Positions 1 to 64,000 of a stretch of DNA of 64,000 nucleotides are shown piece by piece. The stretch's first letter is position 1, and each line of letters starts with the position of its first letter. The notes below the pieces were generated by a model. The model searched no databases and was not told the origin of the DNA. It saw only the letters and a program-made list of their open reading frames with translations. Made by a program: the position numbers and the translations under genes. Source of the stretch: Halosimplex halophilum (GTDB taxonomy: Archaea > Halobacteriota > Halobacteria > Halobacteriales > Haloarculaceae); contig NZ_ML214298.1 in NCBI RefSeq assembly GCF_004698125.1, positions 1 to 64,000 of the forward strand. Direction: 5' to 3'.

Positions 1-127
1 GGTGGGGATTCCCATTCGGAGATCCTGCGTTCTTCGCTTCCATGCAGCTCCCGCAGGCTTATCGCAGCTTGGCACGTCCTTCGTCGGCACTCGAGCCGAG
101 CCATTCACCAGGTGGCATAGTAGCCAC
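1..127 (-). rRNA. 23S rRNA, 5' end only (partial)
   Basis: Read on the minus strand this is the start of an archaeal large-subunit rRNA: GGCTACTATGCC, then a GGTGAATGGCTCGGCTC block, then GAAGGACGTGCCAAGCTGCG and ATAAGCC, which match the conserved domain I start of haloarchaeal 23S. The 5' boundary is placed at about 127 by comparison with remembered haloarchaeal 23S starts and may be off by a few bases. The gene continues beyond the left edge of the window. It is the third unit of a 16S-tRNA-Ala-23S operon. Confidence 0.93.
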
Positions 128-389
128 GTTAGTGGAGGAGGTCCGATGAGGGACCTCCGGATGTGTGGAGATCCGGATGGATCTCCTACGTCGTTGGACT
201 CGATGAACGAGTCCAGTGGACGCCTGGATCGCACGTACACACGGTCTCATCTGCACCCCTGCGGGTGACGCAGTGCGTGCATCGACCCTTCCCATCCGCG
301 TTCGCACGGGATGGTGCATCGGTCTGCGTACTACGATTCGAGTGGCGTGTCCCACTTAAGGGACACGGTTCGAATCGCCGTACGTGACA
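128..389 (-). other. rRNA spacer between tRNA-Ala and 23S
   Basis: No gene. The spacer holds several short perfect hairpins on the transcript, for example GGAGGTCC/GGGACCTCC arms near 137-160, GAGATCC/GGATCTC near 168-187 and GGACTCG/CGAGTCC near 195-213. These probably form the 23S leader and part of the long pre-23S processing stem, whose other arm lies outside the window. A spacer promoter is annotated separately. Confidence 0.6.
334..377 (-). promoter_or_regulatory. Internal rRNA spacer promoter for 23S
   Basis: Minus-strand CCCTTAAGTGGGACACGCCA resembles the two TTAAGT promoters upstream of 16S, including the TTCGA element before it and the ACTCGAAT-like start region after it. Haloarchaeal operons are known to carry a promoter in the 16S-23S spacer. 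The TTAAGT core (354-359) sits exactly in the loop of a perfect inverted repeat: arms 347-353 with 360-366, then outer arms 334-341 with 370-377. Confidence 0.7.
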
Positions 390-461
390 TGGACCCACTG
401 GGATTTGAACCCAGGGCCTCCGCCTTGCAAAGGCGGCGCTCTGCCGCTGAGCTATGGGCCC
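390..461 (-). tRNA. tRNA-Ala (anticodon TGC)
   Basis: The minus strand folds as a standard 72-nt tRNA: acceptor GGGCCCA pairing with TGGGTCC, D arm GCTC/GAGC, anticodon arm CCGCC-TTTGCAA-GGCGG with anticodon TGC, and a T arm with GTTCAAATC. The discriminator base is A and CCA is not encoded. tRNA-Ala(TGC) in the 16S-23S spacer is the usual haloarchaeal arrangement. No intron is seen. Confidence 0.97.
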
Positions 462-464
462 GTC

Positions 465-480
465 GTTAGCCCTGGTAGTT
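465..480 (-). other. 16S processing stem, 3' arm
   Basis: These 16 bases are perfectly complementary to 2140-2155 on the other side of 16S. Together they would form the long stem that loops out pre-16S for bulge-helix-bulge cleavage by the archaeal splicing endonuclease. Pairing appears to continue with imperfections toward 16S. Confidence 0.75.
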
Positions 481-554
481 CATAGGTGCCCGGCTGCGGG
501 CGGTCGCGGGACGCCAGATAGGTGGGCTGGGGCGACGCCCCAGTCCCGGTCAGT

Positions 555-2026
<1,472 letters not shown>

Positions 2027-2139
2027 GTCCCCTGCGAACGCAGGGGGGTTAGGCGGGAACACACTCGATGTGAGTGTGATCTCTATCGCTATCGTGGTCT
2101 AGCGTCCGGCGACACGCGGTCACAGACCGGGTGTCACCG

Positions 2140-2155
2140 AACTACCAGGGCTAAC
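2140..2155 (-). other. 16S processing stem, 5' arm
   Basis: Perfect 16-base complement of 465-480 (see that entry). It lies about 115 bases upstream of the mature 16S 5' end, in the transcribed leader. Confidence 0.75.
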
Positions 2156-2230
2156 ATCAGATCCCATCTGTACGGCGGACCGCAGGGGTGGAATCCTCAT
2201 TTCTTTCGGACCTCAACGTAGGCCGAGGGA

Positions 2231-2240
2231 GCATATAACC
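2231..2240 (-). promoter_or_regulatory. rRNA operon promoter proximal to 16S
   Basis: Minus-strand GGTTATATGC preceded by a TCGAAGG stretch is a good archaeal TATA box. Transcription from it would start roughly 180 bases before 16S, upstream of the processing-stem arm. It is the nearest member of an upstream array of promoters. Confidence 0.55.
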
Positions 2241-2324
2241 CCTTCGACATCGCCTCGGTCCGGGCGGTCGGGTTTCGTCGGCCCCGACCGGGCCGCGCTT
2301 GCAATCCATCCGAGCGCCCTGTTA

Positions 2325-2334
2325 CACTTAAGGG
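2325..2334 (-). promoter_or_regulatory. rRNA operon promoter, TTAAGT type
   Basis: Minus-strand CGATCCGACGCCCTTAAGTG followed by an AACAGGGCGCTCGGATGG region has the layout of haloarchaeal rRNA promoters: a CGA-containing upstream element, a TTAAGT TATA box, and an ACTCGGAT-like start. Almost the same block recurs 160 bases upstream. Confidence 0.7.
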
Positions 2335-2484
2335 CGTCGGATCGAGTCCCGTCGAAACCGCACGACGGGAGTGGGACGAGTGCCCAAAGGTCCGGTCGAC
2401 CGTCCGACCGAACCGGGCGCGTCCCGCGGCCCGGCGGGGGCGTGTGCCCCGCGCCGCTTCGTATCTCAATCGATGGGGGTGATT

Positions 2485-2494
2485 CACTTAAGGC
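2485..2494 (-). promoter_or_regulatory. rRNA operon promoter, distal TTAAGT copy
   Basis: Minus-strand CGATCCGACGGCCTTAAGTG is a near-exact repeat of the promoter at 2325-2334. Tandem promoters are normal for haloarchaeal rRNA operons. The whole stretch 2027-2790 contains no credible gene: it is rRNA leader plus this promoter array, and a weaker further TATA-like site (minus-strand ACTACATAG) lies near 2697-2705. Confidence 0.65.
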
Positions 2495-2790
2495 CGTCGG
2501 ATCGGTCCCCGCCACGTCATGCGATTTCATGGGACGAAACCACACGAGCGAGCCGCGACCGGTGGCCGGGCGGCGTCGAGTCCCGCGGCTCGCGAGTCGG
2601 GTGTCGCGTGGCAGGAGGGCGGCCAGTCATCCCGCGCGTCGCGCGCTCGGTGTGGCCGAGTGGGAGCCACGCGTCCGGCCCTCGGAGTGGCTCCCCTATG
2701 TAGTTCACGCACGCGAGCGACGCGGGCGGCCGCCCGGCTGCCCGGACGGGGACCGGCGCCGGAGAGCGTCGAGGAGAACAGCCCGCCGCC

Positions 2791-3138
2791 TCAAATGTCG
2801 TCGAGGTGCTCGACGCCCTGTTTCGAGACGTTTGCCTTCGTGATCTCGTCGACCTGGTTCATCCACACGTCGGAGGGGTCGTCGGCGTCCCACTCGTTCA
2901 TGTCGACGTCCGGCGGCGACTCCTTCCAGGACCACCCCTCGTAGATGTGGACCTTGTGGGTGCCCTTCTCCCGCAGGCGGATCGACTCCCGGTCGGCCGC
3001 CTCCTCGCTGCTGGCCGGGTCGAGCCGCCGCGCCGCCTTCAGTGCCGCCTGCCGGGGTGTGCTCCCCGAGAAGACGCTGTCTTCCTCGCCGTTCTCCGTC
3101 CTGAGCGCGAAGTTGCGCTTGTCGCTGTCGGGTGCCAT
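2791..3138 (-). CDS. Non-histone chromosomal protein MC1
   Basis: This encodes a 115-residue, small basic/acidic DNA-bending protein of the MC1 family, which coats and kinks archaeal DNA. The family signature is clear: an N-terminal KRNFALRTENGEEDSVFSG strand pair, the TPRQAALKAARRL helix, and the C-terminal THKVHIYEGWSW strand. The reading frame is open for 13 more codons upstream, but the ATG at 3138 (MAPDSDKRNF) is preferred because a TATA box at about 3178-3187 puts the transcript start close to it. The gene sits just upstream of the rRNA promoters and is read toward them. MC1 is an abundant chromatin protein in haloarchaea; nothing here looks truncated. Confidence 0.93.
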   Translation of the reverse strand: MAPDSDKRNFALRTENGEEDSVFSGSTPRQAALKAARRLDPASSEEAADRESIRLREKGTHKVHIYEGWSWKESPPDVDMNEWDADDPSDVWMNQVDEITKANVSKQGVEHLDDI

Positions 3139-3175
3139 GGATTCGACCGCTCCATGCCAACCCAGCACATGATTC

Positions 3176-3187
3176 ATTATAAATATA
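3176..3187 (-). promoter_or_regulatory. TATA box for the MC1 gene
   Basis: Minus-strand TATATTTATAAT, about 40 bases ahead of the chosen ATG. It is one of the most AT-rich spots between the rRNA and pyrD regions, consistent with strong expression. Confidence 0.6.
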
Positions 3188-3406
3188 CCCCCGGATCGGG
3201 GCGCGTGCTGGCGATTCGTTTATAAGACGGAGCGTTCGGCCGCGCGAGGGCGGTCGATATCGTCCAGATTTCCGCCCCGAGCGCGAGGAATAAAACTCGC
3301 GCGCACGGTCGGTCGCACCGTCGCGGCGAGATCGGCGGGCTACCACGCGAGCGCGCACGGTAGACTTAAGTGCATCCTGCGGCGAAGGGCCGAATAGGAT
3401 AGCGCG

Positions 3407-3604
3407 ATGGTGCGAAAGAAGAAGCTCAGCCCGAGTGGCGCCAAAGACGAGGACGGCGAGTACCACAACGTCCACATCAACATCCACGAGGACGAGCTGG
3501 CCGTCGCCGGCATGGAGATCGGCGACGAGGTGTTCGTCCGGGTCCGCGACAACAAGATCATCATTCAGAAGGCCGACCCGGACGACGTGGAACACGAGTT
3601 CTAG
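3407..3604 (+). CDS. AbrB/SpoVT-like small protein
   Basis: A 65-residue protein. A lysine-rich start (MVRKKKLSPSG) is followed by a swapped-hairpin AbrB-like segment: VHINIHEDELAVAGMEIGDE, then VFVRVRDNKIIIQKAD, the usual alternation of a strand, a GMEIGDEV turn and a return strand. AbrB/MazE-type proteins bind DNA as dimers, often as antitoxins or transition regulators. No toxin gene is beside it, so a stand-alone regulator is more likely. A TTAAGT box at 3364-3369 lies about 40 bases upstream. Stop is 42 bases before pyrD on the same strand, so co-transcription is possible. The exact role is not known. Confidence 0.75.
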   Translation: MVRKKKLSPSGAKDEDGEYHNVHINIHEDELAVAGMEIGDEVFVRVRDNKIIIQKADPDDVEHEF

Positions 3605-3645
3605 CGCCCGGGCCGGTCCCGCCCCCTCGGGGGCGCACCTCACCC

Positions 3646-4701
3646 ATGAACGCCTACGACATCGCCAAACCACTGTTGTTCTCGCTCCCCGCCGAAACCG
3701 CCCACGCCCTCGGCCACGGGGTCGTCAGCGCCGCCGGTACGGCGCCGCTCGACCGCGCCATCGCCCGCCACTACGCCGTCGACGACCCGCGACTGCGCGT
3801 CGACGCGCTGGAGTCGTCGTTCCCCAACCCCGTCGGCGTGGCCGCGGGCTTCGACAAGAACGCCGAGGCCGTCCGCGGGCTGGCCGCGCTGGGCTTCGGC
3901 TTCGTCGAGGTCGGCGGCGTCACCGCCGTCCCGCAGTCGGGCAACCCGCGCCCGCGGATGTTCCGCCTGCGCGCCGACGACGCCGTCATCAACCGCATGG
4001 GCCTCAACAACGACGGCGCCGCGACCGTCGGCGAACGGCTCCGCGCCCTCGACGCGCCCGTCCCCGTCGGCGTCAACATCGCCAAGTCCGAGCACGTCGA
4101 CACCGCGGGGGCGCCCGCGGACTACCTGGCCACCTACGAGGAGGTGGCGGCCGGCGGCGACTTCTTCGTCGTCAACGTCTCCTGCCCGAACTCCCAGGGC
4201 TTCGAGGAGTTACAGAATCGCGAGGCGATGACGGCGATCCTCACCGAACTGCAGGACGCCGGCGCCGCGCCGCTCCTCATCAAACTCTCGCCGGACCTGC
4301 CCGAGCCCGCGGTCGCGGACACGCTCGACCTGGTCACCGAACTCGGGCTGGACGGCGTGGTCGCCACCAACACCTCCACCGAGCGGCCGGACACGCTGGA
4401 GAGTCCCAACCGCGTCGAGACGGGCGGGCTCTCGGGCGCACCCATCGAGGCCCGGGCCACGGAGATGACCCGCTTCGTCGCCGAGCGCGTCGACGTGCCG
4501 GTCGTCGGCGTCGGCGGCGTCGCCACCGCCGAGGACGCCTACCGGAAGATCCGCGCCGGCGCCTCCCTGGTACAGCTGTACACCGCCTTCCTCTACCGCG
4601 GCCCCGCCATCGCCCGGGAGATCAACCGCGGCCTGCTCGACCTGCTCGAACGGGACGGCTTCGACTCGGTGACCGAGGCCGTCGGCGCCGACCTGGACTG
4701 A
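3646..4701 (+). CDS. pyrD: Dihydroorotate dehydrogenase (quinone), class 2
   Basis: This enzyme oxidises dihydroorotate to orotate in pyrimidine synthesis, passing electrons to the membrane quinone pool. The 351-residue length and the N-terminal helical extension fit the membrane-associated class 2 type. Seen motifs: GFDKNAEAVRGLAALGFGFV and EVGGVTAVPQSGNPRPR near residues 68-105, MGLNNDG, NVSCPNSQGF with the catalytic serine, LIKLSPDL with the FMN lysine, ATNTSTERP, GGLSGAPI, and the C-terminal phosphate site VVGVGGVATAED followed by GASLVQLYTAF. pyrE, the next enzyme in the pathway, is at 42.4 kb. The start ATG follows the AbrB-like gene closely. Confidence 0.97.
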   Translation: MNAYDIAKPLLFSLPAETAHALGHGVVSAAGTAPLDRAIARHYAVDDPRLRVDALESSFPNPVGVAAGFDKNAEAVRGLAALGFGFVEVGGVTAVPQSGNPRPRMFRLRADDAVINRMGLNNDGAATVGERLRALDAPVPVGVNIAKSEHVDTAGAPADYLATYEEVAAGGDFFVVNVSCPNSQGFEELQNREAMTAILTELQDAGAAPLLIKLSPDLPEPAVADTLDLVTELGLDGVVATNTSTERPDTLESPNRVETGGLSGAPIEARATEMTRFVAERVDVPVVGVGGVATAEDAYRKIRAGASLVQLYTAFLYRGPAIAREINRGLLDLLERDGFDSVTEAVGADLD

Positions 4702-4761
4702 CGGAACGAGCGCCGACGCGGCGACCGAACGGTCCCCCGCGCGGACCGGGCGGAGTCCCGT

Positions 4762-5556
4762 TCACTCGATGTCTTTCCGCCGGAAGATCGCGACTGCGAG
4801 CGCGACCAGCGCCAGCGTCGCGACGGCGAGGACGGCGGCGTCGCCGAGGGCGTACTCGCTCTCCCGCAGGACGGCGTTGGGGTCGACGTACCGGGTCGGG
4901 GAGACGGCGCCGACGGCCTCGAAGTCGGTGTCGGTGACCAGCGACTCCGCGAAGAACAGACCGACCAGCGCGCCGGCGGCGACCCGCTGGGCGACCCCCG
5001 CGCGGTCGAAGACCACGGAGGCGACGAGCCCGAGCGCGGCGCAGGTCGTCAGATACGGGACCGAGAGGAGGTGGACGGCGGCCACGTCGACGGCGGGGAC
5101 GGGGTAGTCGACGGCGGCGGTCGCGGCGACCACGACGACGGGAACGACCGTCGAGAGCGCGACCAGCGGGACGGCCAGCGAGGCGAACGATTCGAGGACG
5201 ACCCGCGCGCGCGAGACCGGCAGCGAGAGGAGCATGTCCATGCGCTCGCGCTCCACGTCGGCGGCGATCAGCGACGCACCGGCGTAGGCGAAGTAGATGC
5301 CGACGACCAGCAGCCAGCCGAACGTGTACAGCTCCGAGGCGAGATACCCCTCCATGGTCGCCAGCGACTCGACGCCGAACGCCTTCGAGAGCGCCTCGGG
5401 GTAGGCTTCGAGCAACTGGTCGATGTCGGCCCCGAGGCTCTCGGCGAAGGTCGGGTAGACGAAGACGTACAGGAGTGCGAACCCGGCGAGCGCGGCGGTC
5501 GCGGCGGCGGCCCCGCGGACGCGGTGGCGCCCCTCGTAGCGGGCGATCTCAAGCAT
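4762..5556 (-). CDS. ABC-2 type transporter permease
   Basis: A 264-residue integral membrane protein with about six hydrophobic segments (for example near residues 20-36, 80-100, 130-150, 160-185, 195-212 and 235-255). The order, with a large loop after the first helix and a conserved ADVERERMDMLLSLPVSRAR stretch after the second, is typical of ABC-2/NosY-like permeases. Its start overlaps the stop of the ATPase gene by 8 bases, so the pair is translated together and makes one exporter. The substrate cannot be told; haloarchaea have many of these pairs. Confidence 0.88.
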   Translation of the reverse strand: MLEIARYEGRHRVRGAAAATAALAGFALLYVFVYPTFAESLGADIDQLLEAYPEALSKAFGVESLATMEGYLASELYTFGWLLVVGIYFAYAGASLIAADVERERMDMLLSLPVSRARVVLESFASLAVPLVALSTVVPVVVVAATAAVDYPVPAVDVAAVHLLSVPYLTTCAALGLVASVVFDRAGVAQRVAAGALVGLFFAESLVTDTDFEAVGAVSPTRYVDPNAVLRESEYALGDAAVLAVATLALVALAVAIFRRKDIE

Positions 5557-6487
5557 CCTGTCCCCCGTAGAACCGCATGAACACCTCTTCGAGCGGCGCC
5601 TCCTCGACGTCGAGGTCGAGGACCCGCCGCTCGCCCAGCGCCGCGATCAGCTCGTTCACGTCGCCGGTGAAGGTGAACGTGCACTCGGTGACGGCGCCGG
5701 CCCTCTCTCCGTCGCCGTCGCGTTCGTCGGTTCCACCGTCGGTCGTGCTGCACGAGGCGTCGTGGACCCCCTCGATATCGAAGGCGGCCGGGCCCACGTC
5801 GCCCGCGACGCGCACGCGGACGAACTTCCCCGTGCGGTGGAGCAGGTCCTCGATCCGTTCGGTCGTCACGAGCCGACCCTCCCGGAGGATGGCCACCCGG
5901 TCGCAGACCCGACGGACCTCGCTGAGCACGTGCGAGGAGAGGAAGACGGTGAGCCCGCGCTCCTGTTCGGCCTCGACGAAGTCGTTGAACGCCCGCTGCA
6001 TGAGCGGGTCGAGGCCGGCGGTCGGCTCGTCCAGCACGACCAGGTCGGGGTCGTGCATGAACGCCTGGACGAGCCCGAGCTTCTGGACGTTGCCCGTCGA
6101 GTACTCCCGCACCGTACGGTCGACCGGCGGGTCGAACCGCTCCAGCAGCTCCTCGCGGCGCTCGTCGCCCTTGATCGACGCGTGCAGGTCGAGGATCTCC
6201 CGGCCGGTGACGCCCTCGTCGAAGGCGGGGTTCGCGGGGAGGTAGCCGACCCGCCGCTTCGCCGCTATCAGGTCGGCCTCGTCGGTCACGTCGTGGCCCA
6301 GGACCGTCGCCCCGCCCGCGGTGGGGGACTGGAACCCCATCAGCGTCCGGATGGTCGTCGTCTTCCCGGCGCCGTTGGGGCCGAGGTAGCCGAACACCTC
6401 GCCGTCCTCGACCGCGAACGTCACGTCGTCGTTGGCGAGGACCTCGCCGTAGTCCTTGGTGAGTCCCTCGACTTCGAGTGCGGCCAT
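5549..6487 (-). CDS. ABC transporter ATP-binding protein
   Basis: Nucleotide-binding subunit that powers the permease encoded right after it. Visible motifs: Walker A GPNGAGKTTT near residue 37, Q-loop MGFQSP, signature EYSTGNVQKLGL, Walker B DLVVLDEPTAGLDP, and the switch histidine in FLSSHVLSEV. A C-terminal extension of about 100 residues, as in NosF/CcmA-type export ATPases, has an acidic insert. The ATG at 6487 (MAALEVEGLTKDYG) is preferred over the ATG eight codons earlier because the domain begins right there. The 8-base overlap with the permease gene indicates an operon. Confidence 0.93.
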   Translation of the reverse strand: MAALEVEGLTKDYGEVLANDDVTFAVEDGEVFGYLGPNGAGKTTTIRTLMGFQSPTAGGATVLGHDVTDEADLIAAKRRVGYLPANPAFDEGVTGREILDLHASIKGDERREELLERFDPPVDRTVREYSTGNVQKLGLVQAFMHDPDLVVLDEPTAGLDPLMQRAFNDFVEAEQERGLTVFLSSHVLSEVRRVCDRVAILREGRLVTTERIEDLLHRTGKFVRVRVAGDVGPAAFDIEGVHDASCSTTDGGTDERDGDGERAGAVTECTFTFTGDVNELIAALGERRVLDLDVEEAPLEEVFMRFYGGQDA

Positions 6488-6616
6488 GCCCCCGACTCGA
6501 CGGGCAGGCACAAATAGCCTCGCCGCGGCTCGACGGCCGGAGTCCGGGGCCCCGCGGGCCGAGCGGGACGCCCCGTCGGCGAGCGGCCGCCGTCGGTCAG
6601 CACCTGTCGCCGGAAG

Positions 6617-6871
6617 TCAGCACCCGCCGACGGAGCCGCGCCGGCGCAGGTACGCCAGCAGCGTCAGCTGGACGTACAGCAACACGAGAGCGACCGGGGC
6701 CGCCGCCAGCGCCGAGTGGAAGTCCGACAGCGGGAGCCACTCGACGACGGTCGTGCCGACGGCGATCGTGATCCCGCCGACGTACAGCAGCGGCGAGGCC
6801 GTCATCGACTTCGCCTCTGCGAACAGGTCCGCGAGCCCGTCCGGGTCGGAGTCGACACCGTTCGTTGCCAT
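6617..6871 (-). CDS. Small two-helix membrane protein
   Basis: An 84-residue protein of unknown function. A short soluble start (MATNGVDSDPDGLADLFAEA) leads into two hydrophobic segments, roughly residues 26-44 and 54-72, and an arginine-rich tail YLRRRGSVGG that should stay cytoplasmic. It lies alone between the ABC operon and the winged-helix regulator, all on the minus strand. Coding potential is supported by the third-position GC pattern and the membrane topology rather than by any recognised family. Confidence 0.6.
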   Translation of the reverse strand: MATNGVDSDPDGLADLFAEAKSMTASPLLYVGGITIAVGTTVVEWLPLSDFHSALAAAPVALVLLYVQLTLLAYLRRRGSVGGC

Positions 6872-6934
6872 ACGCGGTTCTACCGCCGCCGCCCACTTGG
6901 GCGCTCGGCGAACGGGATTTCTATTCGCGCGCTG

Positions 6935-7894
6935 TCAGTCTTCGCGGACCGACACCTCGCCCGACCCGTCGACCGAGACGGCGAGGCGGTCGCCGTCGAG
7001 GGCGACCTCGACGTCGACGCGGAGCGGGTCGCGCTCGACCACCTCGACGGTTTCGTCGTCGGCGACGAAGGCGGGCTCCCAGACGTGGCGGTCGTCGAGG
7101 GGGCGGTCGTGGCGGCGGTAGAAGGCGGCCACGGCGGGGTCGACCAGCAGGCAGAAGCCGACGGGGCCGACGAGACGGCCGCCGCAGGTCTCACAGCGGA
7201 CGCGCAGCCCCGGGACCGGGCGGGCCGGCTCGGGGTCGTCGCGCTCGGTGACGACCGCGGGCTCGACGGGCGCCGAGCACTTCGGGCAGACGCCGGCGAG
7301 GCCGCGCTCGATGGCCTGGCGGGCGTGCAGCTCGGCCAGGGAGACGATCTCCGGGAGCGTCGCGTCGGCGGCCGCCGCGGGCGGGAGGCTCCAGGCGAAC
7401 AGCGAGTGGTCGTCCGGGCAGGAGACCGCACAGCGGCCGTCGCGGTAGACCGCGACCGCGTCGGCCCCGCACGCCGAACACTCGCTGTCGATCGGTTCGG
7501 GCCCCAGGGTGCCGCCGTGGGTGTAGGTGCCCGCGAGGATGGCCGCGACCGTCTCGACGCCGGTGACGGTCAGGCGATAGCCGCCGTCGGCCTTCCGGAC
7601 GAAGTTGTCCCGGAGCTCGTTGAGGTGGTAGCGAAAGCGCCCGGAGTCGCGGACCCCCACGCGCTTGCGCAGGTCCGCGAACCCCACCGACTCGACCGCG
7701 CGCTCGCGGTGGGCGGTCGCGAGTTCCCGGAGGATGTCCACCCGCAGCGGGTCCGACAGCGCCGCGAACGCCTCCGCGGGGTCGACGCGCCGCTCTGCGA
7801 CCCCGCCCTCGTCTCCGCCAGTGGGTCCACGCGACTCGCCGACGCCGGTGACCGCCTCGGACCCGTCCGCGTCGTCACCCGCCGGCGGCGTCAC
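6935..7894 (-). CDS. Winged-helix regulator with two zinc-ribbon-like modules
   Basis: A 319-residue protein. Residues about 37-115 form an ArsR-like winged helix (AFAALSDPLRVDILRELA, then FADLRKRVGVRDSGRFRYHL and LRDNFVRKADGGYRLT). It is followed by paired CxxC modules: CSACGA with a later CAVSC near 138-158, and CPKCSAP with CETCGG near 200-235. This is a known haloarchaeal regulator architecture (an N-terminal HTH plus a metal-binding sensor half), but the ligand is unknown. The start is GTG at 7894; the first 35 residues are acidic and disordered, so a later start is possible. A TATA-like GGATTTGTACC lies near 7950. Confidence 0.8.
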   Translation of the reverse strand: MTPPAGDDADGSEAVTGVGESRGPTGGDEGGVAERRVDPAEAFAALSDPLRVDILRELATAHRERAVESVGFADLRKRVGVRDSGRFRYHLNELRDNFVRKADGGYRLTVTGVETVAAILAGTYTHGGTLGPEPIDSECSACGADAVAVYRDGRCAVSCPDDHSLFAWSLPPAAAADATLPEIVSLAELHARQAIERGLAGVCPKCSAPVEPAVVTERDDPEPARPVPGLRVRCETCGGRLVGPVGFCLLVDPAVAAFYRRHDRPLDDRHVWEPAFVADDETVEVVERDPLRVDVEVALDGDRLAVSVDGSGEVSVRED

Positions 7895-7995
7895 GGCCGC
7901 GACCCTCCCGTTCCAGTCCCGCGCATGGGCGACCGTTCAGTGGCGACGGGTACAAATCCATCGGCCGCTCCGCCGGGCCGGGCTCCGGCGACCCG

Positions 7996-9006
7996 TCACG
8001 CGGCGTCGACGACGCAGCGGAAGCCGATGTTGCCCGTCGAGCTGTCGGGCTCGTTGTGCGACCGGGCGGCCAGTCGATAGCGGTTGCACCACGACTCGTG
8101 ACAGAGGTGCGACCCGCCGCGGGTCACCCGCTCGTCGCCGTCGTCGGGCCCGGTCGGGTTCGCCGGGTCGTAGGCCGCCGTCGTGTGGTGGTCGGCGTCG
8201 AACCAGTCCCGGCACCACTCCCAGACGTTGCCGCAGACGTTGAACAGCCCGAACCCGTTGGGCTCGAAGGCGTCGACCGGCGCGGTCGCGCGGTAGCCGT
8301 CTTCGGCCGTGTTGCGCTCGGGGAACTCCCCCTGCCAGACGTTACAGCGGTGCTCGCCGCCGGGCTCCAGTTCGTCGCCCCAGGGGAACCGGGTGCCCTC
8401 GCGGCCGCCGCGGGCGGCCCGCTCCCACTCGGCCTCGGTCGGCAGGCGCTTGCCCGCCCAGTCGGCGTAGGCCGCGGCGTCGCGGTGGGAGACGTGCGTG
8501 ACCGGGTGGTCGAGCAGGTCGTCGGCGACCACGCTCGAACTCGGGCCGTAGGGGTGGAACCAGTCGGCGCCGGCGACGGCGACCCACCAGTCCGCGCCGG
8601 GGACGCGCTCGCGGACGTGTTCGCGGTCGGCCGCGGCCACGAAGCCCTCGAAGACGAACGACCAGCCGAACCGCTCGGCGTCGGTGGTGTGGTCGGTCTC
8701 GCGGACGAACGCCAGGAACTCGGCGTTCGTGACGGCGTGGCGGTCGACGTAGTAGGCGTCGGTCCGCACCTCGCGGGCCGGCCCCTCGCCGTCCTCCGGG
8801 AAGCCCACGTCGGAGTCGGTGCCCATCCGGAAGGTCCCCGCGCCGACCCGGACCATCCGGTCGGCCCGCGGGTCGTCGTCCGTGGCGGGTTCGGTGCGCC
8901 ACTCCTCGTCCGGCGAGTCGGTGGTGACGGATCCGGAGTCGTCGGTCGCAGTCGGGTCGTCGGCCCCGCGTCCGGGGCTGCAGCACGCGCGGTCGTCCTC
9001 GCTCAC
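7996..9006 (-). CDS. Formylglycine-generating enzyme family protein
   Basis: Sulfatase-modifying-factor (FGE) fold, about 336 residues. The core begins MVRVGAGTFRMGTDSDVGF and continues through AVTNAEFLAFV, the VTHVSHRDAAAYADWAGKRL helix, LPTEAEWERAARGG and GLFNVCGNVWEWCRDWF, typical of this fold. The C-terminal block reads RGGSHLCHESWCNRYRLAAR and then SHNEPDSSTGNIGFRC. The two cysteines in LCHESWC correspond to the catalytic pair of true copper-dependent FGEs, which oxidise a substrate cysteine to formylglycine in sulfatases. Many paralogues (EgtB, PvdO) lack this pair. The reading frame runs on to 9180, but that part lies in repeat DNA; GTG at 9006 (MSEDDRACC) is the likely start. No sulfatase is in the window. 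Confidence 0.88.
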   Translation of the reverse strand: MSEDDRACCSPGRGADDPTATDDSGSVTTDSPDEEWRTEPATDDDPRADRMVRVGAGTFRMGTDSDVGFPEDGEGPAREVRTDAYYVDRHAVTNAEFLAFVRETDHTTDAERFGWSFVFEGFVAAADREHVRERVPGADWWVAVAGADWFHPYGPSSSVVADDLLDHPVTHVSHRDAAAYADWAGKRLPTEAEWERAARGGREGTRFPWGDELEPGGEHRCNVWQGEFPERNTAEDGYRATAPVDAFEPNGFGLFNVCGNVWEWCRDWFDADHHTTAAYDPANPTGPDDGDERVTRGGSHLCHESWCNRYRLAARSHNEPDSSTGNIGFRCVVDAA

Positions 9007-9064
9007 GCACCCGCTTCGAGCGGCGCCGAGGAAACGGTTTGGGTGCGACGAGTTGTCAGATGGG

Positions 9065-9490
9065 CGTCGACGGCTGCGGGAGGTGAGACGACAGCAACCG
9101 CAGACGGCAGCGAGAGAACTACCGCAAACAGCGTGAAAGCCCCCGCGTGCCCCGGTCGCGCGCCTCGCTGCGCGCTTCACTCGCTCCGCTCGCTCCAGTG
9201 CTTACGTCGTCGTGCTTCCCGGAGCACGCGGCCCCTTTCATTCCCGCCCGCGTCGACCGGTCGGTCAGTCTGTGCGGGCGGGAATGAAAGGGGCCGCCGT
9301 CTCGACGAACCCGGCCGATGCAAGCACCGCAGGCCGAAGGCCGAGGAGCGCAGCGAGGTCGTCGGGCGGCTGCGCCGCCCGGCTGCCCGAGGGACCTTCG
9401 GTCCTCGCTGCCCGGGAGTCGAGACGGCGGGGGCTTTCACGCTGTTCGCGGTTGCGGTCGGAGTTCCCGAGCTGTCGACGAGGATGCCGG
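9065..9490. repeat. Fold-back repeat element, family 1, copy 1
   Basis: Non-coding DNA filling most of the 560-base gap between two divergent genes. The ends are inverted repeats: left ACCGCAAACAGCGTGAAAGC (9121-9140) against right GCTTTCACGCTGTTCGCGGT (9433-9452), with weaker pairing continuing outward to about 9065 and 9490. In the middle are 23-base perfect inverted arms, 9229-9251 and 9274-9296, each containing ATTCCCGCCCGC or its complement. Between ends and centre further segments pair imperfectly, so the whole element could fold back on itself. A second member with the same ends and centre is at 32.1-32.5 kb. No coding sequence or transposase is seen. Confidence 0.75.
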
Positions 9491-9570
9491 ATTGCGAAGT
9501 CCCCACTTTGCGAGCGGATTCGGCCACACCTAGGCGTGGATTTAATTGCGCAGGGGGCATGGTGGCGGAC

Positions 9571-9957
9571 ATGGACATCCGGGACGCAGTCGAGGCGGAC
9601 GCGGACCGGCTGGCGGAGCTCACGGGGTCGCCCCAGGACGTGATGCGCAACCTCGTCCACGACCGGACCGTCCGGGTCGCCGCCGACGAGGAGGCCATCC
9701 AGGGGTTCGTCAGCTACGACGCGCGCGAGGAGACGGTCCACGTCACGCAACTCGAAGGCACAGAGGACGTGCGGGACCGCCTGCTCGAAGAACCGATCCG
9801 CTTCGCCGATTCGGAGGGGATGGCCGTCGAACTGCTCGTCCCGGAGGACGAGGGCGGCACGCGCGAGTCGGCCGAGACGGCCGGCTTCGAGCGGACCGGC
9901 ACCGGCCCGACCTTCGAGGGCCAGCCCACCGTCCGCTACCGGCTCGACCCGAACTAG
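9571..9957 (+). CDS. GNAT-like acetyltransferase domain protein
   Basis: A 128-residue protein starting MDIRDAVEADADRLAEL, the usual first strand and helix of GNAT N-acetyltransferases. Later segments GFVSYDAREETVHVTQLEGT and FADSEGMAVELLVPED fit the central strands, but the acetyl-CoA loop (R/QxxGxG/A) is not evident, so it may be a degenerate or specialised member. An in-frame ATG lies four codons upstream at 9559; 9571 is chosen because the TTTAATT box at about 9540-9547 would place transcription right at it. The gene stands alone next to the fold-back repeat. Confidence 0.7.
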   Translation: MDIRDAVEADADRLAELTGSPQDVMRNLVHDRTVRVAADEEAIQGFVSYDAREETVHVTQLEGTEDVRDRLLEEPIRFADSEGMAVELLVPEDEGGTRESAETAGFERTGTGPTFEGQPTVRYRLDPN

Positions 9958-10056
9958 CGGGTCGACCCCGTCTAGCCGCGGACTACCGGAATACGGTCCC
10001 CGTACGGTTCGCTACCCGACGCATACTTTTGCCCCGGTCCGGCGTGGGAACGGGTG

Positions 10057-11049
10057 ATGACGCTGGCCGCGCTCGACCGGATCGACGACGCCTATCGGGC
10101 CACCAGCGGCTTCCTCCGCCCCGTCGACCGCGGCCGGTGGCTCCGGCTCGCGCTGATCGGGCTGTTCGTCGGCCTGCCGACCGCGGCCGGGAGCGGCGCT
10201 CAGTGGACCACCCCCGCGAGCGACCCGACACCCGGACCGGGACCGACGCCCGGCGGACCGGCGGACGTGCCCACGGCGGTCTGGGTCGCGGTGGCCGTCG
10301 CGGTCCTCGTCGCCGTCGCGCTCGCGCTGGCGTTCGCGCTGGTCGGGTCGGTCATGGAGTTCGTCCTCTACGAGTCGATCCGGCGGGAATCCGTCTCGAT
10401 CCGTGCCTACTGGCGGCAACATTTCGGCCGCGGACTGCGGCTGTTCGGATTCCGGCTCGCGGTCGGGCTGGCGGTGCTGGTCGCCGTCGCCCTCCTCGTC
10501 GGCCTCGTCGCCCTCGGCGTCTACGCCGCGAACGCGGTGGCGTCGACGCTCTTCCTGGCCGTCGTGTTAGTTCCGGTCGTCCTGGTATTGGCGCTGGTCG
10601 CCGGCGTCGTCGGGAGTTTCACGACCGCGTTCGTCGTGCCGGTGATGCTGGCGACCGAGTGCGGCGTCCTGACGGGCTGGCGGCGCTTCTGGCCGACGCT
10701 GACCGGCGAGTGGCGGGAGTTTCTCGCCTACGCCGTCCTGGCGTTCGTCCTCGGCATCGTCGGGAGCGCGGCGGTAGGCGTCGTCGTCGCGTTCGCCGCC
10801 GTCGTCCTGCTTCTCCCCGCCGCGCTCCTCGGGGCGCTGGCGTTCGCGCTGTTTCTCCTGTCCGAACCGCTCGGGGTCGCCGCGTTCGTCGTCGTCGGGC
10901 TCCTGTTCGCCCTCGCGGTCGTCGCCGTCGCCGCGGTCGTTCAGGTGCCGGTCGTCGTCTACCTGCGGTACTACGCGCTGCTGGTGCTCGGCGACGCGAA
11001 CGGGGCGTTCGACCTGATCCCCGAGCAGCGAGCGGCAGTCGGCGACTGA
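10057..11049 (+). CDS. Haloarchaeal multi-span membrane protein
   Basis: A 330-residue integral membrane protein of unknown function, conserved in haloarchaea as far as I can recall (DUF7544-like). The N-terminal AALDRIDDAYRATSGFLRPV segment precedes a first helix at about 30-45, a low-complexity Pro/Gly stretch, then paired long hydrophobic helices around residues 70-100, 135-185, 190-215, 230-265 and 280-305. The PVDRGRWLRLALIGLFVG start and the repeated VVLVPVV type helices suggest a permease-like or scaffold role. GTG immediately precedes the ATG; ATG at 10057 is taken. It is convergent with the MscS gene (2-base gap). Confidence 0.75.
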   Translation: MTLAALDRIDDAYRATSGFLRPVDRGRWLRLALIGLFVGLPTAAGSGAQWTTPASDPTPGPGPTPGGPADVPTAVWVAVAVAVLVAVALALAFALVGSVMEFVLYESIRRESVSIRAYWRQHFGRGLRLFGFRLAVGLAVLVAVALLVGLVALGVYAANAVASTLFLAVVLVPVVLVLALVAGVVGSFTTAFVVPVMLATECGVLTGWRRFWPTLTGEWREFLAYAVLAFVLGIVGSAAVGVVVAFAAVVLLLPAALLGALAFALFLLSEPLGVAAFVVVGLLFALAVVAVAAVVQVPVVVYLRYYALLVLGDANGAFDLIPEQRAAVGD

Positions 11050-11050
11050 C

Positions 11051-11608
11051 TCAGGCGGCCGCGTCGCCCTCCTTCGTCCAGCGTTTCTCCACCTCGCGGT
11101 TGGCGAGCACCACCGTATCGCCGTCGTCGAGTTCGAAGCGGCTCTTGCGGAGTTCGATCGCCCGTACCGTCCCGGTCATCGACTGGGTCGTCACGCGGTC
11201 GCCGGGGTTGAAGTCGGGGTCGCGCAGGAGGTAGACGCCGGCGACGGCGTCCTCGATCATGCTCGACAGGGCGTAGGAGACGCCCAGCGCGAGAAATCCG
11301 GTCGCGGTGCCGAGGCTCGCCGCGATGGCGCCCAGACCCACGATGTTCAGGAGGACGAGCGCGGCGCCGAACCAGAGGAAGACCCCGATGATCGTCGTCC
11401 ACAGCTGGGCGATCAGGTCCTGCTCGCTGGGGTAGATGCTGCGGAAGAACCGCCGGACTATCGACAGGACGACCCGGATCGCCACGTACGCGACCGAGAC
11501 GAAGACGATCGCCATGACGAGCTTGGGGATCGCGTCCGAGAGCGCGGCCCCGAGTTCGTTGCCCGTCTCGGTCGCGAGGTCGACGGCAAACTCGACTGGC
11601 GTCTGCAT
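11051..11608 (-). CDS. Mechanosensitive channel of the MscS family
   Basis: A 185-residue small-conductance mechanosensitive channel homologue that would release osmolytes on hypo-osmotic shock. Helices lie at about residues 25-50, 65-90 and 95-120. The last contains GALGVSYALSS-like pore packing (ATGFLALGVSYALSSMIEDA), followed by the beta domain signature FNPGDRVTTQSMTGTVRAIE and LDDGDTVVLANREV. It is shorter than full MscS because the C-terminal alpha/beta cage is missing, which is common in short archaeal members. ATG at 11608 (MQTPVEF) is preferred to one nine codons upstream. Confidence 0.88.
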   Translation of the reverse strand: MQTPVEFAVDLATETGNELGAALSDAIPKLVMAIVFVSVAYVAIRVVLSIVRRFFRSIYPSEQDLIAQLWTTIIGVFLWFGAALVLLNIVGLGAIAASLGTATGFLALGVSYALSSMIEDAVAGVYLLRDPDFNPGDRVTTQSMTGTVRAIELRKSRFELDDGDTVVLANREVEKRWTKEGDAAA

Positions 11609-11831
11609 AGCGACCCCATTGGACCGACGGTCCAAGAGTGTCGGGGGCGGTTCGACCCGAAACGAGGGGCGAAGCGACGGCAGAGCGGCGCGGTGCCGTG
11701 GCGGTGGTGGGCGGTGGCTGTGCGGTCGCGGTTAGCAGTGGCGAGGCGGTAGTCGAACGTCCGGCGCGGAGCGCCGGTTCGCCGGACGCGAGCGAACGAA
11801 GTGAGCGAGTCGTCCGGTTTGTTCACCCATG

Positions 11832-11893
11832 TTTTTGCCGCCCGGGTTCCCGCAGCGCGCCCAAGGCGCGCGAGGAAACCCGGGTGGGAAAAA
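11832..11893. terminator. Bidirectional hairpin flanked by T-tracts
   Basis: A strong inverted repeat (CCCGGGTT ... AACCCGGG with an inner GCGCGC/GCGCGC pair) has TTTTT on its left edge and AAAAA on its right, so each strand has a U-run. It lies 6 bases past the stop of the SWIM gene on the minus strand, where it would act as that gene's terminator. Nothing else gene-like is seen in 11640-11830. Confidence 0.6.
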
Positions 11894-11898
11894 GATGG

Positions 11899-12246
11899 TC
11901 ACAGGAACTCGCGGACCTCCGAGTACCACATGTCGTGGTGGTCCTCGGCGCCGACGGCGCGGGCGATCCGGACGGCGATGGCGTGCCAGCAGAGTTCCTC
12001 GGGGTCGTCGTCGTCGAGGTTGTACTCGGCGTCCTTGCAGTCACAGGAGTCGTCCTCGATCACGTACTCGTCGTCGTGGCCGACGACGACGGTGAAGTCG
12101 CGGTACTCCTTGACGCGCCGCTCGGAGACCGCGTCGATGGCGCGCGCGCCGCGCTCGCCGTGGAGGTCGAGGATCCGGTCGACGGCCTCGGGGGTGAGTT
12201 CGCCCCGGTCGGCGAGCGCGGCCTCCCAGCGGTCGACCGCGTTCAC
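11899..12246 (-). CDS. SWIM zinc-finger domain protein
   Basis: A 115-residue protein. The C-terminal half has a SWIM-type metal site: the CDCKDAEYN motif followed after a short acidic loop by LCWHAIAVRIARA, i.e. CxC ... CxH. The N-terminal half (ALADRGELTPEAVDRILDLH) is helical. Small SWIM proteins are frequent in haloarchaea and are thought to bind DNA or protein partners; specific function is unknown. GTG at 12246 is chosen because a TTTAGTT box lies 25-30 bases upstream, giving a leaderless transcript; the longer reading frame upstream reads as arginine-rich non-coding sequence. Confidence 0.8.
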   Translation of the reverse strand: MNAVDRWEAALADRGELTPEAVDRILDLHGERGARAIDAVSERRVKEYRDFTVVVGHDDEYVIEDDSCDCKDAEYNLDDDDPEELCWHAIAVRIARAVGAEDHHDMWYSEVREFL

Positions 12247-12471
12247 GATACTGACGGTTGGAGATACCCGAACTAAACAGGTTCGGTGCGACGAGGAGCG
12301 CAGGCCGGAAACCGCACCACAGCGGCGCCGTGCTCGCTCTCCCGAGCGTCGGCCACGCGTCGGACGTGCGGCAGACACCCCGGGACGACGGCCGGGACGC
12401 CGGGGAACCGTCGGGGGGCGGCGGCCGGACACCCGGACCCTTAAACCCGAAGCCGCGATAAGAACGGCTCG

Positions 12472-13899
12472 ATGAGCACGACCGGGCCGGTACCCGACCT
12501 GGCGGACCGTGCGGCCGCCTGCGCCGACAGGCTGCTAGACAGCGACGGACTGTTGCTGGCGTCGCACATCGACGCCGACGGGCTGACGAGCGCGGCCGTC
12601 GCGTCGACGGCGCTGGAGCGGGCCGGCCTGGACTTCGAGACGGTGTTCAAGAAGCAGCTCGACGAGACGGAGATCGCGACCATCGCCGCCCGCGAGTACG
12701 ACACCGTCCTGTTCACCGACTTCGGGAGCGGACAGCTGGACGCCATCGCGGCCCACGAGCGGGCGGGGGACTTCGAGCCGGTGATCGCCGACCACCACCA
12801 GCCCGCGGAGGCCGAGACGGAGTACCACCTCAACCCGCTGCTGGAGGGGATCGACGGCGCCTCTGAACTGTCGGGCGCGGGCGCGGCGTACGTCCTCGCG
12901 CGGGCGCTCGCGGAGCGGGGCGACCAGTCCGCGGACAACCGCGACCTGGCGGGGCTGGCGGTCGTCGGCGCCGTCGGCGACATGCAGGCGGTGGGCGGCG
13001 AACTCGTCGGCGCCAACCGCGGCATCGTCGAGGAGGGCGTCGCGGCGGGCGTCCTCGCCGAGGGGACCGATCTGTCGCTGTACGGCAAGCAGACCCGGCC
13101 GCTCCCGAAGCTGTTCGAGTACGCGACCGAGGTGCAGATCCCGGGCATCTCCGGCGACGAAGCGGGCGCCGTCCGCTTTCTCGAAGACCTCGACGTGGAC
13201 CTCAAGGACGCCGGGGAGTGGCGGACGTGGGTGGACCTGACCGACGGGGAACGGCAGACGGTCGCGAGCGCGCTGGTGCAACACGCCGTCCAGCGCGGCG
13301 TCCCGGCGAAGAAGATCAACACGCTCGTCGGGACGACCTACGAACTGGTCGACGAGCCGCGGGGGACGGAACTGCGCGACGCCAGCGAGTTCTCGACGCT
13401 GCTGAACGCCACCGCCCGCTACGAGCGGGCGGACGTGGGGCTGGGCGTCTGTCTGGGCAACCGCGAGGGAGCCCTGGACCGCGCGCAGACGCTCCTCTCG
13501 AACCACCGTCGCAACCTCTCGGAGGGACTGGAGTACGTCCGCCGGGAAGGAGTCACTCACGAGGACAACCTCCAGTGGTTCGACGCCGGGGAGGCCATCC
13601 GCGAGACCATCGTCGGCATCGTCGCCGGGATGGCGCTGGGGACCGACGGCGTCGCCGCGGACAAGCCCATCGTCGCGTTCGCCCGGAAATCGGAGGATGA
13701 GACGAAGGTCTCGGCCCGCGGGACGGGGACGCTCGTCCGCGAGGGGCTGGACCTGTCGGCGGTGATGGGCGAGGCGGCCCGGTCGGTCGGCGGCGACGGC
13801 GGCGGCCACGACATCGCCGCCGGCGCGACGGTCCCTGCGGGGGAAGAACAGGCCTTCGTCGACGCCGCCGACGACATCGTGGGTGACCAGACCGGCTGA
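12472..13899 (+). CDS. RecJ-like DHH/DHHA1 single-strand exonuclease
   Basis: A 475-residue phosphoesterase of the archaeal RecJ/GAN group. Motifs seen: HIDADGLTSAAVA (DxD metal site) near residue 28, LFTDFGSGQ near 81, VIADHHQP (the DHH motif) near 104, GAVGDMQ near 168, and the DHHA1 motif GGGHDIAAGA near the C terminus. These enzymes degrade single-stranded DNA or RNA 5' to 3'; some bind the replicative helicase complex through GINS. Haloarchaea carry several paralogues and I cannot assign which this is. It stands alone, with a TTTAAACC-like box close upstream of its ATG. Confidence 0.88.
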   Translation: MSTTGPVPDLADRAAACADRLLDSDGLLLASHIDADGLTSAAVASTALERAGLDFETVFKKQLDETEIATIAAREYDTVLFTDFGSGQLDAIAAHERAGDFEPVIADHHQPAEAETEYHLNPLLEGIDGASELSGAGAAYVLARALAERGDQSADNRDLAGLAVVGAVGDMQAVGGELVGANRGIVEEGVAAGVLAEGTDLSLYGKQTRPLPKLFEYATEVQIPGISGDEAGAVRFLEDLDVDLKDAGEWRTWVDLTDGERQTVASALVQHAVQRGVPAKKINTLVGTTYELVDEPRGTELRDASEFSTLLNATARYERADVGLGVCLGNREGALDRAQTLLSNHRRNLSEGLEYVRREGVTHEDNLQWFDAGEAIRETIVGIVAGMALGTDGVAADKPIVAFARKSEDETKVSARGTGTLVREGLDLSAVMGEAARSVGGDGGGHDIAAGATVPAGEEQAFVDAADDIVGDQTG

Positions 13900-14084
13900 C
13901 CCGCGGGAGACCGTCTCGCCCGCTCTCCGACCGTCGCGGAGCCGTCGGCTCGGCGGTCCGGTGCCAGATTCGTATAGCCGAATAGAATTTATCGCGGCGA
14001 AGTGGGTGACGGTCGTCGGGCGGGGAGAGCGGCGCGAAACGCGGCGGGAAGGCAGTGAGAGCGGAAAAAGAAGCGGAACGGCGG

Positions 14085-14942
14085 TCAGCCGTCGACCGGG
14101 GCGGCGGTGTCGAGCGAGGCTGCGGCCCCGCCGGCCGGGGAGAGGGCGATCCGCCAGCCGTCGTCGACGGGGGTCGCGGACGTGGCGACCCGGGGCCGGC
14201 CGGCGGTGCGGCGGACGGTCTCGACCGAGAGCGGGAGCGTCGGGAGCCGGCCGTCGCGGGGCCGGAGTTCGTAGCCGCGGACGGTCACCGCGCGCGGGCG
14301 GTCCCAGTGGCCGTCGGCGAGCGCGAAGCCGTCGACCAGCCCGACCGAGCGGAGGTGCGTGAGCGCCGCGCGGACGGGCCGGGCGCTCCCCTCGACCGCG
14401 GGGAGGTGTGCGGTCGCGCGCTGCAGGGCCTCCGCCCGCGCCGGGTCGGGGAGCCGGGAGTCGAGTTCGGCCGCCATCGTCGCGAGCAGTTGCAGACAGA
14501 GCCGGTCGCGGTCGGGCGTCCGCTCGGCGGCCGCGAGGTACTCGTCCATCACCGCGCGCTCGACGCCGCCGTGGTCGCTGGCCGACAGCGCCTCGAACAC
14601 CGCGCCCGCCAGGTCGTGACAGTACGCGACCAGCGCGCGCTGTGAAGGCGACTCCGCCGCCGCCGGCGGGAACGACCACGCGCGGTCGCCGGCGGGGTCG
14701 GCGTCGGCCTCGCAGACCACGAAGTCGTACCACGGCGCCCGCGGGTCGTACCGCCGGAGCGTCGCCCGGTAGGCGTGGGCCACGCGGACCGCCTGGACGG
14801 CCGTCTCCCGGTCCGGAAACCGGCGGCCGTCGACGGGCACCGGCCGCTCGCCCGTCCGCCCGCACTGCACGTAGTACTCCCCCGAGTCCTCGGCGAGTTC
14901 CTCCAGCTCCGCCCTGATGTCGGTCAGCGTCCGTCCGATCAT
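14085..14942 (-). CDS. Haloarchaeal protein of unknown function
   Basis: A 285-residue soluble protein without a family I can name (similar proteins in haloarchaea carry DUF names). Its N-terminal half (MIGRTLTDIRAELEEL, then YYVQCGRTGERPVPVDGRRF and FPDRETAVQAVRVAHAYRA) is well conserved in character and looks like a small alpha/beta domain. The C-terminal half is helical then strand-rich. The notable point is regulation: a TATA box (GTTATGTA, 14967-14974) is followed by a perfect palindrome spanning the transcription start and touching the ATG (see 14942-14957). The gene is convergent with the RecJ-like gene. Confidence 0.7.
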   Translation of the reverse strand: MIGRTLTDIRAELEELAEDSGEYYVQCGRTGERPVPVDGRRFPDRETAVQAVRVAHAYRATLRRYDPRAPWYDFVVCEADADPAGDRAWSFPPAAAESPSQRALVAYCHDLAGAVFEALSASDHGGVERAVMDEYLAAAERTPDRDRLCLQLLATMAAELDSRLPDPARAEALQRATAHLPAVEGSARPVRAALTHLRSVGLVDGFALADGHWDRPRAVTVRGYELRPRDGRLPTLPLSVETVRRTAGRPRVATSATPVDDGWRIALSPAGGAAASLDTAAPVDG

Positions 14943-14957
14943 TTAGGCTGGCCTAAA
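14942..14957. promoter_or_regulatory. DtxR-like operator palindrome
   Basis: TTTAGGC-TG-GCCTAAA: perfect 7-base arms with a 2-base spacer. It lies between the TATA box and start codon, covering the expected start site of a leaderless transcript. The TTAGG...CCTAA form is that of iron/manganese regulators of the DtxR/SirR/Idr group, so metal-dependent repression is inferred. Confidence 0.6.
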
Positions 14958-15072
14958 ACCCCGGAGTACATAACAGGGGGTGGTTTCCGACGGCGGGAGT
15001 GCGGGGTGTTCGGACCGGGGAGCGAACGGCGGGCCGTGAGGTCTATGGGGGCAGGTGTCGAGTATCCCGTCG

Positions 15073-15294
15073 ATGGCAGTCGCCGAGCGCGACGCGTTCG
15101 ACCTGGCGCTGGTGGCGATAGCCCTGGTGCTCGTCGTCGGACCGGCGGTCGGCGCTTCGAACCCCGCGGCGGTCGTGGGACGGGCCGTGAGCGCGGTCAC
15201 GTCGCTCGGACCGCTGACCTACCTGTTCCTGCTCGGCGTCGCCGGCGTCCTGTTCGCCGCCTACGCCGTGCTCTACCTGCCGAACACGCAGTGA
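15073..15294 (+). CDS. Small two-helix membrane protein
   Basis: A 73-residue protein with two hydrophobic segments, about residues 9-27 and 49-66, and a short polar end (YLPNTQ). Unknown function. A GTG six codons upstream (15055) is an equally possible start. It is divergent from the 14.9 kb gene. Confidence 0.55.
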   Translation: MAVAERDAFDLALVAIALVLVVGPAVGASNPAAVVGRAVSAVTSLGPLTYLFLLGVAGVLFAAYAVLYLPNTQ

Positions 15295-15478
15295 AGACGG
15301 TCTCGTGGCCGGATCGCCGTTCGGCCCCCGTCCAGAGTCACCCGTCGACCGCCCAGGCCGTAAACCCGATATCGATATACGGAACGGCGGGTGTACGGAT
15401 CTCGAAGGAGACGATGGAGCGCGGTCGAGACGGAGGCGGGTGACACATCTAAGTACGAGAGGCGCTAGCTGTGGGCGT

Positions 15479-15760
15479 ATGGCGACAGAATCGGGGCGGT
15501 CACTGACAGACGACGGGAAGCTGCTGTTCGGCGCGGGGTTCGTGTTCGGCGTGATGGTGACGCTGGTCATGCTGGGCGTCGTGGCGGCTGTCGTCGCCGC
15601 GAACGCGGGCGGGCTGACGACGACGGCCGTCGCCGCGCTCGTCGGCGGTGTCGTCTTCGCCGGGATCGTCGGGAGCGGTCTGTTCCTGCTGGCGTTCCCG
15701 GAGAACCGCACGCGGATCCCCGTCGACGACGTGGACTTCGGGATCGGCGACGAGGAGTGA
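15479..15760 (+). CDS. Small membrane protein, two helices
   Basis: A 93-residue protein starting MATESGRSLTDDGKLLFGAG, with a first helix at about 17-40 and a second at about 48-70, and an acidic tail ending DDVDFGIGDEE. The layout resembles haloarchaeal DUF-type small inner-membrane proteins; I do not recognise a function. A CTAAGTA box lies about 30 bases upstream. Confidence 0.65.
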   Translation: MATESGRSLTDDGKLLFGAGFVFGVMVTLVMLGVVAAVVAANAGGLTTTAVAALVGGVVFAGIVGSGLFLLAFPENRTRIPVDDVDFGIGDEE

Positions 15761-15891
15761 ACGGACCGCCCGGGAGGGGCCGTCCGAGCGCGAGCGAGCG
15801 GCCGGAGGCGGCCCGGGCGAGCGGCCGGAAGGCAGCGCGAGCGAGCGCCGAGACGGACGACTTTTGTCGGCGGTGGTCGTGGTCTCGGGCA

Positions 15892-16218
15892 ATGGCCGAG
15901 TTCGACCCCGAGAAGTTCGAGGACAAGTACGCGAACTACTTCACCGAGCTGCAGCGCGCCTACAAGGGCGCCTTCGAGACGATGAACGACCGCTACGACT
16001 CGGAGCTGATCCACGCCATCGACCAGCAGATCCTCGCCGAGAGCGAGCCGTTCTACGAGGGCGACGGGCAGTTCCGGATCGAACTCCCCGAGGACCCCCA
16101 CGAGCGGCTCTCCGGTGTCCTCGTCGCCGACGACGAGAAGGTCGAGACGATCCTGGAGCGGTACGTCGAGGAGATCGAGGCCGAGATCCGGTCGGTGTTC
16201 GGCTTCGACGGGGAGTGA
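15892..16218 (+). CDS. Haloarchaeal DUF5783-type protein
   Basis: A 108-residue acidic soluble protein: MAEFDPEKFEDKYANYFTEL opens it, followed by AYKGAFETMNDRYDSELIHA and a C-terminal helix ILERYVEEIEAEIRSVFGF. I recall this as a small family restricted to haloarchaea with no known role. The reading frame is open for 45 more codons upstream, but that part is arginine/alanine-rich; the ATG at 15892 begins the conserved region and overlaps no other gene. Confidence 0.75.
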   Translation: MAEFDPEKFEDKYANYFTELQRAYKGAFETMNDRYDSELIHAIDQQILAESEPFYEGDGQFRIELPEDPHERLSGVLVADDEKVETILERYVEEIEAEIRSVFGFDGE

Positions 16219-16311
16219 CCGCGTCTCGACGGCGATAGCCGCGGCTCCTGACGGGCGTGTGCGACCGGTTCTCGCGGGACACTTATCTCCGCGCGCGGCG
16301 AAACAGGCGTG

Positions 16312-17232
16312 ATGTTCGTCGGCCACGCCTGTCTCGCGTTCGCGGTCGCCGCCGTCGGCGCCGACCGCCTCGGGTGGTCCCGCGAGCGCGCGCTGGGGGT
16401 GGCCGCCCTCGCGGCGCTGTTCGCCACCCTGCCCGACGTGGACGTGGTCTACGGCCTGTCCGGGCTGGTCGCGCCCGCGGCGGGCGCGGGGCCCGTCCCC
16501 GTCGAGTCGTTCTGGGCGGCCGGCAACCGCGTCCACCGCGGGGTCACCCACGCCCTGCCCGTCGCCGCGGTCGTCACCGCCGCCGTCTGGCTCGGCGGTC
16601 GAACCGGGATCCCCTCCCGAGCGGCCGGCGCGGCGCTGCTCGCGGGGCTCGTGGCGCTCGTCGCTGCCGTCGGGGGCGGGCTCGCCGCCGCGGTGGCGGC
16701 GCTGTTCGTCTGCTGCGTGGGCGCGGTCGTCGTCCTCGCCCGTCGGCGGGGCGTCGCGCCCCGGGTGCTCGCGGGCGCGGCGCTCGTGGGCCTGTTCACC
16801 CACCCGTTCGGCGACCTGCTCACCGGCGAGCCGCCGGCCCTGCTGTACCCCTTCGAGGCGACGCTGGTCGCCGAGCGGGTCGTCCTCTCGACGGACCCGA
16901 CGCTGCACCTGCTCGGCGCGTTCGGGGTCGAACTCGCGACGGTCTGGCTGGCGCTGGCCGCCTACTTCCGGATCTCCGGCGAGCGGCCGACCGCCCACGT
17001 CGACCGCCGGGCGGTGCTGGGCGTGGCCTACGCGGGCGCGGCGCTCGCCCTCCCCGCGCCCACGCTGGAGGTGTCCTATCACTTCGTGTTCAGCGTCCTC
17101 GCCGTGGGGGTCGTCGGGGTCGCGCCGCCGTCGCCCGACCGGCTCCGGACCTGGCGGGCCGGCGTGACCGCGCTCGCGGCGGTCAGCCTCGCCGCCGTCG
17201 CCTACGCGGCCGTCTACCTGACGGTCGGCTGA
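16312..17232 (+). CDS. Membrane-bound metal-dependent hydrolase (DUF457/YdjM type)
   Basis: A 306-residue membrane protein. The N terminus [20 protein letters not shown] carries the conserved GHAxxxF histidine; [14 protein letters not shown] gives the acidic LPDxD motif near residue 45; HRGVTHALP near residue 80 and [12 protein letters not shown] near residue 165 add the metal-binding HRGxTH and HPxxD motifs of this family. The remainder is about eight hydrophobic helices. Family members are annotated as inner-membrane-bound metal-dependent hydrolases, but the substrate is unknown. GTG immediately precedes the ATG; the ATG is taken. Confidence 0.82.
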
Positions 17233-17299
17233 GTCGCGCCGCGAGCCGCCGTTCCCGATCCTGCAAAAGTTAAAACGTCTCCCGAGACAACGGACGGGT

Positions 17300-17587
17300 A
17301 TGAGCGACAACGAGGGCCGAACGGACCTGCGGATGCCGGACGACGACGAGGTGTTCGCCGTCGTCACGGAGATGCTCGGGGCGAACCGGGTGGAGGTACG
17401 CTGCATGGACGGGACAAACCGGACGGCGCGCATCCCCGGCAAGATGCAAAAGCGCATCTGGATCCGCGAGGACGACGTGGTGCTCGTCGAGCCGTGGGAC
17501 TGGCAGGACGAGAAGGCCGACATCACGTGGCGCTACGAGAAACAGCAGGCCGACCAGCTGCGCGAGGAGGGACACATCCAGGAGTAG
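17300..17587 (+). CDS. eif1a: Translation initiation factor 1A (aIF1A)
   Basis: A 95-residue S1-like OB-fold factor that binds the small ribosomal subunit A site during initiation. The core reads [20 protein letters not shown], then [19 protein letters not shown], then [19 protein letters not shown], which is diagnostic. The C-terminal tail is charged ([16 protein letters not shown]). A TATA box (AAGTTAAAACG, about 17265-17275) sits upstream. It is followed closely by rio1, so the two form a translation-related cluster. Confidence 0.97.
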
Positions 17588-17588
17588 C

Positions 17589-17657
17589 ATGGCGGACGAC
17601 ACTACCGCCGGGCGCGCACACCCTCTCTTCTCCTCGCGCGCCGGGCGGGACCGCTGA
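17589..17657 (+). CDS. Possible 22-residue coupling ORF between aIF1A and rio1
   Basis: An open frame begins one base after the aIF1A stop (ATG 17589) and ends TGA two bases before the rio1 ATG (TGACCATG). It would encode MADDTTAGRAHPLFSSRAGR followed by two residues. No family is recognised. The tight spacing on both sides is what would be expected of translational coupling, but a chance frame in GC-rich DNA cannot be excluded. Confidence 0.25.
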   Translation: MADDTTAGRAHPLFSSRAGRDR

Positions 17658-17659
17658 CC

Positions 17660-18520
17660 ATGCCGGAGTACCGCCTGCTCGACACCGACGAGGCCGAACA
17701 CCCGGGCGACGAGTTCGAGGAAGTCGAGATCGAGGACACCGAGGCCGACCGGATCGCCCGCAAACGGGACCGGGAGTTCAACGAGTTCCGCAAGCGCATC
17801 AAGGACACCGAGCAGTTCAAGGTCGAGGACTCGGTGTTCGACGACGCCACCTTCGGCGCCCTCTACAAGCTCGTCCAGGACGGCCACATCGTCGCCTTCG
17901 GCGGCCCCATCTCCACGGGGAAAGAAGCCAACGTCTACACCGCCCTCGGCGACGAGGACACCGAGGTCGCCGTCAAGGTCTACCGGATCAACGCCTCCGA
18001 CTTCACCGACATGCGGGGCTACCTCGACGGCGACCCGCGCTTCCGGGGGATCGGCTCGGACAAGAAGAAGGTCGTCCTCGCGTGGGTCCGCAAGGAGTTC
18101 GCCAACCTGAAACGCGCCCGCAAGGCCGGCGTGCTCGTCCCCGAGCCCATCGCCGTCGAGCGCAACGTCCTCGTCATGGAGTACCTCGGCACCGAGGAGG
18201 GCCGCGGCAAGCGGCTCTCGGAGGTCAACCTGGAGAACCCCGAGACCGCCTGCGAGGTCGTCGCCGAGTACATGCGACGGCTCCACGACGCCGGCCTCGT
18301 CCACGGCGACCTCTCGGAGTACAACCTCGTGGTCCACGGCGACCACATCTACGTCATCGACCTGGGCCAGGCGGTGACGGTCCACCACCCCAACGCCGAG
18401 GAGTTCCTGGATCGGGACTGCGAGAACGTCGCCGCCTTCTTCGGCCGCCAGGGCCACGACGTGACCGCCGACGAGCTGAAGTCCTACATCCTCGCGGACG
18501 AGGGCGACGCGGCGTTCTAG
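17660..18520 (+). CDS. rio1: RIO1-family serine/threonine protein kinase
   Basis: A 286-residue atypical protein kinase needed for small-subunit maturation. The flexible N terminus is acidic. The nucleotide loop reads GGPISTGKEANVYTALG near residues 80-95, the ATP lysine is in AVKVYRI, the hinge is LVMEYLGTE, the catalytic loop is LVHGDLSEYNLVVHG near 215, and the metal-binding aspartate is in YVIDLGQAVTVHHP. The STGKEANVY P-loop and the DLSEYN loop point to RIO1 rather than RIO2. It lies just downstream of aIF1A, and rlmE is convergent one base beyond its stop. Confidence 0.95.
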   Translation: MPEYRLLDTDEAEHPGDEFEEVEIEDTEADRIARKRDREFNEFRKRIKDTEQFKVEDSVFDDATFGALYKLVQDGHIVAFGGPISTGKEANVYTALGDEDTEVAVKVYRINASDFTDMRGYLDGDPRFRGIGSDKKKVVLAWVRKEFANLKRARKAGVLVPEPIAVERNVLVMEYLGTEEGRGKRLSEVNLENPETACEVVAEYMRRLHDAGLVHGDLSEYNLVVHGDHIYVIDLGQAVTVHHPNAEEFLDRDCENVAAFFGRQGHDVTADELKSYILADEGDAAF

Positions 18521-18521
18521 G

Positions 18522-19304
18522 TCACTCGGCGGGCTGGGCGAACGCGTAGTTCGGCTTCACGTCGTCGACGCGGACCTCGACGGTCTCGCCCTCCTCGACG
18601 CCGGAGACGAACAGCGTGAACCCCTCGACCTTCGCGATCCCGTCGCCCTCGCTCCCGACGTCGACGATCTCGACCTCGACCGTGTCGCCCTCGCGGACCG
18701 GCGCCGTCAGGTAGCCCTTGGCGACCAGGTACAGCTCCGACGAGGACTCCCGGGAGGCGTCGGGCCGGACCTGCCGGACGTACTCGAACTCCGCTTCGAT
18801 GTCGGCCTCCAGATCGGCCAGGTCCTTCCCGTCGAACACCTTCACGGCGAGGTCGCCCCCCGAGTCGAGCACGCGCTCGGCCACCTCGAACGCCTGTCGC
18901 GCGAGGTGGACCGAGCGGGCGTGGTCGAGGTCGTAGTCGCCGGTCATGTTCGGCGCCATGTCGGAGATCACCACGTCCACGGGCCGGTCCTCGCCGTCGG
19001 CGCCGACGCGCTCGACGACCTCGTCGATGGTCGAGTCCTCGGTGAGGTCGCCGCGGACGTACTCGACGTTGTCGGCCTCCAGCGGGTCGATGCGCTGGCG
19101 GTCGACGCCGACGACGGTCCCGTGTTCGTGGACCTCCTCGGCGGCGACCTGGAGCCACCCGCCGGGGGCCGCCCCCAGGTCGACGACGGTGTTCCCGGGG
19201 CCGAACAGGCCCGCCGTCTCGTCTAACTGTTTGAGCTTGTACGCCGAGCGGGCGCGGTAGCCCTGCTGTTTGGCCTTGTTGTAGTACTCGTCCTTGCCGC
19301 TCAT
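18522..19304 (-). CDS. rlmE: 23S rRNA 2'-O-methyltransferase RlmE with TRAM domain
   Basis: FtsJ/RrmJ family enzyme that methylates a ribose 2'-O of a conserved uridine in 23S rRNA. The 260-residue chain starts KDEYYNKAKQQGYRARSAYK with the first catalytic lysine (YRARSAYKL), followed by the SAM loop VVDLGAAPGGWLQVA, VISDMAPNMTGDYDLDH with the catalytic aspartate, LAVKVFDGKD with the second lysine, and YLVAKGY. The last 60 residues form a TRAM domain (VREGDTVEVEIVDVGSEGDG, FTLFVSGVEEGETVEVRV), an RNA-binding addition typical of archaeal members. Its stop faces that of rio1. Confidence 0.95.
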   Translation of the reverse strand: MSGKDEYYNKAKQQGYRARSAYKLKQLDETAGLFGPGNTVVDLGAAPGGWLQVAAEEVHEHGTVVGVDRQRIDPLEADNVEYVRGDLTEDSTIDEVVERVGADGEDRPVDVVISDMAPNMTGDYDLDHARSVHLARQAFEVAERVLDSGGDLAVKVFDGKDLADLEADIEAEFEYVRQVRPDASRESSSELYLVAKGYLTAPVREGDTVEVEIVDVGSEGDGIAKVEGFTLFVSGVEEGETVEVRVDDVKPNYAFAQPAE

Positions 19305-19456
19305 CGCCCGCTCACCGCGTTGCGTGGCCCCCCGAGTGCGGGTCGGGCCGGCGAAGTCTCGCTCATAGAGGAGGTGACGCCGTCGAAGCGGAAAGGGCCG
19401 TCGGATGCGGCCGCCGCCGCGTCGAGGGCCGTCCGACCGGGCCCCGAGCTCCCCGG

Positions 19457-19470
19457 TGACATCGATGTCA
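19457..19470. promoter_or_regulatory. Palindromic operator TGACATCGATGTCA (copy 1)
   Basis: Perfect 14-base palindrome upstream of the NmrA-like gene, with CCGG on both sides. The identical sequence, also preceded by CCGG, occurs upstream of the ring-cleaving dioxygenase at 38665-38678. Likely the binding site of one shared regulator. Confidence 0.65.
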
Positions 19471-19535
19471 TCCGGTATCGTGTACGACGCCTGAAAGATA
19501 TACGTGCGGCGGCCCTACCCCAGTACGACGAACCA

Positions 19536-20450
19536 ATGACTGACGACACCACCACCGTACTCGTAACAGGAGCGACAGGAAACCAGGGCGGCGCGGTCGT
19601 CGACCACCTGCTGGCGAGCGACGAGGGCTTCGACGTGCGCGGGCTGACCCGCGACGCGACGAGCGACACCGCACAGGCGCTCGAAGACCGCGGCGTCACC
19701 ATGGTCGAGGGCGACCTGAACGACCCCGAGAGCCTCCGTGGCCCCGTCGGCGACGCCGACGCCGTCTTCGCCGTCACCAACTTCTGGACGCAGGGCTACG
19801 ACGCCCAGGTCGAGCAAGGTAAAAATCTCGCGACGGTCGCCGACGAGGAGGGCGTCGAGCACTTCGTCTTCTCCGGCGTCGGCAGCCACGACGAGGACAC
19901 CGGGATCCCCCACTTCGACTCCGCCGACGAGATCGCCCAGCACGTCCGCGACACCGACCTCGACTGGACGGTCCTCAAGCCGGTCTTCTTCTTCGAGAAC
20001 CTGGAGGCGTTCGCCGAGGACATCGTCGAGGACGGCCAGCTCGCCCTCCCGCTCGCGGAGGGCGTCGGCCTGCAGATGGTCGGAAACGACGACGTGGGCC
20101 ACGCCGCCGCGGTCGCCTTCGAGCGCCCCGAGGAGTTCGTCGGCGAGGCGATCGACCTGGCGGGCGACGAGAAGACCCTGGAGGAGACCGCCGCCGTGCT
20201 CTCCGAGGTCACCGGCGTCGACGTCGAGGCGGTCCACGTCCCCATCGAGGACGCCTACGAGACGTTCGGCGAGGAGTTCACCGTCATGTGCGAGTGGTTC
20301 AACGAGGTCGGCTACAGCGCCGACATCCCGGCGCTGGAGGAGCGGTTCGGCTTCGCGTTCGACGACCTGGAGACGTACCTCCGCGACAGCGGCTGGGAGG
20401 ACAAGGACGGGATGGCGTCGGTCCCCGGCTGGGTCAAGGCGATGCAGTAG
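19536..20450 (+). CDS. NmrA-type NAD(P)-binding oxidoreductase
   Basis: A 304-residue atypical short-chain dehydrogenase. The Rossmann motif VLVTGATGNQGGAVVDHLLA is at residues 8-27, followed by VRGLTRDATSDTA, VEGDLNDPES, and AVTNFWTQGYDAQVEQGKNL, the usual NmrA/HSCARG layout; HFVFSGVGSHD replaces the classical YxxxK. Such proteins are NADPH sensors or quinone/isoflavone-type reductases. The upstream palindrome shared with the dioxygenase at 38.7 kb suggests a role in response to quinones or electrophiles (inference). ATG at 19536 begins the domain; a GATATACG box lies about 35 bases upstream. Confidence 0.9.
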   Translation: MTDDTTTVLVTGATGNQGGAVVDHLLASDEGFDVRGLTRDATSDTAQALEDRGVTMVEGDLNDPESLRGPVGDADAVFAVTNFWTQGYDAQVEQGKNLATVADEEGVEHFVFSGVGSHDEDTGIPHFDSADEIAQHVRDTDLDWTVLKPVFFFENLEAFAEDIVEDGQLALPLAEGVGLQMVGNDDVGHAAAVAFERPEEFVGEAIDLAGDEKTLEETAAVLSEVTGVDVEAVHVPIEDAYETFGEEFTVMCEWFNEVGYSADIPALEERFGFAFDDLETYLRDSGWEDKDGMASVPGWVKAMQ

Positions 20451-20456
20451 GGCGGC

Positions 20457-21191
20457 CTACACCAGCCGCTCGATAGTCCGGCGGAGCTGGTCGCGGGCGG
20501 CGTCGGCGTCGACCGCCGGGAGCGCGAAGCTGGTCTTGCGCTCGTCGGCGTCGGCGAGTTCGCTGAGCAGGCCCGCGCTGCGGTCGACCTCGGCGTAGAC
20601 GGTCAGCGCCTCCGGCGAGGGGTCGAAGACGAGTTCGAGCTCGTCCAGGTCGCCCCGGAAAGGTCCCCCGGAGGGGCGGAACTCGAACTCCTGGACGAAC
20701 CGCCGGTCGGTGTAGCGGCCGTACGGGTCGGCCTCGCAGTCGGCGGTCCGGAGGGACAGCCCCAGGTCCTCCGCGGCGTCGAAGACCGTCTCCATCCGCT
20801 CGGTGGGACGGACCTCCAGGGGGTCCTCGTCCTCCGGGTCGACCGCCATCCCGATCTCCAGGTCGGTGTCGACCCAGACGGCGGCGTCGCCCATCGTCAG
20901 CGGCGTCGCGTAGGGAATGTCCAGCGTCGTCCCGTAGCTCGTCTCCTCGCCGGGTTCGACCGTGAACCCGTCGGTGAGATGCAGGCGGTCGACGGTCGTC
21001 TCCTCGTAGCCCTCCTCGCCGCGGTAGCGGGTCTCGACCTCCAGTTCGATCCGGTCGACGGTCTGCTCGGCCTCGCCGCCCTCGACCCGCACGACGGCGT
21101 CGACCGGCTCGCCCGGCCGGACGGTCTCGTTCTCCAGTACCGTGTCGACTGTCGCGTTGCCGATGCCGACTGACGCGAGGATCTTCTTCAT
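20457..21191 (-). CDS. Spo0M (SpoOM) family arrestin-like protein
   Basis: A 244-residue protein beginning MKKILASVGIGNATVDTVLE, the standard start of the Spo0M family, which has an arrestin-like beta-sandwich. Further family stretches are TVRPGEPVDAVVRVEGGEAE, IELEVETRYRGEEGYEETTV and the second-half QEFEFRPSGGPFRGDLDELE. In Bacillus the protein influences sporulation control; in haloarchaea the role is unknown and probably general (membrane or cytoskeleton linked). The ATG at 21191 is chosen over one four codons upstream. It converges with the NmrA-like gene (6-base gap). Confidence 0.9.
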   Translation of the reverse strand: MKKILASVGIGNATVDTVLENETVRPGEPVDAVVRVEGGEAEQTVDRIELEVETRYRGEEGYEETTVDRLHLTDGFTVEPGEETSYGTTLDIPYATPLTMGDAAVWVDTDLEIGMAVDPEDEDPLEVRPTERMETVFDAAEDLGLSLRTADCEADPYGRYTDRRFVQEFEFRPSGGPFRGDLDELELVFDPSPEALTVYAEVDRSAGLLSELADADERKTSFALPAVDADAARDQLRRTIERLV

Positions 21192-21245
21192 CCTGCCCGA
21201 CACTTCCGGCGGCTCGATACAAAAACGTACGGACGCGGGGAGGGC

Positions 21246-21944
21246 TCAGTCGTCGCCGCGACGGCGGAGCAGGGCGCCACCGCCCAGGAGGCCGGCGAGC
21301 GAGGCCAGGAAACCGAATCCGGGGCCGTCGCCGGTGGTCGTGGTCCCCAGCTCCCTGGGTCGCTCGTCCTCCTCCACGTCGGCGACGGGGCGATTGGTCG
21401 CCTGCTGGCCGGGGCCGGCGCTCACGTCGGAGCGGCCGATCTGTTCGAGGACGACGCCGACGAAGTCGCCGTCGCAGCGGTTGAACCGGTTGATGAGGTA
21501 CAGCTGGCCGGGCAGCACCTCGACGGAGCCGCCGATGTACAGCGTCGTCGACGCCTCGGGGGTGTCCCCCTGCTTGCGGTTGATGACTGCCGCGTCGTAG
21601 GCGAGCATCTCGTCGGGCGGCCAGGTGTCGCTGCCGGGAGGGACGCAGCCCTCGGCGACCCGGCTCTGGGTCGGCGAGGTCGACCCGCCGACGTGGATCA
21701 TGAACCCGGCGAGGTTGTCGTTCTCCCACCGCGTGACCTCCGGGATGACCGCGGCCTGGGAGATCTGGGCGGAACCGACGCCGCTCGTGCTCGCGAGCGC
21801 GCCTGCGCCGACGGTGCCCACGCCGGCGATCGCGGCACTGCGCAGAACGCGCCGGCGGGAGAGGACCGGTCGGGAGTCGTCGTCGCTCGGCGGAGCTCCG
21901 TCGGTCGACTCTGGGCGGTCATCCGCGCGTGGGAGTGGCGCCAT
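21246..21944 (-). CDS. Exported Tat-substrate protein with PGF-CTERM-like tail
   Basis: A 232-residue secreted protein. A twin-arginine signal [20 protein letters not shown] is present near residues 30-50, after an acidic leader. The mature part ([40 protein letters not shown]) has two cysteines (GCVPPGS, RCDGDF) that may pair. The C terminus [20 protein letters not shown] then RRRGDD matches the PGF-CTERM pattern used for archaeosortase-dependent lipid anchoring in haloarchaea. The domain itself is not one I recognise. The ATG at 21944 ([10 protein letters not shown]) is taken; the frame is open further upstream but without a signal. Confidence 0.72.
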
Positions 21945-22105
21945 ACGGTTCCGGTAGCGCAGTGAACCGGCTAAGACCGGTGGGTGCATTCGCAGGCAGC
22001 CGCGGCGGACGGTCCCGACCCGCCGAGACCGCACCACGCGGCCACGCGCGGGCTCGCGGGCAAAGAAGGGACTTTTTAACGGATGGGGGCGTAGCCGCGG
22101 GCAAG

Positions 22106-22849
22106 ATGTTCAACGCCATCGTGAGCGCGGACACGCTCCGGACGACACTGGACTCCGTGAGCGTGCTGGTGGACGAGTGCAAGATCCACCTCGAGGAGGA
22201 CGGGCTGGAGATCCGGGCGGTCGACCCCGCCAACGTCGGCATGGTCGACCTGGAGCTGTCGGCCTCGGCCTTCGAGTCCTACGAGACCGACGGCGGCGTC
22301 ATCGGCGTCAACCTCTCCCGGCTGGAGGACATCGCCGGCATGGCCGACGCCGACCAGCTGGTCCACCTCGAACTCGACGAGGAGACCCGGAAACTGCACA
22401 TCGCCATCGACGGCCTCGAGTACACGCTGGCGCTCATCGACCCCGACTCCATCCGCCAGGAGCCGGACCTGCCCGACCTGGACCTCGCGGCGGAGATCGT
22501 CATCGAGGGCCGGGACATCGACCGCGCGGTCACCGCCGCGGACATGGTCTCCGACCACATCGCGCTGGGCGTCGACGACGCCGACGAGTACTTCTACGTC
22601 GACGCGGAGGGCGACACCGACGACGTCCACCTCGAGCTCACCCGCGAGGACCTCATCGACCTGACCGCCGGCCCCGCTCACTCGCTGTTCTCGCTGGACT
22701 ACCTCAAGGACATGAACAAGGCCATCCCGAAGGACGCCGAGGTGCGGATGGAGCTCGGCGAGGAGTTCCCCGTCAAGATGCACTTCGACATCGCCGAGGG
22801 CGAGGGCCAGGTCACGTTCATGCTCGCGCCGCGCATCCAGAGCGAGTAA
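22106..22849 (+). CDS. pcn: DNA polymerase sliding clamp (PCNA)
   Basis: Homotrimeric clamp that tethers polymerases B and D, ligase and FEN1 to DNA. The 247-residue length is right for one clamp subunit with two repeated domains. Visible: [40 protein letters not shown] (the DNA-facing helix and strand), [16 protein letters not shown], the interdomain region [20 protein letters not shown], and the C-terminal [20 protein letters not shown] which binds PIP-box partners. A TTTTTAAC box at 22073-22080 lies 26 bases upstream of the ATG. A single PCNA is usual in haloarchaea. Confidence 0.97.
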
Positions 22850-23111
22850 CCCGTCCGCGCTCCGCCGTTCTGCCGTCTCTTTCAGCCGGCCAGCGACCGC
22901 TGACACGCATCCCGCGGGAAGTCGCCACGCCGGGCGTCCCGCCGCACGTGGCCCGCAACCCACTCTGATGCAGCCCGCACCCCACCCGCACGTAGCCCGG
23001 ATCAAGGCCCTTCCGGCCGGGACCCGACGATCACGACGTGCGCGTACGGAGAAGCGTCGCCCCGCGAGCAGCGAGGCGTGGTCGACCGACCGCCGGCGAG
23101 CGGGGAGCCTG

Positions 23112-24119
23112 ATGGTCGACACGGAGCGGCTGCAGGTCGGCTTCTTCGCGCTCGTCCTGCTGGTGTTCGGGTACCTGGTCGTGCTGATCGTCCGGCCGTT
23201 CCTGACGGCGCTGCTGGTCGCCGTCCTGCTGGCCGTGCTGCTCACGCCGGTCCAGCGGCGGCTGGCCCCACGGGTGGGCGAGCGGGTATCGGCCGCCGGG
23301 CTGGTCGGGTTCGCGGTCGCGGCGACCGCCGCCGTCGGCGCGGCCCTGGTCGCCGCGGCGCCGACCGGGCTGGGCGACCTCTCGGCGACGCTGGAGAGGC
23401 TGTCCGTGCCGACCGCGGCCGAGCGGCGGGTCGAGCGGCTGCTCGGCGTGGAGATCCCGCTGGCGTCGATCGTCGAGTCGATCCCGCGGCGGGTCGCGGA
23501 GCTGCTCGTCGGCGACCTCACCGGGCTGGTGAGCGCGACGACGGACTTCTTCCTCGGGGCCGTGCTCTTCCTGTTCGTCCTCTACTACCTGCTGGTCGAC
23601 GGCGACCGGCTGGTCGACTGGGCGGGCGAGCGGCTCCCGTTCGACGACGCGACCACGGCGACGCTCCGCGAGGATGCCCACCGGACGACCTGGGCGGTGC
23701 TGAAGGGTCACGTCTTCGTCGCGGTCGTCCAGGGCGGGGTCGCGGGCGTCGGCCTGCTGCTGGTCGGAGTCCCGAACGTCCTGTTCTGGAGCGGCGTGAT
23801 GATGGTGCTGGAGCTGTTCCCAGTGGTCGGCGTCGCGGGCGTCCTCGGGCCGGCGGCGCTGTGGCTGGGGCTCCAGAACAGGCTGCTCGGGGCCGCCTTT
23901 CTGGTCGTCTACGGGGCGACGGCGGTCGCCGTCGTCGACGACTACCTGCGGGCCCACGTCGTCGATCGGGGGTCCTCGCTGCACTCGGCGACGGTCCTCG
24001 TCGGCGTGTTCGGCGGCGTCTACGCCTTCGGCGCCGTCGGCCTGTTCTACGGCCCGATCGTCGTCGGCCTGTTCGGCACGCTCGTCCGGCTGTTCGACGA
24101 GCAGTACGTCGACGGGTGA
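23112..24119 (+). CDS. AI-2E family transporter
   Basis: A 335-residue polytopic membrane protein of the AI-2E/PerM family. It opens MVDTERLQVGFFALVLLVFG with paired helices at about 10-30 and 33-55, has the long soluble segment at about 95-150, then the C-terminal helical block including AVLKGHVFVAVVQGGVAGVG, LMMVLELFPVVGVAGVLGPA-like helices and YGPIVVGLFGTLVRLF. Bacterial homologues export signals or act as Na/H-type antiporters; the substrate here is unknown. The preceding 260 bases (22850-23111) hold no gene. It is convergent with the transducer gene. Confidence 0.85.
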   Translation: MVDTERLQVGFFALVLLVFGYLVVLIVRPFLTALLVAVLLAVLLTPVQRRLAPRVGERVSAAGLVGFAVAATAAVGAALVAAAPTGLGDLSATLERLSVPTAAERRVERLLGVEIPLASIVESIPRRVAELLVGDLTGLVSATTDFFLGAVLFLFVLYYLLVDGDRLVDWAGERLPFDDATTATLREDAHRTTWAVLKGHVFVAVVQGGVAGVGLLLVGVPNVLFWSGVMMVLELFPVVGVAGVLGPAALWLGLQNRLLGAAFLVVYGATAVAVVDDYLRAHVVDRGSSLHSATVLVGVFGGVYAFGAVGLFYGPIVVGLFGTLVRLFDEQYVDG

Positions 24120-24172
24120 GGTGGCCGACGGACGGGCCGTCCGGCCTGTCCATCGGTCGCCGCGTCGACGCC

Positions 24173-27100
24173 TCAGTCGTCGTCGGTCGCGCTCGCGGGG
24201 CCGCCGGCGCCGTCGGTGGTGTCGAGCGCGGGGCCGGAATCGAGCGCGTCGTCGAGGACGCGCGAGCCGCCCGCGTCGGGGTCCGTCCCGGGGGACGCGC
24301 CGCCCGTCCCGGCGGCCGCGTCGGCGCCGGACACCTCGAACTCGTCGACCAGCGCCTCCAGGTTCGCGGCGAGGTCGGCCATCTCCCGGACGTTCTGGGA
24401 GACGCTGTTGATCGAGGCGGCCTGCTCCTCCGACGCGGAGGAGACGTTGGTCGCCTCGGCGGCGGTCTCCTCGCTGACGGTGCTGACCTCGTCGACCATC
24501 GCGACGACCTCCTCGGTGGAGGCGGCCTGGTCGTCGGTGGCGTCGCTTATCTCCCGGACGCCGGCCTCGGCGTCCTCGACGGCGTCGGCGATGTCGTCGA
24601 ACTGCTCGACCGCCGCGTCGATGGTCTCGACGCCCGACTCGACGCGCTCGCGCATCCGCTCGATGTCCTCGACGGTGTCGCCGGTCGTCGCCTGGACGTC
24701 GGCGATGCGCTGCTCGACGGTCTCGGTCGCCTCGGCCGCCTCGTCGGCCAGCCCCTTGATCTCGTCGGCGACGACGCCGAAGCCCTCGCCGGCCTCGCCG
24801 GCGCGGGCCGCCTCGATGGAGGCGTTCAGCGCCAGCATGTTCGTCTGCTCGGCGATGTCGGTGATCATCCCGACGATGTCGTTGATCTCGTCCATCTCCG
24901 ACTCCAGGGCCTCGACCTGGGCGGCCGCGCGCTCGCTCTCGTCTTCGATCTCGCGGATCTCCGCGGAGGCCTCGGCGGCCTGGTCGCGGCCGGCGTCGGC
25001 CCGCTCGGCCGCCCGCCGCGCCGTCTCGGCCACGTCCGCCGACGAGGAGGCGATCTCCTCGACGGTCGCCGACAGCTCGTTCATCTCGCCGGCCGCCTCC
25101 TCCAGGTTCTCGGCCTGGCGGTCGGCGCCGTGGGAGATCTCCTGGACGGAGTCGGCCACGTCCTCGCTCGCGGCCTCGATCTCCTCGGTGGAGGCGGCGA
25201 CCTCGTCGCTGGCGGTGCGGACCGACTCGGCGATGCCCTGGACGCGGGCGACGCTCTCGTCGACGGCGTCGAGCCCCTCGTCGATGTTCGCCAGCACCTC
25301 GCCGTAGTCGCCGGGCTTGTCCGCGTCGAGATCCTGGGCGAGCCGGCCGTCCCGGAGGTCGGCGCTGACCCGCTCTAGCTGGTCGAAGCTCTCGGAGAGC
25401 TGGTCGAGCCCCGCGGCCAGTTCCGTCATCACCTCGCCGTAGTCGCCCGGCAGGTCCGTGTCCAGGTCCTGGTCCAGGTCGCCGGCGCGGACGTTGGCGC
25501 TCGCGCGGTTGATCTCGTCGAAGCTCGCCCGGAGCTCGGTCATGCCGGCCTCCAGTGCGGTCATGATCTCGCCGAACTTCCCGGGGAGGTCGGTCTCCAG
25601 ATCGTCGCGCACGTCGCCGGTCCGCAGGCACGCGGCGACCGCCTCGATCTGGTCGACCTGGCGGTTCATGTTCGCCTGCATCTCGTCGAAGGCGTCGACC
25701 ATCTCGCCGATCTCGTCGTCGCGGTCGACGGCCGCGTCGCCGTCCTCGTCGAACCGCCCCCGGGACATCGCGGTGGCCCGCTCCTTGACCTGCTCGATGG
25801 GCCGGGAGATGTACCGGGCGGCGCCGTAGCCGGCGCCGGCGACGACGACCGCCGCGAGCCCGAACAGGCCGAACATGAGCAGCCGCGCGTCGCTGGCCTT
25901 CCCCTGGAGACTCGCGCCCAGCGCCGCGATCGGCTCGTTCACGTCCGAGGCGGGCACCGTCGCGACCAGCGTGAACTGCCGGTCGCCGAACTCGACCGGC
26001 GCGAACTGGACGTACCGGGTGACGTTCTCGCCGTCGACGGTCCTGTTGTGGGTCGCCATCCCCGACTCGCCGGCGAGCATCCGCTCGGAGACCACATCGC
26101 CGAGTTCGGCCCCGTACTCGCCGGCGGCCGCGTCGGTCCCGACGACCGACCGGTCGGGGTGGCTGACGATCTGGCCGTCCCCGTCGAGGACGTAGAGGTA
26201 GCCGCTGTCGCCGACGGTGACCGAGTCGGTCATCTCGGTGACCAGCGAGTAGTTGAACTCCGCGGCGACGACCCCCTCGAAGGAGCCGTTGTAGTAGACC
26301 GGCGCCGCGATGGGCAGGCGGTCGCCGCCGTCGGTCGTCCGGACCTCGCCGAAGTACGTCTCGCCGGCCGGCAGCGACTTCGCCTCCCGGAACCAGGTGG
26401 CGTCGGCCCGCGAGCCGATCGCACCCATGTCGGTGACGACCTCGCCGTCGATCCGGCTCGTCTCGATCTGGGCCTCGCCGTCGGCGTCGACGTAGGTGAT
26501 CGACTCGAAGACCGGCGACTCGGTCCCGCCGACGGTCATCGTCTGGGCCGTCATCCGCCGCTCGAAGGAGTCGGCGGTCCGGTGTTTGGCGTCCTGCATC
26601 GCCGTCTCCTGAAGCTCGTAGTAGTAGACGCTCGGGGCCAGGATCCAGTCGAACGGCTCGTAGTAGGTGTAGGAGATGAACTTCGTCTCGACGGGGTTGC
26701 CCTCCTGGGTGGTGTCCTCCCAGTCGTACTGGGCGACGCCCCACTGGTCGCCGCTCTGAATCTGCGGCGAGGTCTGGATCCGCTGTTTGATGTCGTCGAA
26801 CACCCGCAGCGTCCCGCCCGAGTCGCGCTTCAGGTTGTGCCCCTCGTCGAGGCTGTGGTGGACGACCACGTTCGACTCCAGGTCGGTGATGTAGGCGTAG
26901 CCCGTGTCGCCGATGTAGCCCGGCCGGAACGTCGCGGCCATCGTCCCCTCGTCGGTGACGCCCGCCCCGTCGGTGCCGGCGATCCGCGCCTCGACGCGGC
27001 GCTCGACCTCGCGGCGCTCCTCGTCGGAGAGCTGGTCCCACGACCGGCCGTCGTACTCGGTCTCCAGGACCGTCTGCTGGGCGCTCTCGATGGCGGCGTG

Positions 27101-27439
27101 CATCTGCAGGGCGACGTAGCCGACCTGGTCCTCGCTCATGCCCTGGATCAGGTCCATCTCGCCCGCGCTGGCCGCCCGGTAGTCCTGCATCGTCGCCGAG
27201 GCGGCCATCGACCGCACGTCGACGCCGCGCTTGTCGACCTCGTTCTGGATGCCGTCCTGTCTCGCCGCGACGGTGCTGTCCAGCTGACTCGTGATCTCCG
27301 CGCGGAGGTACTCCGCGCTCTGGTCCTGGGCGTGGCGGTTCAGCTCCCCCATGTTGTTCGTTGCGACCGCCCCCACGGCCGTCAACGGAACCAGCGATAT
27401 GGCGAGGAAGAGCGCCACCAGCTTGATCTTCAGGTTCAT
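24173..27439 (-). CDS. Methyl-accepting chemotaxis-type transducer (Htr) with poly-HAMP repeats
   Basis: A 1088-residue membrane receptor feeding the CheA/CheW pathway. Order: TM1 at about 5-25 ([20 protein letters not shown]), a large extracellular double-Cache-like sensor to about 515 with [17 protein letters not shown] and [18 protein letters not shown] pairs, TM2 at about 518-540, a HAMP domain ([20 protein letters not shown]), three further repeats of about 45 residues at about 600-735, then the coiled-coil signalling domain. Its tip reads [20 protein letters not shown] followed by [21 protein letters not shown] start at 27439 fits the TATA box GCTTATATACC at about 27460-27470. The ligand is unknown. 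Confidence 0.93.
25247..25645 (-). repeat. Threefold ~45-residue HAMP-like repeat inside the transducer
   Basis: Three consecutive segments share the pattern LRxGDxxxDLxTDLPGxxGE followed by a helix with an aliphatic heptad. They read [40 protein letters not shown] and [20 protein letters not shown]. This is an intragenic array within the linker between HAMP and the signalling helices. Confidence 0.75.
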
Positions 27440-27670
27440 ACCCGGGTGAGGACGAATCCGGTATATAAGCCTTCGCGGCAAATTTCACGAGGTGATAGCG
27501 TTCTCCACGACCGTCAAAACATTACCGTTCGCCTACCAGATCGAGCGATCTGTTCGGCGATCGGAGGCGTCTCGGCGGCTCCCGCGGGAGCGGCGACGCC
27601 CGGGTAGCGCGGCGAACCGCTCGGCGGCGTCCCGACAACGGTAAACCGGACGCCCGTGTAGCGGGGGTGA

Positions 27671-29470
27671 ATGACCGAGCCCGCCGGCGACGACCCCGGA
27701 GTCGACGGGGAACTGTCGCGCCCGCCCTCCCGCGCCCGCGGCGAGGGGGAGGTCCACGTCCTCGGTACCGCACACGTCTCCGAGCAGAGCGTCGAGGAGG
27801 TCGAGTCGACCATCGCCGAGCGCAAGCCCGACGTGGTCGCCGTCGAACTCGACGAGGGCCGGTTCCGCCAGCTGCGGGGCGAGACGCCCGACGACATCGA
27901 CCCCGGCGACATGCTCCGGGGCAACACCGTCTTCCAGTTTCTCGCCTACTGGATGCTCTCCTACGTCCAGACCCGCCTGGGCAAGAAACTCGGCGTCGAC
28001 CCGGGCGCCGACATGCTGGCCGCCGTCGAGTCCGCCGAGGAGCACGGCCTCGGCGTCGCGCTGGTCGACCGGGACATCCAGCTGACCGTCCAGCGCTTCT
28101 GGGCGCGGCTCAGCCCCGTCCGGAAGCTCATGCTGCTCGGCAACCTCACGCTCGCCGTCGGCTCGCCCGTCGCCGTCGGCGCCGGCCTGGGCCTCTCCTT
28201 TGGCCTGTTCGCCGGCTTCGCCGTCGCGACGCTGGCCGCGGGGACCCTCGGGTTCGCGAGCGCCGACTTCGTCGCCGCGCTCGGCCCGGGCACGGTCGCG
28301 CTGGCCGGCGGCCTCGTCGGCGGCGCCGTCGCCGGCGTCGTCGTCTGGAGCCTGGTCGAGCCGTGGCTCGCCGAGTGGCTCGAACCCCTGCCGGTCGCCA
28401 ACACCACCTACACCAGGGTCGCGGCCGGCGTCGTCGCCGGCTCGGCGGCCGGCGTCGCGGTCGCCGCGGCCGGCGGTCTGTCCGTCGGCCCGCTCGCCGT
28501 CTCGGGCGAGCAGTTGACCGGGATCGGCGGGTTCGTCCTCCAGACGGGGACCGGCGTCCTCGGCGGGGCGGCCGCCGGCGCGACGCTCGGCGCGGCGGCC
28601 GGCGCGGTCCTCGCGGCGTTCCTGCCCGAGGAGGACGAGCTGGAGGAGATCGACGTCGACGAGCTGACCGACGCGGACGTGGTGACGGCGATGATGGAGG
28701 AGTTCCGCCGGTTCGCTCCCGGGGCGGCCGAGGCGCTCATCGACGAGCGCGACGCGTTCATCGCCCACCGGCTCGTCGCGCTGCGGGAGGCGGGCTACAC
28801 CGTCGTCGCGGTCGTCGGCGCCGGCCACCGCGAGGGCATCGAGGGCTACCTCGCCGACCCGGAGAGCCTGCCGCCGATGGAGTCGCTGGTCGGCGAGACC
28901 TCCGGGTCGAGCCTCACCGGCTACCTCTACAAGGCGGTCGGCTACGCGATGACCGTCGGCTTCCTCGTCTTCTTCGCCCTGCTCGCGCTGGGCGGGGCGA
29001 GCAACGACTTCCTGCTGGAGCTGTTCGTCGCGTGGTTCCTCGTCAACGGGGTCCTGGCGGGCGGGCTGGCGAAACTCGCCGGCGCGACCTGGCCGAGCGC
29101 CCTCGTCGGCGGCGGCGTCGCCTGGCTGACCAGCGTCAACCCGCTGCTGGCGCCCGGCTGGTTCGCCGGCTACGTCGAGCTGCGCTACGTCGACGTGAAC
29201 GTCTCGGACATCTCCCGGCTCAACGAGATCATGGACGACGAGACGGCGCCGGTGAGCGAGATCTTCGCCCGGATGCGCCGGGTGCCGCTGTTCCGGCTGA
29301 TCCTCGTCGCCGGGCTGACCAACGTCGGGAGCATGGTCGCCAGCCTCGTCGTCTTCCCGCTGGTCCTGCCGTACCTCTCGGCCGACATCGGCGGCGTCAG
29401 CGCCATCGGCGGCCTGCTGCTGGAGGGGGCCCGCGACGGCTGGCGGATCGTCTGGGGGGCGGTCGCGTGA
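27671..29470 (+). CDS. TraB/PrgY family protein, C-terminal membrane domain
   Basis: A 599-residue protein. The N-terminal domain has the family motifs VHVLGTAHVSEQSVEEVEST (GTAH), VVAVELDEGRFRQL (ELDxxR), ALVDRDIQLT (DRD) and later VVAVVGAGHREGI (GxGH), which resemble TIKI/TraB proteases and the Enterococcus pheromone-shutdown protein. The rest is a long alanine/glycine/valine-rich membrane region with about eight or nine helices, interrupted by an acidic loop EEDELEEIDVDELTDADV. Haloarchaea commonly encode this protein; its activity there is untested as far as I know. The stop overlaps the GTG of the M50 protease gene (GTGA). Confidence 0.88.
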   Translation: MTEPAGDDPGVDGELSRPPSRARGEGEVHVLGTAHVSEQSVEEVESTIAERKPDVVAVELDEGRFRQLRGETPDDIDPGDMLRGNTVFQFLAYWMLSYVQTRLGKKLGVDPGADMLAAVESAEEHGLGVALVDRDIQLTVQRFWARLSPVRKLMLLGNLTLAVGSPVAVGAGLGLSFGLFAGFAVATLAAGTLGFASADFVAALGPGTVALAGGLVGGAVAGVVVWSLVEPWLAEWLEPLPVANTTYTRVAAGVVAGSAAGVAVAAAGGLSVGPLAVSGEQLTGIGGFVLQTGTGVLGGAAAGATLGAAAGAVLAAFLPEEDELEEIDVDELTDADVVTAMMEEFRRFAPGAAEALIDERDAFIAHRLVALREAGYTVVAVVGAGHREGIEGYLADPESLPPMESLVGETSGSSLTGYLYKAVGYAMTVGFLVFFALLALGGASNDFLLELFVAWFLVNGVLAGGLAKLAGATWPSALVGGGVAWLTSVNPLLAPGWFAGYVELRYVDVNVSDISRLNEIMDDETAPVSEIFARMRRVPLFRLILVAGLTNVGSMVASLVVFPLVLPYLSADIGGVSAIGGLLLEGARDGWRIVWGAVA

Positions 29471-30156
29471 GCCGGCGCGGCGGCGCGGCCGGCCGGCCCG
29501 GTCGCGGCGGTCCCCGTTCCCCGGGCGGCCGCGGCTGGCGCGGCATCTCCTTCAGCCGGCGCGAGCTCCGTGACCTGGGGATCGCGTGGCTCGCACTCGG
29601 CGTCGCGTTCATGCTGTTCATCGACCGGTCGCTCGTCGACGCGGTCGCCCGGGGCTCCGTCGCGCCGTCGACGGTCGGGATCGCGCTGGTCGTCTCGCTT
29701 GCGACCGTCGGCGTCGCCTTCCTGCTGCACGAACTCGCCCACAAGGTCGTCGCCGTCCGCTTCGGCCAGATGGCGGCGTTCAAGGCCGACTACGGGATGC
29801 TGTTCCTGGCCGTGATGTCGGCGCTGGCGGGCTTCCTGTTCGCCGCGCCCGGCGCGGTCGTCCACCGCGGCCGCATCACCGCCCGCGAGAACGGCCTCAT
29901 CGCGCTGGCCGGGCCGGTCACGAACGTCGGCCTCGCCGCCGTCTTCCTGCCGCTGTTCCTGTTCGGTCCCGGTCTCCTCGGGCTGATCGGCCAGCGCGGC
30001 CTCAGCATCAACCTCCTGCTCGCCGGGTTCAACATGATCCCCTTCGGCCCGCTCGACGGCCGGAAGGTCCTCGGCTGGAGCAAGCCGGTGTACGTCGCCG
30101 TCGCGGTCCCGACGGTCCTGCTCGCGCTGTACGCGCTCGTCGGCCTCGGGCTCTGA
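29467..30156 (+). CDS. Membrane M50 (site-2) metalloprotease
   Basis: A 229-residue intramembrane zinc protease. An arginine/glycine-rich start is followed by a helix at about 40-55, then VAFLLHELAHKVVAVRFGQM with the HExxH zinc motif near residue 93, a helix pair, GLIALAGPVTNVGLAAVFLP near 150, and NLLLAGFNMIPFGPLDGRKV which supplies the conserved N-x-x-P-x-x-P-L-D-G third zinc ligand. Family members cleave transmembrane regulators. GTG at 29467 overlaps the TraB stop by four bases, so the two are translated together and probably work together. Confidence 0.9.
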   Translation: MSRRGGAAGRPGRGGPRSPGGRGWRGISFSRRELRDLGIAWLALGVAFMLFIDRSLVDAVARGSVAPSTVGIALVVSLATVGVAFLLHELAHKVVAVRFGQMAAFKADYGMLFLAVMSALAGFLFAAPGAVVHRGRITARENGLIALAGPVTNVGLAAVFLPLFLFGPGLLGLIGQRGLSINLLLAGFNMIPFGPLDGRKVLGWSKPVYVAVAVPTVLLALYALVGLGL

Positions 30157-30261
30157 GCGGGCAGACCTGCTGTTCCGGCCGCCCCGGCGGGCGACAGCCG
30201 TCTCCGCGACCGATGGTCGCCGGCGGCCAACCCACTTCCGCCCGGCGCCCGTAGCGTCGTC

Positions 30262-30669
30262 ATGGCCCAGTCAGTCCCCGAGGCGGTCGAGGACCTGCTG
30301 ACCGGCGACCCGGTCGCGGCCCACCTCGCGACCTGCAGCGACGGGCGCCCTCACGCGGCGCCGGTGTGGTTCCGCTACGAGCCGGCCGACGGCGACGACC
30401 GTCCCGTGATCGAAGTGATGACCACCGGGCGAAAGCTCGCCAACGTCCGCGAGAACCCGCGGGTGGCCCTCTCGATCCAGGAGAGCGAGGCGGGCCACCC
30501 CGAGTGGACGGTCACCGTCCGCGGCACCGCGTCGGTCGTCGAGGACGACGAGCAGAACCGCGAGGCAAACCGCCGGATCAACCGCCGCTACGGCGCCGAC
30601 CCCGACGACTGGTCGGACAACACCCTCGTCCGGATCGCCGTCGGGTCGGCCTCCCACACGACGTACTGA
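30262..30669 (+). CDS. Pyridoxamine 5'-phosphate oxidase-like split-barrel protein
   Basis: A 135-residue FMN- or F420-binding split barrel. Visible: VAAHLATCSDGRPHAAPVWF at residues 18-37, the strand VIEVMTTGRKLANVRENPRV and VALSIQE, and WTVTVRGTASVVED. These match PPOX-class F420-dependent or FMN-dependent small oxidoreductases of haloarchaea. The substrate is unknown. It is a single-gene unit ahead of structured repeat copy A. Confidence 0.88.
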   Translation: MAQSVPEAVEDLLTGDPVAAHLATCSDGRPHAAPVWFRYEPADGDDRPVIEVMTTGRKLANVRENPRVALSIQESEAGHPEWTVTVRGTASVVEDDEQNREANRRINRRYGADPDDWSDNTLVRIAVGSASHTTY

Positions 30670-30800
30670 CACCGCGCTCACCCCTCCACCGCGAACGCGG
30701 ACGATTCCGCCACCGCGAGCGGCTGGCCGGAACCCGTCGCTCTGCGGAGGTGGCGTGGGTCGCGGTGGCGATGCGGTCGGGAAGGCGGAGTGGATGCGGT

Positions 30801-31150
30801 CGGCGCGCGCTGGAGCGCGCTCTCGTGCGCGCGACCGTAGCCGCGCGAGGGATGAGCACCGCAGCCTGCGAGGAGCGCAAGAGGCTGGGGAGGTATGAGG
30901 CCCCCTGTGGTGCTGTGCGGATGCAGTGCTGTCCTGGTGGACTGAAAGGGCGAGGCGCGCTCGCGTTCATGTAGTCGTCTGAGCGGGCCACTATCCGCGC
31001 GGTGCGAGGCGCTGCGCGCCTCGAAGCGAACGGCTCTGCCGTGAGCGGGCGGTGCGGAGAGCGCGGATATCCCGCCTCAGCGACCGCGAGCGCGTCGAGG
31101 GCTTTCAGCGCCTGCCGTCGAGTGCGGTCGCTCCAATTCCTAGCGAGCGG
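30801..31150 (+). repeat. Structured repeat element, family 2, copy A
   Basis: Occupies most of the 520-base gap before the Vms1-like gene; no ORF is credible. Conserved blocks shared with copies B and C are GCGCGCTGGAGCGCGC, GATGAGCACCGCAG, AGGCTGGGGAGG, GACTGAAAGGGCGAGGCGCG, the stem CTGAGCGGG/CCCGC-CTCAG, CGACCGCGAGCGCG and a GGCTTTCAGCGCCTG tail. The apex of the stem is expanded here by several small hairpins. Transposase genes and obvious terminal repeats are absent. Confidence 0.75.
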
Positions 31151-31190
31151 ACCCTGTAGTTTTAACCGGCCGCGGCGTCCCCATCCGGTG

Positions 31191-32090
31191 ATGCTGGACC
31201 GGGTGCTCGGCCGCGCGGAACTCAAAGAGCGCATCGCGGAACTCGAAGACGAGCTCGACAGCCGCGAGCAGCAGCTGGAGGCCGAGCAGCGGCGGCGGGC
31301 CGACGCCGTCAGCGACCGCCAGGCGGCAGAGGAGCGGGTCAACCGCCTCGAAGACCGCATCGCGGAACTCGAAGGGGAGGTCGAGCGGCTGCGCGACGGC
31401 CAGGCCGGTGCCGACCGGGCGTTCGCCGCCGAGGAGACGCTGCGCGACGGCCGGCTCCGGGCGGTCCTCGACCGGCTGGAGTCCGTCGAGACCGACCCCG
31501 AGGGCGCGTTCACCGCCTACGTCCCCGACGGCCACGACCTCCCGGAGCCCGTCCGCGAGGCGTTCGGCGACCGCGCGGCGCTGGTGGGCCGCGCTGCTCC
31601 CTGTCTCGCCGTCACCGACGACGCCGCCCTCGTCGGCGCCTGCCTCTCCGTGCCGGACCCGCCCGAGCCGTTCACCGAGTGGGGCGACGCCTTCGCCGTT
31701 GACCGGTCGTGGTTCGAGCCGACGGGCTCGTTCACGTTCGCCCTCGTGCGCTCCGATCTGTTCGCCATGGGCGAGTACGACGGCGACGAGCGGGTCGCCT
31801 TCCAGGGGTTCGACTCCGAGCTGAAGAGCAAACACTCCAAGGGCGGCTACTCGCAGGCGCGCTTCGAGCGGCTGCGCGACGAGCAGATCGAGAACCACCT
31901 CGACCGCTGTCGGGTGGCGCTGGAGGAAGCCGACACCGACCGGCTGTACGTCGTCGGCGAGCGGACGGTGCTCGACGAGTTCGAGGAGATGGCCGACGGC
32001 GTTTCGTCGGTGAGCGCCTCCGGCGACCCCGAGCCCGCCCTGGAGTCGGCGTTTCGCGAGTTCTGGCAGGTACAGTTGCGAGCGTTGTAG
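31191..32090 (+). CDS. Vms1/Ankzf1-like peptidyl-tRNA hydrolase
   Basis: A 299-residue protein. Residues about 1-75 are a charged coiled coil (ELKERIAELEDELDSREQQL and on). The remainder is an eRF1-like VLRF1 domain with ALVRSDLFAMGEYDGDERVA and the signature SKHSKGGYSQARFERLRDEQ, which corresponds to the GGQ-like loop of Vms1. Eukaryotic Vms1 frees nascent chains from stalled 60S ribosomes by cutting the tRNA. A ribosome-rescue role here is an inference from the family; the glutamine is two residues later than in the eukaryotic GGQ. A TTTTAACC box is about 30 bases upstream. Confidence 0.82.
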   Translation: MLDRVLGRAELKERIAELEDELDSREQQLEAEQRRRADAVSDRQAAEERVNRLEDRIAELEGEVERLRDGQAGADRAFAAEETLRDGRLRAVLDRLESVETDPEGAFTAYVPDGHDLPEPVREAFGDRAALVGRAAPCLAVTDDAALVGACLSVPDPPEPFTEWGDAFAVDRSWFEPTGSFTFALVRSDLFAMGEYDGDERVAFQGFDSELKSKHSKGGYSQARFERLRDEQIENHLDRCRVALEEADTDRLYVVGERTVLDEFEEMADGVSSVSASGDPEPALESAFREFWQVQLRAL

Positions 32091-32107
32091 AATGTGACGG
32101 AGCGGGA

Positions 32108-32525
32108 ATCGGAACTACTGCGAGTATCACGACCGCGAGCAGCGTGACCCTCCGTAGCGACCGTAACCGACCGCACCGCCGGCCCGATCGTAGTGCAAGA
32201 CAGCGTGAAAGCCCCCGTCCGCTCCGGTCGAGGGCCTCGCTGCGCTCCTCGACTCGCTCCGCTCGTCTGCGGTGCTTACTTCGGCCGTCTTCCCGGAGCG
32301 GCCGGCCCCTTTCATTCCCGCCCGCATCGGCTGACCGGTCAGCCGATGCGGGCGGGAATGAAAGGGGCGACGCGTTCGGCGAACCCGGGCGACGCTAGCA
32401 CGCGACCGAAGGGAGCGCGCGCAGCGAGCCCCGGGAGCCGAACGCGTCGGGGCTTTCACGCTGTTCGCGGTCACGATCGAGCCTGCGGTGCGGTCGGTTG
32501 CTGGGGCTGTGATCGCGGTTCCGAC
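32108..32525. repeat. Fold-back repeat element, family 1, copy 2
   Basis: Non-coding, filling the gap before dgcN. The inner ends CAGCGTGAAAGCCCCC (32201-32216) and GGGGCTTTCACGCTG (32458-32463 on) match copy 1. Outer parts also pair (ACCGACCGCACCGC near 32168 with GCGGTGCGGTCGGT near 32486). At the centre, 32306-32367 is a perfect 62-base palindrome with no spacer. The arms of both copies contain the same CCCCTTTCATTCCCGCCCGC. Confidence 0.8.
32306..32367. repeat. Perfect 62-bp palindrome (centre of fold-back copy 2)
   Basis: Left arm 32306-32336 and right arm 32337-32367 are exact reverse complements with no loop. The dyad axis lies in CTGACC|GGTCAG. Such a sequence could extrude as a cruciform or form a long hairpin in RNA. 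Confidence 0.9.
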
Positions 32526-32573
32526 ACTTCGATCCACCGTGCGATTAAATCACGCGAACACGAACACTCGTCC

Positions 32574-33596
32574 ATGCGCGTCGCGATCCTGGCCCACGAG
32601 CAGTTCCCCGAGCGGGCGAAGACGGCCGTCGGGATCCTGCGGTACGGCGACGACGAGGTGGTCGCGGTGCTCGACCGGACCCGCGCCGGCGAGCGCGTCC
32701 GCGACCACGTCCCGGACGTGCAGGACGCCCCCATCGTCGAGGGTATCGACGCGGTCGGCGAGCCCATCGACGCGCTCGTGGTCGGGATCGCGCCCATCGG
32801 CGGCGGCTTCGACGCGACCTGGCGGCCGGACGTGCGCGGGGCGCTCGAACAGGGCGCCGACGTGGTCGCCGGCCTCCACTACTTCCTCGCCGACGACGAG
32901 GAGTTCGCCCGCCTCGCCGACGAACACGGCGCCGAGATCCGCGACCTGCGCCGGCCGCCCGACGACCTGACCGTCAGCGACGGGACTGCGAGCGAGGTCG
33001 ACGCCGACGTGATACTGACGGTGGGCACCGACTGCTCGTCGGGGAAGATGACGACCACCTTCGAGCTGGCCGAGGCAGCCCGCGAGCGCGGCGTCGACGC
33101 CGGCGTCGTCCCCACGGGGCAGACGGGGATCGCCATCGAGAACTACGGGATCGCCGTGGACCGGGTCGTCTCCGACTTCGCCGCCGGCGCGGTCGAGCGG
33201 ATGGTCGAGGAACGGGCCGCCGAGTTCGACGTACTCTTTGTCGAAGGACAGGGCGCAATCGCCCACCCGGCCTACTCCGGGGTGACCACGAGCATTCTCC
33301 ACGGTGCGATGCCCGACCGGCTCGTCCTGTGTCACGTCGCCGGCCGCGACGCCGTCCACGGGTACGAGCACGTCCCGATCCCACCACCGGGGGAGTACGC
33401 CGCGCTCTACGAGTCGCTGGCCGACCCCGTCGCGCCCGCGGAGGTAGTCGCCGGCGCGCTCAACACCCAGGACCTCGACGACGACGCGGCCGGCGCAGCC
33501 GTCGAGGACTACGCCGCCGCCATCGACGCGCCCGCGACCGACCCCGTCCGCTTCGACGCGGGCGAAATTCTGCCGGCGGTCCTCGGGGAGGACTGA
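32574..33596 (+). CDS. dgcN: DgcN-like D-glutamate N-acetyltransferase (DUF1611)
   Basis: A 340-residue DUF1611 protein. The N-terminal Rossmann-like half (MRVAILAHEQFPERAKTAVG, LVVGIAPIGGGF) is followed by a P-loop-like half, ILTVGTDCSSGKMTTTFELA, and by VVPTGQTGIAIENYGIAVDR and LFVEGQGAIAHPAYSGVTTS. In marine bacteria and some haloarchaea, DgcN acetylates D-glutamate, and DgcA racemises the N-acetyl product toward L-glutamate. The adjacent enolase-superfamily gene supports that assignment. A GATTAAAT box 25-30 bases upstream of the ATG suggests a leaderless transcript. Assignment rests on family and context. Confidence 0.82.
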   Translation: MRVAILAHEQFPERAKTAVGILRYGDDEVVAVLDRTRAGERVRDHVPDVQDAPIVEGIDAVGEPIDALVVGIAPIGGGFDATWRPDVRGALEQGADVVAGLHYFLADDEEFARLADEHGAEIRDLRRPPDDLTVSDGTASEVDADVILTVGTDCSSGKMTTTFELAEAARERGVDAGVVPTGQTGIAIENYGIAVDRVVSDFAAGAVERMVEERAAEFDVLFVEGQGAIAHPAYSGVTTSILHGAMPDRLVLCHVAGRDAVHGYEHVPIPPPGEYAALYESLADPVAPAEVVAGALNTQDLDDDAAGAAVEDYAAAIDAPATDPVRFDAGEILPAVLGED

Positions 33597-33598
33597 AG

Positions 33599-34678
33599 AT
33601 GTCGCCGAACGGCGCCGACGACGATACCGGCGACGCCGACCTCACGACCGAATTCGAACGGCGCTCTCTCCCGCTCGCCGACCCGTTCACCATCGCCCGC
33701 GGCACGACCGAGACGGCCGAGAACGTCCTCGTCCGGATTTCCGACGGCACACACGAGGGGGTCGGCGCCGCCGCGCCCTCGACCTACTACGGCGAGACGC
33801 CCGCGACCGTCGAGGCGGTCCTGCCGGCCCTCCTCGAAGTCGTCGAAGACGTGGGCGACCCCCACGCGAGCCAGCGGGTCGACCGCGAGCTGCGCGAGCG
33901 CGTCGGGCGCAACCCCGCCGCCCGCGCCGCGGTCGACACCGCCATCGCCGACCTGGCCGCCAAACGCCTTGGCGTCCCCCTGTATCGGCAGTGGGGCCTC
34001 GACCCCGCGGCGGCACCGACCTCCTCGTTCTCCATCGGCCTCGCGGACCCCGACGAGACCCGCCGACGAGCCGAACGCGCGGTCGCCGAGGGGTACTCGA
34101 TCCTCAAGGTGAAACTAGGGGCGGGCCGCACGGCCGAGCGCCTGGCGGCCGTCCGCGAGGACGCGCCCGACGCGACGATCCGCGTGGACGCCAACGCGGC
34201 CTGGACGCCCGCCGAGGCCGTCGCCAGGTCCGAGATCCTCGCCGACCACGGCGTCGAGTTCGTCGAACAGCCGGTCCCCGCCGACGACGTTGCTGGACTC
34301 CGCCGCGTCCGCGACCGGGGCGCCGTCCCCGTCGCGGCCGACGAGTCCGTCGAGACCGCGGCGGACGCCGCCCGGGTGGCCGACGCCGTCGACATCGTCG
34401 TCGCGAAGCTCCAGAAGTGCGGCAGTCTGCGCGAGACGCGCCGGGTGGCGGAAGTCGCACACGCCCACGGCTGCGAGGCGATGGTCGGGTGCATGGTCGC
34501 CTCGAACGCCACCATCGCGGCCAGCGCCCACCTCGCGCCGCTGTTCGACTACGCGGACCTGGACGGGTCGCTGCTGCTCGACTCGGACCCCTTCGACGGC
34601 GTGCCGATGCCCGGCGGCGAGATCGACCTCGCGGCTGTCGAGCGTGCGGGAACCGGCGCGGCCGAAACGAGCGAGTGA
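33599..34678 (+). CDS. dgcA: DgcA-like N-acyl-amino-acid racemase (enolase superfamily)
   Basis: A 359-residue mandelate racemase/muconate lactonizing type enzyme. Catalytic elements seen: the KxK base pair in YSILKVKLGAGRTAERL, metal ligands in IRVDANAAWTPAEA, EFVEQPVPADDVAG and VAADESVETA, and the opposite-face lysine in VAKLQKCGSLRE. These fit the dipeptide-epimerase / N-acyl amino acid racemase branch. It starts 3 bases after the dgcN stop, so the two form an operon; together they would convert D-glutamate to N-acetyl-L-glutamate. An L-Ala-D/L-Glu epimerase function is the main alternative. Confidence 0.85.
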   Translation: MSPNGADDDTGDADLTTEFERRSLPLADPFTIARGTTETAENVLVRISDGTHEGVGAAAPSTYYGETPATVEAVLPALLEVVEDVGDPHASQRVDRELRERVGRNPAARAAVDTAIADLAAKRLGVPLYRQWGLDPAAAPTSSFSIGLADPDETRRRAERAVAEGYSILKVKLGAGRTAERLAAVREDAPDATIRVDANAAWTPAEAVARSEILADHGVEFVEQPVPADDVAGLRRVRDRGAVPVAADESVETAADAARVADAVDIVVAKLQKCGSLRETRRVAEVAHAHGCEAMVGCMVASNATIAASAHLAPLFDYADLDGSLLLDSDPFDGVPMPGGEIDLAAVERAGTGAAETSE

Positions 34679-34694
34679 CCGGTCGAAGCACCGC

Positions 34695-35168
34695 CTACAG
34701 CCGGTCGACGGTCGCGGCGTAGACGCCGCCGAGCACCAGCCCGTAGACGGCGTGCCACAAAAGCGACGGGACGGCGAAGTTCGGGAACGGCGGCGACGCC
34801 GGCGACCCCACCGCGTCGAGCCACAGGGGCATCACGAGCGCGGCCAGCACGGCCCACGTCAGGACGCCCCAGGCGACTCCGGCGCCGACCTGCTCGCCGG
34901 GCGAATCGAGGTCGAGCGCGCCGACGATGGCCGCGAAGACCACGCCCAGCACGGCGCCGTGGGAGGCGTGGACGAACCGCCCCGCGGCGCCGCTGGGCGG
35001 CGGCGCCAGCGCGTACAGCGACGGGATCGCCACCGCGATCGTGGGCTCGTTCATCGCCACTATCAGCGCGCCCATCGCCAGCGCGCCGAGTATCCCGCCG
35101 ACGACGCCGGCCTGCCAGGAGTCGTTCGCGTGCGGTTCCTCCGTCGCAGCCTCGGTCGCTGTCGACAT
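34695..35168 (-). CDS. Four-helix membrane protein of unknown function
   Basis: A 157-residue protein: acidic start MSTATEAATEEPHANDSWQA, then helices at about 21-40, 65-85, 95-115 and 135-152. The regular GxxxG-rich helices (VVGGILGALAMGALIVAM) and HASHGAVLGVVFAAIVGALD are like a haloarchaeal family that databases sometimes label as histidine kinase, though no kinase motifs are present. The ATG at 35168 is selected because the upstream frame is not protein-like. It converges with dgcA. Confidence 0.7.
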   Translation of the reverse strand: MSTATEAATEEPHANDSWQAGVVGGILGALAMGALIVAMNEPTIAVAIPSLYALAPPPSGAAGRFVHASHGAVLGVVFAAIVGALDLDSPGEQVGAGVAWGVLTWAVLAALVMPLWLDAVGSPASPPFPNFAVPSLLWHAVYGLVLGGVYAATVDRL

Positions 35169-35319
35169 GGTCGAGCGGACTCGCGGAGGACGAATGAAGT
35201 CGACTCGGCAGTGTGTCCGTGGCGTCACGACGCACGCCGGCGGTACGGTTATGTGGGGCAACGATCCCGCGGGGGACTCGCAGCGGACCCGCAACGACGT
35301 GTGACCGACCGCCGACTCC

Positions 35320-36927
35320 TCAGATCCACTCCGCGAAGTGCTCGCGCTCGCGGCTCAGCTCGACGTACTCGCCCTGCATCCGCGCGAGCGCTTCCTCCAG
35401 GTCCGCCCCGTCGTCCAGGTGCTCGCGGACGCGGGCTTTCTTCCAGGCGCTGGGCGTGACGCCGGCCTCCCGGCGGGCTTCGATGGGGTCGAGATACCGG
35501 TCCCGCGTTTCCTCGCCGACCCCTTGCTCGGCCAGCCCGCGCCGGGCGAACTCGAAGACCTCGGCGAAGATCTCGTCGGAGTCGTCGGTCCGCTCGCCGT
35601 CGGCGGTCACCCACGCCAGGTCGCCGTCGAGACCGTCCTCGACCGCGGCGTAGAAACTCCGCTCGGCGTCGTCCCAGGGGAGGTCGGCCAGCGGGTGGTC
35701 GGCGGCGACGAGCCCGCGGAGCAGGCCCGCGGTCAGGACCTGCAGGCCGACGATGTCGCGGACGGTCGGCTGGGTGGGCAGCGGGCGGTACTCGATGCGC
35801 AGCGAGCGCCGGTCGCAGGCGCCGTCGACGGCGTCGCCGCCCGCCACGCCGCGGACCCACCGCCAGAAGGTGCCCCGCTTGTAGTCGAACTCCCAGGCCG
35901 CGCTCGCCGGGTCGCCGCCCTTCTGTCCCTCCTCTTCCACGTCGCCCTCGTCCTCGATCCACTCCCGGAGGAAGGGCGCGAACGTGTCGTCCGCGACGAC
36001 CTGTTCCAGCGCGTCCGCGGGGTCGTCGAGGTCCTCGGGGACCCGGACCTTCCGACAGCCCTGGTTCATCGACTGCTCGAAGGCGGCGATCCGGAGTTCG
36101 TGGTGGGTCTCCGCGACCAGCCGCTCGGGGTCGTCGGCGTCGTAGCAGTCGCCGGGCAGGAACGGGGAGTTCGCCGACAGCGCGACCAGCGGGCCGAGCG
36201 TCCGCGTCGCGAGGTTGTGATAGCGGGGGAACTCGGCCGGGTCCGGCACCTGCACGTGGGGCTGGATCGAGGTCGCCAGCGACTCGAAGAGGATGGTGCG
36301 AAAGCCCAATTCGGCGCCCGGAACGGAGAAGTCGATCTCGCCGCCGGCCCGCCGGACGGCGACGTTGTCGAGCGCGCCGTAACGGGGGTCTTTCCGCATG
36401 TTCCGCGCGACGAGGACGGGGTCGTCGGCGCCGCCGCCGGGGACGACGACCGGCCGTTCCCCGGTACTGGTCGGACCGCCCTCGACCACTACGTCGTCGA
36501 GGTAGGCGTGGGTCCCGCCGGCGGGCGCGACGGCCGGCATCGCGTCGAGGACGATCTCGAGGCCGTGTTCGCGGGCTCGCTCGCGGGTCGCGGCCAGGTC
36601 GCCCTCGATCTCGGCGGCCTGGGCGGCGACGCCGTCGTCGTCGAAGCGGCTCGGCGCGGCGTTCAGTTCGGCGTTGTGCAGCCCCAGTTCCTTGTCGGCC
36701 GGTCCCTCGTACACGCCGTCCGGGATGGGTGCGAGCGTCCGGCGCTCGTCCTCCCCGTCGCCGGCGAGGGCGTAGACTTCCAGTTCCAGTCCCAGCGTGG
36801 CGGCCGCGTTGTCGAAGGCGCCGTCGGCGAGGGCGTCGGTCAGCCGGTCGGCCTGGGCGCGGACCCGCTCGTCGAACGCGTCGGTCCCGGCGAGCGAGCG
36901 CCTGACGAGCGACTCGTGGTCGGTCAT
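35320..36927 (-). CDS. GCS2-family carboxylate-amine ligase (glutamate-cysteine ligase-like)
   Basis: A 535-residue ATP-grasp-like enzyme of the glutamate-cysteine ligase 2 group. LGLELEVYALAGDGEDERRT near residue 45 matches the GxExE substrate/metal motif; KELGLHNAELNAAP, IDFSVPGAELGFRTILFESL (with SIQPHVQV), SANSPFLPGDCYD and RSLRIEYRPLPTQPTVRDIV are the expected conserved blocks. Haloarchaea make gamma-glutamylcysteine as a thiol, but the known enzyme is shorter (about 360 residues), so this longer paralogue may use another substrate. No companion gene is adjacent. The ATG at 36927 (MTDHESLVRR) is taken. Confidence 0.78.
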   Translation of the reverse strand: MTDHESLVRRSLAGTDAFDERVRAQADRLTDALADGAFDNAAATLGLELEVYALAGDGEDERRTLAPIPDGVYEGPADKELGLHNAELNAAPSRFDDDGVAAQAAEIEGDLAATRERAREHGLEIVLDAMPAVAPAGGTHAYLDDVVVEGGPTSTGERPVVVPGGGADDPVLVARNMRKDPRYGALDNVAVRRAGGEIDFSVPGAELGFRTILFESLATSIQPHVQVPDPAEFPRYHNLATRTLGPLVALSANSPFLPGDCYDADDPERLVAETHHELRIAAFEQSMNQGCRKVRVPEDLDDPADALEQVVADDTFAPFLREWIEDEGDVEEEGQKGGDPASAAWEFDYKRGTFWRWVRGVAGGDAVDGACDRRSLRIEYRPLPTQPTVRDIVGLQVLTAGLLRGLVAADHPLADLPWDDAERSFYAAVEDGLDGDLAWVTADGERTDDSDEIFAEVFEFARRGLAEQGVGEETRDRYLDPIEARREAGVTPSAWKKARVREHLDDGADLEEALARMQGEYVELSREREHFAEWI

Positions 36928-37035
36928 TGCCCGAGGGTGGGCCACCGCGGTCAAAAAAGGCTCGGGCGCCGCGCCGTCGGTGGCGCTTCCCCGTCGCTCC
37001 GCCGTCCCAGTCGCCGGGCCGGGCCCCGCCCGCGC

Positions 37036-37452
37036 TCACTCCTCGTCGACGAGTTCGATGGCGTCGTCGCCGGTCGGGACCGCACAGAGGAAGGCGCCCT
37101 CCAGGTCGCGCTCGTTTCGGTACCAGTGGACCGCGCCCGCGGGGACGTGCAGCGCGTCGCCGCCCTGGACCGTGTGCTCCTCGCCGTCGATCCCGACGAC
37201 GTACTCGCCGGCGAGCACGTACTGCTCGTGTTCGATCTCGTTTTTGTGTTTCGGCACCTCGGCGCCGGGCGCGAGTGTGAACCGGCGGATCGCGAGGTTC
37301 TCGGCGCCGTGGGCCTCGCCGATCAGGACCGCCTTCGACAGTCCCTCGGCGGCGTCGACTTCCTCGTACTCGATGTCCTCGGCGCGCCGCACCACCGGTG
37401 TCGCCGGATCAGCGGTCGTCTCCAGGTCGTCGGTCCCGTCGGTCTCGCTCAT
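37036..37452 (-). CDS. Cupin-domain protein
   Basis: A 138-residue single cupin barrel. Motif 1 appears as PKHKNEIEHEQYVLAGEYVV and motif 2 as GGDALHVPAGAVHWYRNER, giving His/Glu metal ligands (EHEQ, H...VHW). Small cupins act as metal-binding isomerases, dioxygenases or sugar epimerases; the substrate is not apparent. It is divergent from the glutaredoxin-like gene, with 116 bases between the starts. Confidence 0.88.
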   Translation of the reverse strand: MSETDGTDDLETTADPATPVVRRAEDIEYEEVDAAEGLSKAVLIGEAHGAENLAIRRFTLAPGAEVPKHKNEIEHEQYVLAGEYVVGIDGEEHTVQGGDALHVPAGAVHWYRNERDLEGAFLCAVPTGDDAIELVDEE

Positions 37453-37568
37453 GGCGGCGGCTACGCGCCCGGGGACAATGACTGTGGTCCCCGACAGTCG
37501 AGCGGGGCCCCGTTCGCGGCTGCCGGGGGCGAAGCGCTTACCCGGCTGTTGGCCGTACTACCGGCGAG

Positions 37569-37838
37569 ATGAGCGACCCAGCCATCACGCTCTACCGGCT
37601 GCAGGCCTGCCCGTTCTGCGAGCGGGTCGTCCGCAAACTGGACGAGTACGACCTCGACTACCGCTCGCGGTTCGTCGAGCCGATGCACAGCGACCGCGAC
37701 GCGGTCCAGCGACTCACCGGCAAGCGCTCCGTGCCGGCCATCGTCGACGAGTCGACGGGCGTCACGATGTCCGAGAGCGGCAACATCGTCGAGTACCTGG
37801 ACGCCACGTACGGCGAGCGCGCGAAGGGGGGTGCCTGA
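37569..37838 (+). CDS. Glutaredoxin / GST N-terminal domain protein
   Basis: An 89-residue thioredoxin-fold protein: ITLYRLQACPFCERVVRKLD has the CPFC redox motif at residues 14-17; KRSVPAIVDES gives the cis-proline loop and SGNIVEYLD the C-terminal helix. The family is glutaredoxin-like or a stand-alone GST N domain, likely reducing disulfides with gamma-glutamylcysteine or a similar thiol. Its TGA ends directly before the ATG of the redoxin gene, so they are co-translated. Confidence 0.9.
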   Translation: MSDPAITLYRLQACPFCERVVRKLDEYDLDYRSRFVEPMHSDRDAVQRLTGKRSVPAIVDESTGVTMSESGNIVEYLDATYGERAKGGA

Positions 37839-38354
37839 ATGGACCTGCCCTTCGAGGTCGTCGACCTCCCCGAGACCGACCACCCCGAGGCGGGCGACCG
37901 CGTCCCCGACTTCGAGCGCCCGCTGGTCGGCCCCGAGTACTGGGAGGACGTCTCGCTCTCGACGCTGACCGACGAGGGCCCCGTCGTCCTCGTCTTCCAC
38001 CCGATGGACGGCGCCTTCCCCGCGACCTACGTCTGGAACGAAATTCGAGAGCGGGGGTGGCTCGACCGCGACGACGCCCAGGTCGTCGGGCTGTCGATCT
38101 CCTCGCCGTACGAGCACGCCGACCTGCTGGACGACCGCGGCGTCGACGCCCGACTCTACTCCGACCCGAACAACGGGGTCGCCGAACAGTTCGACATCGT
38201 CAACGACCTCGACGGCATGGCCGGGGTCGAGGAACCGCGGCCGGCCGTCTTCGTCCTCGACGAGGAGCGGGTCGTCCAGTACGCCTGGGTGGCCTCCGAG
38301 TGGCCGGAGTTCCCCGACTACGACGAGGTCGAGGCCGCCATCGACGAGCTGTAG
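37839..38354 (+). CDS. Redoxin (peroxiredoxin-like) protein without cysteine
   Basis: A 171-residue protein with the peroxiredoxin/redoxin fold: GDRVPDFERPLVGPEYWEDV, VVLVFHPMDGAFPATYVWNE, VVGLSISSPYEHADLL, YSDPNNGVAEQFDIVND and PAVFVLDEERVVQYAWVASE. In ordinary peroxiredoxins the FxPxxxTxxC stretch carries the peroxidatic cysteine; here the corresponding part reads AFPATYVWNE and the protein has no cysteine at all. It therefore cannot use the standard thiol chemistry. It follows the CPFC gene without a gap, which hints at a complex with that partner (inference). Confidence 0.85.
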   Translation: MDLPFEVVDLPETDHPEAGDRVPDFERPLVGPEYWEDVSLSTLTDEGPVVLVFHPMDGAFPATYVWNEIRERGWLDRDDAQVVGLSISSPYEHADLLDDRGVDARLYSDPNNGVAEQFDIVNDLDGMAGVEEPRPAVFVLDEERVVQYAWVASEWPEFPDYDEVEAAIDEL

Positions 38355-38411
38355 GGCGGTATCGCCGGGACCGCCCCCAGGGCTTTTCGAGGTGTCAGCC
38401 GACCGTCCGGT

Positions 38412-38648
38412 ATGTCGCGCTCGCTGGACCGCATCGGCGTCGCGCTGGTCGCGGGCGGGCTGGCGCTGTACGCGGCCGGACCGCCCGGGATGGTCGCGCT
38501 CGGCGGGGTACTCCTCGCGGTCAGTCTCGCCGACGGCGGCGCCGCCGGGACCGGCCCCGACCGGGTCAACTGCGACGAGTGCGGAGCGCCGAACGACCCC
38601 GACGACGTTCGCTGTCAGTACTGCGAGACGGCCCTCGACCGCGGCTGA
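38412..38648 (+). CDS. Small membrane protein with C-terminal zinc ribbon
   Basis: A 78-residue protein: a hydrophobic N-terminal region of two short helices (about 8-23 and 26-42) followed by a zinc ribbon NCDECGAPNDPDDVRCQYCE with two CxxC knuckles. Such minimal anchored zinc ribbons are common in haloarchaea and unassigned. It lies immediately upstream of the shared palindromic operator. Confidence 0.75.
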   Translation: MSRSLDRIGVALVAGGLALYAAGPPGMVALGGVLLAVSLADGGAAGTGPDRVNCDECGAPNDPDDVRCQYCETALDRG

Positions 38649-38664
38649 CACCCGGGCGACCCGG

Positions 38665-38678
38665 TGACATCGATGTCA
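38665..38678. promoter_or_regulatory. Palindromic operator TGACATCGATGTCA (copy 2)
   Basis: Identical to 19457-19470, again preceded by CCGG. Here it abuts the CCTATTGAA box (about 38682-38690) of the dioxygenase promoter, a position that would control transcription factor B/TBP access. Confidence 0.65.
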
Positions 38679-38716
38679 GCGCCTATTGAAGTACCGGGAG
38701 CACGTATCGGGGAGCA

Positions 38717-39706
38717 ATGGCAGATCCGAACCCGACACCGGGCATCCACCACGTCACCTGTATCGCCGGCGACCCCCAGCGGAACATGGACTTCTGGGTC
38801 GAGACGCTGGGCCTGCGGCTCGTCAAGCGCTCGATCAACCAGGACGACCCCAGCACCTACCACTTCTTCTTCGCCGACGCGGAGGGCACGCCCGGGACGA
38901 GCATGACCTTCTTCCCCTGGGAGGGGATGACCCGGGGGAAGGTCGGCTCCGGCCAGGTCTCCCGGACCGCCTTCCGCGTGCCCGAGGGGAGCCTCGACTA
39001 CTGGGAGGACCGCTTCGACGACTACGGCGTCGACTACGACGACCGCGTCGAGCGGTTCGGCGAGACGGTCCTCCCCTTCGAGGACCCCGACGGCCTCCCC
39101 GTCGAACTCGTCGAGGTCGAGATCCCCGACGACGATCCCACCGTCCCGTGGACGGAGTTCGTCCCCGAGGAGGCGGCGATCCGCGGGTTCCACTCGGTGA
39201 CGCTGTGGCTCGCCGACCCCCAGCCCACCGAGGAGTTGCTGGAGGCGATGGGCATGGAGCGGGTTGGCACCGAGGAAGCGGAGGGTGGCACGCCCGGCGA
39301 CGAGCGCACCCGCTTCGAGGCGACCGGCGCGGTCGGGCAGTACGTCGACGTGCTCCCGACGATCCAGGGCGGCCGGCAGGGCCACGGCACGGTCCACCAC
39401 GTCGCCTTCCAGACGCCCACCGACGAGGACCAGGAGGGGATGCGCAAGGCCGTCCGCTCGCGCGGGCTCAGCCCCACCCAGCAGATCGACCGCCACTGGT
39501 TCCGCTCGGTGTACTTCCGCGAGCACGGCGGCGTCCTCTTCGAACTCGCGACCAGGGATCCGGGCTACACCAGCGACGAACCGCTCGACGACCTCGGCGG
39601 CCGGCTCGTCCTCCCCGGGACGTTCGAGGACCGCCGCGAGGAGATCGAGGCCAACCTCGCCGACGTGACCGTCCCGCGCGCCGAGGCTGCCGAAGCCGAC
39701 GACTGA
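38717..39706 (+). CDS. Ring-cleaving dioxygenase (VOC/glyoxalase superfamily, MhqO-like)
   Basis: A 329-residue two-module vicinal-oxygen-chelate enzyme. Each half has its own VOC start: PGIHHVTCIAGDPQRNMDFW at residues 9-28 and IRGFHSVTLWLADPQPTEEL near 155. Metal ligands are expected in HHVTC, HHVAFQTP and HGGVLFELATRDPG. LGLRLVKRSINQDDPSTYHF and FFADAEGTPGTSMTFFPWEG are typical of the LinE/MhqO group, which opens hydroquinone-type rings. In Bacillus the MhqO-type genes belong to a quinone-sensing regulon. The same operator as the NmrA-like gene suggests an analogous response. The transcript is nearly leaderless. Confidence 0.92.
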   Translation: MADPNPTPGIHHVTCIAGDPQRNMDFWVETLGLRLVKRSINQDDPSTYHFFFADAEGTPGTSMTFFPWEGMTRGKVGSGQVSRTAFRVPEGSLDYWEDRFDDYGVDYDDRVERFGETVLPFEDPDGLPVELVEVEIPDDDPTVPWTEFVPEEAAIRGFHSVTLWLADPQPTEELLEAMGMERVGTEEAEGGTPGDERTRFEATGAVGQYVDVLPTIQGGRQGHGTVHHVAFQTPTDEDQEGMRKAVRSRGLSPTQQIDRHWFRSVYFREHGGVLFELATRDPGYTSDEPLDDLGGRLVLPGTFEDRREEIEANLADVTVPRAEAAEADD

Positions 39707-39750
39707 GACCGCTCGGCCGACGCGCGTATCGGACCGTGAAACAGCCACCG

Positions 39751-40055
39751 TGGCGCGCGCTGGAGCGCGCTTTCATGCGCGCGACAACACCGCGCGAGGG
39801 ATGAGCATCGCAGGCCGCAGGCCGAGACGCGCAAGAGGCTGGGGAGGTGTGAGGCCCCCTGCGGTGCTGTGCGGGGCGGTGCCGTTCCTGGCGGACTGAA
39901 CGGGCGAGGCGCGCTCGCGCTTGTTCAGTCGTCTGAGCGGGCCATTATCCGAAGCGGCCCTTGGGCCGCGAGGATATCCCGCTCAGCGACCGCGAGCGCG
40001 CCTCGCCCTTTCAGCGCTCACTGTCGAGTACAGTCGATTCAACTCCTGGCGAGCG
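39751..40055 (+). repeat. Structured repeat element, family 2, copy B
   Basis: The most compact copy, filling the gap before sua5. Shared blocks are as in copy A. Arm 39896-39919 pairs with 39991-40014 (23 of 24 bases) and encloses the stem 39933-39941/39978-39986 plus ATCC/GGAT and a GCGGCCC-TT-GGGCCGC apex. Alternatively the first arm can form a local hairpin, GACTGAAC (39894-39901) with GTTCAGTC (39923-39930). The two folds are mutually exclusive. Confidence 0.78.
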
Positions 40056-40097
40056 AATCGCGTCACGCTTTTCCCGACGACCCACCGAACTCCGACG

Positions 40098-40694
40098 ATG
40101 ACCGACGTGGAGCGCGCAGCCCGAGCCATCGCGGACGGCGACCTGGTGGTCTACCCGACCGAGACCGTCTACGGGATGGGTGCGAACGCCGTCGACGCCG
40201 AGGCGGTCGAGCGGGTCTTCGAGGTCAAGGGCCGCGACCGGGACAAGCCCGTCTCGCTGGGCGTGCCGAGCGTCGAGCGGGCCACCGAGTACGTCGACCC
40301 GACCGAGCGGGAACTCGACTTCATGCGCGAGTTCCTGCCCGGGCCGGTCACCGTCGTAGTCAGGCGACGCGACGCCGTGCCCGACGTGCTGACCGCCGGG
40401 CGCGAGAAGGTCGGCGTCCGCGTCCCCGACCACGACCTCGCGCTGGAACTGTTCGAGGCGGCCGAAGTACCGGTCACCGCCACGAGCGCCAACCTCTCGG
40501 GGACCGGGAGCGTCCGGGAGCCCTCGGAGCTGAGCGACGAGGTCCGCGAGCGGGTGGCCGCGGTGCTCGACGGCGGGCGCACCGACGGGATGGAGAGCAC
40601 CGTCGTCGACGCCGAGACCGGCGAGATCCACCGCCGCGGCGCGATGGCCGACGACATCGAGGCGTGGCTCGCCGACCACGCCGACACCGGGTAG
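40098..40694 (+). CDS. L-threonylcarbamoyladenylate synthase (Sua5/YrdC)
   Basis: A 198-residue enzyme that makes threonylcarbamoyl-AMP for the t6A modification of ANN-reading tRNAs. Motifs: AIADGDLVVYPTETVYGMGA near residues 11-30, VKGRDRDKPVSLGVPSVE (KxR...K ATP site), FLPGPVTVVVRR and VPVTATSANLSGTGS with the SxN nucleotide loop. It has the short YrdC-like form without the C-terminal Sua5 domain. The ATG at 40098 begins the domain. Its stop lies in the first unit of a 62-base tandem repeat. Confidence 0.93.
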   Translation: MTDVERAARAIADGDLVVYPTETVYGMGANAVDAEAVERVFEVKGRDRDKPVSLGVPSVERATEYVDPTERELDFMREFLPGPVTVVVRRRDAVPDVLTAGREKVGVRVPDHDLALELFEAAEVPVTATSANLSGTGSVREPSELSDEVRERVAAVLDGGRTDGMESTVVDAETGEIHRRGAMADDIEAWLADHADTG

Positions 40695-40855
40695 TTCGAC
40701 ACGAAACAGGGGGCGAAGTCGCAACTAATCGCCGGGGACACCGTCAGGTACCGGGGTTCGACACGAAACAGGGGGCGAAGTCGCAACTAATCGCCGGGGA
40801 CACCGTCAGGTACCGGGGTTCGACACGAAACAGGGGGCGAAGTCGCAACTAATCG
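40694..40855 (+). repeat. 62-bp tandem repeat, 2.6 units
   Basis: Units begin at 40694, 40756 and 40818 (GTTCGACACGAAACAGGGGG), each 62 bases apart and identical. The last, partial unit ends at 40855 and contains the stop codon of the phosphohexomutase gene. This looks like a recent tandem duplication of the intergenic DNA between the two convergent genes. Confidence 0.95.
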
Positions 40856-42225
40856 ACGCGGATGCCGGAGACGGCGTCGTGGAGCCGGTCGGCCAGCTCC
40901 TCGGCGCGGTCGGCCGAGCGGGCCTCGGCGTAGACGCGGACGACGGGCTCGGTGCCCGACGGGCGGGCGAGCACCCAGCCGTCGCCGTAGTCGAGGCGGT
41001 AACCGTCCGTCGTGTCGAGGTCGGCGACCGACTCCTCCGCGGCGCGCTCGATGGCGTCGAGCATGGCCTCGCGCTGTCGCTCGCTGTCGTAGGCCACGTC
41101 CCGGCGGACGTTCACGTAGTCGTCGTAGTCGGCGACCACGTCGCTCGCGGGTTCGCCGCGGCGGGCGAGCAACTCGCAGAACCGGGCTGCCGTGTAGGCG
41201 CCGTCGCGGGCGATGCGGTAGTCGGGGAAGAGGACGCCGCCGTTGCCCTCGCCGGCGACGGGGACGGACTCGCCGGTCGCCAGCAGGTCGCGGATGCGCG
41301 AGACGATGTACGTCGACCCGATGGGCGTCAGGGTCAGGTCCGCGCCGGCGGCGTCGACCACGTCAACGAGCCGCTGGGAGGCGTTGACCGCGGAGACGGC
41401 GGTGTCGCCCTCGTCGAGGGCGTCGGCGGCCAGCGCCGCGAGGGCGGCGCCGCCCTCGACGTGGTCGCCCCGCTCGTCGACGAAGATGGCGCGGTCGGCG
41501 TCGCCGTCGTGGGCGACCCCCAGGTCGGCGTCCGTGGCGCGGACGAACCGCCGGAGGTCGCCGAGGTTCGCCGCGACGGGCTCGGGGTCGCGCCCGGGGA
41601 AGTGGCCGTCGGGCTGGGCGTGGATCGTCTTGACGCGGCAGCCGAGCCGGCGGAAGAACTCGGGGCTGGTGACCGCGCCGGCGCCGTGGCCGGGGTCGAC
41701 CGCGACGGTGAGGTCGGCGTCGGCGACGGCCTCGCGGTCGACGGCGGCGAGCAGTTCGTCGACGTAGGCGCGGGCGGCGCCGTCGACGTGGCGGCGCTCG
41801 CCGGTCTCCGCCCAGCCGACGCGCCGTGGCGCCTCGTCGAGCAGCCGCGTCTCGATGGCTTCGAGCCGTTCGCGCGGGAGTTCGACGCCGTCGGCGCCGA
41901 CGAGCTTGATGCCGTTGTACTCGGGGGGGTTGTGCGAGGCGGTGACCATCAGGCCCGGGACGCCCTCCCGCTCGGCGTAGGCCTGGAGGCCGGGCGTGGG
42001 GACGACGCCGAGGCGGTCGACGGAGACGCCGACGCTGGCGAGGCCGCCGGCGACGGAATCGACGAGCATCGGGCCGGTCCGGCGGGTGTCCCGGGCGACC
42101 GCGACGCGGTCGGCGCCCCCGGCGCGCCAGACGGTGCCGGCCGCCTGCGCCACGTCGGTTGCATCGCTCGGCGTGAGGTCGTCGTTGACCACGCCGCGCA
42201 CGCCGCTGGACCCGAAGACCCTCAT
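40849..42225 (-). CDS. glmM: Phosphoglucosamine/phosphohexose mutase
   Basis: A 458-residue alpha-D-phosphohexomutase, most like archaeal GlmM, which interconverts glucosamine-6- and 1-phosphate. Catalytic serine loop LMVTASHNPPEYNGIKLVGA near residue 95, metal loop VAHDGDADRAIFVDE near 235, sugar loop VAGEGNGGVLFPDY near 320 and phosphate loop ARPSGTEPVVRVY near 430. Start MRVFGSSGVRG is typical; the GTG before it is ignored. The symbol is tentative because archaeal phosphomannomutase-type paralogues are hard to separate by eye. The 3' end lies inside a tandem repeat without changing the reading frame. Confidence 0.88.
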   Translation of the reverse strand: MRVFGSSGVRGVVNDDLTPSDATDVAQAAGTVWRAGGADRVAVARDTRRTGPMLVDSVAGGLASVGVSVDRLGVVPTPGLQAYAEREGVPGLMVTASHNPPEYNGIKLVGADGVELPRERLEAIETRLLDEAPRRVGWAETGERRHVDGAARAYVDELLAAVDREAVADADLTVAVDPGHGAGAVTSPEFFRRLGCRVKTIHAQPDGHFPGRDPEPVAANLGDLRRFVRATDADLGVAHDGDADRAIFVDERGDHVEGGAALAALAADALDEGDTAVSAVNASQRLVDVVDAAGADLTLTPIGSTYIVSRIRDLLATGESVPVAGEGNGGVLFPDYRIARDGAYTAARFCELLARRGEPASDVVADYDDYVNVRRDVAYDSERQREAMLDAIERAAEESVADLDTTDGYRLDYGDGWVLARPSGTEPVVRVYAEARSADRAEELADRLHDAVSGIRVD

Positions 42226-42442
42226 CACGCGCTAGTCAGCGGTCCGCCCGCATAGTGGTTCCGGAGCGCGACGGACCGGCCGGGCGGCCGCCGCCCGGCG
42301 CCGCTTGCCCTCGCAAGCCCTAGCGATTCGCCGGCCGGTCGCTTCCCGGCCGATAGCTCCCCGGCATCGCGCTCCACTCGCGGCGCTCGCGGCGCGACCG
42401 CGTATCGAACCGGCTAAACCGCGGGCGGCCGACAGCCGGGGT

Positions 42443-43000
42443 ATGGACACCCAGGGACTCATCGACGCGCTCCGCGCGGCCGACGCCGTCAAGTTCGGGG
42501 AGTTCGAGCTCTCCCACGGCGGCACCTCGAACTACTACGTCGACAAGTACCTCTTCGAGACCGACCCCGACTGCCTCGAAGCTATCGCCGAGGCGTTCGC
42601 CGACCACCTCGCGCGGACGACCGACGGCGAGACCAAACTCGCCGGCGTCGCGCTGGGCGCCGTCCCGCTGGTCGCGGTCACCAGCGTCGAGTCGGGCAAC
42701 CCCTACGTCATCGTCCGCAAGCAGCAGAAGGAGTACGGCACCGCCAACCTCGTCGAGGGCGAACTCGCCGACGGCGAGGAGGTCGTGGTGCTGGAGGACA
42801 TCGCGACGACCGGTCAGAGCGCCGTCGACGCCGCCGAGGCGCTGCGGGAGGCCGGCGCGGTCGTGAACCGGGTGCTCGTCGTCGTCGACCGCGAGGAGGG
42901 CGCCGCCGAGAACCTCGCCGAGCACGACCTCGAACTCGAATCGCTGGTCACCGCCTCTGACCTGCTCGACGACGCGCCCGAGGGCGTGGACGCGACCTGA
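42443..43000 (+). CDS. pyrE: Orotate phosphoribosyltransferase
   Basis: This 185-residue enzyme joins orotate and PRPP to make OMP in UMP synthesis. [20 protein letters not shown], then [11 protein letters not shown] near residues 30-40, [40 protein letters not shown] and the PRPP motif [20 protein letters not shown] near residues 115-133 are diagnostic. It is monofunctional, not fused to OMP decarboxylase. It works with the class 2 PyrD at 3.6 kb, the preceding step. It stands alone and is divergent from glmM. Confidence 0.95.
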
Positions 43001-43167
43001 CGCCAGCACCGTCTGACTCCCACGCCGCCCGACGCCTACGTCACCTGACGCCGGGGAGCCCCGATTTCGGATCCCGCGAAATTCACCGACCGGTCGACGG
43101 CGGTATCCGGCCGCTCCGCGCCTGTGAATCACACGCACGGAAGGGGCAGTCGGCCCACGTCACAACG

Positions 43168-43254
43168 CTTTTATTCGATAGCGCGTTAGCGAAGGGCAGG
43201 ATGGCAGGTGACTGCTTTACAGGCGGGCCTCGCGCCCCATAACCAGTCACCGCC
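43168..43254 (+). promoter_or_regulatory. thrS promoter and structured 5' leader
   Basis: A TTTTATT box at 43169-43175 predicts a transcript start at about 43197. The leader then forms a stem GGTGACTG (43207-43214) with CAGTCACC (43244-43251), extended by GGC (43203-43205) with GCC (43252-43254) around one bulged A. Inside is a small GGGC/GCCC hairpin. A 13-codon frame, MAGDCFTGGPRAP-stop (43201-43242), runs through the first strand of the stem. The rest of 43001-43316 holds no gene. Confidence 0.6.
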
Positions 43255-43316
43255 ACGTTCTCGCGCTCGTCGCTCGCTGCCGGACAGCGGCGCCTGGCGC
43301 GGTGGAGGTCGATGAC

Positions 43317-45308
43317 ATGTCACAGCAGGAATCCTCAGTCACGGTGGAACTGCCCGATGGAAGCACGCTCGACGTTCCGTCGGGCGCCACAGTCGAAGAC
43401 GTGGCCTACGAGATCGGTCCGGGGCTGGGCTCCGACACCGTCGCCGGCAAGCTCGACGGCGAACTCGTCGCCAAGGAGGAGCCCGTCTACGACGGCGCAC
43501 GCGTCGAGATCGTCACCCCCTCGGCCGACGAGTACCTGCAGGTGATGCGCCACTCGGCCGCCCACGTCCTCGCCCAGGCGGTCCTGCGGGAGTACCCCGA
43601 CGCCGACCTCGCCACCGGCCCGCCCACCGAGGAGGGATTCTACTACGACTTCGACGGCGTCGACGTCGACGAGGACGACTTCGACGAGCTGGTCGCCGAG
43701 ATGGAGTCCATCGTCGAAGACGACCTGGCGATCGAGCGCGAGGAGGTCCCCATCGACGAGGCCCGCGAGCGGGTGGCCGGCTCCCCCTACAAGGAGGAGA
43801 TCCTCGAGGACCTCGCGGCGGGCGACCGCGGCGCCGACGACGACATCGAGACGGTCTCGTTCTACAGCCAGGGCGAGTTCTCGGACCTCTGTGCCGGCCC
43901 GCACGTCGCCTCGACCGGCGAGATCGGGGCCGTCGACCTCCGGGAGATCGCCGCGACCAACTGGCGCGGCGACGAGGACCAGCCGCGGCTCACCCGCGTC
44001 TACGGCACCGCCTTCGAGTCGGAGTCGGACCTGGAGGACTACTGGGAGCGCAAGGAGGAGGCCGAGCGCCGCGACCACCGCCGCATCGGCCGGGAGATGA
44101 ACCTCTTCTCCATCCCCGAGCACTCCCCCGGCTGCGTGCACTTCCACCCCGACGGGATGGCCATCCGCCGCGAGCTGGAGGAGTACATCCGCGAGAAGAA
44201 CGACGAGCTCGGCTACGAGGAGGTCTGGACCCCCGAGCTCAACAAGGTCGACCTGTGGAAGACCTCGGGCCACTACGAGCACTTCTGCGAGGAGGACGAG
44301 ATGTTCCACTGGGACCAGGCCAGCGCCCGCACCGAGGGCGACGAGGCCGACGAGTACGGCCTCAAGCCGATGAACTGCGCCAACCACGTCCACCTCTACC
44401 AGCGCGAACGCCGCTCCTATCGCGAGCTCCCGAAGCGGTACTGCGAGTTCGGCACCTGCTACCGCAACGAGCGCTCCGGCGAACTCTCCGGGATGCTCCG
44501 CGTCCGCGGGTTCACCCAGGACGACGGCCACGCGTTCGTCACCCGCGACCAGATCCAGGGCGAGGTCACCCGCACGCTCGAAGTGATCGACGACGTGCTC
44601 GCCGACTTCGGGCTGGACGTGACCTTCAAGCTGGAGACCCAGCCCGACGACTCCTTCGGCGACGACGAACTGTGGGAGCGCGCCGAGGACGACCTCCGCA
44701 GCTCGCTCGACGCGCTCGGCGAGGGCTACGAACTCGAGGCCGGGGAGGGGGCCTTCTACGGGCCGAAGATCGCCGCCGACGCCGAGGACGCCATCGGCCG
44801 CGAGTGGACCGTCGGCACCGTCCAGCTCGACTTCGTCCAGCCCGAGCGGTTCGACCTCGTCTACGTCGGCGAGGACAACGAGGAACACACCCCGGTCATG
44901 ATCCACCGCGCGCTGCTCGGGACCTTCGAGCGGTTCATGGCCGTCATGATCGAGCACTTTGCGGGCCGCTTCCCGCTGTGGCTCGCGCCCGAACAGGTCC
45001 GCGTCCTCCCGCTCAACGAGGACGTGCTCGGCTACGCCCACCGCCTGCGCAACGACTTCGAGGCGGAGGGCTTCCGCGCGACGGTCGCCGACGGCGACGA
45101 CACGCTCCAGCGGAAGATCCGCGCCGCCCACGACGAGAACGTCCCGTACATGCTCATCGTCGGCCCCGACGAGGAAGAGGCGGGCACCGTCTCCGTCCGC
45201 GACCGCGCCGAGCGCGAGGCCCGCGACGTCGACCCCGAGGAGTTCCGCGAGCACCTCCGCGACGAACGGGCGGAGAAGCGGCTCGAACCGGACTTCCTCG
45301 ACGAGTAG
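43317..45308 (+). CDS. thrS: Threonyl-tRNA synthetase, bacterial-type
   Basis: A 663-residue enzyme charging tRNA-Thr. Order: TGS domain (SVTVELPDGSTLDVPSGATV), second additional editing domain with HSAAHVLAQAV near residue 75 and DLCAGPHVAS near 190 (the HxxxH...CxxxH hydrolytic site that removes serine), class II core with GCVHFHPDGMAIRRELEEYI, motif 2 YRNERSGELSGMLRVRGFTQ and motif 3 IHRALLGTFERFMAVM, then anticodon-binding domain (VRVLPLNEDVLGYAHRLRND). This is the bacterial-type architecture, not the archaeal DTD-like editing form. ATG at 43317 is preferred: GGAGGT (43305-43310) lies six bases upstream, unusual among mostly leaderless neighbours. Confidence 0.96.
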   Translation: MSQQESSVTVELPDGSTLDVPSGATVEDVAYEIGPGLGSDTVAGKLDGELVAKEEPVYDGARVEIVTPSADEYLQVMRHSAAHVLAQAVLREYPDADLATGPPTEEGFYYDFDGVDVDEDDFDELVAEMESIVEDDLAIEREEVPIDEARERVAGSPYKEEILEDLAAGDRGADDDIETVSFYSQGEFSDLCAGPHVASTGEIGAVDLREIAATNWRGDEDQPRLTRVYGTAFESESDLEDYWERKEEAERRDHRRIGREMNLFSIPEHSPGCVHFHPDGMAIRRELEEYIREKNDELGYEEVWTPELNKVDLWKTSGHYEHFCEEDEMFHWDQASARTEGDEADEYGLKPMNCANHVHLYQRERRSYRELPKRYCEFGTCYRNERSGELSGMLRVRGFTQDDGHAFVTRDQIQGEVTRTLEVIDDVLADFGLDVTFKLETQPDDSFGDDELWERAEDDLRSSLDALGEGYELEAGEGAFYGPKIAADAEDAIGREWTVGTVQLDFVQPERFDLVYVGEDNEEHTPVMIHRALLGTFERFMAVMIEHFAGRFPLWLAPEQVRVLPLNEDVLGYAHRLRNDFEAEGFRATVADGDDTLQRKIRAAHDENVPYMLIVGPDEEEAGTVSVRDRAEREARDVDPEEFREHLRDERAEKRLEPDFLDE

Positions 45309-45369
45309 TCGGGGACGCGTCCGGGCCGACCCGGACCGTTTTTGTCGCTGGCTGCCACACACCGCGAGC

Positions 45370-45630
45370 ATGGCGACCGACGCGCTCCGACGGACGGTGC
45401 GGCGCGGCGTCGCGGTCCTCGCGATCCCCCTGTGCCTGATCGCCCTCCAGCTCCGAGAGGTGATCGACGCGCTGCCGCGGGGCGACTACGTGCCCGGCGC
45501 GGTGACCGTGATAGTCCCGTCCGGTCTTCTGGTCGGCGCAGTCGGGTATCTAGTCCTCTCGGTGCTGGCGGCGGGCGTCTCGTGGGCGGGCGACGACCCC
45601 CGGCCGGCCGACCGTCCCGACGCCGAGTGA
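45370..45630 (+). CDS. Small two-helix membrane protein
   Basis: An 86-residue protein: arginine-rich start MATDALRRTVRRGVAVLAIP, helices at about 13-27 and 42-68, acidic tail DDPRPADRPDAE. Unknown function. It follows thrS by about 60 bases on the same strand and may share its transcript. Confidence 0.6.
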   Translation: MATDALRRTVRRGVAVLAIPLCLIALQLREVIDALPRGDYVPGAVTVIVPSGLLVGAVGYLVLSVLAAGVSWAGDDPRPADRPDAE

Positions 45631-45710
45631 CCGCCGATAGCGACGACGAGACGCCCGAACACCGGTATCGTTTTGCTCGTCGCGATTCGACCACCCGCTA
45701 GTCCCCCTCC

Positions 45711-46991
45711 ATGCCCGCCCGCATCCGCGCGCTGGGGGTCGTCGCGGTCGCCCTCCTGTGTCTGCTGGCCGCGATCGGCGCCCTCGCGCTGTCGGTCCCC
45801 GGCGCCCCCGCCGACGCCGACCAGAGCGACCCGACCGACGGCGGCCTCCAGCGCCTCCACGCCGCCGGCGTCACCGGCGGGAACGTCACCGTCGGCGTCG
45901 TCGGCGTCACCGGCTTCGATACCGACCACCCGGCGATCGCCGGCCAGGTAGTCGAGAGCCGCGCGTTCGGCGACGGCGCGACGGTAGAGAACGGCGGCCG
46001 CAACCGCCACGGCACCGCCACCGCCGCCGTCGTCGCGCGCACCGCTCCCGACGCCGACCTCCGGCTCGCCACCTTCGACGACACGACCGGCTTCCGGCGG
46101 GCTGTGACGTGGCTCGTCACCGCCGACGTGGACGTGGTCGTCGCCCCGGTCTCGTTCTACGGCCGCCCCGGCGACGGCACCTCGACGGTCGCGCGACTCG
46201 GCGAGTGGGCCCGCCGGCAGGGCGTCGTCTTCGTCGCGCCGACGGGCAACCTCGCCCGGGGCCACTGGGCGGGGCGCTACGGTGACCCCGATGACGGCCG
46301 CCTGCGGTTCGGCGAGTCGACGCGCAACTACCTCGCCGGCCGCGGGAGCGAGGCGCGGATCTGGCTCGCCTGGGACCGCGCGCACGCCAACCGGACCTTC
46401 GTCGCCGAACTCTACCGGACCGACGACGGCGAGCGCACGCTGGTCGCCCGCTCGGAGCCGTTCCCCGGCGACGGCGTCCCCAACGCCCGGATCAACGCCC
46501 GACTGCAGGGCGGCACGTACTACGTCGTCGTCCGCGGCCCGCCGAACGCCACCGGCGCGCGGGTCCGCCTCTCGTCGCCGACCCACCGCTTCCAGCGGAC
46601 CCGCCCCGCGGAGAGCGTCGCCGCCCCGGCCACCGGCCGCGGCGTGATCGGCGTCGGCGCCTACGACCCCGCCGCCGGCCGTGTCGAACCCTACAGTTCC
46701 AGGGGCCCCACCGCCGACGGCCGCCTCGGCGTCGACGTGGTCGCGCCCGCTCGACACGAAATCGGGGGGTATGACGAGCCGCTGGTCGGCTCCTCCGCCG
46801 CGACGCCGTACGTCGGCGGCCTCGCCGCGCTCGTCCTCGACGCCGACCCCGACCGCTCGCCCCGTGCCGTCGAACTCCGCCTCGAACGGACGGCCGAGGA
46901 CGTGGGCCCGGCGGGCACCGACCCCGTCGCCGGCAACGGCCTGGTCGTCCCCGGCCGCGCCGTCGACGTCCCCGCCAACGCCACCGGCTGA
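45711..46991 (+). CDS. Subtilisin-like (S8) exported protein
   Basis: A 426-residue protein with a Sec-type signal (residues about 5-30, ALGVVAVALLCLLAAIGALA). The S8 fold is recognised by RNRHGTATAAVVARTAP (His motif, near 98), VVFVAPTGNLARGHW (oxyanion Asn region) and the Ser motif GSSAATPYVGGLAALVLDAD near 363. The first strand reads VTVGVVGVTGFDTDHPAI, and the aspartate expected in the VVD-type triad position is not there. A 100-residue insertion with beta-sandwich character (TYYVVVRGPPNATGARVRLS) precedes the Ser motif. It may be an inactive or altered protease on the cell surface. Confidence 0.85.
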   Translation: MPARIRALGVVAVALLCLLAAIGALALSVPGAPADADQSDPTDGGLQRLHAAGVTGGNVTVGVVGVTGFDTDHPAIAGQVVESRAFGDGATVENGGRNRHGTATAAVVARTAPDADLRLATFDDTTGFRRAVTWLVTADVDVVVAPVSFYGRPGDGTSTVARLGEWARRQGVVFVAPTGNLARGHWAGRYGDPDDGRLRFGESTRNYLAGRGSEARIWLAWDRAHANRTFVAELYRTDDGERTLVARSEPFPGDGVPNARINARLQGGTYYVVVRGPPNATGARVRLSSPTHRFQRTRPAESVAAPATGRGVIGVGAYDPAAGRVEPYSSRGPTADGRLGVDVVAPARHEIGGYDEPLVGSSAATPYVGGLAALVLDADPDRSPRAVELRLERTAEDVGPAGTDPVAGNGLVVPGRAVDVPANATG

Positions 46992-47090
46992 GGGAGACTC
47001 CCACGGCAGGCGTCGCGTCACGACCGGGCGACCGAAGGAGTGTTCCAAGCAGTCGATCCGACGAGCGGTGGATCCAACGAGCGGTGCTGT

Positions 47091-47648
47091 CGGCGCGCGC
47101 TGTCGTCTCGGAATCGCTTGCGATTCCGAGGGCCGTCAGAGCTTGCTCTGACGTTGGCGCGCTCTCGTGCGCGCGACCGTAGCCGCGCGAGGTCTTCTCG
47201 AACTCGTGAGAGAAGGCTCGTCAGAGGTTGTCTCTGACGGTGGATGAGCACCGCAGCTTGCGAGGAGCGCAATCGGCTGGGGAGGTGTGTGGCCGTCTGC
47301 GGTGCTGTGCGGGGCGGTGCCGTCCTGGCGGACTGAACGGGCGAGGCGCGCTCGCGTGCAGTTCAGTCGCCTGAGCGACCCCTACCCGAGCGTAGCGAGG
47401 GTATGTCGCTCAGCGACCGCGAGCGCACCGAGGGCTTTCACCGCTTGCTGTCCCCTGCGGTAGCGACCCCAGTTAGCGAGCGCGCCGAGGGATTTCATCG
47501 TTTGCTGTCAAGTACGGTCGATCCAATCCAGAGCGAGCGCGCCGAGGGCTTTCAGCGCCTGTCGTTTCTTGCGGTCGCGGTCACTGCTAACGAGCGCGGC
47601 GAGGGCTCTCAGCGGACACTATCGAGTGCGAGCCGACCGACTGCTACG
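47091..47648 (+). repeat. Structured repeat element, family 2, copy C (expanded)
   Basis: The longest copy, within a 776-base gene-free gap (46992-47767). It has the same backbone as A and B but four extra perfect hairpins, for example CTCGGAATCG-CTTG-CGATTCCGAG and GTCAGAG-CTTG-CTCTGAC-type insertions before 47150, and two more before 47255. The core stem is CTGAGCGAC/GTCGCTCAG instead of CTGAGCGGG/CCCGCTCAG. The 3' end carries four units of a 57-base tandem repeat starting at 47421, 47478, 47535 and 47592. Bases 47650-47740 show nothing recognisable. Confidence 0.78.
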
Positions 47649-47767
47649 AACCGAATACGAACCACGACACAGCCGACAGAGATGGGCCCCACACCCTCAC
47701 ACCGACCACCACCGAATCGCAAGACACCGACCGTTCAAAGCGGGATTTAACCTTCGGGTAGGGCTAT

Positions 47768-48406
47768 ATGAACAGGGACGAAAGGATCGAACAGGAGATG
47801 TCGGGGCTCATCGACCGCATCCAGGACCGGACGGCGACCAGCGACGAGCGACTGCGGGTCCTCGACGTCGAGGGCGAGGAGACCGACGACGTGCTGGACG
47901 CGCTCGCGACGGACACCCGGCGGGCGGTCTACCGGGCGCTGTTCGAGCGCCCGCGCACCGCCTCGGAGATCGCCGACGCCGTCGACACGTCGGTCCAGAA
48001 CGTCCACTACCACGTCTCGAACCTCGAAGCGGCCGGGCTGGTCGAGCCCGTCGACACGCGCTACTCCGAGAAGGGCAACGAGATGACCGTCTACGGGCCG
48101 GCGAGCGACCCGCTGGTGATCGTCGGCAACGAGGAGGTCCGCCCGCGCGTCCAGCGGACGCTGACCGACGTGGTCGGCGGGATCGGCCTGCTCGGCGTCG
48201 GCGCGCTGCTCGTCCAGTGGGGCGCCGAGCGGGTCGCCCGGCCCTCCATCGGGGGCGCCGGTGCGGGTCCCGCGAGCCCCAACGCGACCGTCGGCGAGCC
48301 CGGCTCGCTCGCCTGGCTCGTCTTCGACGTGGTCGAGCCCGGCGTCCTCTTCTTCTTCGCCTGTCTCGCGGTGGCCGCCCTCGCGGCCCTGGCGCTCGAC
48401 CGGTAG
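47768..48406 (+). CDS. Membrane-anchored ArsR-type winged-helix regulator
   Basis: A 212-residue protein. Residues about 45-110 are a winged helix: VLDALATDTRRAVYRALFER, then ASEIADAVDTSVQNVHYHVS and NLEAAGLVEPVDTRYSEKGN. Two hydrophobic helices follow, about 135-152 and 180-208. HTH proteins of this form (an N-terminal ArsR-like domain with C-terminal membrane spans) are typical of haloarchaea and may sense membrane or redox state. A GATTTAA box near 47742-47749 suggests a leaderless start at the ATG. Confidence 0.85.
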   Translation: MNRDERIEQEMSGLIDRIQDRTATSDERLRVLDVEGEETDDVLDALATDTRRAVYRALFERPRTASEIADAVDTSVQNVHYHVSNLEAAGLVEPVDTRYSEKGNEMTVYGPASDPLVIVGNEEVRPRVQRTLTDVVGGIGLLGVGALLVQWGAERVARPSIGGAGAGPASPNATVGEPGSLAWLVFDVVEPGVLFFFACLAVAALAALALDR

Positions 48407-48660
48407 ACCCTCGCCTCGATCGGCAGACAACACGCCCCGACCGTCGACGTTTCTCACACCGACAGCGACGGATACGGTCGGCATCCCCGCGCGCGACGAC
48501 CGTCGACAGCGATGAGCGTCGACAGCGGCGAAGTGACGACGGCGGCGACAGTAGTGAGGAACGGTGAGAACGCGGAGAACAGCAGCGGTTCCCGGAAACG
48601 GTGGCGGGAACGGTAACGGAAAACAGGTCAGAAGCGGCCGAACGTGCGAGCCGGACGGGG

Positions 48661-50190
48661 TCAGCCCCGGACGAAGCCGAGGAAGAGGGCGACGCCGCCG
48701 AAGGCGATCAGGCCGCCCACCGCCAGCGCGCCGAGGCCGGTGAGCAGGGAACCGGAACCGCCGGCGGCGGCGACCGTCGCGCCGTCCGGTCCGGCGGGCG
48801 GGTCGTCGGCGGTGGCCGTCGAGGCGTCGCCGTCCGCGCCGCTCGCGCCGTCGTCGGCCATGACGACGAGCGTGCCGATGGCGTCGGGCTCGCCGTCGGC
48901 CCCGGCGCCGGCCGACACGGCCACGTCGTAGTCGAAGGGGTCGAGCGGGCTGTCGAGCGTCGTCTCGCTCGTGACGTTCGCCGGGCGGACCTCGCCGGCC
49001 TCGGCGACGGCCAGCGCGGGGCGGTCGGCGTCGTCGGTCGCGCCCGTCCGGACGACCACGACCGCGCGGTCGTCGCCGTTCGTGTCGCGGATCACGGCGG
49101 TCGTCTCGTAGGCGACCTCCTCTCTGTCGCCCAGGGTGACGGTCAGCGCGTCGGCGTCGCCGAACGCGACGGGGATCCGCGCCACGTCGCCCTCGGTGAC
49201 CTGGGTGACGCCCTGGACGCCGACGCCGTCGGCCGCGAGCGGCGTGGCGGTCGATCCCTCACCGCCCGCGGGCGTCGCGGTCGGGCAGTCGCCCTCGCAG
49301 TCGGCGACGCGCCCGTAAGCCTCGGCGAGCGCCTCGCCGTCGCCGCGGACGGTCACCTCGAAGGGCGTGCCCGCCGACACGTCGGTGAAGTCGAACGACC
49401 CGGCGAAGGTCCCGTCGTCGTCCACGGTGGTCTCGACCTGCATGAGGAACGGCGACGACGACGAGCGGGAGGTCACCCGGACCGACAGCGTCGTCCCGGG
49501 ATCGAGCGTCGTCTCGCCGGAGATCTGCTGCTGTGCGGCCGCGTCGACGACGACCTCGCCGTCGTCGTTCGTGTCGACGGTCGTCCCGTCGTGCAGCGGC
49601 CGCGGGGTCGCCGTCTCGTCGGTCCCGTCGGCCCCGTCGCTGCCGTCGTCCCCCGTGGACTCGCCGTCGGCGCTCAGCAGCGCCAGCGACCCGATGGCGG
49701 CCGGGTCGGCGGGGTCGCCCAGCGAGAGGTCGTAGGCCGTCGGCGCGAGCGGGTCGTCGGTGCCCGCGAGCTCCGTCCGGTTGTCGACCGCGTCGCCGTC
49801 GGCGACGGTGAGGTACGACCCGGGGCCGCCCTCGTCGACGGCCGCCGTGTCGAAGCGGACGACGACGGTCCCGTCGCCGTCGGCGTCGGTGACCGTCGCG
49901 CGGGCCTCGAAGTTCTGGTCCTCGGCGTCCGCGTCGCCGATCGCGAACCGGATGCCTTCGCCGTCCGAGCCGGTCGTGTTGATCGCGATCTCGGCCGTCT
50001 CGCCCTGTCGGACCGTGGTGATCGTCTCCTCGAAGGACGGGCTCGCCGGGGCGCCGGCGGCGACGACCCCCGCCAGCGGGCCGGTGACCAGCGTCGTGAC
50101 GAGGACGGCGACCAGGGCGAGCCGGGCGCCGCGGCGCGCTCGCGCGGGGAGCGCGCGGGCGCCGGCAGTGACGGAGGGGATGCCGGTCAT
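48661..50190 (-). CDS. Secreted surface protein with repeated beta domains and C-terminal anchor
   Basis: A 509-residue exported protein. The signal region is RRGARLALVAVLVTTLVTGP at residues 20-40. The mature part has two similar modules: SFEETITTVRQGETAEIAIN ... IGSLALLSAD, and VTQVTEGDVARIPVAFGDAD ... IGTLVVMADD, each ending in a low-complexity acidic Thr/Asp/Gly linker. This is the layout of BGTF-type surface domains in haloarchaeal S-layer-associated proteins. The last 30 residues, GSLLTGLGALAVGGLIAFGG and beyond, form a membrane anchor. No enzyme motif is seen. Confidence 0.72.
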   Translation of the reverse strand: MTGIPSVTAGARALPARARRGARLALVAVLVTTLVTGPLAGVVAAGAPASPSFEETITTVRQGETAEIAINTTGSDGEGIRFAIGDADAEDQNFEARATVTDADGDGTVVVRFDTAAVDEGGPGSYLTVADGDAVDNRTELAGTDDPLAPTAYDLSLGDPADPAAIGSLALLSADGESTGDDGSDGADGTDETATPRPLHDGTTVDTNDDGEVVVDAAAQQQISGETTLDPGTTLSVRVTSRSSSSPFLMQVETTVDDDGTFAGSFDFTDVSAGTPFEVTVRGDGEALAEAYGRVADCEGDCPTATPAGGEGSTATPLAADGVGVQGVTQVTEGDVARIPVAFGDADALTVTLGDREEVAYETTAVIRDTNGDDRAVVVVRTGATDDADRPALAVAEAGEVRPANVTSETTLDSPLDPFDYDVAVSAGAGADGEPDAIGTLVVMADDGASGADGDASTATADDPPAGPDGATVAAAGGSGSLLTGLGALAVGGLIAFGGVALFLGFVRG

Positions 50191-50321
50191 CCGACCACCT
50201 CCGTCGGACGCGGTCGAGCGGCGGCGTTCCGCGGACGGGCGTCGCGTGGCTGTCCGCGTGCGGTGCGTCGGTCGGAGGTGCCGGTCGCGGGCGACCGGTC
50301 AGGGTGGCAGTCCTCGGTCAT
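50187..50321 (-). CDS. Possible 44-residue ORF upstream of the surface-protein gene
   Basis: A frame starting MTEDCHPDRSPATGTSDRRT ends TGA overlapping the ATG of the surface protein (ATGA). Its ATG at 50321 lies about 25-30 bases after a TATTTGTA box (about 50346-50353), exactly where a leaderless transcript should begin, whereas the surface-protein ATG is 130 bases further. No family is recognised and the composition is arginine-rich, so it may be only a coupling leader. Confidence 0.35.
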   Translation of the reverse strand: MTEDCHPDRSPATGTSDRRTARGQPRDARPRNAAARPRPTEVVG

Positions 50322-50481
50322 CGCACTCGGAGCGTCGTTCGGCGTACAAATACCACTCCCGTAAGCTTCAAACTGGCTTTGAGCGGCGGTCCGCCGCGGG
50401 TCCCCGACGGAACCGCGACGGTCACGAGGTCCGCCGCGCGGGGCTAGGGCTTTTATCCGGGCGCGCGAAGACGTATCCACA

Positions 50482-52725
50482 GTGGCGAGCGCGTCCGACC
50501 CGGACTACCTGCGATTCTTCCCGTACGAGGAGCCGTACGACCACCAGACGGAGGCGATGGGCACCATCTCCGACGCGCTGGCCGACGCCCGGAACGTCCT
50601 CTTCGAGGGGGCGACGGGCACGGGCAAGACGCTCGCCTCGCTGGCGCCCGCGCTTGAGTACGCCCGCGAGACGTCGAAGACCGTGGTCATCACGACCAAC
50701 GTCCACCAGCAGATGCGCCAGTTCGTCCGCGAGGCCGCCGCGATCACCGACCAGGAGCCCATCCGCGCCGTCGTCTTCCAGGGGAAGGCCTCGATGTGCC
50801 ACATCGACGTGGGCTACGAGGAGTGCCAGGCGCTGCGGGACACGACCCGCGAACTCGTCGACGCCGAGGAGAACCGCGCGGAGCTGGAGGAACAGCAGCG
50901 CGCGCTCCTGGAGGAGAGCCAGGACGGCAGCGCCGAGGCCGCCGACGCCCGCGGCGCGGTGATGGACGAACTCGAATCGGTCGAGGAGGAGATCGAACAG
51001 ATCCGCGAGGAGCGGAACGTCTGCGAGCACTACTACGAGAACCTGACCGCAGACACCGACGCCTTCTACGGCTGGCTCTACGACGACGTGCGCACCCCCG
51101 AGGACGTGTACGGCTACGCCGAACGGGAGGGGATGTGCGGCTACGAACTGCTCAAGGAGGGCATGGACGGCGTGGATCTCGTGGTCTGCAACTACCACCA
51201 CCTGCTCGACCCGACCATCCGCGAGCAGTTCTTCCGGTGGCTGGGCCGCGACCCGGAGGACGTGATCGCCGTCTTCGACGAGGCCCACAACGTCGAGGAC
51301 GCGGCCCGCGACCACGCCCGCCGCACGCTCACCGAGACGACGCTCGACCAGGCCGTCGAGGAACTGGAGGGCAGCGACGACCCCCGCACGGAGGCGGGGC
51401 TGAACGTCCTCGACACCTTCAGGCAGGCGCTGGTCGACGCCTACCAGGAGGCGTTCTCCTTCGGCGAGCGCGAACAGGTCGAGGACAGCTGGTACGACCT
51501 GTCGATCGACAACGACGACGCCCGCGACGACCTGACGCTTTCGTTCCTGCAAAACTACTCCGGGCCGGGCTTCCGCGAGGAGCTCGACCGGACGCTCGAC
51601 CTCGCGCGGGAACTCGACCAGTCCTACGAGGAGGCCTACAAGAACGGCGAGACGACGACGCGCCAGGAGTGCCAGACGCTGCAGGCGGCCACGTTCGTCG
51701 AGGACTGGCTCGACGAGTCCGCCGCCGAGGGGCAGTACCCCGTGGTGAGCGTCCGCCGCGCGGAGGAGGGCGGCCCGCGGGAGGCCGGCGAGATCTACGG
51801 CCGCGCGGAGCTGTACACCTGCATCCCGAGCCAGGTGACCGCGGATCTCTTCGGCGACCTGCACGCCAGCGTGCTGATGAGCGCGACGCTGCGGCCGTTC
51901 GACGTGACGGAGGACGTGCTCGGCCTCGACGACCCGGAGACGCTGGCCTACGGGCCGCAGTTCCCCGAGGAGCGGCGGCGCACCTACGCCGTCGACGGGC
52001 CCGCCCTGTTCGCCAGCAAGCGCGACGACATGGAGGTGCAGTCGACGGTCGCCGGCGCGCTGGAGGACGCCGCGCGGTTCACGCCCGGCAACACCCTGGC
52101 CTTCTTCCCGAGCTACGCCGAGGCCGAGCGCTACCACCAGCGGGTCGACACGGCCGGCGCGACCTACCTCGACCGCCCCGGCACCTCGGCCAAGGAACTG
52201 CGCGAGCGGTTCACCGACGACGACGACGCCGTCCTGTTCACCTCGCTGTGGGGCACCCTCGCCGAGGGGGTGAGCTTCGACGGCGACGACGCCCGGACCG
52301 TCGTCGTCGTCGGCGTCCCGTACCCGCACCTCGACGACCGCATGGACGCCGTCCAGGAGGCCTACGACGCCGCGTTCGGCGACGAGGACGAGCCCGGGGG
52401 TCGCGGCGGCTCGGGGGCCAGCGGTCGGGACGACGACGAGGGCGCGGGCTGGCGCTACGCCGTCGAGATCCCCACCGTCCGCAAGACCCGCCAGGCGCTC
52501 GGTCGGGTCGTCCGCTCGCCCGAGGACTTCGGCGCCCGAATCCTGCTCGACAGGCGCTACACCGAGCGCTCGGAGGTCGAGATGTCCGACTACTCGGTGC
52601 GGGGCACCTTCCCGCCCGAGGAGCGCCGGGAGATGGTCGACGTGGACCCCGAGAAGCTCAAGTTCGGGCTCCTGAACTTCTACCAGGACGTGGACGGCTA
52701 CGACGGCGAACCGCCCCGGCCGTAA
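50482..52725 (+). CDS. Rad3/XPD-family DNA helicase
   Basis: A 747-residue superfamily 2 helicase, 5'-3', iron-sulfur type. Q-motif-like RFFPYEEPYDHQTEAM, Walker A LFEGATGTGKTLASLAPALE near residue 45, Fe-S cysteines in ASMCHIDVGYEECQALR, NVCEHYYENL and GMCGYELLKEG, DEAH box VIAVFDEAHNVED near residue 270, and C-terminal motifs VLMSATLRPFD, TLAFFPSYAEAERYHQR, GVSFDGDDARTVVVVGVPYP, QALGRVVRSPEDFG. It is likely used in excision repair or in resolving DNA structures. The start is GTG at 50482. A Gly/Ser/Asp-rich insertion is near residues 635-650. Confidence 0.93.
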   Translation: MASASDPDYLRFFPYEEPYDHQTEAMGTISDALADARNVLFEGATGTGKTLASLAPALEYARETSKTVVITTNVHQQMRQFVREAAAITDQEPIRAVVFQGKASMCHIDVGYEECQALRDTTRELVDAEENRAELEEQQRALLEESQDGSAEAADARGAVMDELESVEEEIEQIREERNVCEHYYENLTADTDAFYGWLYDDVRTPEDVYGYAEREGMCGYELLKEGMDGVDLVVCNYHHLLDPTIREQFFRWLGRDPEDVIAVFDEAHNVEDAARDHARRTLTETTLDQAVEELEGSDDPRTEAGLNVLDTFRQALVDAYQEAFSFGEREQVEDSWYDLSIDNDDARDDLTLSFLQNYSGPGFREELDRTLDLARELDQSYEEAYKNGETTTRQECQTLQAATFVEDWLDESAAEGQYPVVSVRRAEEGGPREAGEIYGRAELYTCIPSQVTADLFGDLHASVLMSATLRPFDVTEDVLGLDDPETLAYGPQFPEERRRTYAVDGPALFASKRDDMEVQSTVAGALEDAARFTPGNTLAFFPSYAEAERYHQRVDTAGATYLDRPGTSAKELRERFTDDDDAVLFTSLWGTLAEGVSFDGDDARTVVVVGVPYPHLDDRMDAVQEAYDAAFGDEDEPGGRGGSGASGRDDDEGAGWRYAVEIPTVRKTRQALGRVVRSPEDFGARILLDRRYTERSEVEMSDYSVRGTFPPEERREMVDVDPEKLKFGLLNFYQDVDGYDGEPPRP

Positions 52726-52895
52726 GATCGCCCTACCGAGGTCGAGGAGCGGCGGTGCCGGGCGACCGGTGTCGTTCGGACGGCTGAACTCGCAAGCGCA
52801 GGTTGCGGGTCGCCCCGGTCTGGACGCCGGCTGATCGCCGGGTTGTCCCCCGATTCCGGGCACGTAAGCCGGGTCCGCCCCAACGATGGGACGCT

Positions 52896-53372
52896 ATGGT
52901 TCTCGACACAGACGAGCCCGAGACGGAACGACACGGTGACTTCACGGTCGCGGGCGTCGCCCACCGGGGGACCGACGTCGACGAGGCCGCGCTGTGGGAC
53001 TCGATCGACGACTACGCCGACGACCTGAACGACGCCGCGGTCGGCACCGACCGCTACGCGGTCATGTTCGACGTGGACGCGGACAGCGGGGAGTTCACCT
53101 ACGTCGCCGGCCGCGAGGTGGAGGACACCGACGACCTCTCGGCGGAGCTGACCGCCGTCGAGATCCCCCAGGCGACCTACGCCGTCCTCCGACCCGACCA
53201 CGAGTCCGTCGAGGAGATGGTCCGCGAGATCCACGCGGAGGAACTCCGGGACGACGACCGCGACGACGACGAGGTCCACGCGCCCGTCTTCGAGCGCTAC
53301 GAGTCCGACCGCGACCCGACGACCGTCGCCGACCGGGAGATCTACGTCCCCGTCCGCGACGACGAGTACTGA
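52896..53372 (+). CDS. GyrI-like / effector-binding domain protein
   Basis: A 158-residue acidic protein with the SOUL/GyrI-like effector-binding layout: ADDLNDAAVGTDRYAVMFDV, then EFTYVAGREVEDTDDLSAEL and AVEIPQATYAVLRPDHESVE, and a C-terminal FERYESDRDPTTVADREIYV with the typical IYVPV end. It probably binds small hydrophobic or charged ligands. It is encoded alone. Confidence 0.8.
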   Translation: MVLDTDEPETERHGDFTVAGVAHRGTDVDEAALWDSIDDYADDLNDAAVGTDRYAVMFDVDADSGEFTYVAGREVEDTDDLSAELTAVEIPQATYAVLRPDHESVEEMVREIHAEELRDDDRDDDEVHAPVFERYESDRDPTTVADREIYVPVRDDEY

Positions 53373-53461
53373 CGCCGCTCGCCCGACGCCCGCCGGGGCC
53401 GACGGGGCTCGTCCACCCGAAATCGGGGGCTTTGAATCCCCCCGTAGCGAACCGGTGAGCC

Positions 53462-54100
53462 ATGACCGTAGTCGCGTTCGACTTCGACGGGACGCTCTCT
53501 GACTCGGAGATGACCGTCCTGCTGGGCGAGCGGAACGGGACGGCCGACGACATGGCCGAGATCACGGAGCGGGCGATGAACGACGAGATCGAGTACGCCG
53601 AGAGCCTCCGCCAGCGCTGCGCGCTGCTGGAGGACCTCCCCGACGGGGAGGCGCGGGCGGCCTTCGACCAGGTAGAGCTCCGACCGGGCGCCGCCGACGT
53701 GATCGCGGCGCTGCGGGAGGCCGGCGTCTACGTCGCCATCCTCACCGGCGGGTTCGAGCGCGGGGTCGCCCGCGCGCTCGAAAAAGAGGGCGTCGAGGTC
53801 GACGCCATCGTCGCCAACCGGCTGCCCGTCGCCGAGGGGAAACTGACCGGGACCGTCGAGGGGCCGCTCATCGAGGGGACGAAAGACGACGCGCTGGAGG
53901 TGCTGACCGCCGTGGTCGGCGCCGACCGCGAGGACACCATCGCCGTCGGCGACGGCGCCAACGACCTCCCGATGCTGCAGGTCGCGGGGCTGGCGGTCGG
54001 CTTCGACCCGAAACCGGCCGTCGCGCCCGCCTGCGACACCATCGTCGAGACGATGGCCGAACTGCAGGAAGTCCTCGAAGGCGAGGACGTGCTGGACTGA
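53462..54100 (+). CDS. serB: Phosphoserine phosphatase (HAD superfamily)
   Basis: A 212-residue HAD phosphatase forming serine from phosphoserine. HAD motif I is VAFDFDGTLSDSEM at residues 4-17, motif II VAILTGGF near 95, motif III lysine in EGKLTGTVEGPLIEGTKDDA, motif IV TIAVGDGANDLPMLQVAGLA near 160-180. Cap region residues (GERNGTADDMAEITERAMND) match SerB. It is convergent with metY, which makes sulfur amino acids; the pairing in haloarchaea is familiar. Confidence 0.94.
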   Translation: MTVVAFDFDGTLSDSEMTVLLGERNGTADDMAEITERAMNDEIEYAESLRQRCALLEDLPDGEARAAFDQVELRPGAADVIAALREAGVYVAILTGGFERGVARALEKEGVEVDAIVANRLPVAEGKLTGTVEGPLIEGTKDDALEVLTAVVGADREDTIAVGDGANDLPMLQVAGLAVGFDPKPAVAPACDTIVETMAELQEVLEGEDVLD

Positions 54101-54131
54101 GCGCGCGAAAACGAAACCGCGACTCCCCCTC

Positions 54132-55424
54132 TCAGTTCGTCGCGGCGTCGATGGCCTGGTCGAGGTCGGCGACGATGTCGTCGACGGATTCGAGGCCCAC
54201 CGACAGGCGGACCATGTCGTCGGTGACGCCGGCGGCCTGTTTCTCCTCGTCGCTCAGTTGCTGGTGGGTGGTCGAGGCGGGGTGGATGATCAGCGTCTTC
54301 GCGTCGCCGACGTTCGCCAGCAGCGAGGCGATCTCCGTCGACTCGACGGTGGTCCGGGCGGCGTCGTAGCCCTCCGCCAGCCCGAAGGTGATCATGCCGC
54401 CGTAGCCGCCGTCGAGGTACTCGCCGGCCTCCTCGTGGGTCTCGTGGTCGTCGAGGCCCGGGTAGGTGACCCAGGAGACCTCGGGATGATCGGCCAGATG
54501 CTCGGCGACGGCCATCGCGTTCTCGCAGTGGCGGTCCATCCGCATCGGCAGCGACTCCAGCCCCTGCATCGTGGTCCAGGAGTCGAACGGCGACTGCTGG
54601 CTCCCGAGGTCGCGCAGCCCGCGAGCGACCGCCGCGTAGGTGAACGCGGCGTCGCCGAACCGCTCGCGGAAGTTGACGCCGTGGTAGGCGGGGTTCGGCT
54701 CGGCGATCTCCGGGAACTTCTCGGCGTGCTCGTCCCAGGGGAAGGTTCCGCCGTCGACGAGGACGCCGCCGACGGTCGTGCCGTGGCCGTGGATCCACTT
54801 CGTGGTGGAGTTCCACACCAGGTCGGCGCCGTGGTCGATGGGCTGGCAGAGGTGGGGCGTCGCGAACGTGTTGTCGACGAACAGCGGCACGCCGTGGTCG
54901 TGGGCGATGTCGGCGATGCGCTCGATGTCTGGCGTCACCAGCGCGGGGTTGCCGATGGTCTCGAAGTGGACGTAGGCGGTGTCGTCGTCGATGGCTTCTT
55001 CGTACGCTTCGTAGTCGAGCGTGTCGACGAACCGCGCCTCGACGCCCATCCGCGGCGCCGTGTGCGTGTAGTAGGTGTAGGTCCCGCCGTACAGCGACGA
55101 CGCGGTGACGATGTTGTCGCCCACGTCCGCGAGCATGAAGGTCGCGAGGTTCAAGGCGGCCATCCCGGAGGACGTGGCGACCGCGGCGGCGCCGTTCTCC
55201 AGGGAGGCGAGCCGCTCCTCGAGCATCGCGTTGGTCGGGTTCATCAGCCGCGAGTAGATGTGCCCGGGCTTCTCCAGGGCGAACTGCTGGGCGGCGTCGT
55301 CGGCGTCCTCGAAGACGTAACTCGTGGTCTGGTAGATCGGCGGCGCGCGCGCGCCGGTCGCCGCGTCGGGTTCCTCCTGGCCAACGTGCAGTGCCTTCGT
55401 CGCCGGGTCCCAGTCGTCGGACAT
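54132..55424 (-). CDS. metY: O-acetylhomoserine sulfhydrylase / cysteine synthase family
   Basis: A 430-residue PLP enzyme of the Cys/Met metabolism family that adds sulfide to O-acetylhomoserine. It begins MSDDWDPATKALHVGQEEPD, followed by PPIYQTTSYVFED, YSRLMNPTNAMLEERLASLE, AVATSSGMAALNLATFMLA, VDNTFATPHLCQPIDHGADL, the PLP lysine in WNSTTKWIHGHGTTVGGVLV near residue 210 and the C-terminal KTLIIHPASTTHQQLSDEEK typical of MetY. Upstream (minus strand) an ACTTATGTGG box is at about 55449-55458. The reading frame continues upstream to 55595, but 55424 begins the conserved sequence. Confidence 0.95.
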   Translation of the reverse strand: MSDDWDPATKALHVGQEEPDAATGARAPPIYQTTSYVFEDADDAAQQFALEKPGHIYSRLMNPTNAMLEERLASLENGAAAVATSSGMAALNLATFMLADVGDNIVTASSLYGGTYTYYTHTAPRMGVEARFVDTLDYEAYEEAIDDDTAYVHFETIGNPALVTPDIERIADIAHDHGVPLFVDNTFATPHLCQPIDHGADLVWNSTTKWIHGHGTTVGGVLVDGGTFPWDEHAEKFPEIAEPNPAYHGVNFRERFGDAAFTYAAVARGLRDLGSQQSPFDSWTTMQGLESLPMRMDRHCENAMAVAEHLADHPEVSWVTYPGLDDHETHEEAGEYLDGGYGGMITFGLAEGYDAARTTVESTEIASLLANVGDAKTLIIHPASTTHQQLSDEEKQAAGVTDDMVRLSVGLESVDDIVADLDQAIDAATN

Positions 55425-55637
55425 GGGATCGACTGACGACCGCCGGCCACATAAGTCCCAACCAGCCCGGCGAGTCCCGCCCGCTGTCGGCGGTCCCGGC
55501 AGGATTTCGGCCCGACCGAACCGGTTCGCTCCGGACCGGCGGCTCCGCCGACTCGAACCGGAGCTGCCGACCCGGACCGTGGCCCGCCGTCGCATCTAAC
55601 GCGCAGTTAAGTCCCTGGAAGCCGTACGTTTCCGGCA

Positions 55638-55934
55638 ATGAGTTCCTCGGATCGCTTGTCGCGGCTGGTGTCGGCGGTCAGCGCGCACGTGTTGCGGGTC
55701 GTCGGATCGCTCATGATCGTCCTGTCGGTCGGGATCGCCGCGGTCAGCGTCTCCACGGGAAGCGGTCCCGGCGCCGGGGAGACGAGCGGCGGAACCACCG
55801 CCATCGCCGCCGACGCGGGAGCGGTCGCCGCCCTCGTCGAGTTCGCCGCCGCCCACCCCGCCTACCCCGCCGCGGTGCTGGTCGGGCTCGTCCTCGTGGC
55901 CGCCGGCGAGGAGACGCCGCTGATCGGGAGCTGA
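55638..55934 (+). CDS. Small two-helix membrane protein, paralogue 1
   Basis: A 98-residue protein: MSSSDRLSRLVSAVSAHVLR then a helix at about 19-40, a short Gly/Thr linker, AGAVAALVEFAAAHPAYPAA and a second helix ending VAAGEETPLIGS. The C-terminal half is nearly the same as the next gene. A GTTAAGTCC box is about 30 bases upstream. Unknown function. Confidence 0.7.
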   Translation: MSSSDRLSRLVSAVSAHVLRVVGSLMIVLSVGIAAVSVSTGSGPGAGETSGGTTAIAADAGAVAALVEFAAAHPAYPAAVLVGLVLVAAGEETPLIGS

Positions 55935-56060
55935 CCCGGTTGCGACGCGGAGTGACGGCGGTGGCGGACCCGGGCGTCGCTCCACGGCTGCGAGAGCCGG
56001 CCATCCGCCCGGGCGGTGTCTGACGTAGATTTATGCAGTCGTGATGGCTGCACACACTCG

Positions 56061-56357
56061 ATGACGCGACTCGGTGGTGACCCCGGCACGGGAACGGTCC
56101 TCGACGGGCAGACCCTGCGGATCGCCGGGCTGGCGACGCTCGTCTGTGCGACGGTCGTCACCGCCGCGAGCCTCGCCACGCCCCACGGGCTCTCGGTCCC
56201 CGGTCGGTCGGCCTCGAACGCCGCACCCGTCCTCGCCGACAGCGGCGTCGCGGCGGCGCTCGTCGAGTTCGCCGCCGCTCACCCCGCGTATCCGGTGCTC
56301 GCGCTCGTCGGACTGATCCTGGTCGTCGCCGGCGAGGAGACGCCGCTGCTCGGGTGA
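56061..56357 (+). CDS. Small two-helix membrane protein, paralogue 2
   Basis: A 98-residue protein: MTRLGGDPGTGTVLDGQTLR, helix at about 20-37, linker, SGVAAALVEFAAAHPAYPVL, then a second helix with VGLILVVAGEETPLLG. It shares LVEFAAAHPAYP and AGEETPL with the gene at 55638, so they are tandem duplicates. A GATTTATG box at about 56027-56034 gives a near-leaderless start at 56061. No function known. Confidence 0.7.
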   Translation: MTRLGGDPGTGTVLDGQTLRIAGLATLVCATVVTAASLATPHGLSVPGRSASNAAPVLADSGVAAALVEFAAAHPAYPVLALVGLILVVAGEETPLLG

Positions 56358-56399
56358 GCGGGGAGTTCCACCCGAAGTGAGGGGGTTCCGCGCGCCGGC

Positions 56400-58172
56400 C
56401 TACTCGAAGTCGTGGATCCGCAGGTCGAGCGTGTCCAGCGAGACGATGGGGGCGAAGGCCACGTCGGGGTCGATGTTGACGCTCTTCTGGAAGTCCGTCT
56501 GGGCCTGCCAGCAGCCCGAGTTGATGGTGAGGACGTTGTGGTACTTGCCGTAGCCCAGTTTGTGGACGTGGCCGGAGTGGAAGATATCGGGCACCGACTC
56601 CATGACGAGGTGGTCCTCCTCCTCGGGGGCCAGGCGGGTCTGGCCGCCGAACTGCGGGGCGACGTGCCGTTTCTTCAAAAGCTGGTACATCGGCTTGTGC
56701 GGTTCCTCGTAGCTGGCCTTCTCGTCGGGCAGCTCGGCGATCACCTCGTCCAACGAGACGCCGTGGTACATCAGCACGTCGACGCCCTCGACGGTCACGG
56801 TGGAGGGGTTGCCCGAGATGCGGGCGTCGTGGGCGCTCATGATCGACCGGAGCTCCTCGTCGAACGCCGGTTGCGGCTCGGCGAGGCGGACCGCGTCGTG
56901 GTTGCCCGGGATCATGACGATCTCCATGTCCCCGGGCACCTCCTTGAGGTACTCGCTGAACCGCTCGTACTGCTCGTAGATGTCGACGATGTCGAGTTCC
57001 TCGTCCTGGTCGGGGTAGACGCCGACGCCCTCGACCATGTCGCCGGCGATGAGGAGGTACTCGACCCTGTCGGCGTCGGCGGTGTGCAGCCAGTCGGTGA
57101 AGCGGTGCCAGGCGTCGGCCTCGAACTCCTGGCTGCCGACGTGCACGTCGCTGATGAGCGCCGCCTCGACCTCCCGATCCGCCGTCGAGGGCTCGTAGGT
57201 ACGGGGGATCTCCGGGAAGTACAGCGAGTCGACGAAGAGGATGCCCCCGTCGTCGGCGAGCGTCCCGTCGACGGCGATCACCTCGTCGAGCAGGAGTTCG
57301 TTCACCAGGTCGGCGATGTCCCGGTCTTTCATCACCAGACAGGGGAACGTGCCGTTGGTGTCCTCCAGCTCGACCAGCCAGTGGCCGCTGGCGGTCGAGC
57401 GGATGTCCGAGACCATGCCGACCAGCGCCGCCTCGCTGCCGCCCGGCATCGACTCGATGGCGTCGGTCGGCCGGTGGTTGACCCGCCCGCGCAGCTGCTT
57501 CGAGAGCTTCTCGTAGCGGTCGCGGAACACAGCCACGAAATCGGAGTACTCGCCGGTCCCCGTGCTCCGGATGTCGCCCTCGATGGCCACCGACTGCTGG
57601 TCGGGGTCGGCCGGCGTCCGGCCGCCTGCGCCCGTCGCGTCCGTCCGACCCGGATCGGCTGTCCCATCCGTCCCGTTCGGATCGGCCCCCGCGTCGGGAC
57701 CGGGGGCCGACGGAGTGCCGGACGCCGCCGGCGACGCCCCGTCCGGATCTTCTGGCGACGCCCCGTCCGGATCCGCCGACAGCTGCCCCGCCTCGTCGGT
57801 CGCGAGGCCGTCCTCCTCCGCGGCAGACCCCTTCGTTTCGACTGCACCAGCCCCGCCCCCGTCCGCCGGTTCGGGGGCGTCGCCTCCAGTTGAAACAGAG
57901 GGGTCTTCCGTCGGCGGCTGGGCGGCACTTTCAGCGGTCGGGTCCGGGTCGGTTCGGGCGGCCGGATCGCCGGACCGCGAGCGGGTATCGACGACCTCCT
58001 TGACGTGGTCGGCGGTGAGCTTGACGGCGTCGTCGGGGACGGTTTCGAGTGTACGGTCGAGGGCGCCGGCTGGGTCGGGGGTGGCGGCGAGGAGGGTGAC
58101 CGCCTCGGGTTCGGCGTTGTAGCCGCGCCTGGCGAGTTCGTTGGCGACGTGAACCGGCGTCTCGAGCGGCAC
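56400..58172 (-). CDS. polB: DNA polymerase D small subunit (DP1), exonuclease
   Basis: Archaeal polymerase II/D exonuclease subunit, 590 residues. N terminus (PLETPVHVANELARRGYNAE) is helical; a Pro/Asp/Gly/Ala-rich linker spans about 75-190; the OB-fold follows (GMVSDIRSTASGHWLVELED); then a calcineurin-like nuclease with ALISDVHVGSQEFE, LLIAGDMVEGVGVYPDQDEE, EIVMIPGNHDAVRL, MYHGVSLDEV and DIFHSGHVHKLGYGKYHN as metal sites. It proofreads for DP2. GTG at 58172 is chosen: the reading frame continues to 58985 but that part is antisense to the signal peptidase gene. DP1 beside orc1 and oapABC is the conserved haloarchaeal origin neighbourhood. Confidence 0.95.
   Translation of the reverse strand: MPLETPVHVANELARRGYNAEPEAVTLLAATPDPAGALDRTLETVPDDAVKLTADHVKEVVDTRSRSGDPAARTDPDPTAESAAQPPTEDPSVSTGGDAPEPADGGGAGAVETKGSAAEEDGLATDEAGQLSADPDGASPEDPDGASPAASGTPSAPGPDAGADPNGTDGTADPGRTDATGAGGRTPADPDQQSVAIEGDIRSTGTGEYSDFVAVFRDRYEKLSKQLRGRVNHRPTDAIESMPGGSEAALVGMVSDIRSTASGHWLVELEDTNGTFPCLVMKDRDIADLVNELLLDEVIAVDGTLADDGGILFVDSLYFPEIPRTYEPSTADREVEAALISDVHVGSQEFEADAWHRFTDWLHTADADRVEYLLIAGDMVEGVGVYPDQDEELDIVDIYEQYERFSEYLKEVPGDMEIVMIPGNHDAVRLAEPQPAFDEELRSIMSAHDARISGNPSTVTVEGVDVLMYHGVSLDEVIAELPDEKASYEEPHKPMYQLLKKRHVAPQFGGQTRLAPEEEDHLVMESVPDIFHSGHVHKLGYGKYHNVLTINSGCWQAQTDFQKSVNIDPDVAFAPIVSLDTLDLRIHDFE
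57884..57905 (+). other. ORB-like sequence inside the DP1 gene
   Basis: CTCCAGTTGAAACAGAGGGG resembles the origin recognition box at 61983-62010 (TTCCAGTTGAAACGAAGGGG) with three differences, and lacks the full G-string. It lies in the low-complexity linker of DP1, about 4 kb from the origin. It may be chance. Confidence 0.3.
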
Positions 58173-58278
58173 AGTCGGTGATCGGCGGCGGTCCGCAAAA
58201 GCGTAGCGGACCGCGGGGCCGCGGCCGGCCGAGGGCGGGTCAGAACATTCAAACCGCCACTGACCCAACGGGCCGGCA

Positions 58279-59502
58279 ATGAGCCCGCCCCGCGACGACG
58301 AACCGCCGTCCGAGGATCCCGACCGGCCCGTCGACGGCGGTGACCGACCGGGCGGGGACGACGGGACCGACCCCGGCGAGACCGACGACGGAGCCGACCT
58401 CCGCGGAACCGACGACGGAAGCGGACCGGGGGAGGCCGACCCGGGTCCCGAGGGTGTCGACGGCGAACCGTTCGATCGGGACCCGACCACCGTAGGGGAT
58501 CCGGACGCCGAAATCGACGACGGTCCGGACGCCGAAACCGACGACGGCCGGGACCCGACGGGGCCGGGCGGGGTCTCCGAACCAGGGGAGAACCGGACCT
58601 CCGAAAGCGGGGAAAACGGGGCCCCGGAAACGGGGGAGAACCGGGACGACCCTCCGGGAACCCGGGGCAGTGACGGACCCTCGGGCGTCGCCGTCAACGG
58701 CGGTGAAGCGGCCGCCGACGCCCCCGCCGCACGCCGGTCGACTGCCGACGACGAGACCGCCGAGGGGAGCGGGCTGCGGACCTTCGTGGTCGACGTGGTG
58801 TCGAGCGCGCTGGCCGTGTTGCTGGTCGGCGCCCTGCTGTTCGCGGTCAGCGGCGTCTGGCCGCCGATGGTCGCGATCGAGAGCGGGAGCATGGAACCGC
58901 ACATGAGCACCGGCGACCTGGTGTTCGTGATGGAAGAACAGCGATTCCCGGGCGACGGCGCGGTCGCCGGGACCGGCGTCGTCACGCTACACTCCGGCCA
59001 GGACAGCGACTACCGGAAGTTCCAGCGCCCCGGGGACGTGATCGTCTACAAGCCCGACGGCAGCGCGAGCGCGACGCCGATCATCCACCGGGCGATGTTC
59101 TACGTCGAGGAGGGCGAGAACTGGTACGACGAGGCCGACCGGCAGTCGATCGGCCGCTACAGCGAGTGCGGCGAGACGACCGACGAGGCGCTGCCGACCT
59201 GCCCGGCGCCCCACGCCGGGTTCATCACGAAGGGCGACGCGAACGGCGCCTACGACCAGGCCCAGGCCGACCCGCTCAGCGGACCGGTCAAGCCCGGGTG
59301 GATCGTCGGGACCGCGGAGGTCCGCGTCCCGAAGCTCGGCTGCATCCGGCTGCGCAACGAGCGGTGCGCAGACGGGTTCCGCGCGGCACCGACCGGCGCG
59401 GCCGGCCCGGTACCGGATGGGGCGGCCGACCCGGTATCGGACGGAGGGACCGACGCGGCGCTGGCGGCCGGGTCGGGGAACCGCAGCGCCGTCGCTCCGT
59501 AG
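58279..59502 (+). CDS. Signal peptidase I (Sec11-type)
   Basis: A 407-residue membrane serine protease that removes signal peptides. An unusually long acidic N-terminal segment (about 165 residues of D/G/P/E-rich sequence) precedes the single TM helix (AVLLVGALLFAVSGVW). Catalytic Ser204 is in AIESGSMEPHMSTGDLVFV; His270 in TPIIHRAMFYVEEGENWYDE replaces the bacterial lysine, as in archaeal/eukaryal Sec11; ITKGDANGAYDQAQ supplies the conserved aspartates. The C-terminal tail is also low-complexity. Divergent from polB with 106 bases between starts. Confidence 0.94.
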   Translation: MSPPRDDEPPSEDPDRPVDGGDRPGGDDGTDPGETDDGADLRGTDDGSGPGEADPGPEGVDGEPFDRDPTTVGDPDAEIDDGPDAETDDGRDPTGPGGVSEPGENRTSESGENGAPETGENRDDPPGTRGSDGPSGVAVNGGEAAADAPAARRSTADDETAEGSGLRTFVVDVVSSALAVLLVGALLFAVSGVWPPMVAIESGSMEPHMSTGDLVFVMEEQRFPGDGAVAGTGVVTLHSGQDSDYRKFQRPGDVIVYKPDGSASATPIIHRAMFYVEEGENWYDEADRQSIGRYSECGETTDEALPTCPAPHAGFITKGDANGAYDQAQADPLSGPVKPGWIVGTAEVRVPKLGCIRLRNERCADGFRAAPTGAAGPVPDGAADPVSDGGTDAALAAGSGNRSAVAP

Positions 59503-59541
59503 GCACAGGTCGAGTTCCCGGCGAGAAGCGTCGGCGTCCGC

Positions 59542-61329
59542 TCAGTTGTCGCTGTCGAAGCGGGTCTGGACGAACGGCTGGGTGTCCTCGATGTCAGAGA
59601 GCCGCGAGTCCGAGAGGAGGACGGCCTCGGTCTCGTCGATGGGGACCGACAGGGAGATCTCCTTGGTGCGGCCGTAGCGGCCCTTGCTGACGACGACGGC
59701 GTTGACGATGCCGAGCATGTCGAGTTCCGAGATGAGGTCGGTGACCCGACGCTGGGTGAGCGTGTCCACGTCGATCTCCTCGCACAGGCGCTGGTAGACG
59801 TTGTACACCTCGCCGGTGTTGATGTTGTGGACGCCGTTCTTCTCCAGCATGATGATCGCGAACAGGACGAGCTTCGACTGGGTGGGGAGGGTGCGGACCA
59901 CCTCGACGACGCGGTCGAGCTCGATCTTCTCCTGGGCCTTGCGGACGTGGTCCTCGTTGACGTCGTCGGTCTGGTCGCGCTCGGCGAGTTCGCCCGCGGT
60001 CCGCAGCAGGTCGAGCGCCCGTCGGGCGTCGCCGTGCTCCTGGGCCGCGAAGGCGGCACAGAGCGGGATCACGTCGTCGGTGAGCGCGTCGCCCTCGAAG
60101 GCGACCTCCGCGCGGTGTTCGAGGATGTCCCGCAGCTGGTTGGCGTCGTAGGGCGGGAAGACGATCTCCTCCTCGCCGAGGCTGGACTTGACCCGGGGGT
60201 CGAGGAAGTCGGTGAACTTCAGGTCGTTGGAGATGCCCATGATCGAGACCCGCGAGCGCTCCAGCTCGGAGTTCATCCGCGAGAGGTTGTAGAGGGTGTC
60301 GTCGCCCGATTTCTCGACGAGCTTGTCGATCTCGTCGAGCATGATGACGACGACCCGCTCGTGGTAGTCGACGGCGTCGAAGAAGGTGCTGTAGACCCTG
60401 TCCGTGGGCCACCCGGTCATCGGGACCTGCTCGAAGGAGTCGCGGTCGTCCTCCAGCTGCTCGATGCGGTCCTCGACGGCGGCGACCGAGTCGTACTCCG
60501 TGTCGGCCAGGGCCGCCGGATCGTCCCGTGCGCGCTCGCGAAGGTCTTCGAGGGCGTCGAGCTCCTCGTCGATGACCGCCTCGTTCTTCTCGATGAACTT
60601 GTTGGCGAGCTGGGCGAGCACGCGGTACTGCGTGTCGGTGACCTCGCAGTTGATGTACTCGACCTCGCAGGGCACCTCGTACTTCTGGGACGTGGACTCG
60701 AGTTCCGTGCTGACGAACTTCGCGCTGGCGGTCTTGCCCGTCCCCGTCTTCCCGTAGATGAGGATGTTCGAGGGCGAGTCCCCGCGCAGCGCGGTCACGA
60801 GGATCGTCGCCATGTTGTTGATCTGCTCCTCGCGGTGGGGGAGCTTGCGCGGCGTGTAGGACGGTCGGAGGACCTCCTTGTTCTCGAAGATCGGGTCGCC
60901 GGCCAGCAGGTCGTCGAACAGCCCCTGGGAGGCCTCCTCGGTGTCCTCCGAGCCCACGTCGTCGAGCATCACGTCGTCGAGCACCGACGAGTCGACCCCG
61001 TCGCCCCCGGCGTCGAGGTCGACGTCCGCTGACCCGACGCTCCCCCGGACGCTGCTCGACGGGTCGCCCCCCTCCGGGGCCGCCGAGCCGGCGTCCGGCG
61101 AGTCGTCTCCGGGCGAATCGTCCCCCGGCGAGTCGTCTCCCTGGGAGTCACCCCTCCCCGAGTCGCCGTCCGTCGAACTGCCCCCCTCGTCCGTCTGTCG
61201 GTCGCCGTCGCGCCCGGTCGGTTCCTCCCCGTCCGCCGTCGGGGGTGCCTGTTCGCCGTCCTCGCCCGCTCCATCCACGAACCGCTGTGAATCGAGCGTC
61301 GTGTCCTGGTCTGTGTCGTCCCCGTTCAT
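59542..61329 (-). CDS. orc1: Orc1/Cdc6 replication initiator
   Basis: A 595-residue origin-binding AAA+ ATPase. The first ~125 residues are acidic and low-complexity, including a tandem SPGDDSPGDDSPGDDSPD run, longer than in most haloarchaeal Orc1. Core: RPSYTPRKLPHREEQINNMA, Walker A ILIYGKTGTGKTASAKFV, an acidic coiled insertion (ELDALEDLRERARDDPAALA), Walker B VIMLDEIDKLVEKS, sensor 1 GISNDLKFTDFLDPRV, sensor 2 HGDARRALDLLRTAGELAE and a C-terminal winged helix (RRVTDLISELDMLGIVNAVV). Encoded right beside the ORBs, it is the oriC1-type initiator. ATG at 61329 (MNGDDTDQD) is taken over one 21 codons upstream. Confidence 0.96.
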   Translation of the reverse strand: MNGDDTDQDTTLDSQRFVDGAGEDGEQAPPTADGEEPTGRDGDRQTDEGGSSTDGDSGRGDSQGDDSPGDDSPGDDSPDAGSAAPEGGDPSSSVRGSVGSADVDLDAGGDGVDSSVLDDVMLDDVGSEDTEEASQGLFDDLLAGDPIFENKEVLRPSYTPRKLPHREEQINNMATILVTALRGDSPSNILIYGKTGTGKTASAKFVSTELESTSQKYEVPCEVEYINCEVTDTQYRVLAQLANKFIEKNEAVIDEELDALEDLRERARDDPAALADTEYDSVAAVEDRIEQLEDDRDSFEQVPMTGWPTDRVYSTFFDAVDYHERVVVIMLDEIDKLVEKSGDDTLYNLSRMNSELERSRVSIMGISNDLKFTDFLDPRVKSSLGEEEIVFPPYDANQLRDILEHRAEVAFEGDALTDDVIPLCAAFAAQEHGDARRALDLLRTAGELAERDQTDDVNEDHVRKAQEKIELDRVVEVVRTLPTQSKLVLFAIIMLEKNGVHNINTGEVYNVYQRLCEEIDVDTLTQRRVTDLISELDMLGIVNAVVVSKGRYGRTKEISLSVPIDETEAVLLSDSRLSDIEDTQPFVQTRFDSDN

Positions 61330-61676
61330 CGTAGTCGTTGGAGTACCGCGTATCCGAACCCCTCCGTTTCGCCTGGAAGTGTCGTCGCGCACCCGCAGAG
61401 CGCGACTCCCGTCGATGATATCGCCGCGTTCAGCCGATCTCGAAGATCACGGCGAGTCCAGTTGAACCACAAGAACCCGTGGTTGATACGATATTAAATA
61501 TTTCGGTGACCGTCGCGGGAGCGATCCAGAGCGAACCCCGATCGTCCGAAGAACGGGCGGTAGAGCTCCATATTCGGACGATTCTGTCGACCGAAACGAC
61601 GACCCGAGTGACCGGGAGGTCCGACGGCGGTCCGGCCCGTCGCGATTCGCGATCGATATCGAACACGAATCGGCGG

Positions 61677-61707
61677 AACACCCCCACCCCTTCATTTCGG
61701 GTGGAAC
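61677..61707 (-). other. Origin recognition box, left
   Basis: On the minus strand it reads GTTCCACCCGAAATGAAGGG then GTGGGGGTGTT. It is an inverted counterpart of the right ORB, with its G-string pointing away from the AT-rich region. A further G-string, GAGGGGGTGGGGGG, on the plus strand follows at about 61714-61730. Confidence 0.85.
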
Positions 61708-61744
61708 GCGACAAGAGGGGGTGGGGGGTCCCAGCGGGATTACC

Positions 61745-61925
61745 TGAGCTTGCTAGAGAGAAAGATTTACTATCTAGACCGTAAAACCAAATCCGCACCA
61801 GAGAGAAAACAATATTTCGTCTACGTTCGTGTCTAGTTGTAGAGGATCTATGCCCTCTAGTTATCCTGAAATCACTGAAGGTTATTCTAGACCACTCTAG
61901 AATGATCGGAAGACATCCAATCCCG
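61745..61925. other. AT-rich unwinding region of the origin
   Basis: The most AT-rich stretch in the window apart from promoters, with several CTAG tetramers and a perfect inverted repeat ATTCTAG-ACCACT-CTAGAAT near 61891-61910. It lies between the two ORBs and is the likely duplex-unwinding element. Confidence 0.75.
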
Positions 61926-61982
61926 ACCCCGAAGTAGCAACGGGTTCGACCGTCCTTCGAACCACCCCCACGGGTGGCCGCC

Positions 61983-62010
61983 GTTCCAGTTGAAACGAAG
62001 GGGTGGGGGT
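61983..62010 (+). other. Origin recognition box, right
   Basis: GTTCCAGTTGAAACGAAGGG then GTGGGGGT: a full haloarchaeal ORB with dyad part and G-string. Opposite orientation to the left ORB. Confidence 0.9.
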
Positions 62011-62272
62011 CGGGTTTCCGCTCGCCGGATCGTCCGGCGCCCGCCCCGCTCGTCTATCTGGGGTGGTCCCGGTGGAGGTCCGAACCGCTCCCGGCCGGCT
62101 GCCCGGACCGCTCCTCGGCGGGCGCCCCTCGGGGGGCCGTCGACCCGGTTCCGATTTTCGAGCGCGTCGGGTTCCGGCTGCAGTCGCGGTCGATCCGAAA
62201 GGGACCGCTGTCGCGGCCGACCCGTAAATCCGTGGAAGACGACGTGAGGAGTCCGAATTCCCCCGTACTATC

Positions 62273-62288
62273 CGGATATTTATATATG
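62273..62288 (+). promoter_or_regulatory. Promoter of the oapABC cluster
   Basis: GGATATTTATATATG is a strong TATA box about 75 bases before the oapA ATG. The transcript would have a leader of about 50 bases, and AGGAGG (62349-62354) five bases upstream of the ATG supplies a Shine-Dalgarno site, uncommon in this window. Confidence 0.7.
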
Positions 62289-62359
62289 TCTGACGTAGGC
62301 TTAAGTGAGTCGGAGCGGCTTATTCGCTCAGATGCGCCGCGGCGGCGCAGGAGGATAGG

Positions 62360-63001
62360 ATGGGACTGTTCACAGAGCTCAAAGACAGCATTTCGAGGGC
62401 GGCGTCGACGCTGTTCTCGGAGGAGGACCCGAAACGTATCGGCATCTACGGCCCGCCGAACGCGGGGAAGACGACGCTGGCCAACCGCATCGCCCGGGAC
62501 TGGACCGGCGACGCGGTCGGCCCGGAGAGTCACGTTCCCCACGAGACGCGCCGGGCTCGCAGGAAGGAGGACGTCGAGATCGAGCGCGACGGCAAGACGG
62601 TCAACATCGACATCGTCGACACGCCCGGCGTGACGACGAAGGTCGACTACACCGAGTTTCTCGAACACGACATGGAGAAAGACGACGCCGTCCGGCGCTC
62701 GCGGGAGGCGACGGAGGGCGTCGCGGAGGCGATGCACTGGCTCCGGGAGGACGTCGACGGGGTCATCTACGTGCTCGACTCGACGGAAGACCCGTTCACC
62801 CAGGTCAACACGATGCTCATCGGGATCATCGAGAGCCAGGACCTCCCGGTGCTGATCCTCGCGAACAAGATCGACCTGGAGGAGTCGTCGGTCCAGCGGA
62901 TCCGCAACGCGTTCCCGCAACACGAGACGACGGAGCTGTCGGCCCTCGAAGGTGACAACATGGACGAAGTGTACGACAAGATCGCGGAGTACTTCGGGTG
63001 A
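62360..63001 (+). CDS. oapA: Origin-associated Era-like GTPase OapA
   Basis: A 213-residue small GTPase. G1 is IGIYGPPNAGKTTLANRIAR near residues 30-50; G3 is IVDTPGVTTKVDYTEF; G4 is LILANKIDLEESS; the HVPHETRRARRKEDVEIERD segment precedes G3. The family is known as the origin-associated GTPase of haloarchaeal oriC1, and is conserved across haloarchaea. The stop is five bases ahead of oapB, and a Shine-Dalgarno site precedes the start. Confidence 0.93.
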   Translation: MGLFTELKDSISRAASTLFSEEDPKRIGIYGPPNAGKTTLANRIARDWTGDAVGPESHVPHETRRARRKEDVEIERDGKTVNIDIVDTPGVTTKVDYTEFLEHDMEKDDAVRRSREATEGVAEAMHWLREDVDGVIYVLDSTEDPFTQVNTMLIGIIESQDLPVLILANKIDLEESSVQRIRNAFPQHETTELSALEGDNMDEVYDKIAEYFG

Positions 63002-63005
63002 TATC

Positions 63006-63395
63006 ATGGCCGAAGCCAAACACCCCGAAGACGAAGACGGAGTGCAGATCGACCTGATCAGCGCCGAGCGCATGGACGGCAAGACGACGATGGAGAAGAT
63101 CCGGATGATCTTAGACGGCGTCCGGGACAACAACATCGTCATCCTCGAGGCCGGCCTCACGCCCGACGAGGAGTCGCGGCTCATCGAGGTCACGATGACC
63201 GAGATCAGCCCCGACGAGTTCAACGGCATCGAGATCGAGACCTATCCCAAGTCCCAGGCCGACGACTCGAGCCTGCTCGGCCGCCTCATGGGCAAAGAGG
63301 AGACCAAGAAGCTCACGGTGATCGGTCCGGCGAACCAGATCGAGACGCTCCACAAGGACGAAACTCTCATCAGCGCGCTCGTCTCGCGGAAATAG
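63006..63395 (+). CDS. oapB: Origin-associated protein OapB (DUF2073)
   Basis: A 129-residue protein: VQIDLISAERMDGKTTMEKI, then RDNNIVILEAGLTPDEESRL and IETYPKSQADDSSLLGRLMG, with a C-terminal VIGPANQIETLHKDETLISA. This is the DUF2073 family of archaeal origin neighbourhoods. Genetic work in haloarchaea links oapB to origin activity, though its chemistry is unclear. It begins five bases after oapA and is followed eight bases later by oapC. Confidence 0.93.
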   Translation: MAEAKHPEDEDGVQIDLISAERMDGKTTMEKIRMILDGVRDNNIVILEAGLTPDEESRLIEVTMTEISPDEFNGIEIETYPKSQADDSSLLGRLMGKEETKKLTVIGPANQIETLHKDETLISALVSRK

Positions 63396-63402
63396 CCAAG
63401 GT

Positions 63403-64000
63403 ATGCCCCACCAGTGTACGAACTGCGACCGGACGTTCGCCGACGGCTCCAAGGAGATGCTGTCGGGCTGTCCGGAGTGTGGCGGCACGAAGTTCCAGTT
63501 CCGGCCCGACGGTTTCGACGACTCGCCCGCCGGCGACGACGCGAGCGGCTCGACCGGTCGAGGCCCGGACGACGGCGGGGTTCCGGGTTCGGCGCCGGAC
63601 TCGCCGCCGGAGCCGACCGACCGGCCCGGCGACTCGGTGAGCCGGACGGTCGGCAACGCCGCCGCGACGGTCCGTGACCTGGTCGGCGGCTCGGCCGGCA
63701 GCGACGCCACCGATGCGCGCCCCCCGGCGGAGTCCACGGCGGCCGAGACGGGCTCGGCGGGGACCGCCGACACGTCCGGCCCCGCGAACGCTCTCGATCC
63801 CGCGAATGCGCCCGACTCCGCGGACGGGCTGGCGGGCGGGGACGACGACATCATCGTCGCGGAGTCCGACCCCGGAACCGAGGATACCGCCCAGGCCGAC
63901 GCGCGCAGCCAGCTGGTCGACCCCGACGAGATGCCCGACAGCGAGGGGTTCGACCCGGCCGACGAGGATGGCCCGGCCGAGGCCGATGGCCCGACGGACG
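63403..64000 (+). CDS. oapC: OapC-type zinc-ribbon protein (partial)
   Basis: The N terminus is MPHQCTNCDRTFADGSKEML then SGCPECGGTKFQF, a zinc ribbon with two CxxC pairs. The rest (about residues 35-199 in the window) is Gly/Asp/Pro/Ala-rich and disordered, ending at the window edge with no stop yet. OapC follows oapA and oapB in haloarchaeal oriC1 regions. The C-terminal domain lies outside, so the assignment rests on the ribbon and position. Confidence 0.88.
   Translation, partial: MPHQCTNCDRTFADGSKEMLSGCPECGGTKFQFRPDGFDDSPAGDDASGSTGRGPDDGGVPGSAPDSPPEPTDRPGDSVSRTVGNAAATVRDLVGGSAGSDATDARPPAESTAAETGSAGTADTSGPANALDPANAPDSADGLAGGDDDIIVAESDPGTEDTAQADARSQLVDPDEMPDSEGFDPADEDGPAEADGPTD

Follow-up and report, generated by a model that had tools for sequence, protein, structure and literature searches.

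Copies of the repeat in the window

The analysed stretch of the Halosimplex halophilum genome (64,000 nucleotides, in the following called the window) contains three plus-strand copies of a dispersed repeat, designated A, B and C. Copy B has a glyoxalase-family gene on one side and a Sua5/YciO gene on the other and consists of three parts. The 5' domain (39752..39875) is a GC-rich hairpin that includes the sequences GCGAGGGATGAG... and GGCTGGGGAGG...GGCC. The core hairpin (39887..40012) leads from the left end CCTGGCGGACTGAACGGGCGAGG through a rod of the helices P1, P1b, P2 and P3 to the right end CGCCTCGCCCTTTC, and its P2 arms, CTGAGCGGG at 39933..39941 and CCCGCTCAG at 39978..39986, were assigned by sequence and covariation. 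The tail (40013..40055) comprises one partial 57-bp unit and ends with TGGCGAGCG.

The other two copies have the same organization. Copy A is composed of a 5' domain (30802..30924), a core with an additional hairpin inserted at the apex of P3 (30933..31107) and a tail ending with TAGCGAGCG (31108..31149), and the homology of the downstream gene region with relatives begins directly after this tail. In copy C the 5' domain is enlarged by extra hairpin insertions (47092..47312), the core shows the stem variant CTGAGCGAC/GTCGCTCAG and an apical triloop GTA (47324..47439), and the tail contains about four tandem 57-bp units with the right end GAGCGCGCCGAGGGCTTTC repeated in each (47440..47653). 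The likeness between the three copies is block-wise and amounts to 70-90%. Re-reading of the sequence confirmed the three repeats of the original prediction with their positions, sequences and paired changes. The stem arms are found at 30979-30987 and 31071-31080 in copy A (with one bulge), at 39933-39941 and 39978-39986 in copy B and at 47371-47379 and 47405-47413 in copy C, and the neighbouring pair ATCC/GGAT is changed to ACCC/GGGT in copy C.

A second dispersed repeat is present at 32145-32510 and is also multi-copy in the searched Halosimplex relatives. It is made up of two elements in head-to-head arrangement, which have related ends (GAATGAAAGGGGC/GGGGCTTTCAC) and whose central arms match without a mismatch as an inverted repeat of about 30 bp. 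The plus-strand element (32337..32464) has the ends GGGAATGAAAGGGGC...GGGGCTTTC, which are of the same kind as in copies A, B and C (type I), but the interior of the hairpin is different (type II). A second type II element is located on the minus strand (32200..32336). Directly 3' of the Sua5/YciO gene, at 40694-40879, there are two identical 62-bp tandem units and a partial third one. Positions 1-2026 harbor the start of an rRNA operon on the minus strand, with 16S, a tRNA and the beginning of 23S.

Structure of the unit and covariation

According to alignments of the copies, one long hairpin of about 126 nt, CCTGGYGGACTGAAAGGGCGAGG...CCGAGGGCTTTC, makes up the conserved unit (39887-40012 in copy B). 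The left end CCTGGYGGACTGAAAGGGCGAGG is followed by P1 (GCGCGCTCGCG/CGCGAGCGCGC), a variable bulge, P1b (GTCG/CGAC) and P2, which is the stem of the original prediction. Beyond P2 an asymmetric loop CNC/T, P3 (TATCC/GGATA) and the apex follow before the strand returns to CCGAGGGCTTTC. The end motifs GAAAGGGC...GGGCTTTC form an inverted pair interrupted by a block of mismatches, and the core as a whole is one imperfect palindrome. It folds into a rod-like hairpin in which tandem G.A forms internal loops and the apex is often a GNA triloop. Both the core and the full unit of about 300 nt are too short to encode a transposase. The 5' domain of about 125 nt was found at 57 of the 62 distinct cores searched in the same genome and at 2 of 22 cores in other genera. 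In the tail the right end recurs with a period of 57 bp, which is kept exactly in 44 of 55 spacings. At Halorussus-like loci (L307, L339, L326) the 5' flank is a tandem array of repeats of about 26-30 bp directly upstream, and L307 has right-end tandem repeats downstream. The same ends enclose other hairpins at several loci, including the type II pair of the window (32200-32464), and a Halorussus element combines type I ends with an interior of the same kind as type II.

A first covariation test with copies dominated by Halosimplex, using a null over all column pairs, gave a weak result with 2 pairs at E <= 0.05. The covariation of the fold became decisive with a diverse set of 83 distinct members from many genera. 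With a structure derived from the consensus, 96.2% of the cells in this set pair, and this value drops to 34.7-40.9% if the partners are slid by 1-3 columns. Changes on both sides were observed in 30 of 37 pairs, and none of 500 shuffles reached any of the pairing measures. Using an R-scape-like null, in which the substitutions are redistributed over a FastTree tree, nearly all of the highest-ranking covarying column pairs are structural. About 15 of about 40 structural pairs are significant at 0.05 if the E-values are restricted to structural pairs, which is our own scaling. The proposal that the repeat is selected for its fold is thus borne out by a covariation far beyond what three copies could show.

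The paired changes are not restricted to Watson-Crick pairs. In 182 of 190 copies of the Halosimplex-dominated set, columns 64 and 84, which are located next to P3, switch jointly, with C/C becoming A/A. This switch exchanges G-C/C-G pairs for tandem G.A and therefore represents non-Watson-Crick covariation. Similar tandem G.A is present between the end motif and P1. In this region copy B has a 24-base pairing of 39896-39919 with 39991-40014, which had been interpreted as a fold competing with a local hairpin. The pairing itself is real, but it forms the base of the same hairpin, and only copy B has it in near-perfect form; in most copies GGGCGAGG faces CCGAGGGC with tandem G.A. Of the proposed local hairpin GACTGAA/TTCAGTC only GACT/AGTC is conserved across copies, and the wider family gives no support for two competing folds.

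For the strand of copy B the folding z-score is -8.7 as RNA and -9.2 as DNA, and no shuffle was equally good. Among the mismatches in the helices, G.T (62) is clearly more frequent than A.C (14), which argues for one strand folded alone and not for a symmetric cruciform. Apical loops of the type C(GNA)G, with N being any base, occur in 51 of 145 distinct P3 sequences, and none of these 145 sequences has a C(TTCG)G loop. GNA triloops are known from very stable DNA minihairpins of the GCGAAGC type. The DNA mini-hairpin is cited in the article PMC4686876.

Copy number, distribution and recombination

A search with a covariance model of the 3' half identified at least 84 intergenic copies in the genome of 4.47 Mb (7 contigs). 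All 84 are located on contigs 1-3, and no copy was found on contigs 4-7. With copy B as query 40 full or partial copies were scored. The left-end motif, searched for independently as a pattern, had 86 matches, 44 forward and 42 reverse, and the reversed control of the pattern gave no match in this genome. All but a few of these left ends belong to cores or to hairpin-deleted or degraded remnants. The spacing of the copies is near random; regular spacing was tested and not seen, and an arrangement in replication-strand domains was rejected as not significant (P = 0.10).

Each of the seven other Halosimplex genomes sampled contains between 14 and at least 30 copies. Copies were present in 59 of 116 genomes of the family-level sample and in 83 of 341 genomes of the class-level sample, belonging to 30 of 81 genera and several families, with numbers from one copy upward per genome. 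Exact-pattern matches were obtained in Halosimplex pelagicum, carlsbadense, salinum and aquaticum, in Halorussus and in some haloarchaeal MAGs, and similar stretches occur on some Halorussus and Halovenus plasmids. The element is class-wide but patchy, including between closely related genera and species.

The comparison of orthologous sites showed the same patchiness. Copy B is located at the same place in two further Halosimplex genomes (G013 and G032), in H. carlsbadense (G056) and in H. pelagicum (G079), and it is absent from this site in H. salinum (G043) and H. aquaticum (G089), in which the site of copy C is empty as well. In the H. pelagicum orthologue of copy B (L193) an IS630-type transposase-like gene is inserted in the 57-bp tail. 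The neighbours of copy A are adjacent to each other in none of six relatives. Among 66 conserved gene-element junctions between the H. halophilum genome and fetched loci of other Halosimplex, compared with at least 1.4 kb of sequence available to look in, both neighbours were kept in 28 cases and one only in 38. For some copies the two sides adjoin two different copies in H. pelagicum, and the orientation of the element-adjacent matches to the flank is almost always the same. These one-sided junctions between species indicate that the copies act as sites of recombination and rearrangement, and recombination between copies has rearranged Halosimplex chromosomes. Pairs of closely spaced elements in inverted orientation are found on either side of one or two genes, an arrangement that might allow the inversion of these genes. 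Such pairs are located in the H. halophilum genome at G000:C2:891300 and 892594 (L017/L027), G000:C2:1054393 and 1056057, and G000:C1:2184343 and 2185756, and in H. salinum at G043:C21:193135 and 195251.

Exchange also occurs within the unit. How far two copies differ in the 5' half does not correlate with how far they differ in the 3' half (rho 0.07, P 0.08), and the two halves reassort between copies. The orthologous cores at the copy B site have a mean distance of 0.138 and are barely closer to each other than paralogues (median 0.165). Taken together, these two results imply that part of the paired change within Halosimplex may be passed on by conversion of entire stems. In other genera the stems have many different sequences, which require that compensatory change occurred repeatedly.

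None of the compared sites provided a clean pair of filled and empty site at base resolution that would define the ends, the target or a target duplication, as whole intergenic stretches differ, and for this reason the term mobile rests on the distribution. Orthologous sites in another genus did not yield the exact ends either, the intergenic regions being too rearranged. MITEs have a target site duplication and share their terminal inverted repeats with an autonomous transposon; an autonomous copy with the same ends was not found in the H. halophilum genome. The element may have spread by recombination, conversion and horizontal transfer.

Nature of the element and comparison with known systems

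To what extent the hairpin acts as DNA or as RNA can be judged from the gene context and from the derivatives of the element. The gene strands to the left and right of the 84 copies are mixed (++ 22, -+ 22, +- 21, -- 13), as determined with a simple and rough gene caller that sometimes extended a start into the element, and no gene broken by a copy was seen among them. The common orientation of copies A, B and C upstream of plus-strand genes hence does not generalise, and the regulatory position that it implied finds no support in the wider family. A function as cis-regulatory leader of the downstream genes was rejected because of the mixed strands. Promoter boxes of the TTTA(A/T) type were detected upstream of the 5' domain (within about 110 bp) in 3 of 84 copies and inside the 5' domain in none. 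Derivatives that have lost the hairpin but retain the two ends were identified in the same genome (L385, L386 and L239 at C2:146132) and in relatives (L125, L137), and skipping of a DNA hairpin in replication would be expected to produce such forms. The other hairpins enclosed by the same ends, the GNA triloops and the excess of G.T over A.C likewise favor DNA, the last two being compatible with RNA as well. We therefore favor, with a probability of about 0.6, a non-autonomous dispersed haloarchaeal DNA hairpin repeat that acts as single-stranded DNA and is not an RNA gene. The hairpin would be selected as single-stranded DNA, for example when formed on a displaced or lagging strand, and once folded it might be recognised by a host or transposon enzyme, or by replication and repair itself, to copy, convert or move the element. 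The original prediction, which had left the choice between structured RNA and DNA element undecided, is in part supported, and the question now leans to DNA. A more specific proposal, which we put forward only tentatively, is a class-wide haloarchaeal type of folded single-stranded DNA element of about 126 nt, characterized by RNA-like covariation, tandem G.A, fixed ends and interchangeable hairpin interiors between them, and its spread would depend on an enzyme other than a Y1 transposase or a reverse transcriptase.

A structured non-coding RNA, either independent or processed from read-through, with the copies being an amplified RNA gene or an RNA-regulated element, would account for the excellent covariation, the conserved unpaired motifs, the tandem G.A loops and the RNA fold of copy B (z = -8.7). 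We consider this reading unlikely but keep it in view, because the GNA triloops and the preference for plus-strand G.T over A.C would fit RNA too. The scarcity of promoter-like boxes (3 of 84 copies), the mixed strands of the genes on either side and the interiors that are repeatedly deleted or swapped between conserved ends speak against it, as does the comparison with Rfam, in which no family reached its gathering score at gathering or relaxed thresholds. The only matches, to microRNA models, were attributed to chance, arising from the palindrome. The intergenic location of at least 84 copies on three contigs, with none found on contigs 4-7, their conserved ends, hairpin form and near-random spacing, and the gene conversion between them would also suit a host-maintained element similar to REP/BIME, for instance a binding site of a nucleoid, topoisomerase or repair protein that is spread by recombination and not by transposition. 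Such an element is rather improbable given the patchiness between close genera and species, the absence from orthologous sites in some congeners and the lack of strand domains (P = 0.10). Least probable of all is a degenerate IS200/IS605 (TnpA/TnpB) element that was cut down to its palindromic ends and is mobilised by TnpA in trans. The short length, the missing coding capacity, the palindromes and the many divergent copies resemble the PATEs of Haloquadratum (PMC3119063), but this reading is disfavoured, since profile and end-motif scans of 57 TnpB/TnpA loci of the H. halophilum and related genomes found no homology, and the Y1 transposase (PF01797) was undetected in 4 of 11 copy-rich genomes, the others having 1-2 matches.

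For haloarchaeal genomics the result is a structure-defined, annotated repeat family that coincides with synteny breakpoints. The family offers a clean, natural setting in which to ask whether selection can act on a conserved fold of single-stranded DNA. Strong compensatory covariation is commonly regarded as proving a functional RNA, and its occurrence in an element that is more probably DNA calls for caution. Literature searches, including searches with sequence strings, found no published description; the family may have been listed earlier under another name, for example in ISfinder or in supplementary files. In the main text of a REP sequence survey covering bacteria and archaea, no word starts with 'halo' (PMC12306157).

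The family shares with the structured RNAs of Rfam a secondary structure supported by covariation, but it has neither a promoter nor a gathering-score match. It differs from SINE-like retro-elements in that no reverse transcriptase (PF00078) was detected in any of the 11 copy-rich genomes. REP/BIME and BOX elements of bacteria are intergenic hairpins in many copies, and the middle module of BOX varies in number, which resembles the 57-bp tail units described here. In contrast to these elements, the haloarchaeal family is longer and has internal loops and end motifs that are conserved class-wide, and no obligatory Y1 transposase of the RAYT type was detected as in REP/RAYT systems. The PATEs of haloarchaea have near-terminal palindromes related to those of IS605-type transposons, no target duplication and too little length to code for a transposase (PMC3119063). 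Our family is likewise palindromic, non-coding, divergent and numerous, but its palindromes match no IS605-type ends in the 57 loci. The SMRs of Haloquadratum walsbyi are about 110 bp long and have terminal inverted repeats unrelated to known transposons, tens of copies and an unknown mobiliser; SMR-A inserts into PATEs or IS605-type elements, and SMR copies of the same type are usually >95% identical (PMC3119063). SMR-A/B and the family described here are alike in size (about 110 versus about 126 bp), haloarchaeal host, tens of copies and unknown mobiliser, and the inverted ends of our family are also unrelated to the transposons sampled (TnpB/TnpA loci). Unlike SMR-A, its copies are located between ordinary genes and not in TnpB/TnpA loci, and it differs from SMR-A/B in having imperfect ends, a modular 5' domain, 57-bp right-end repeats and a core that is highly divergent in sequence but fixed in fold.
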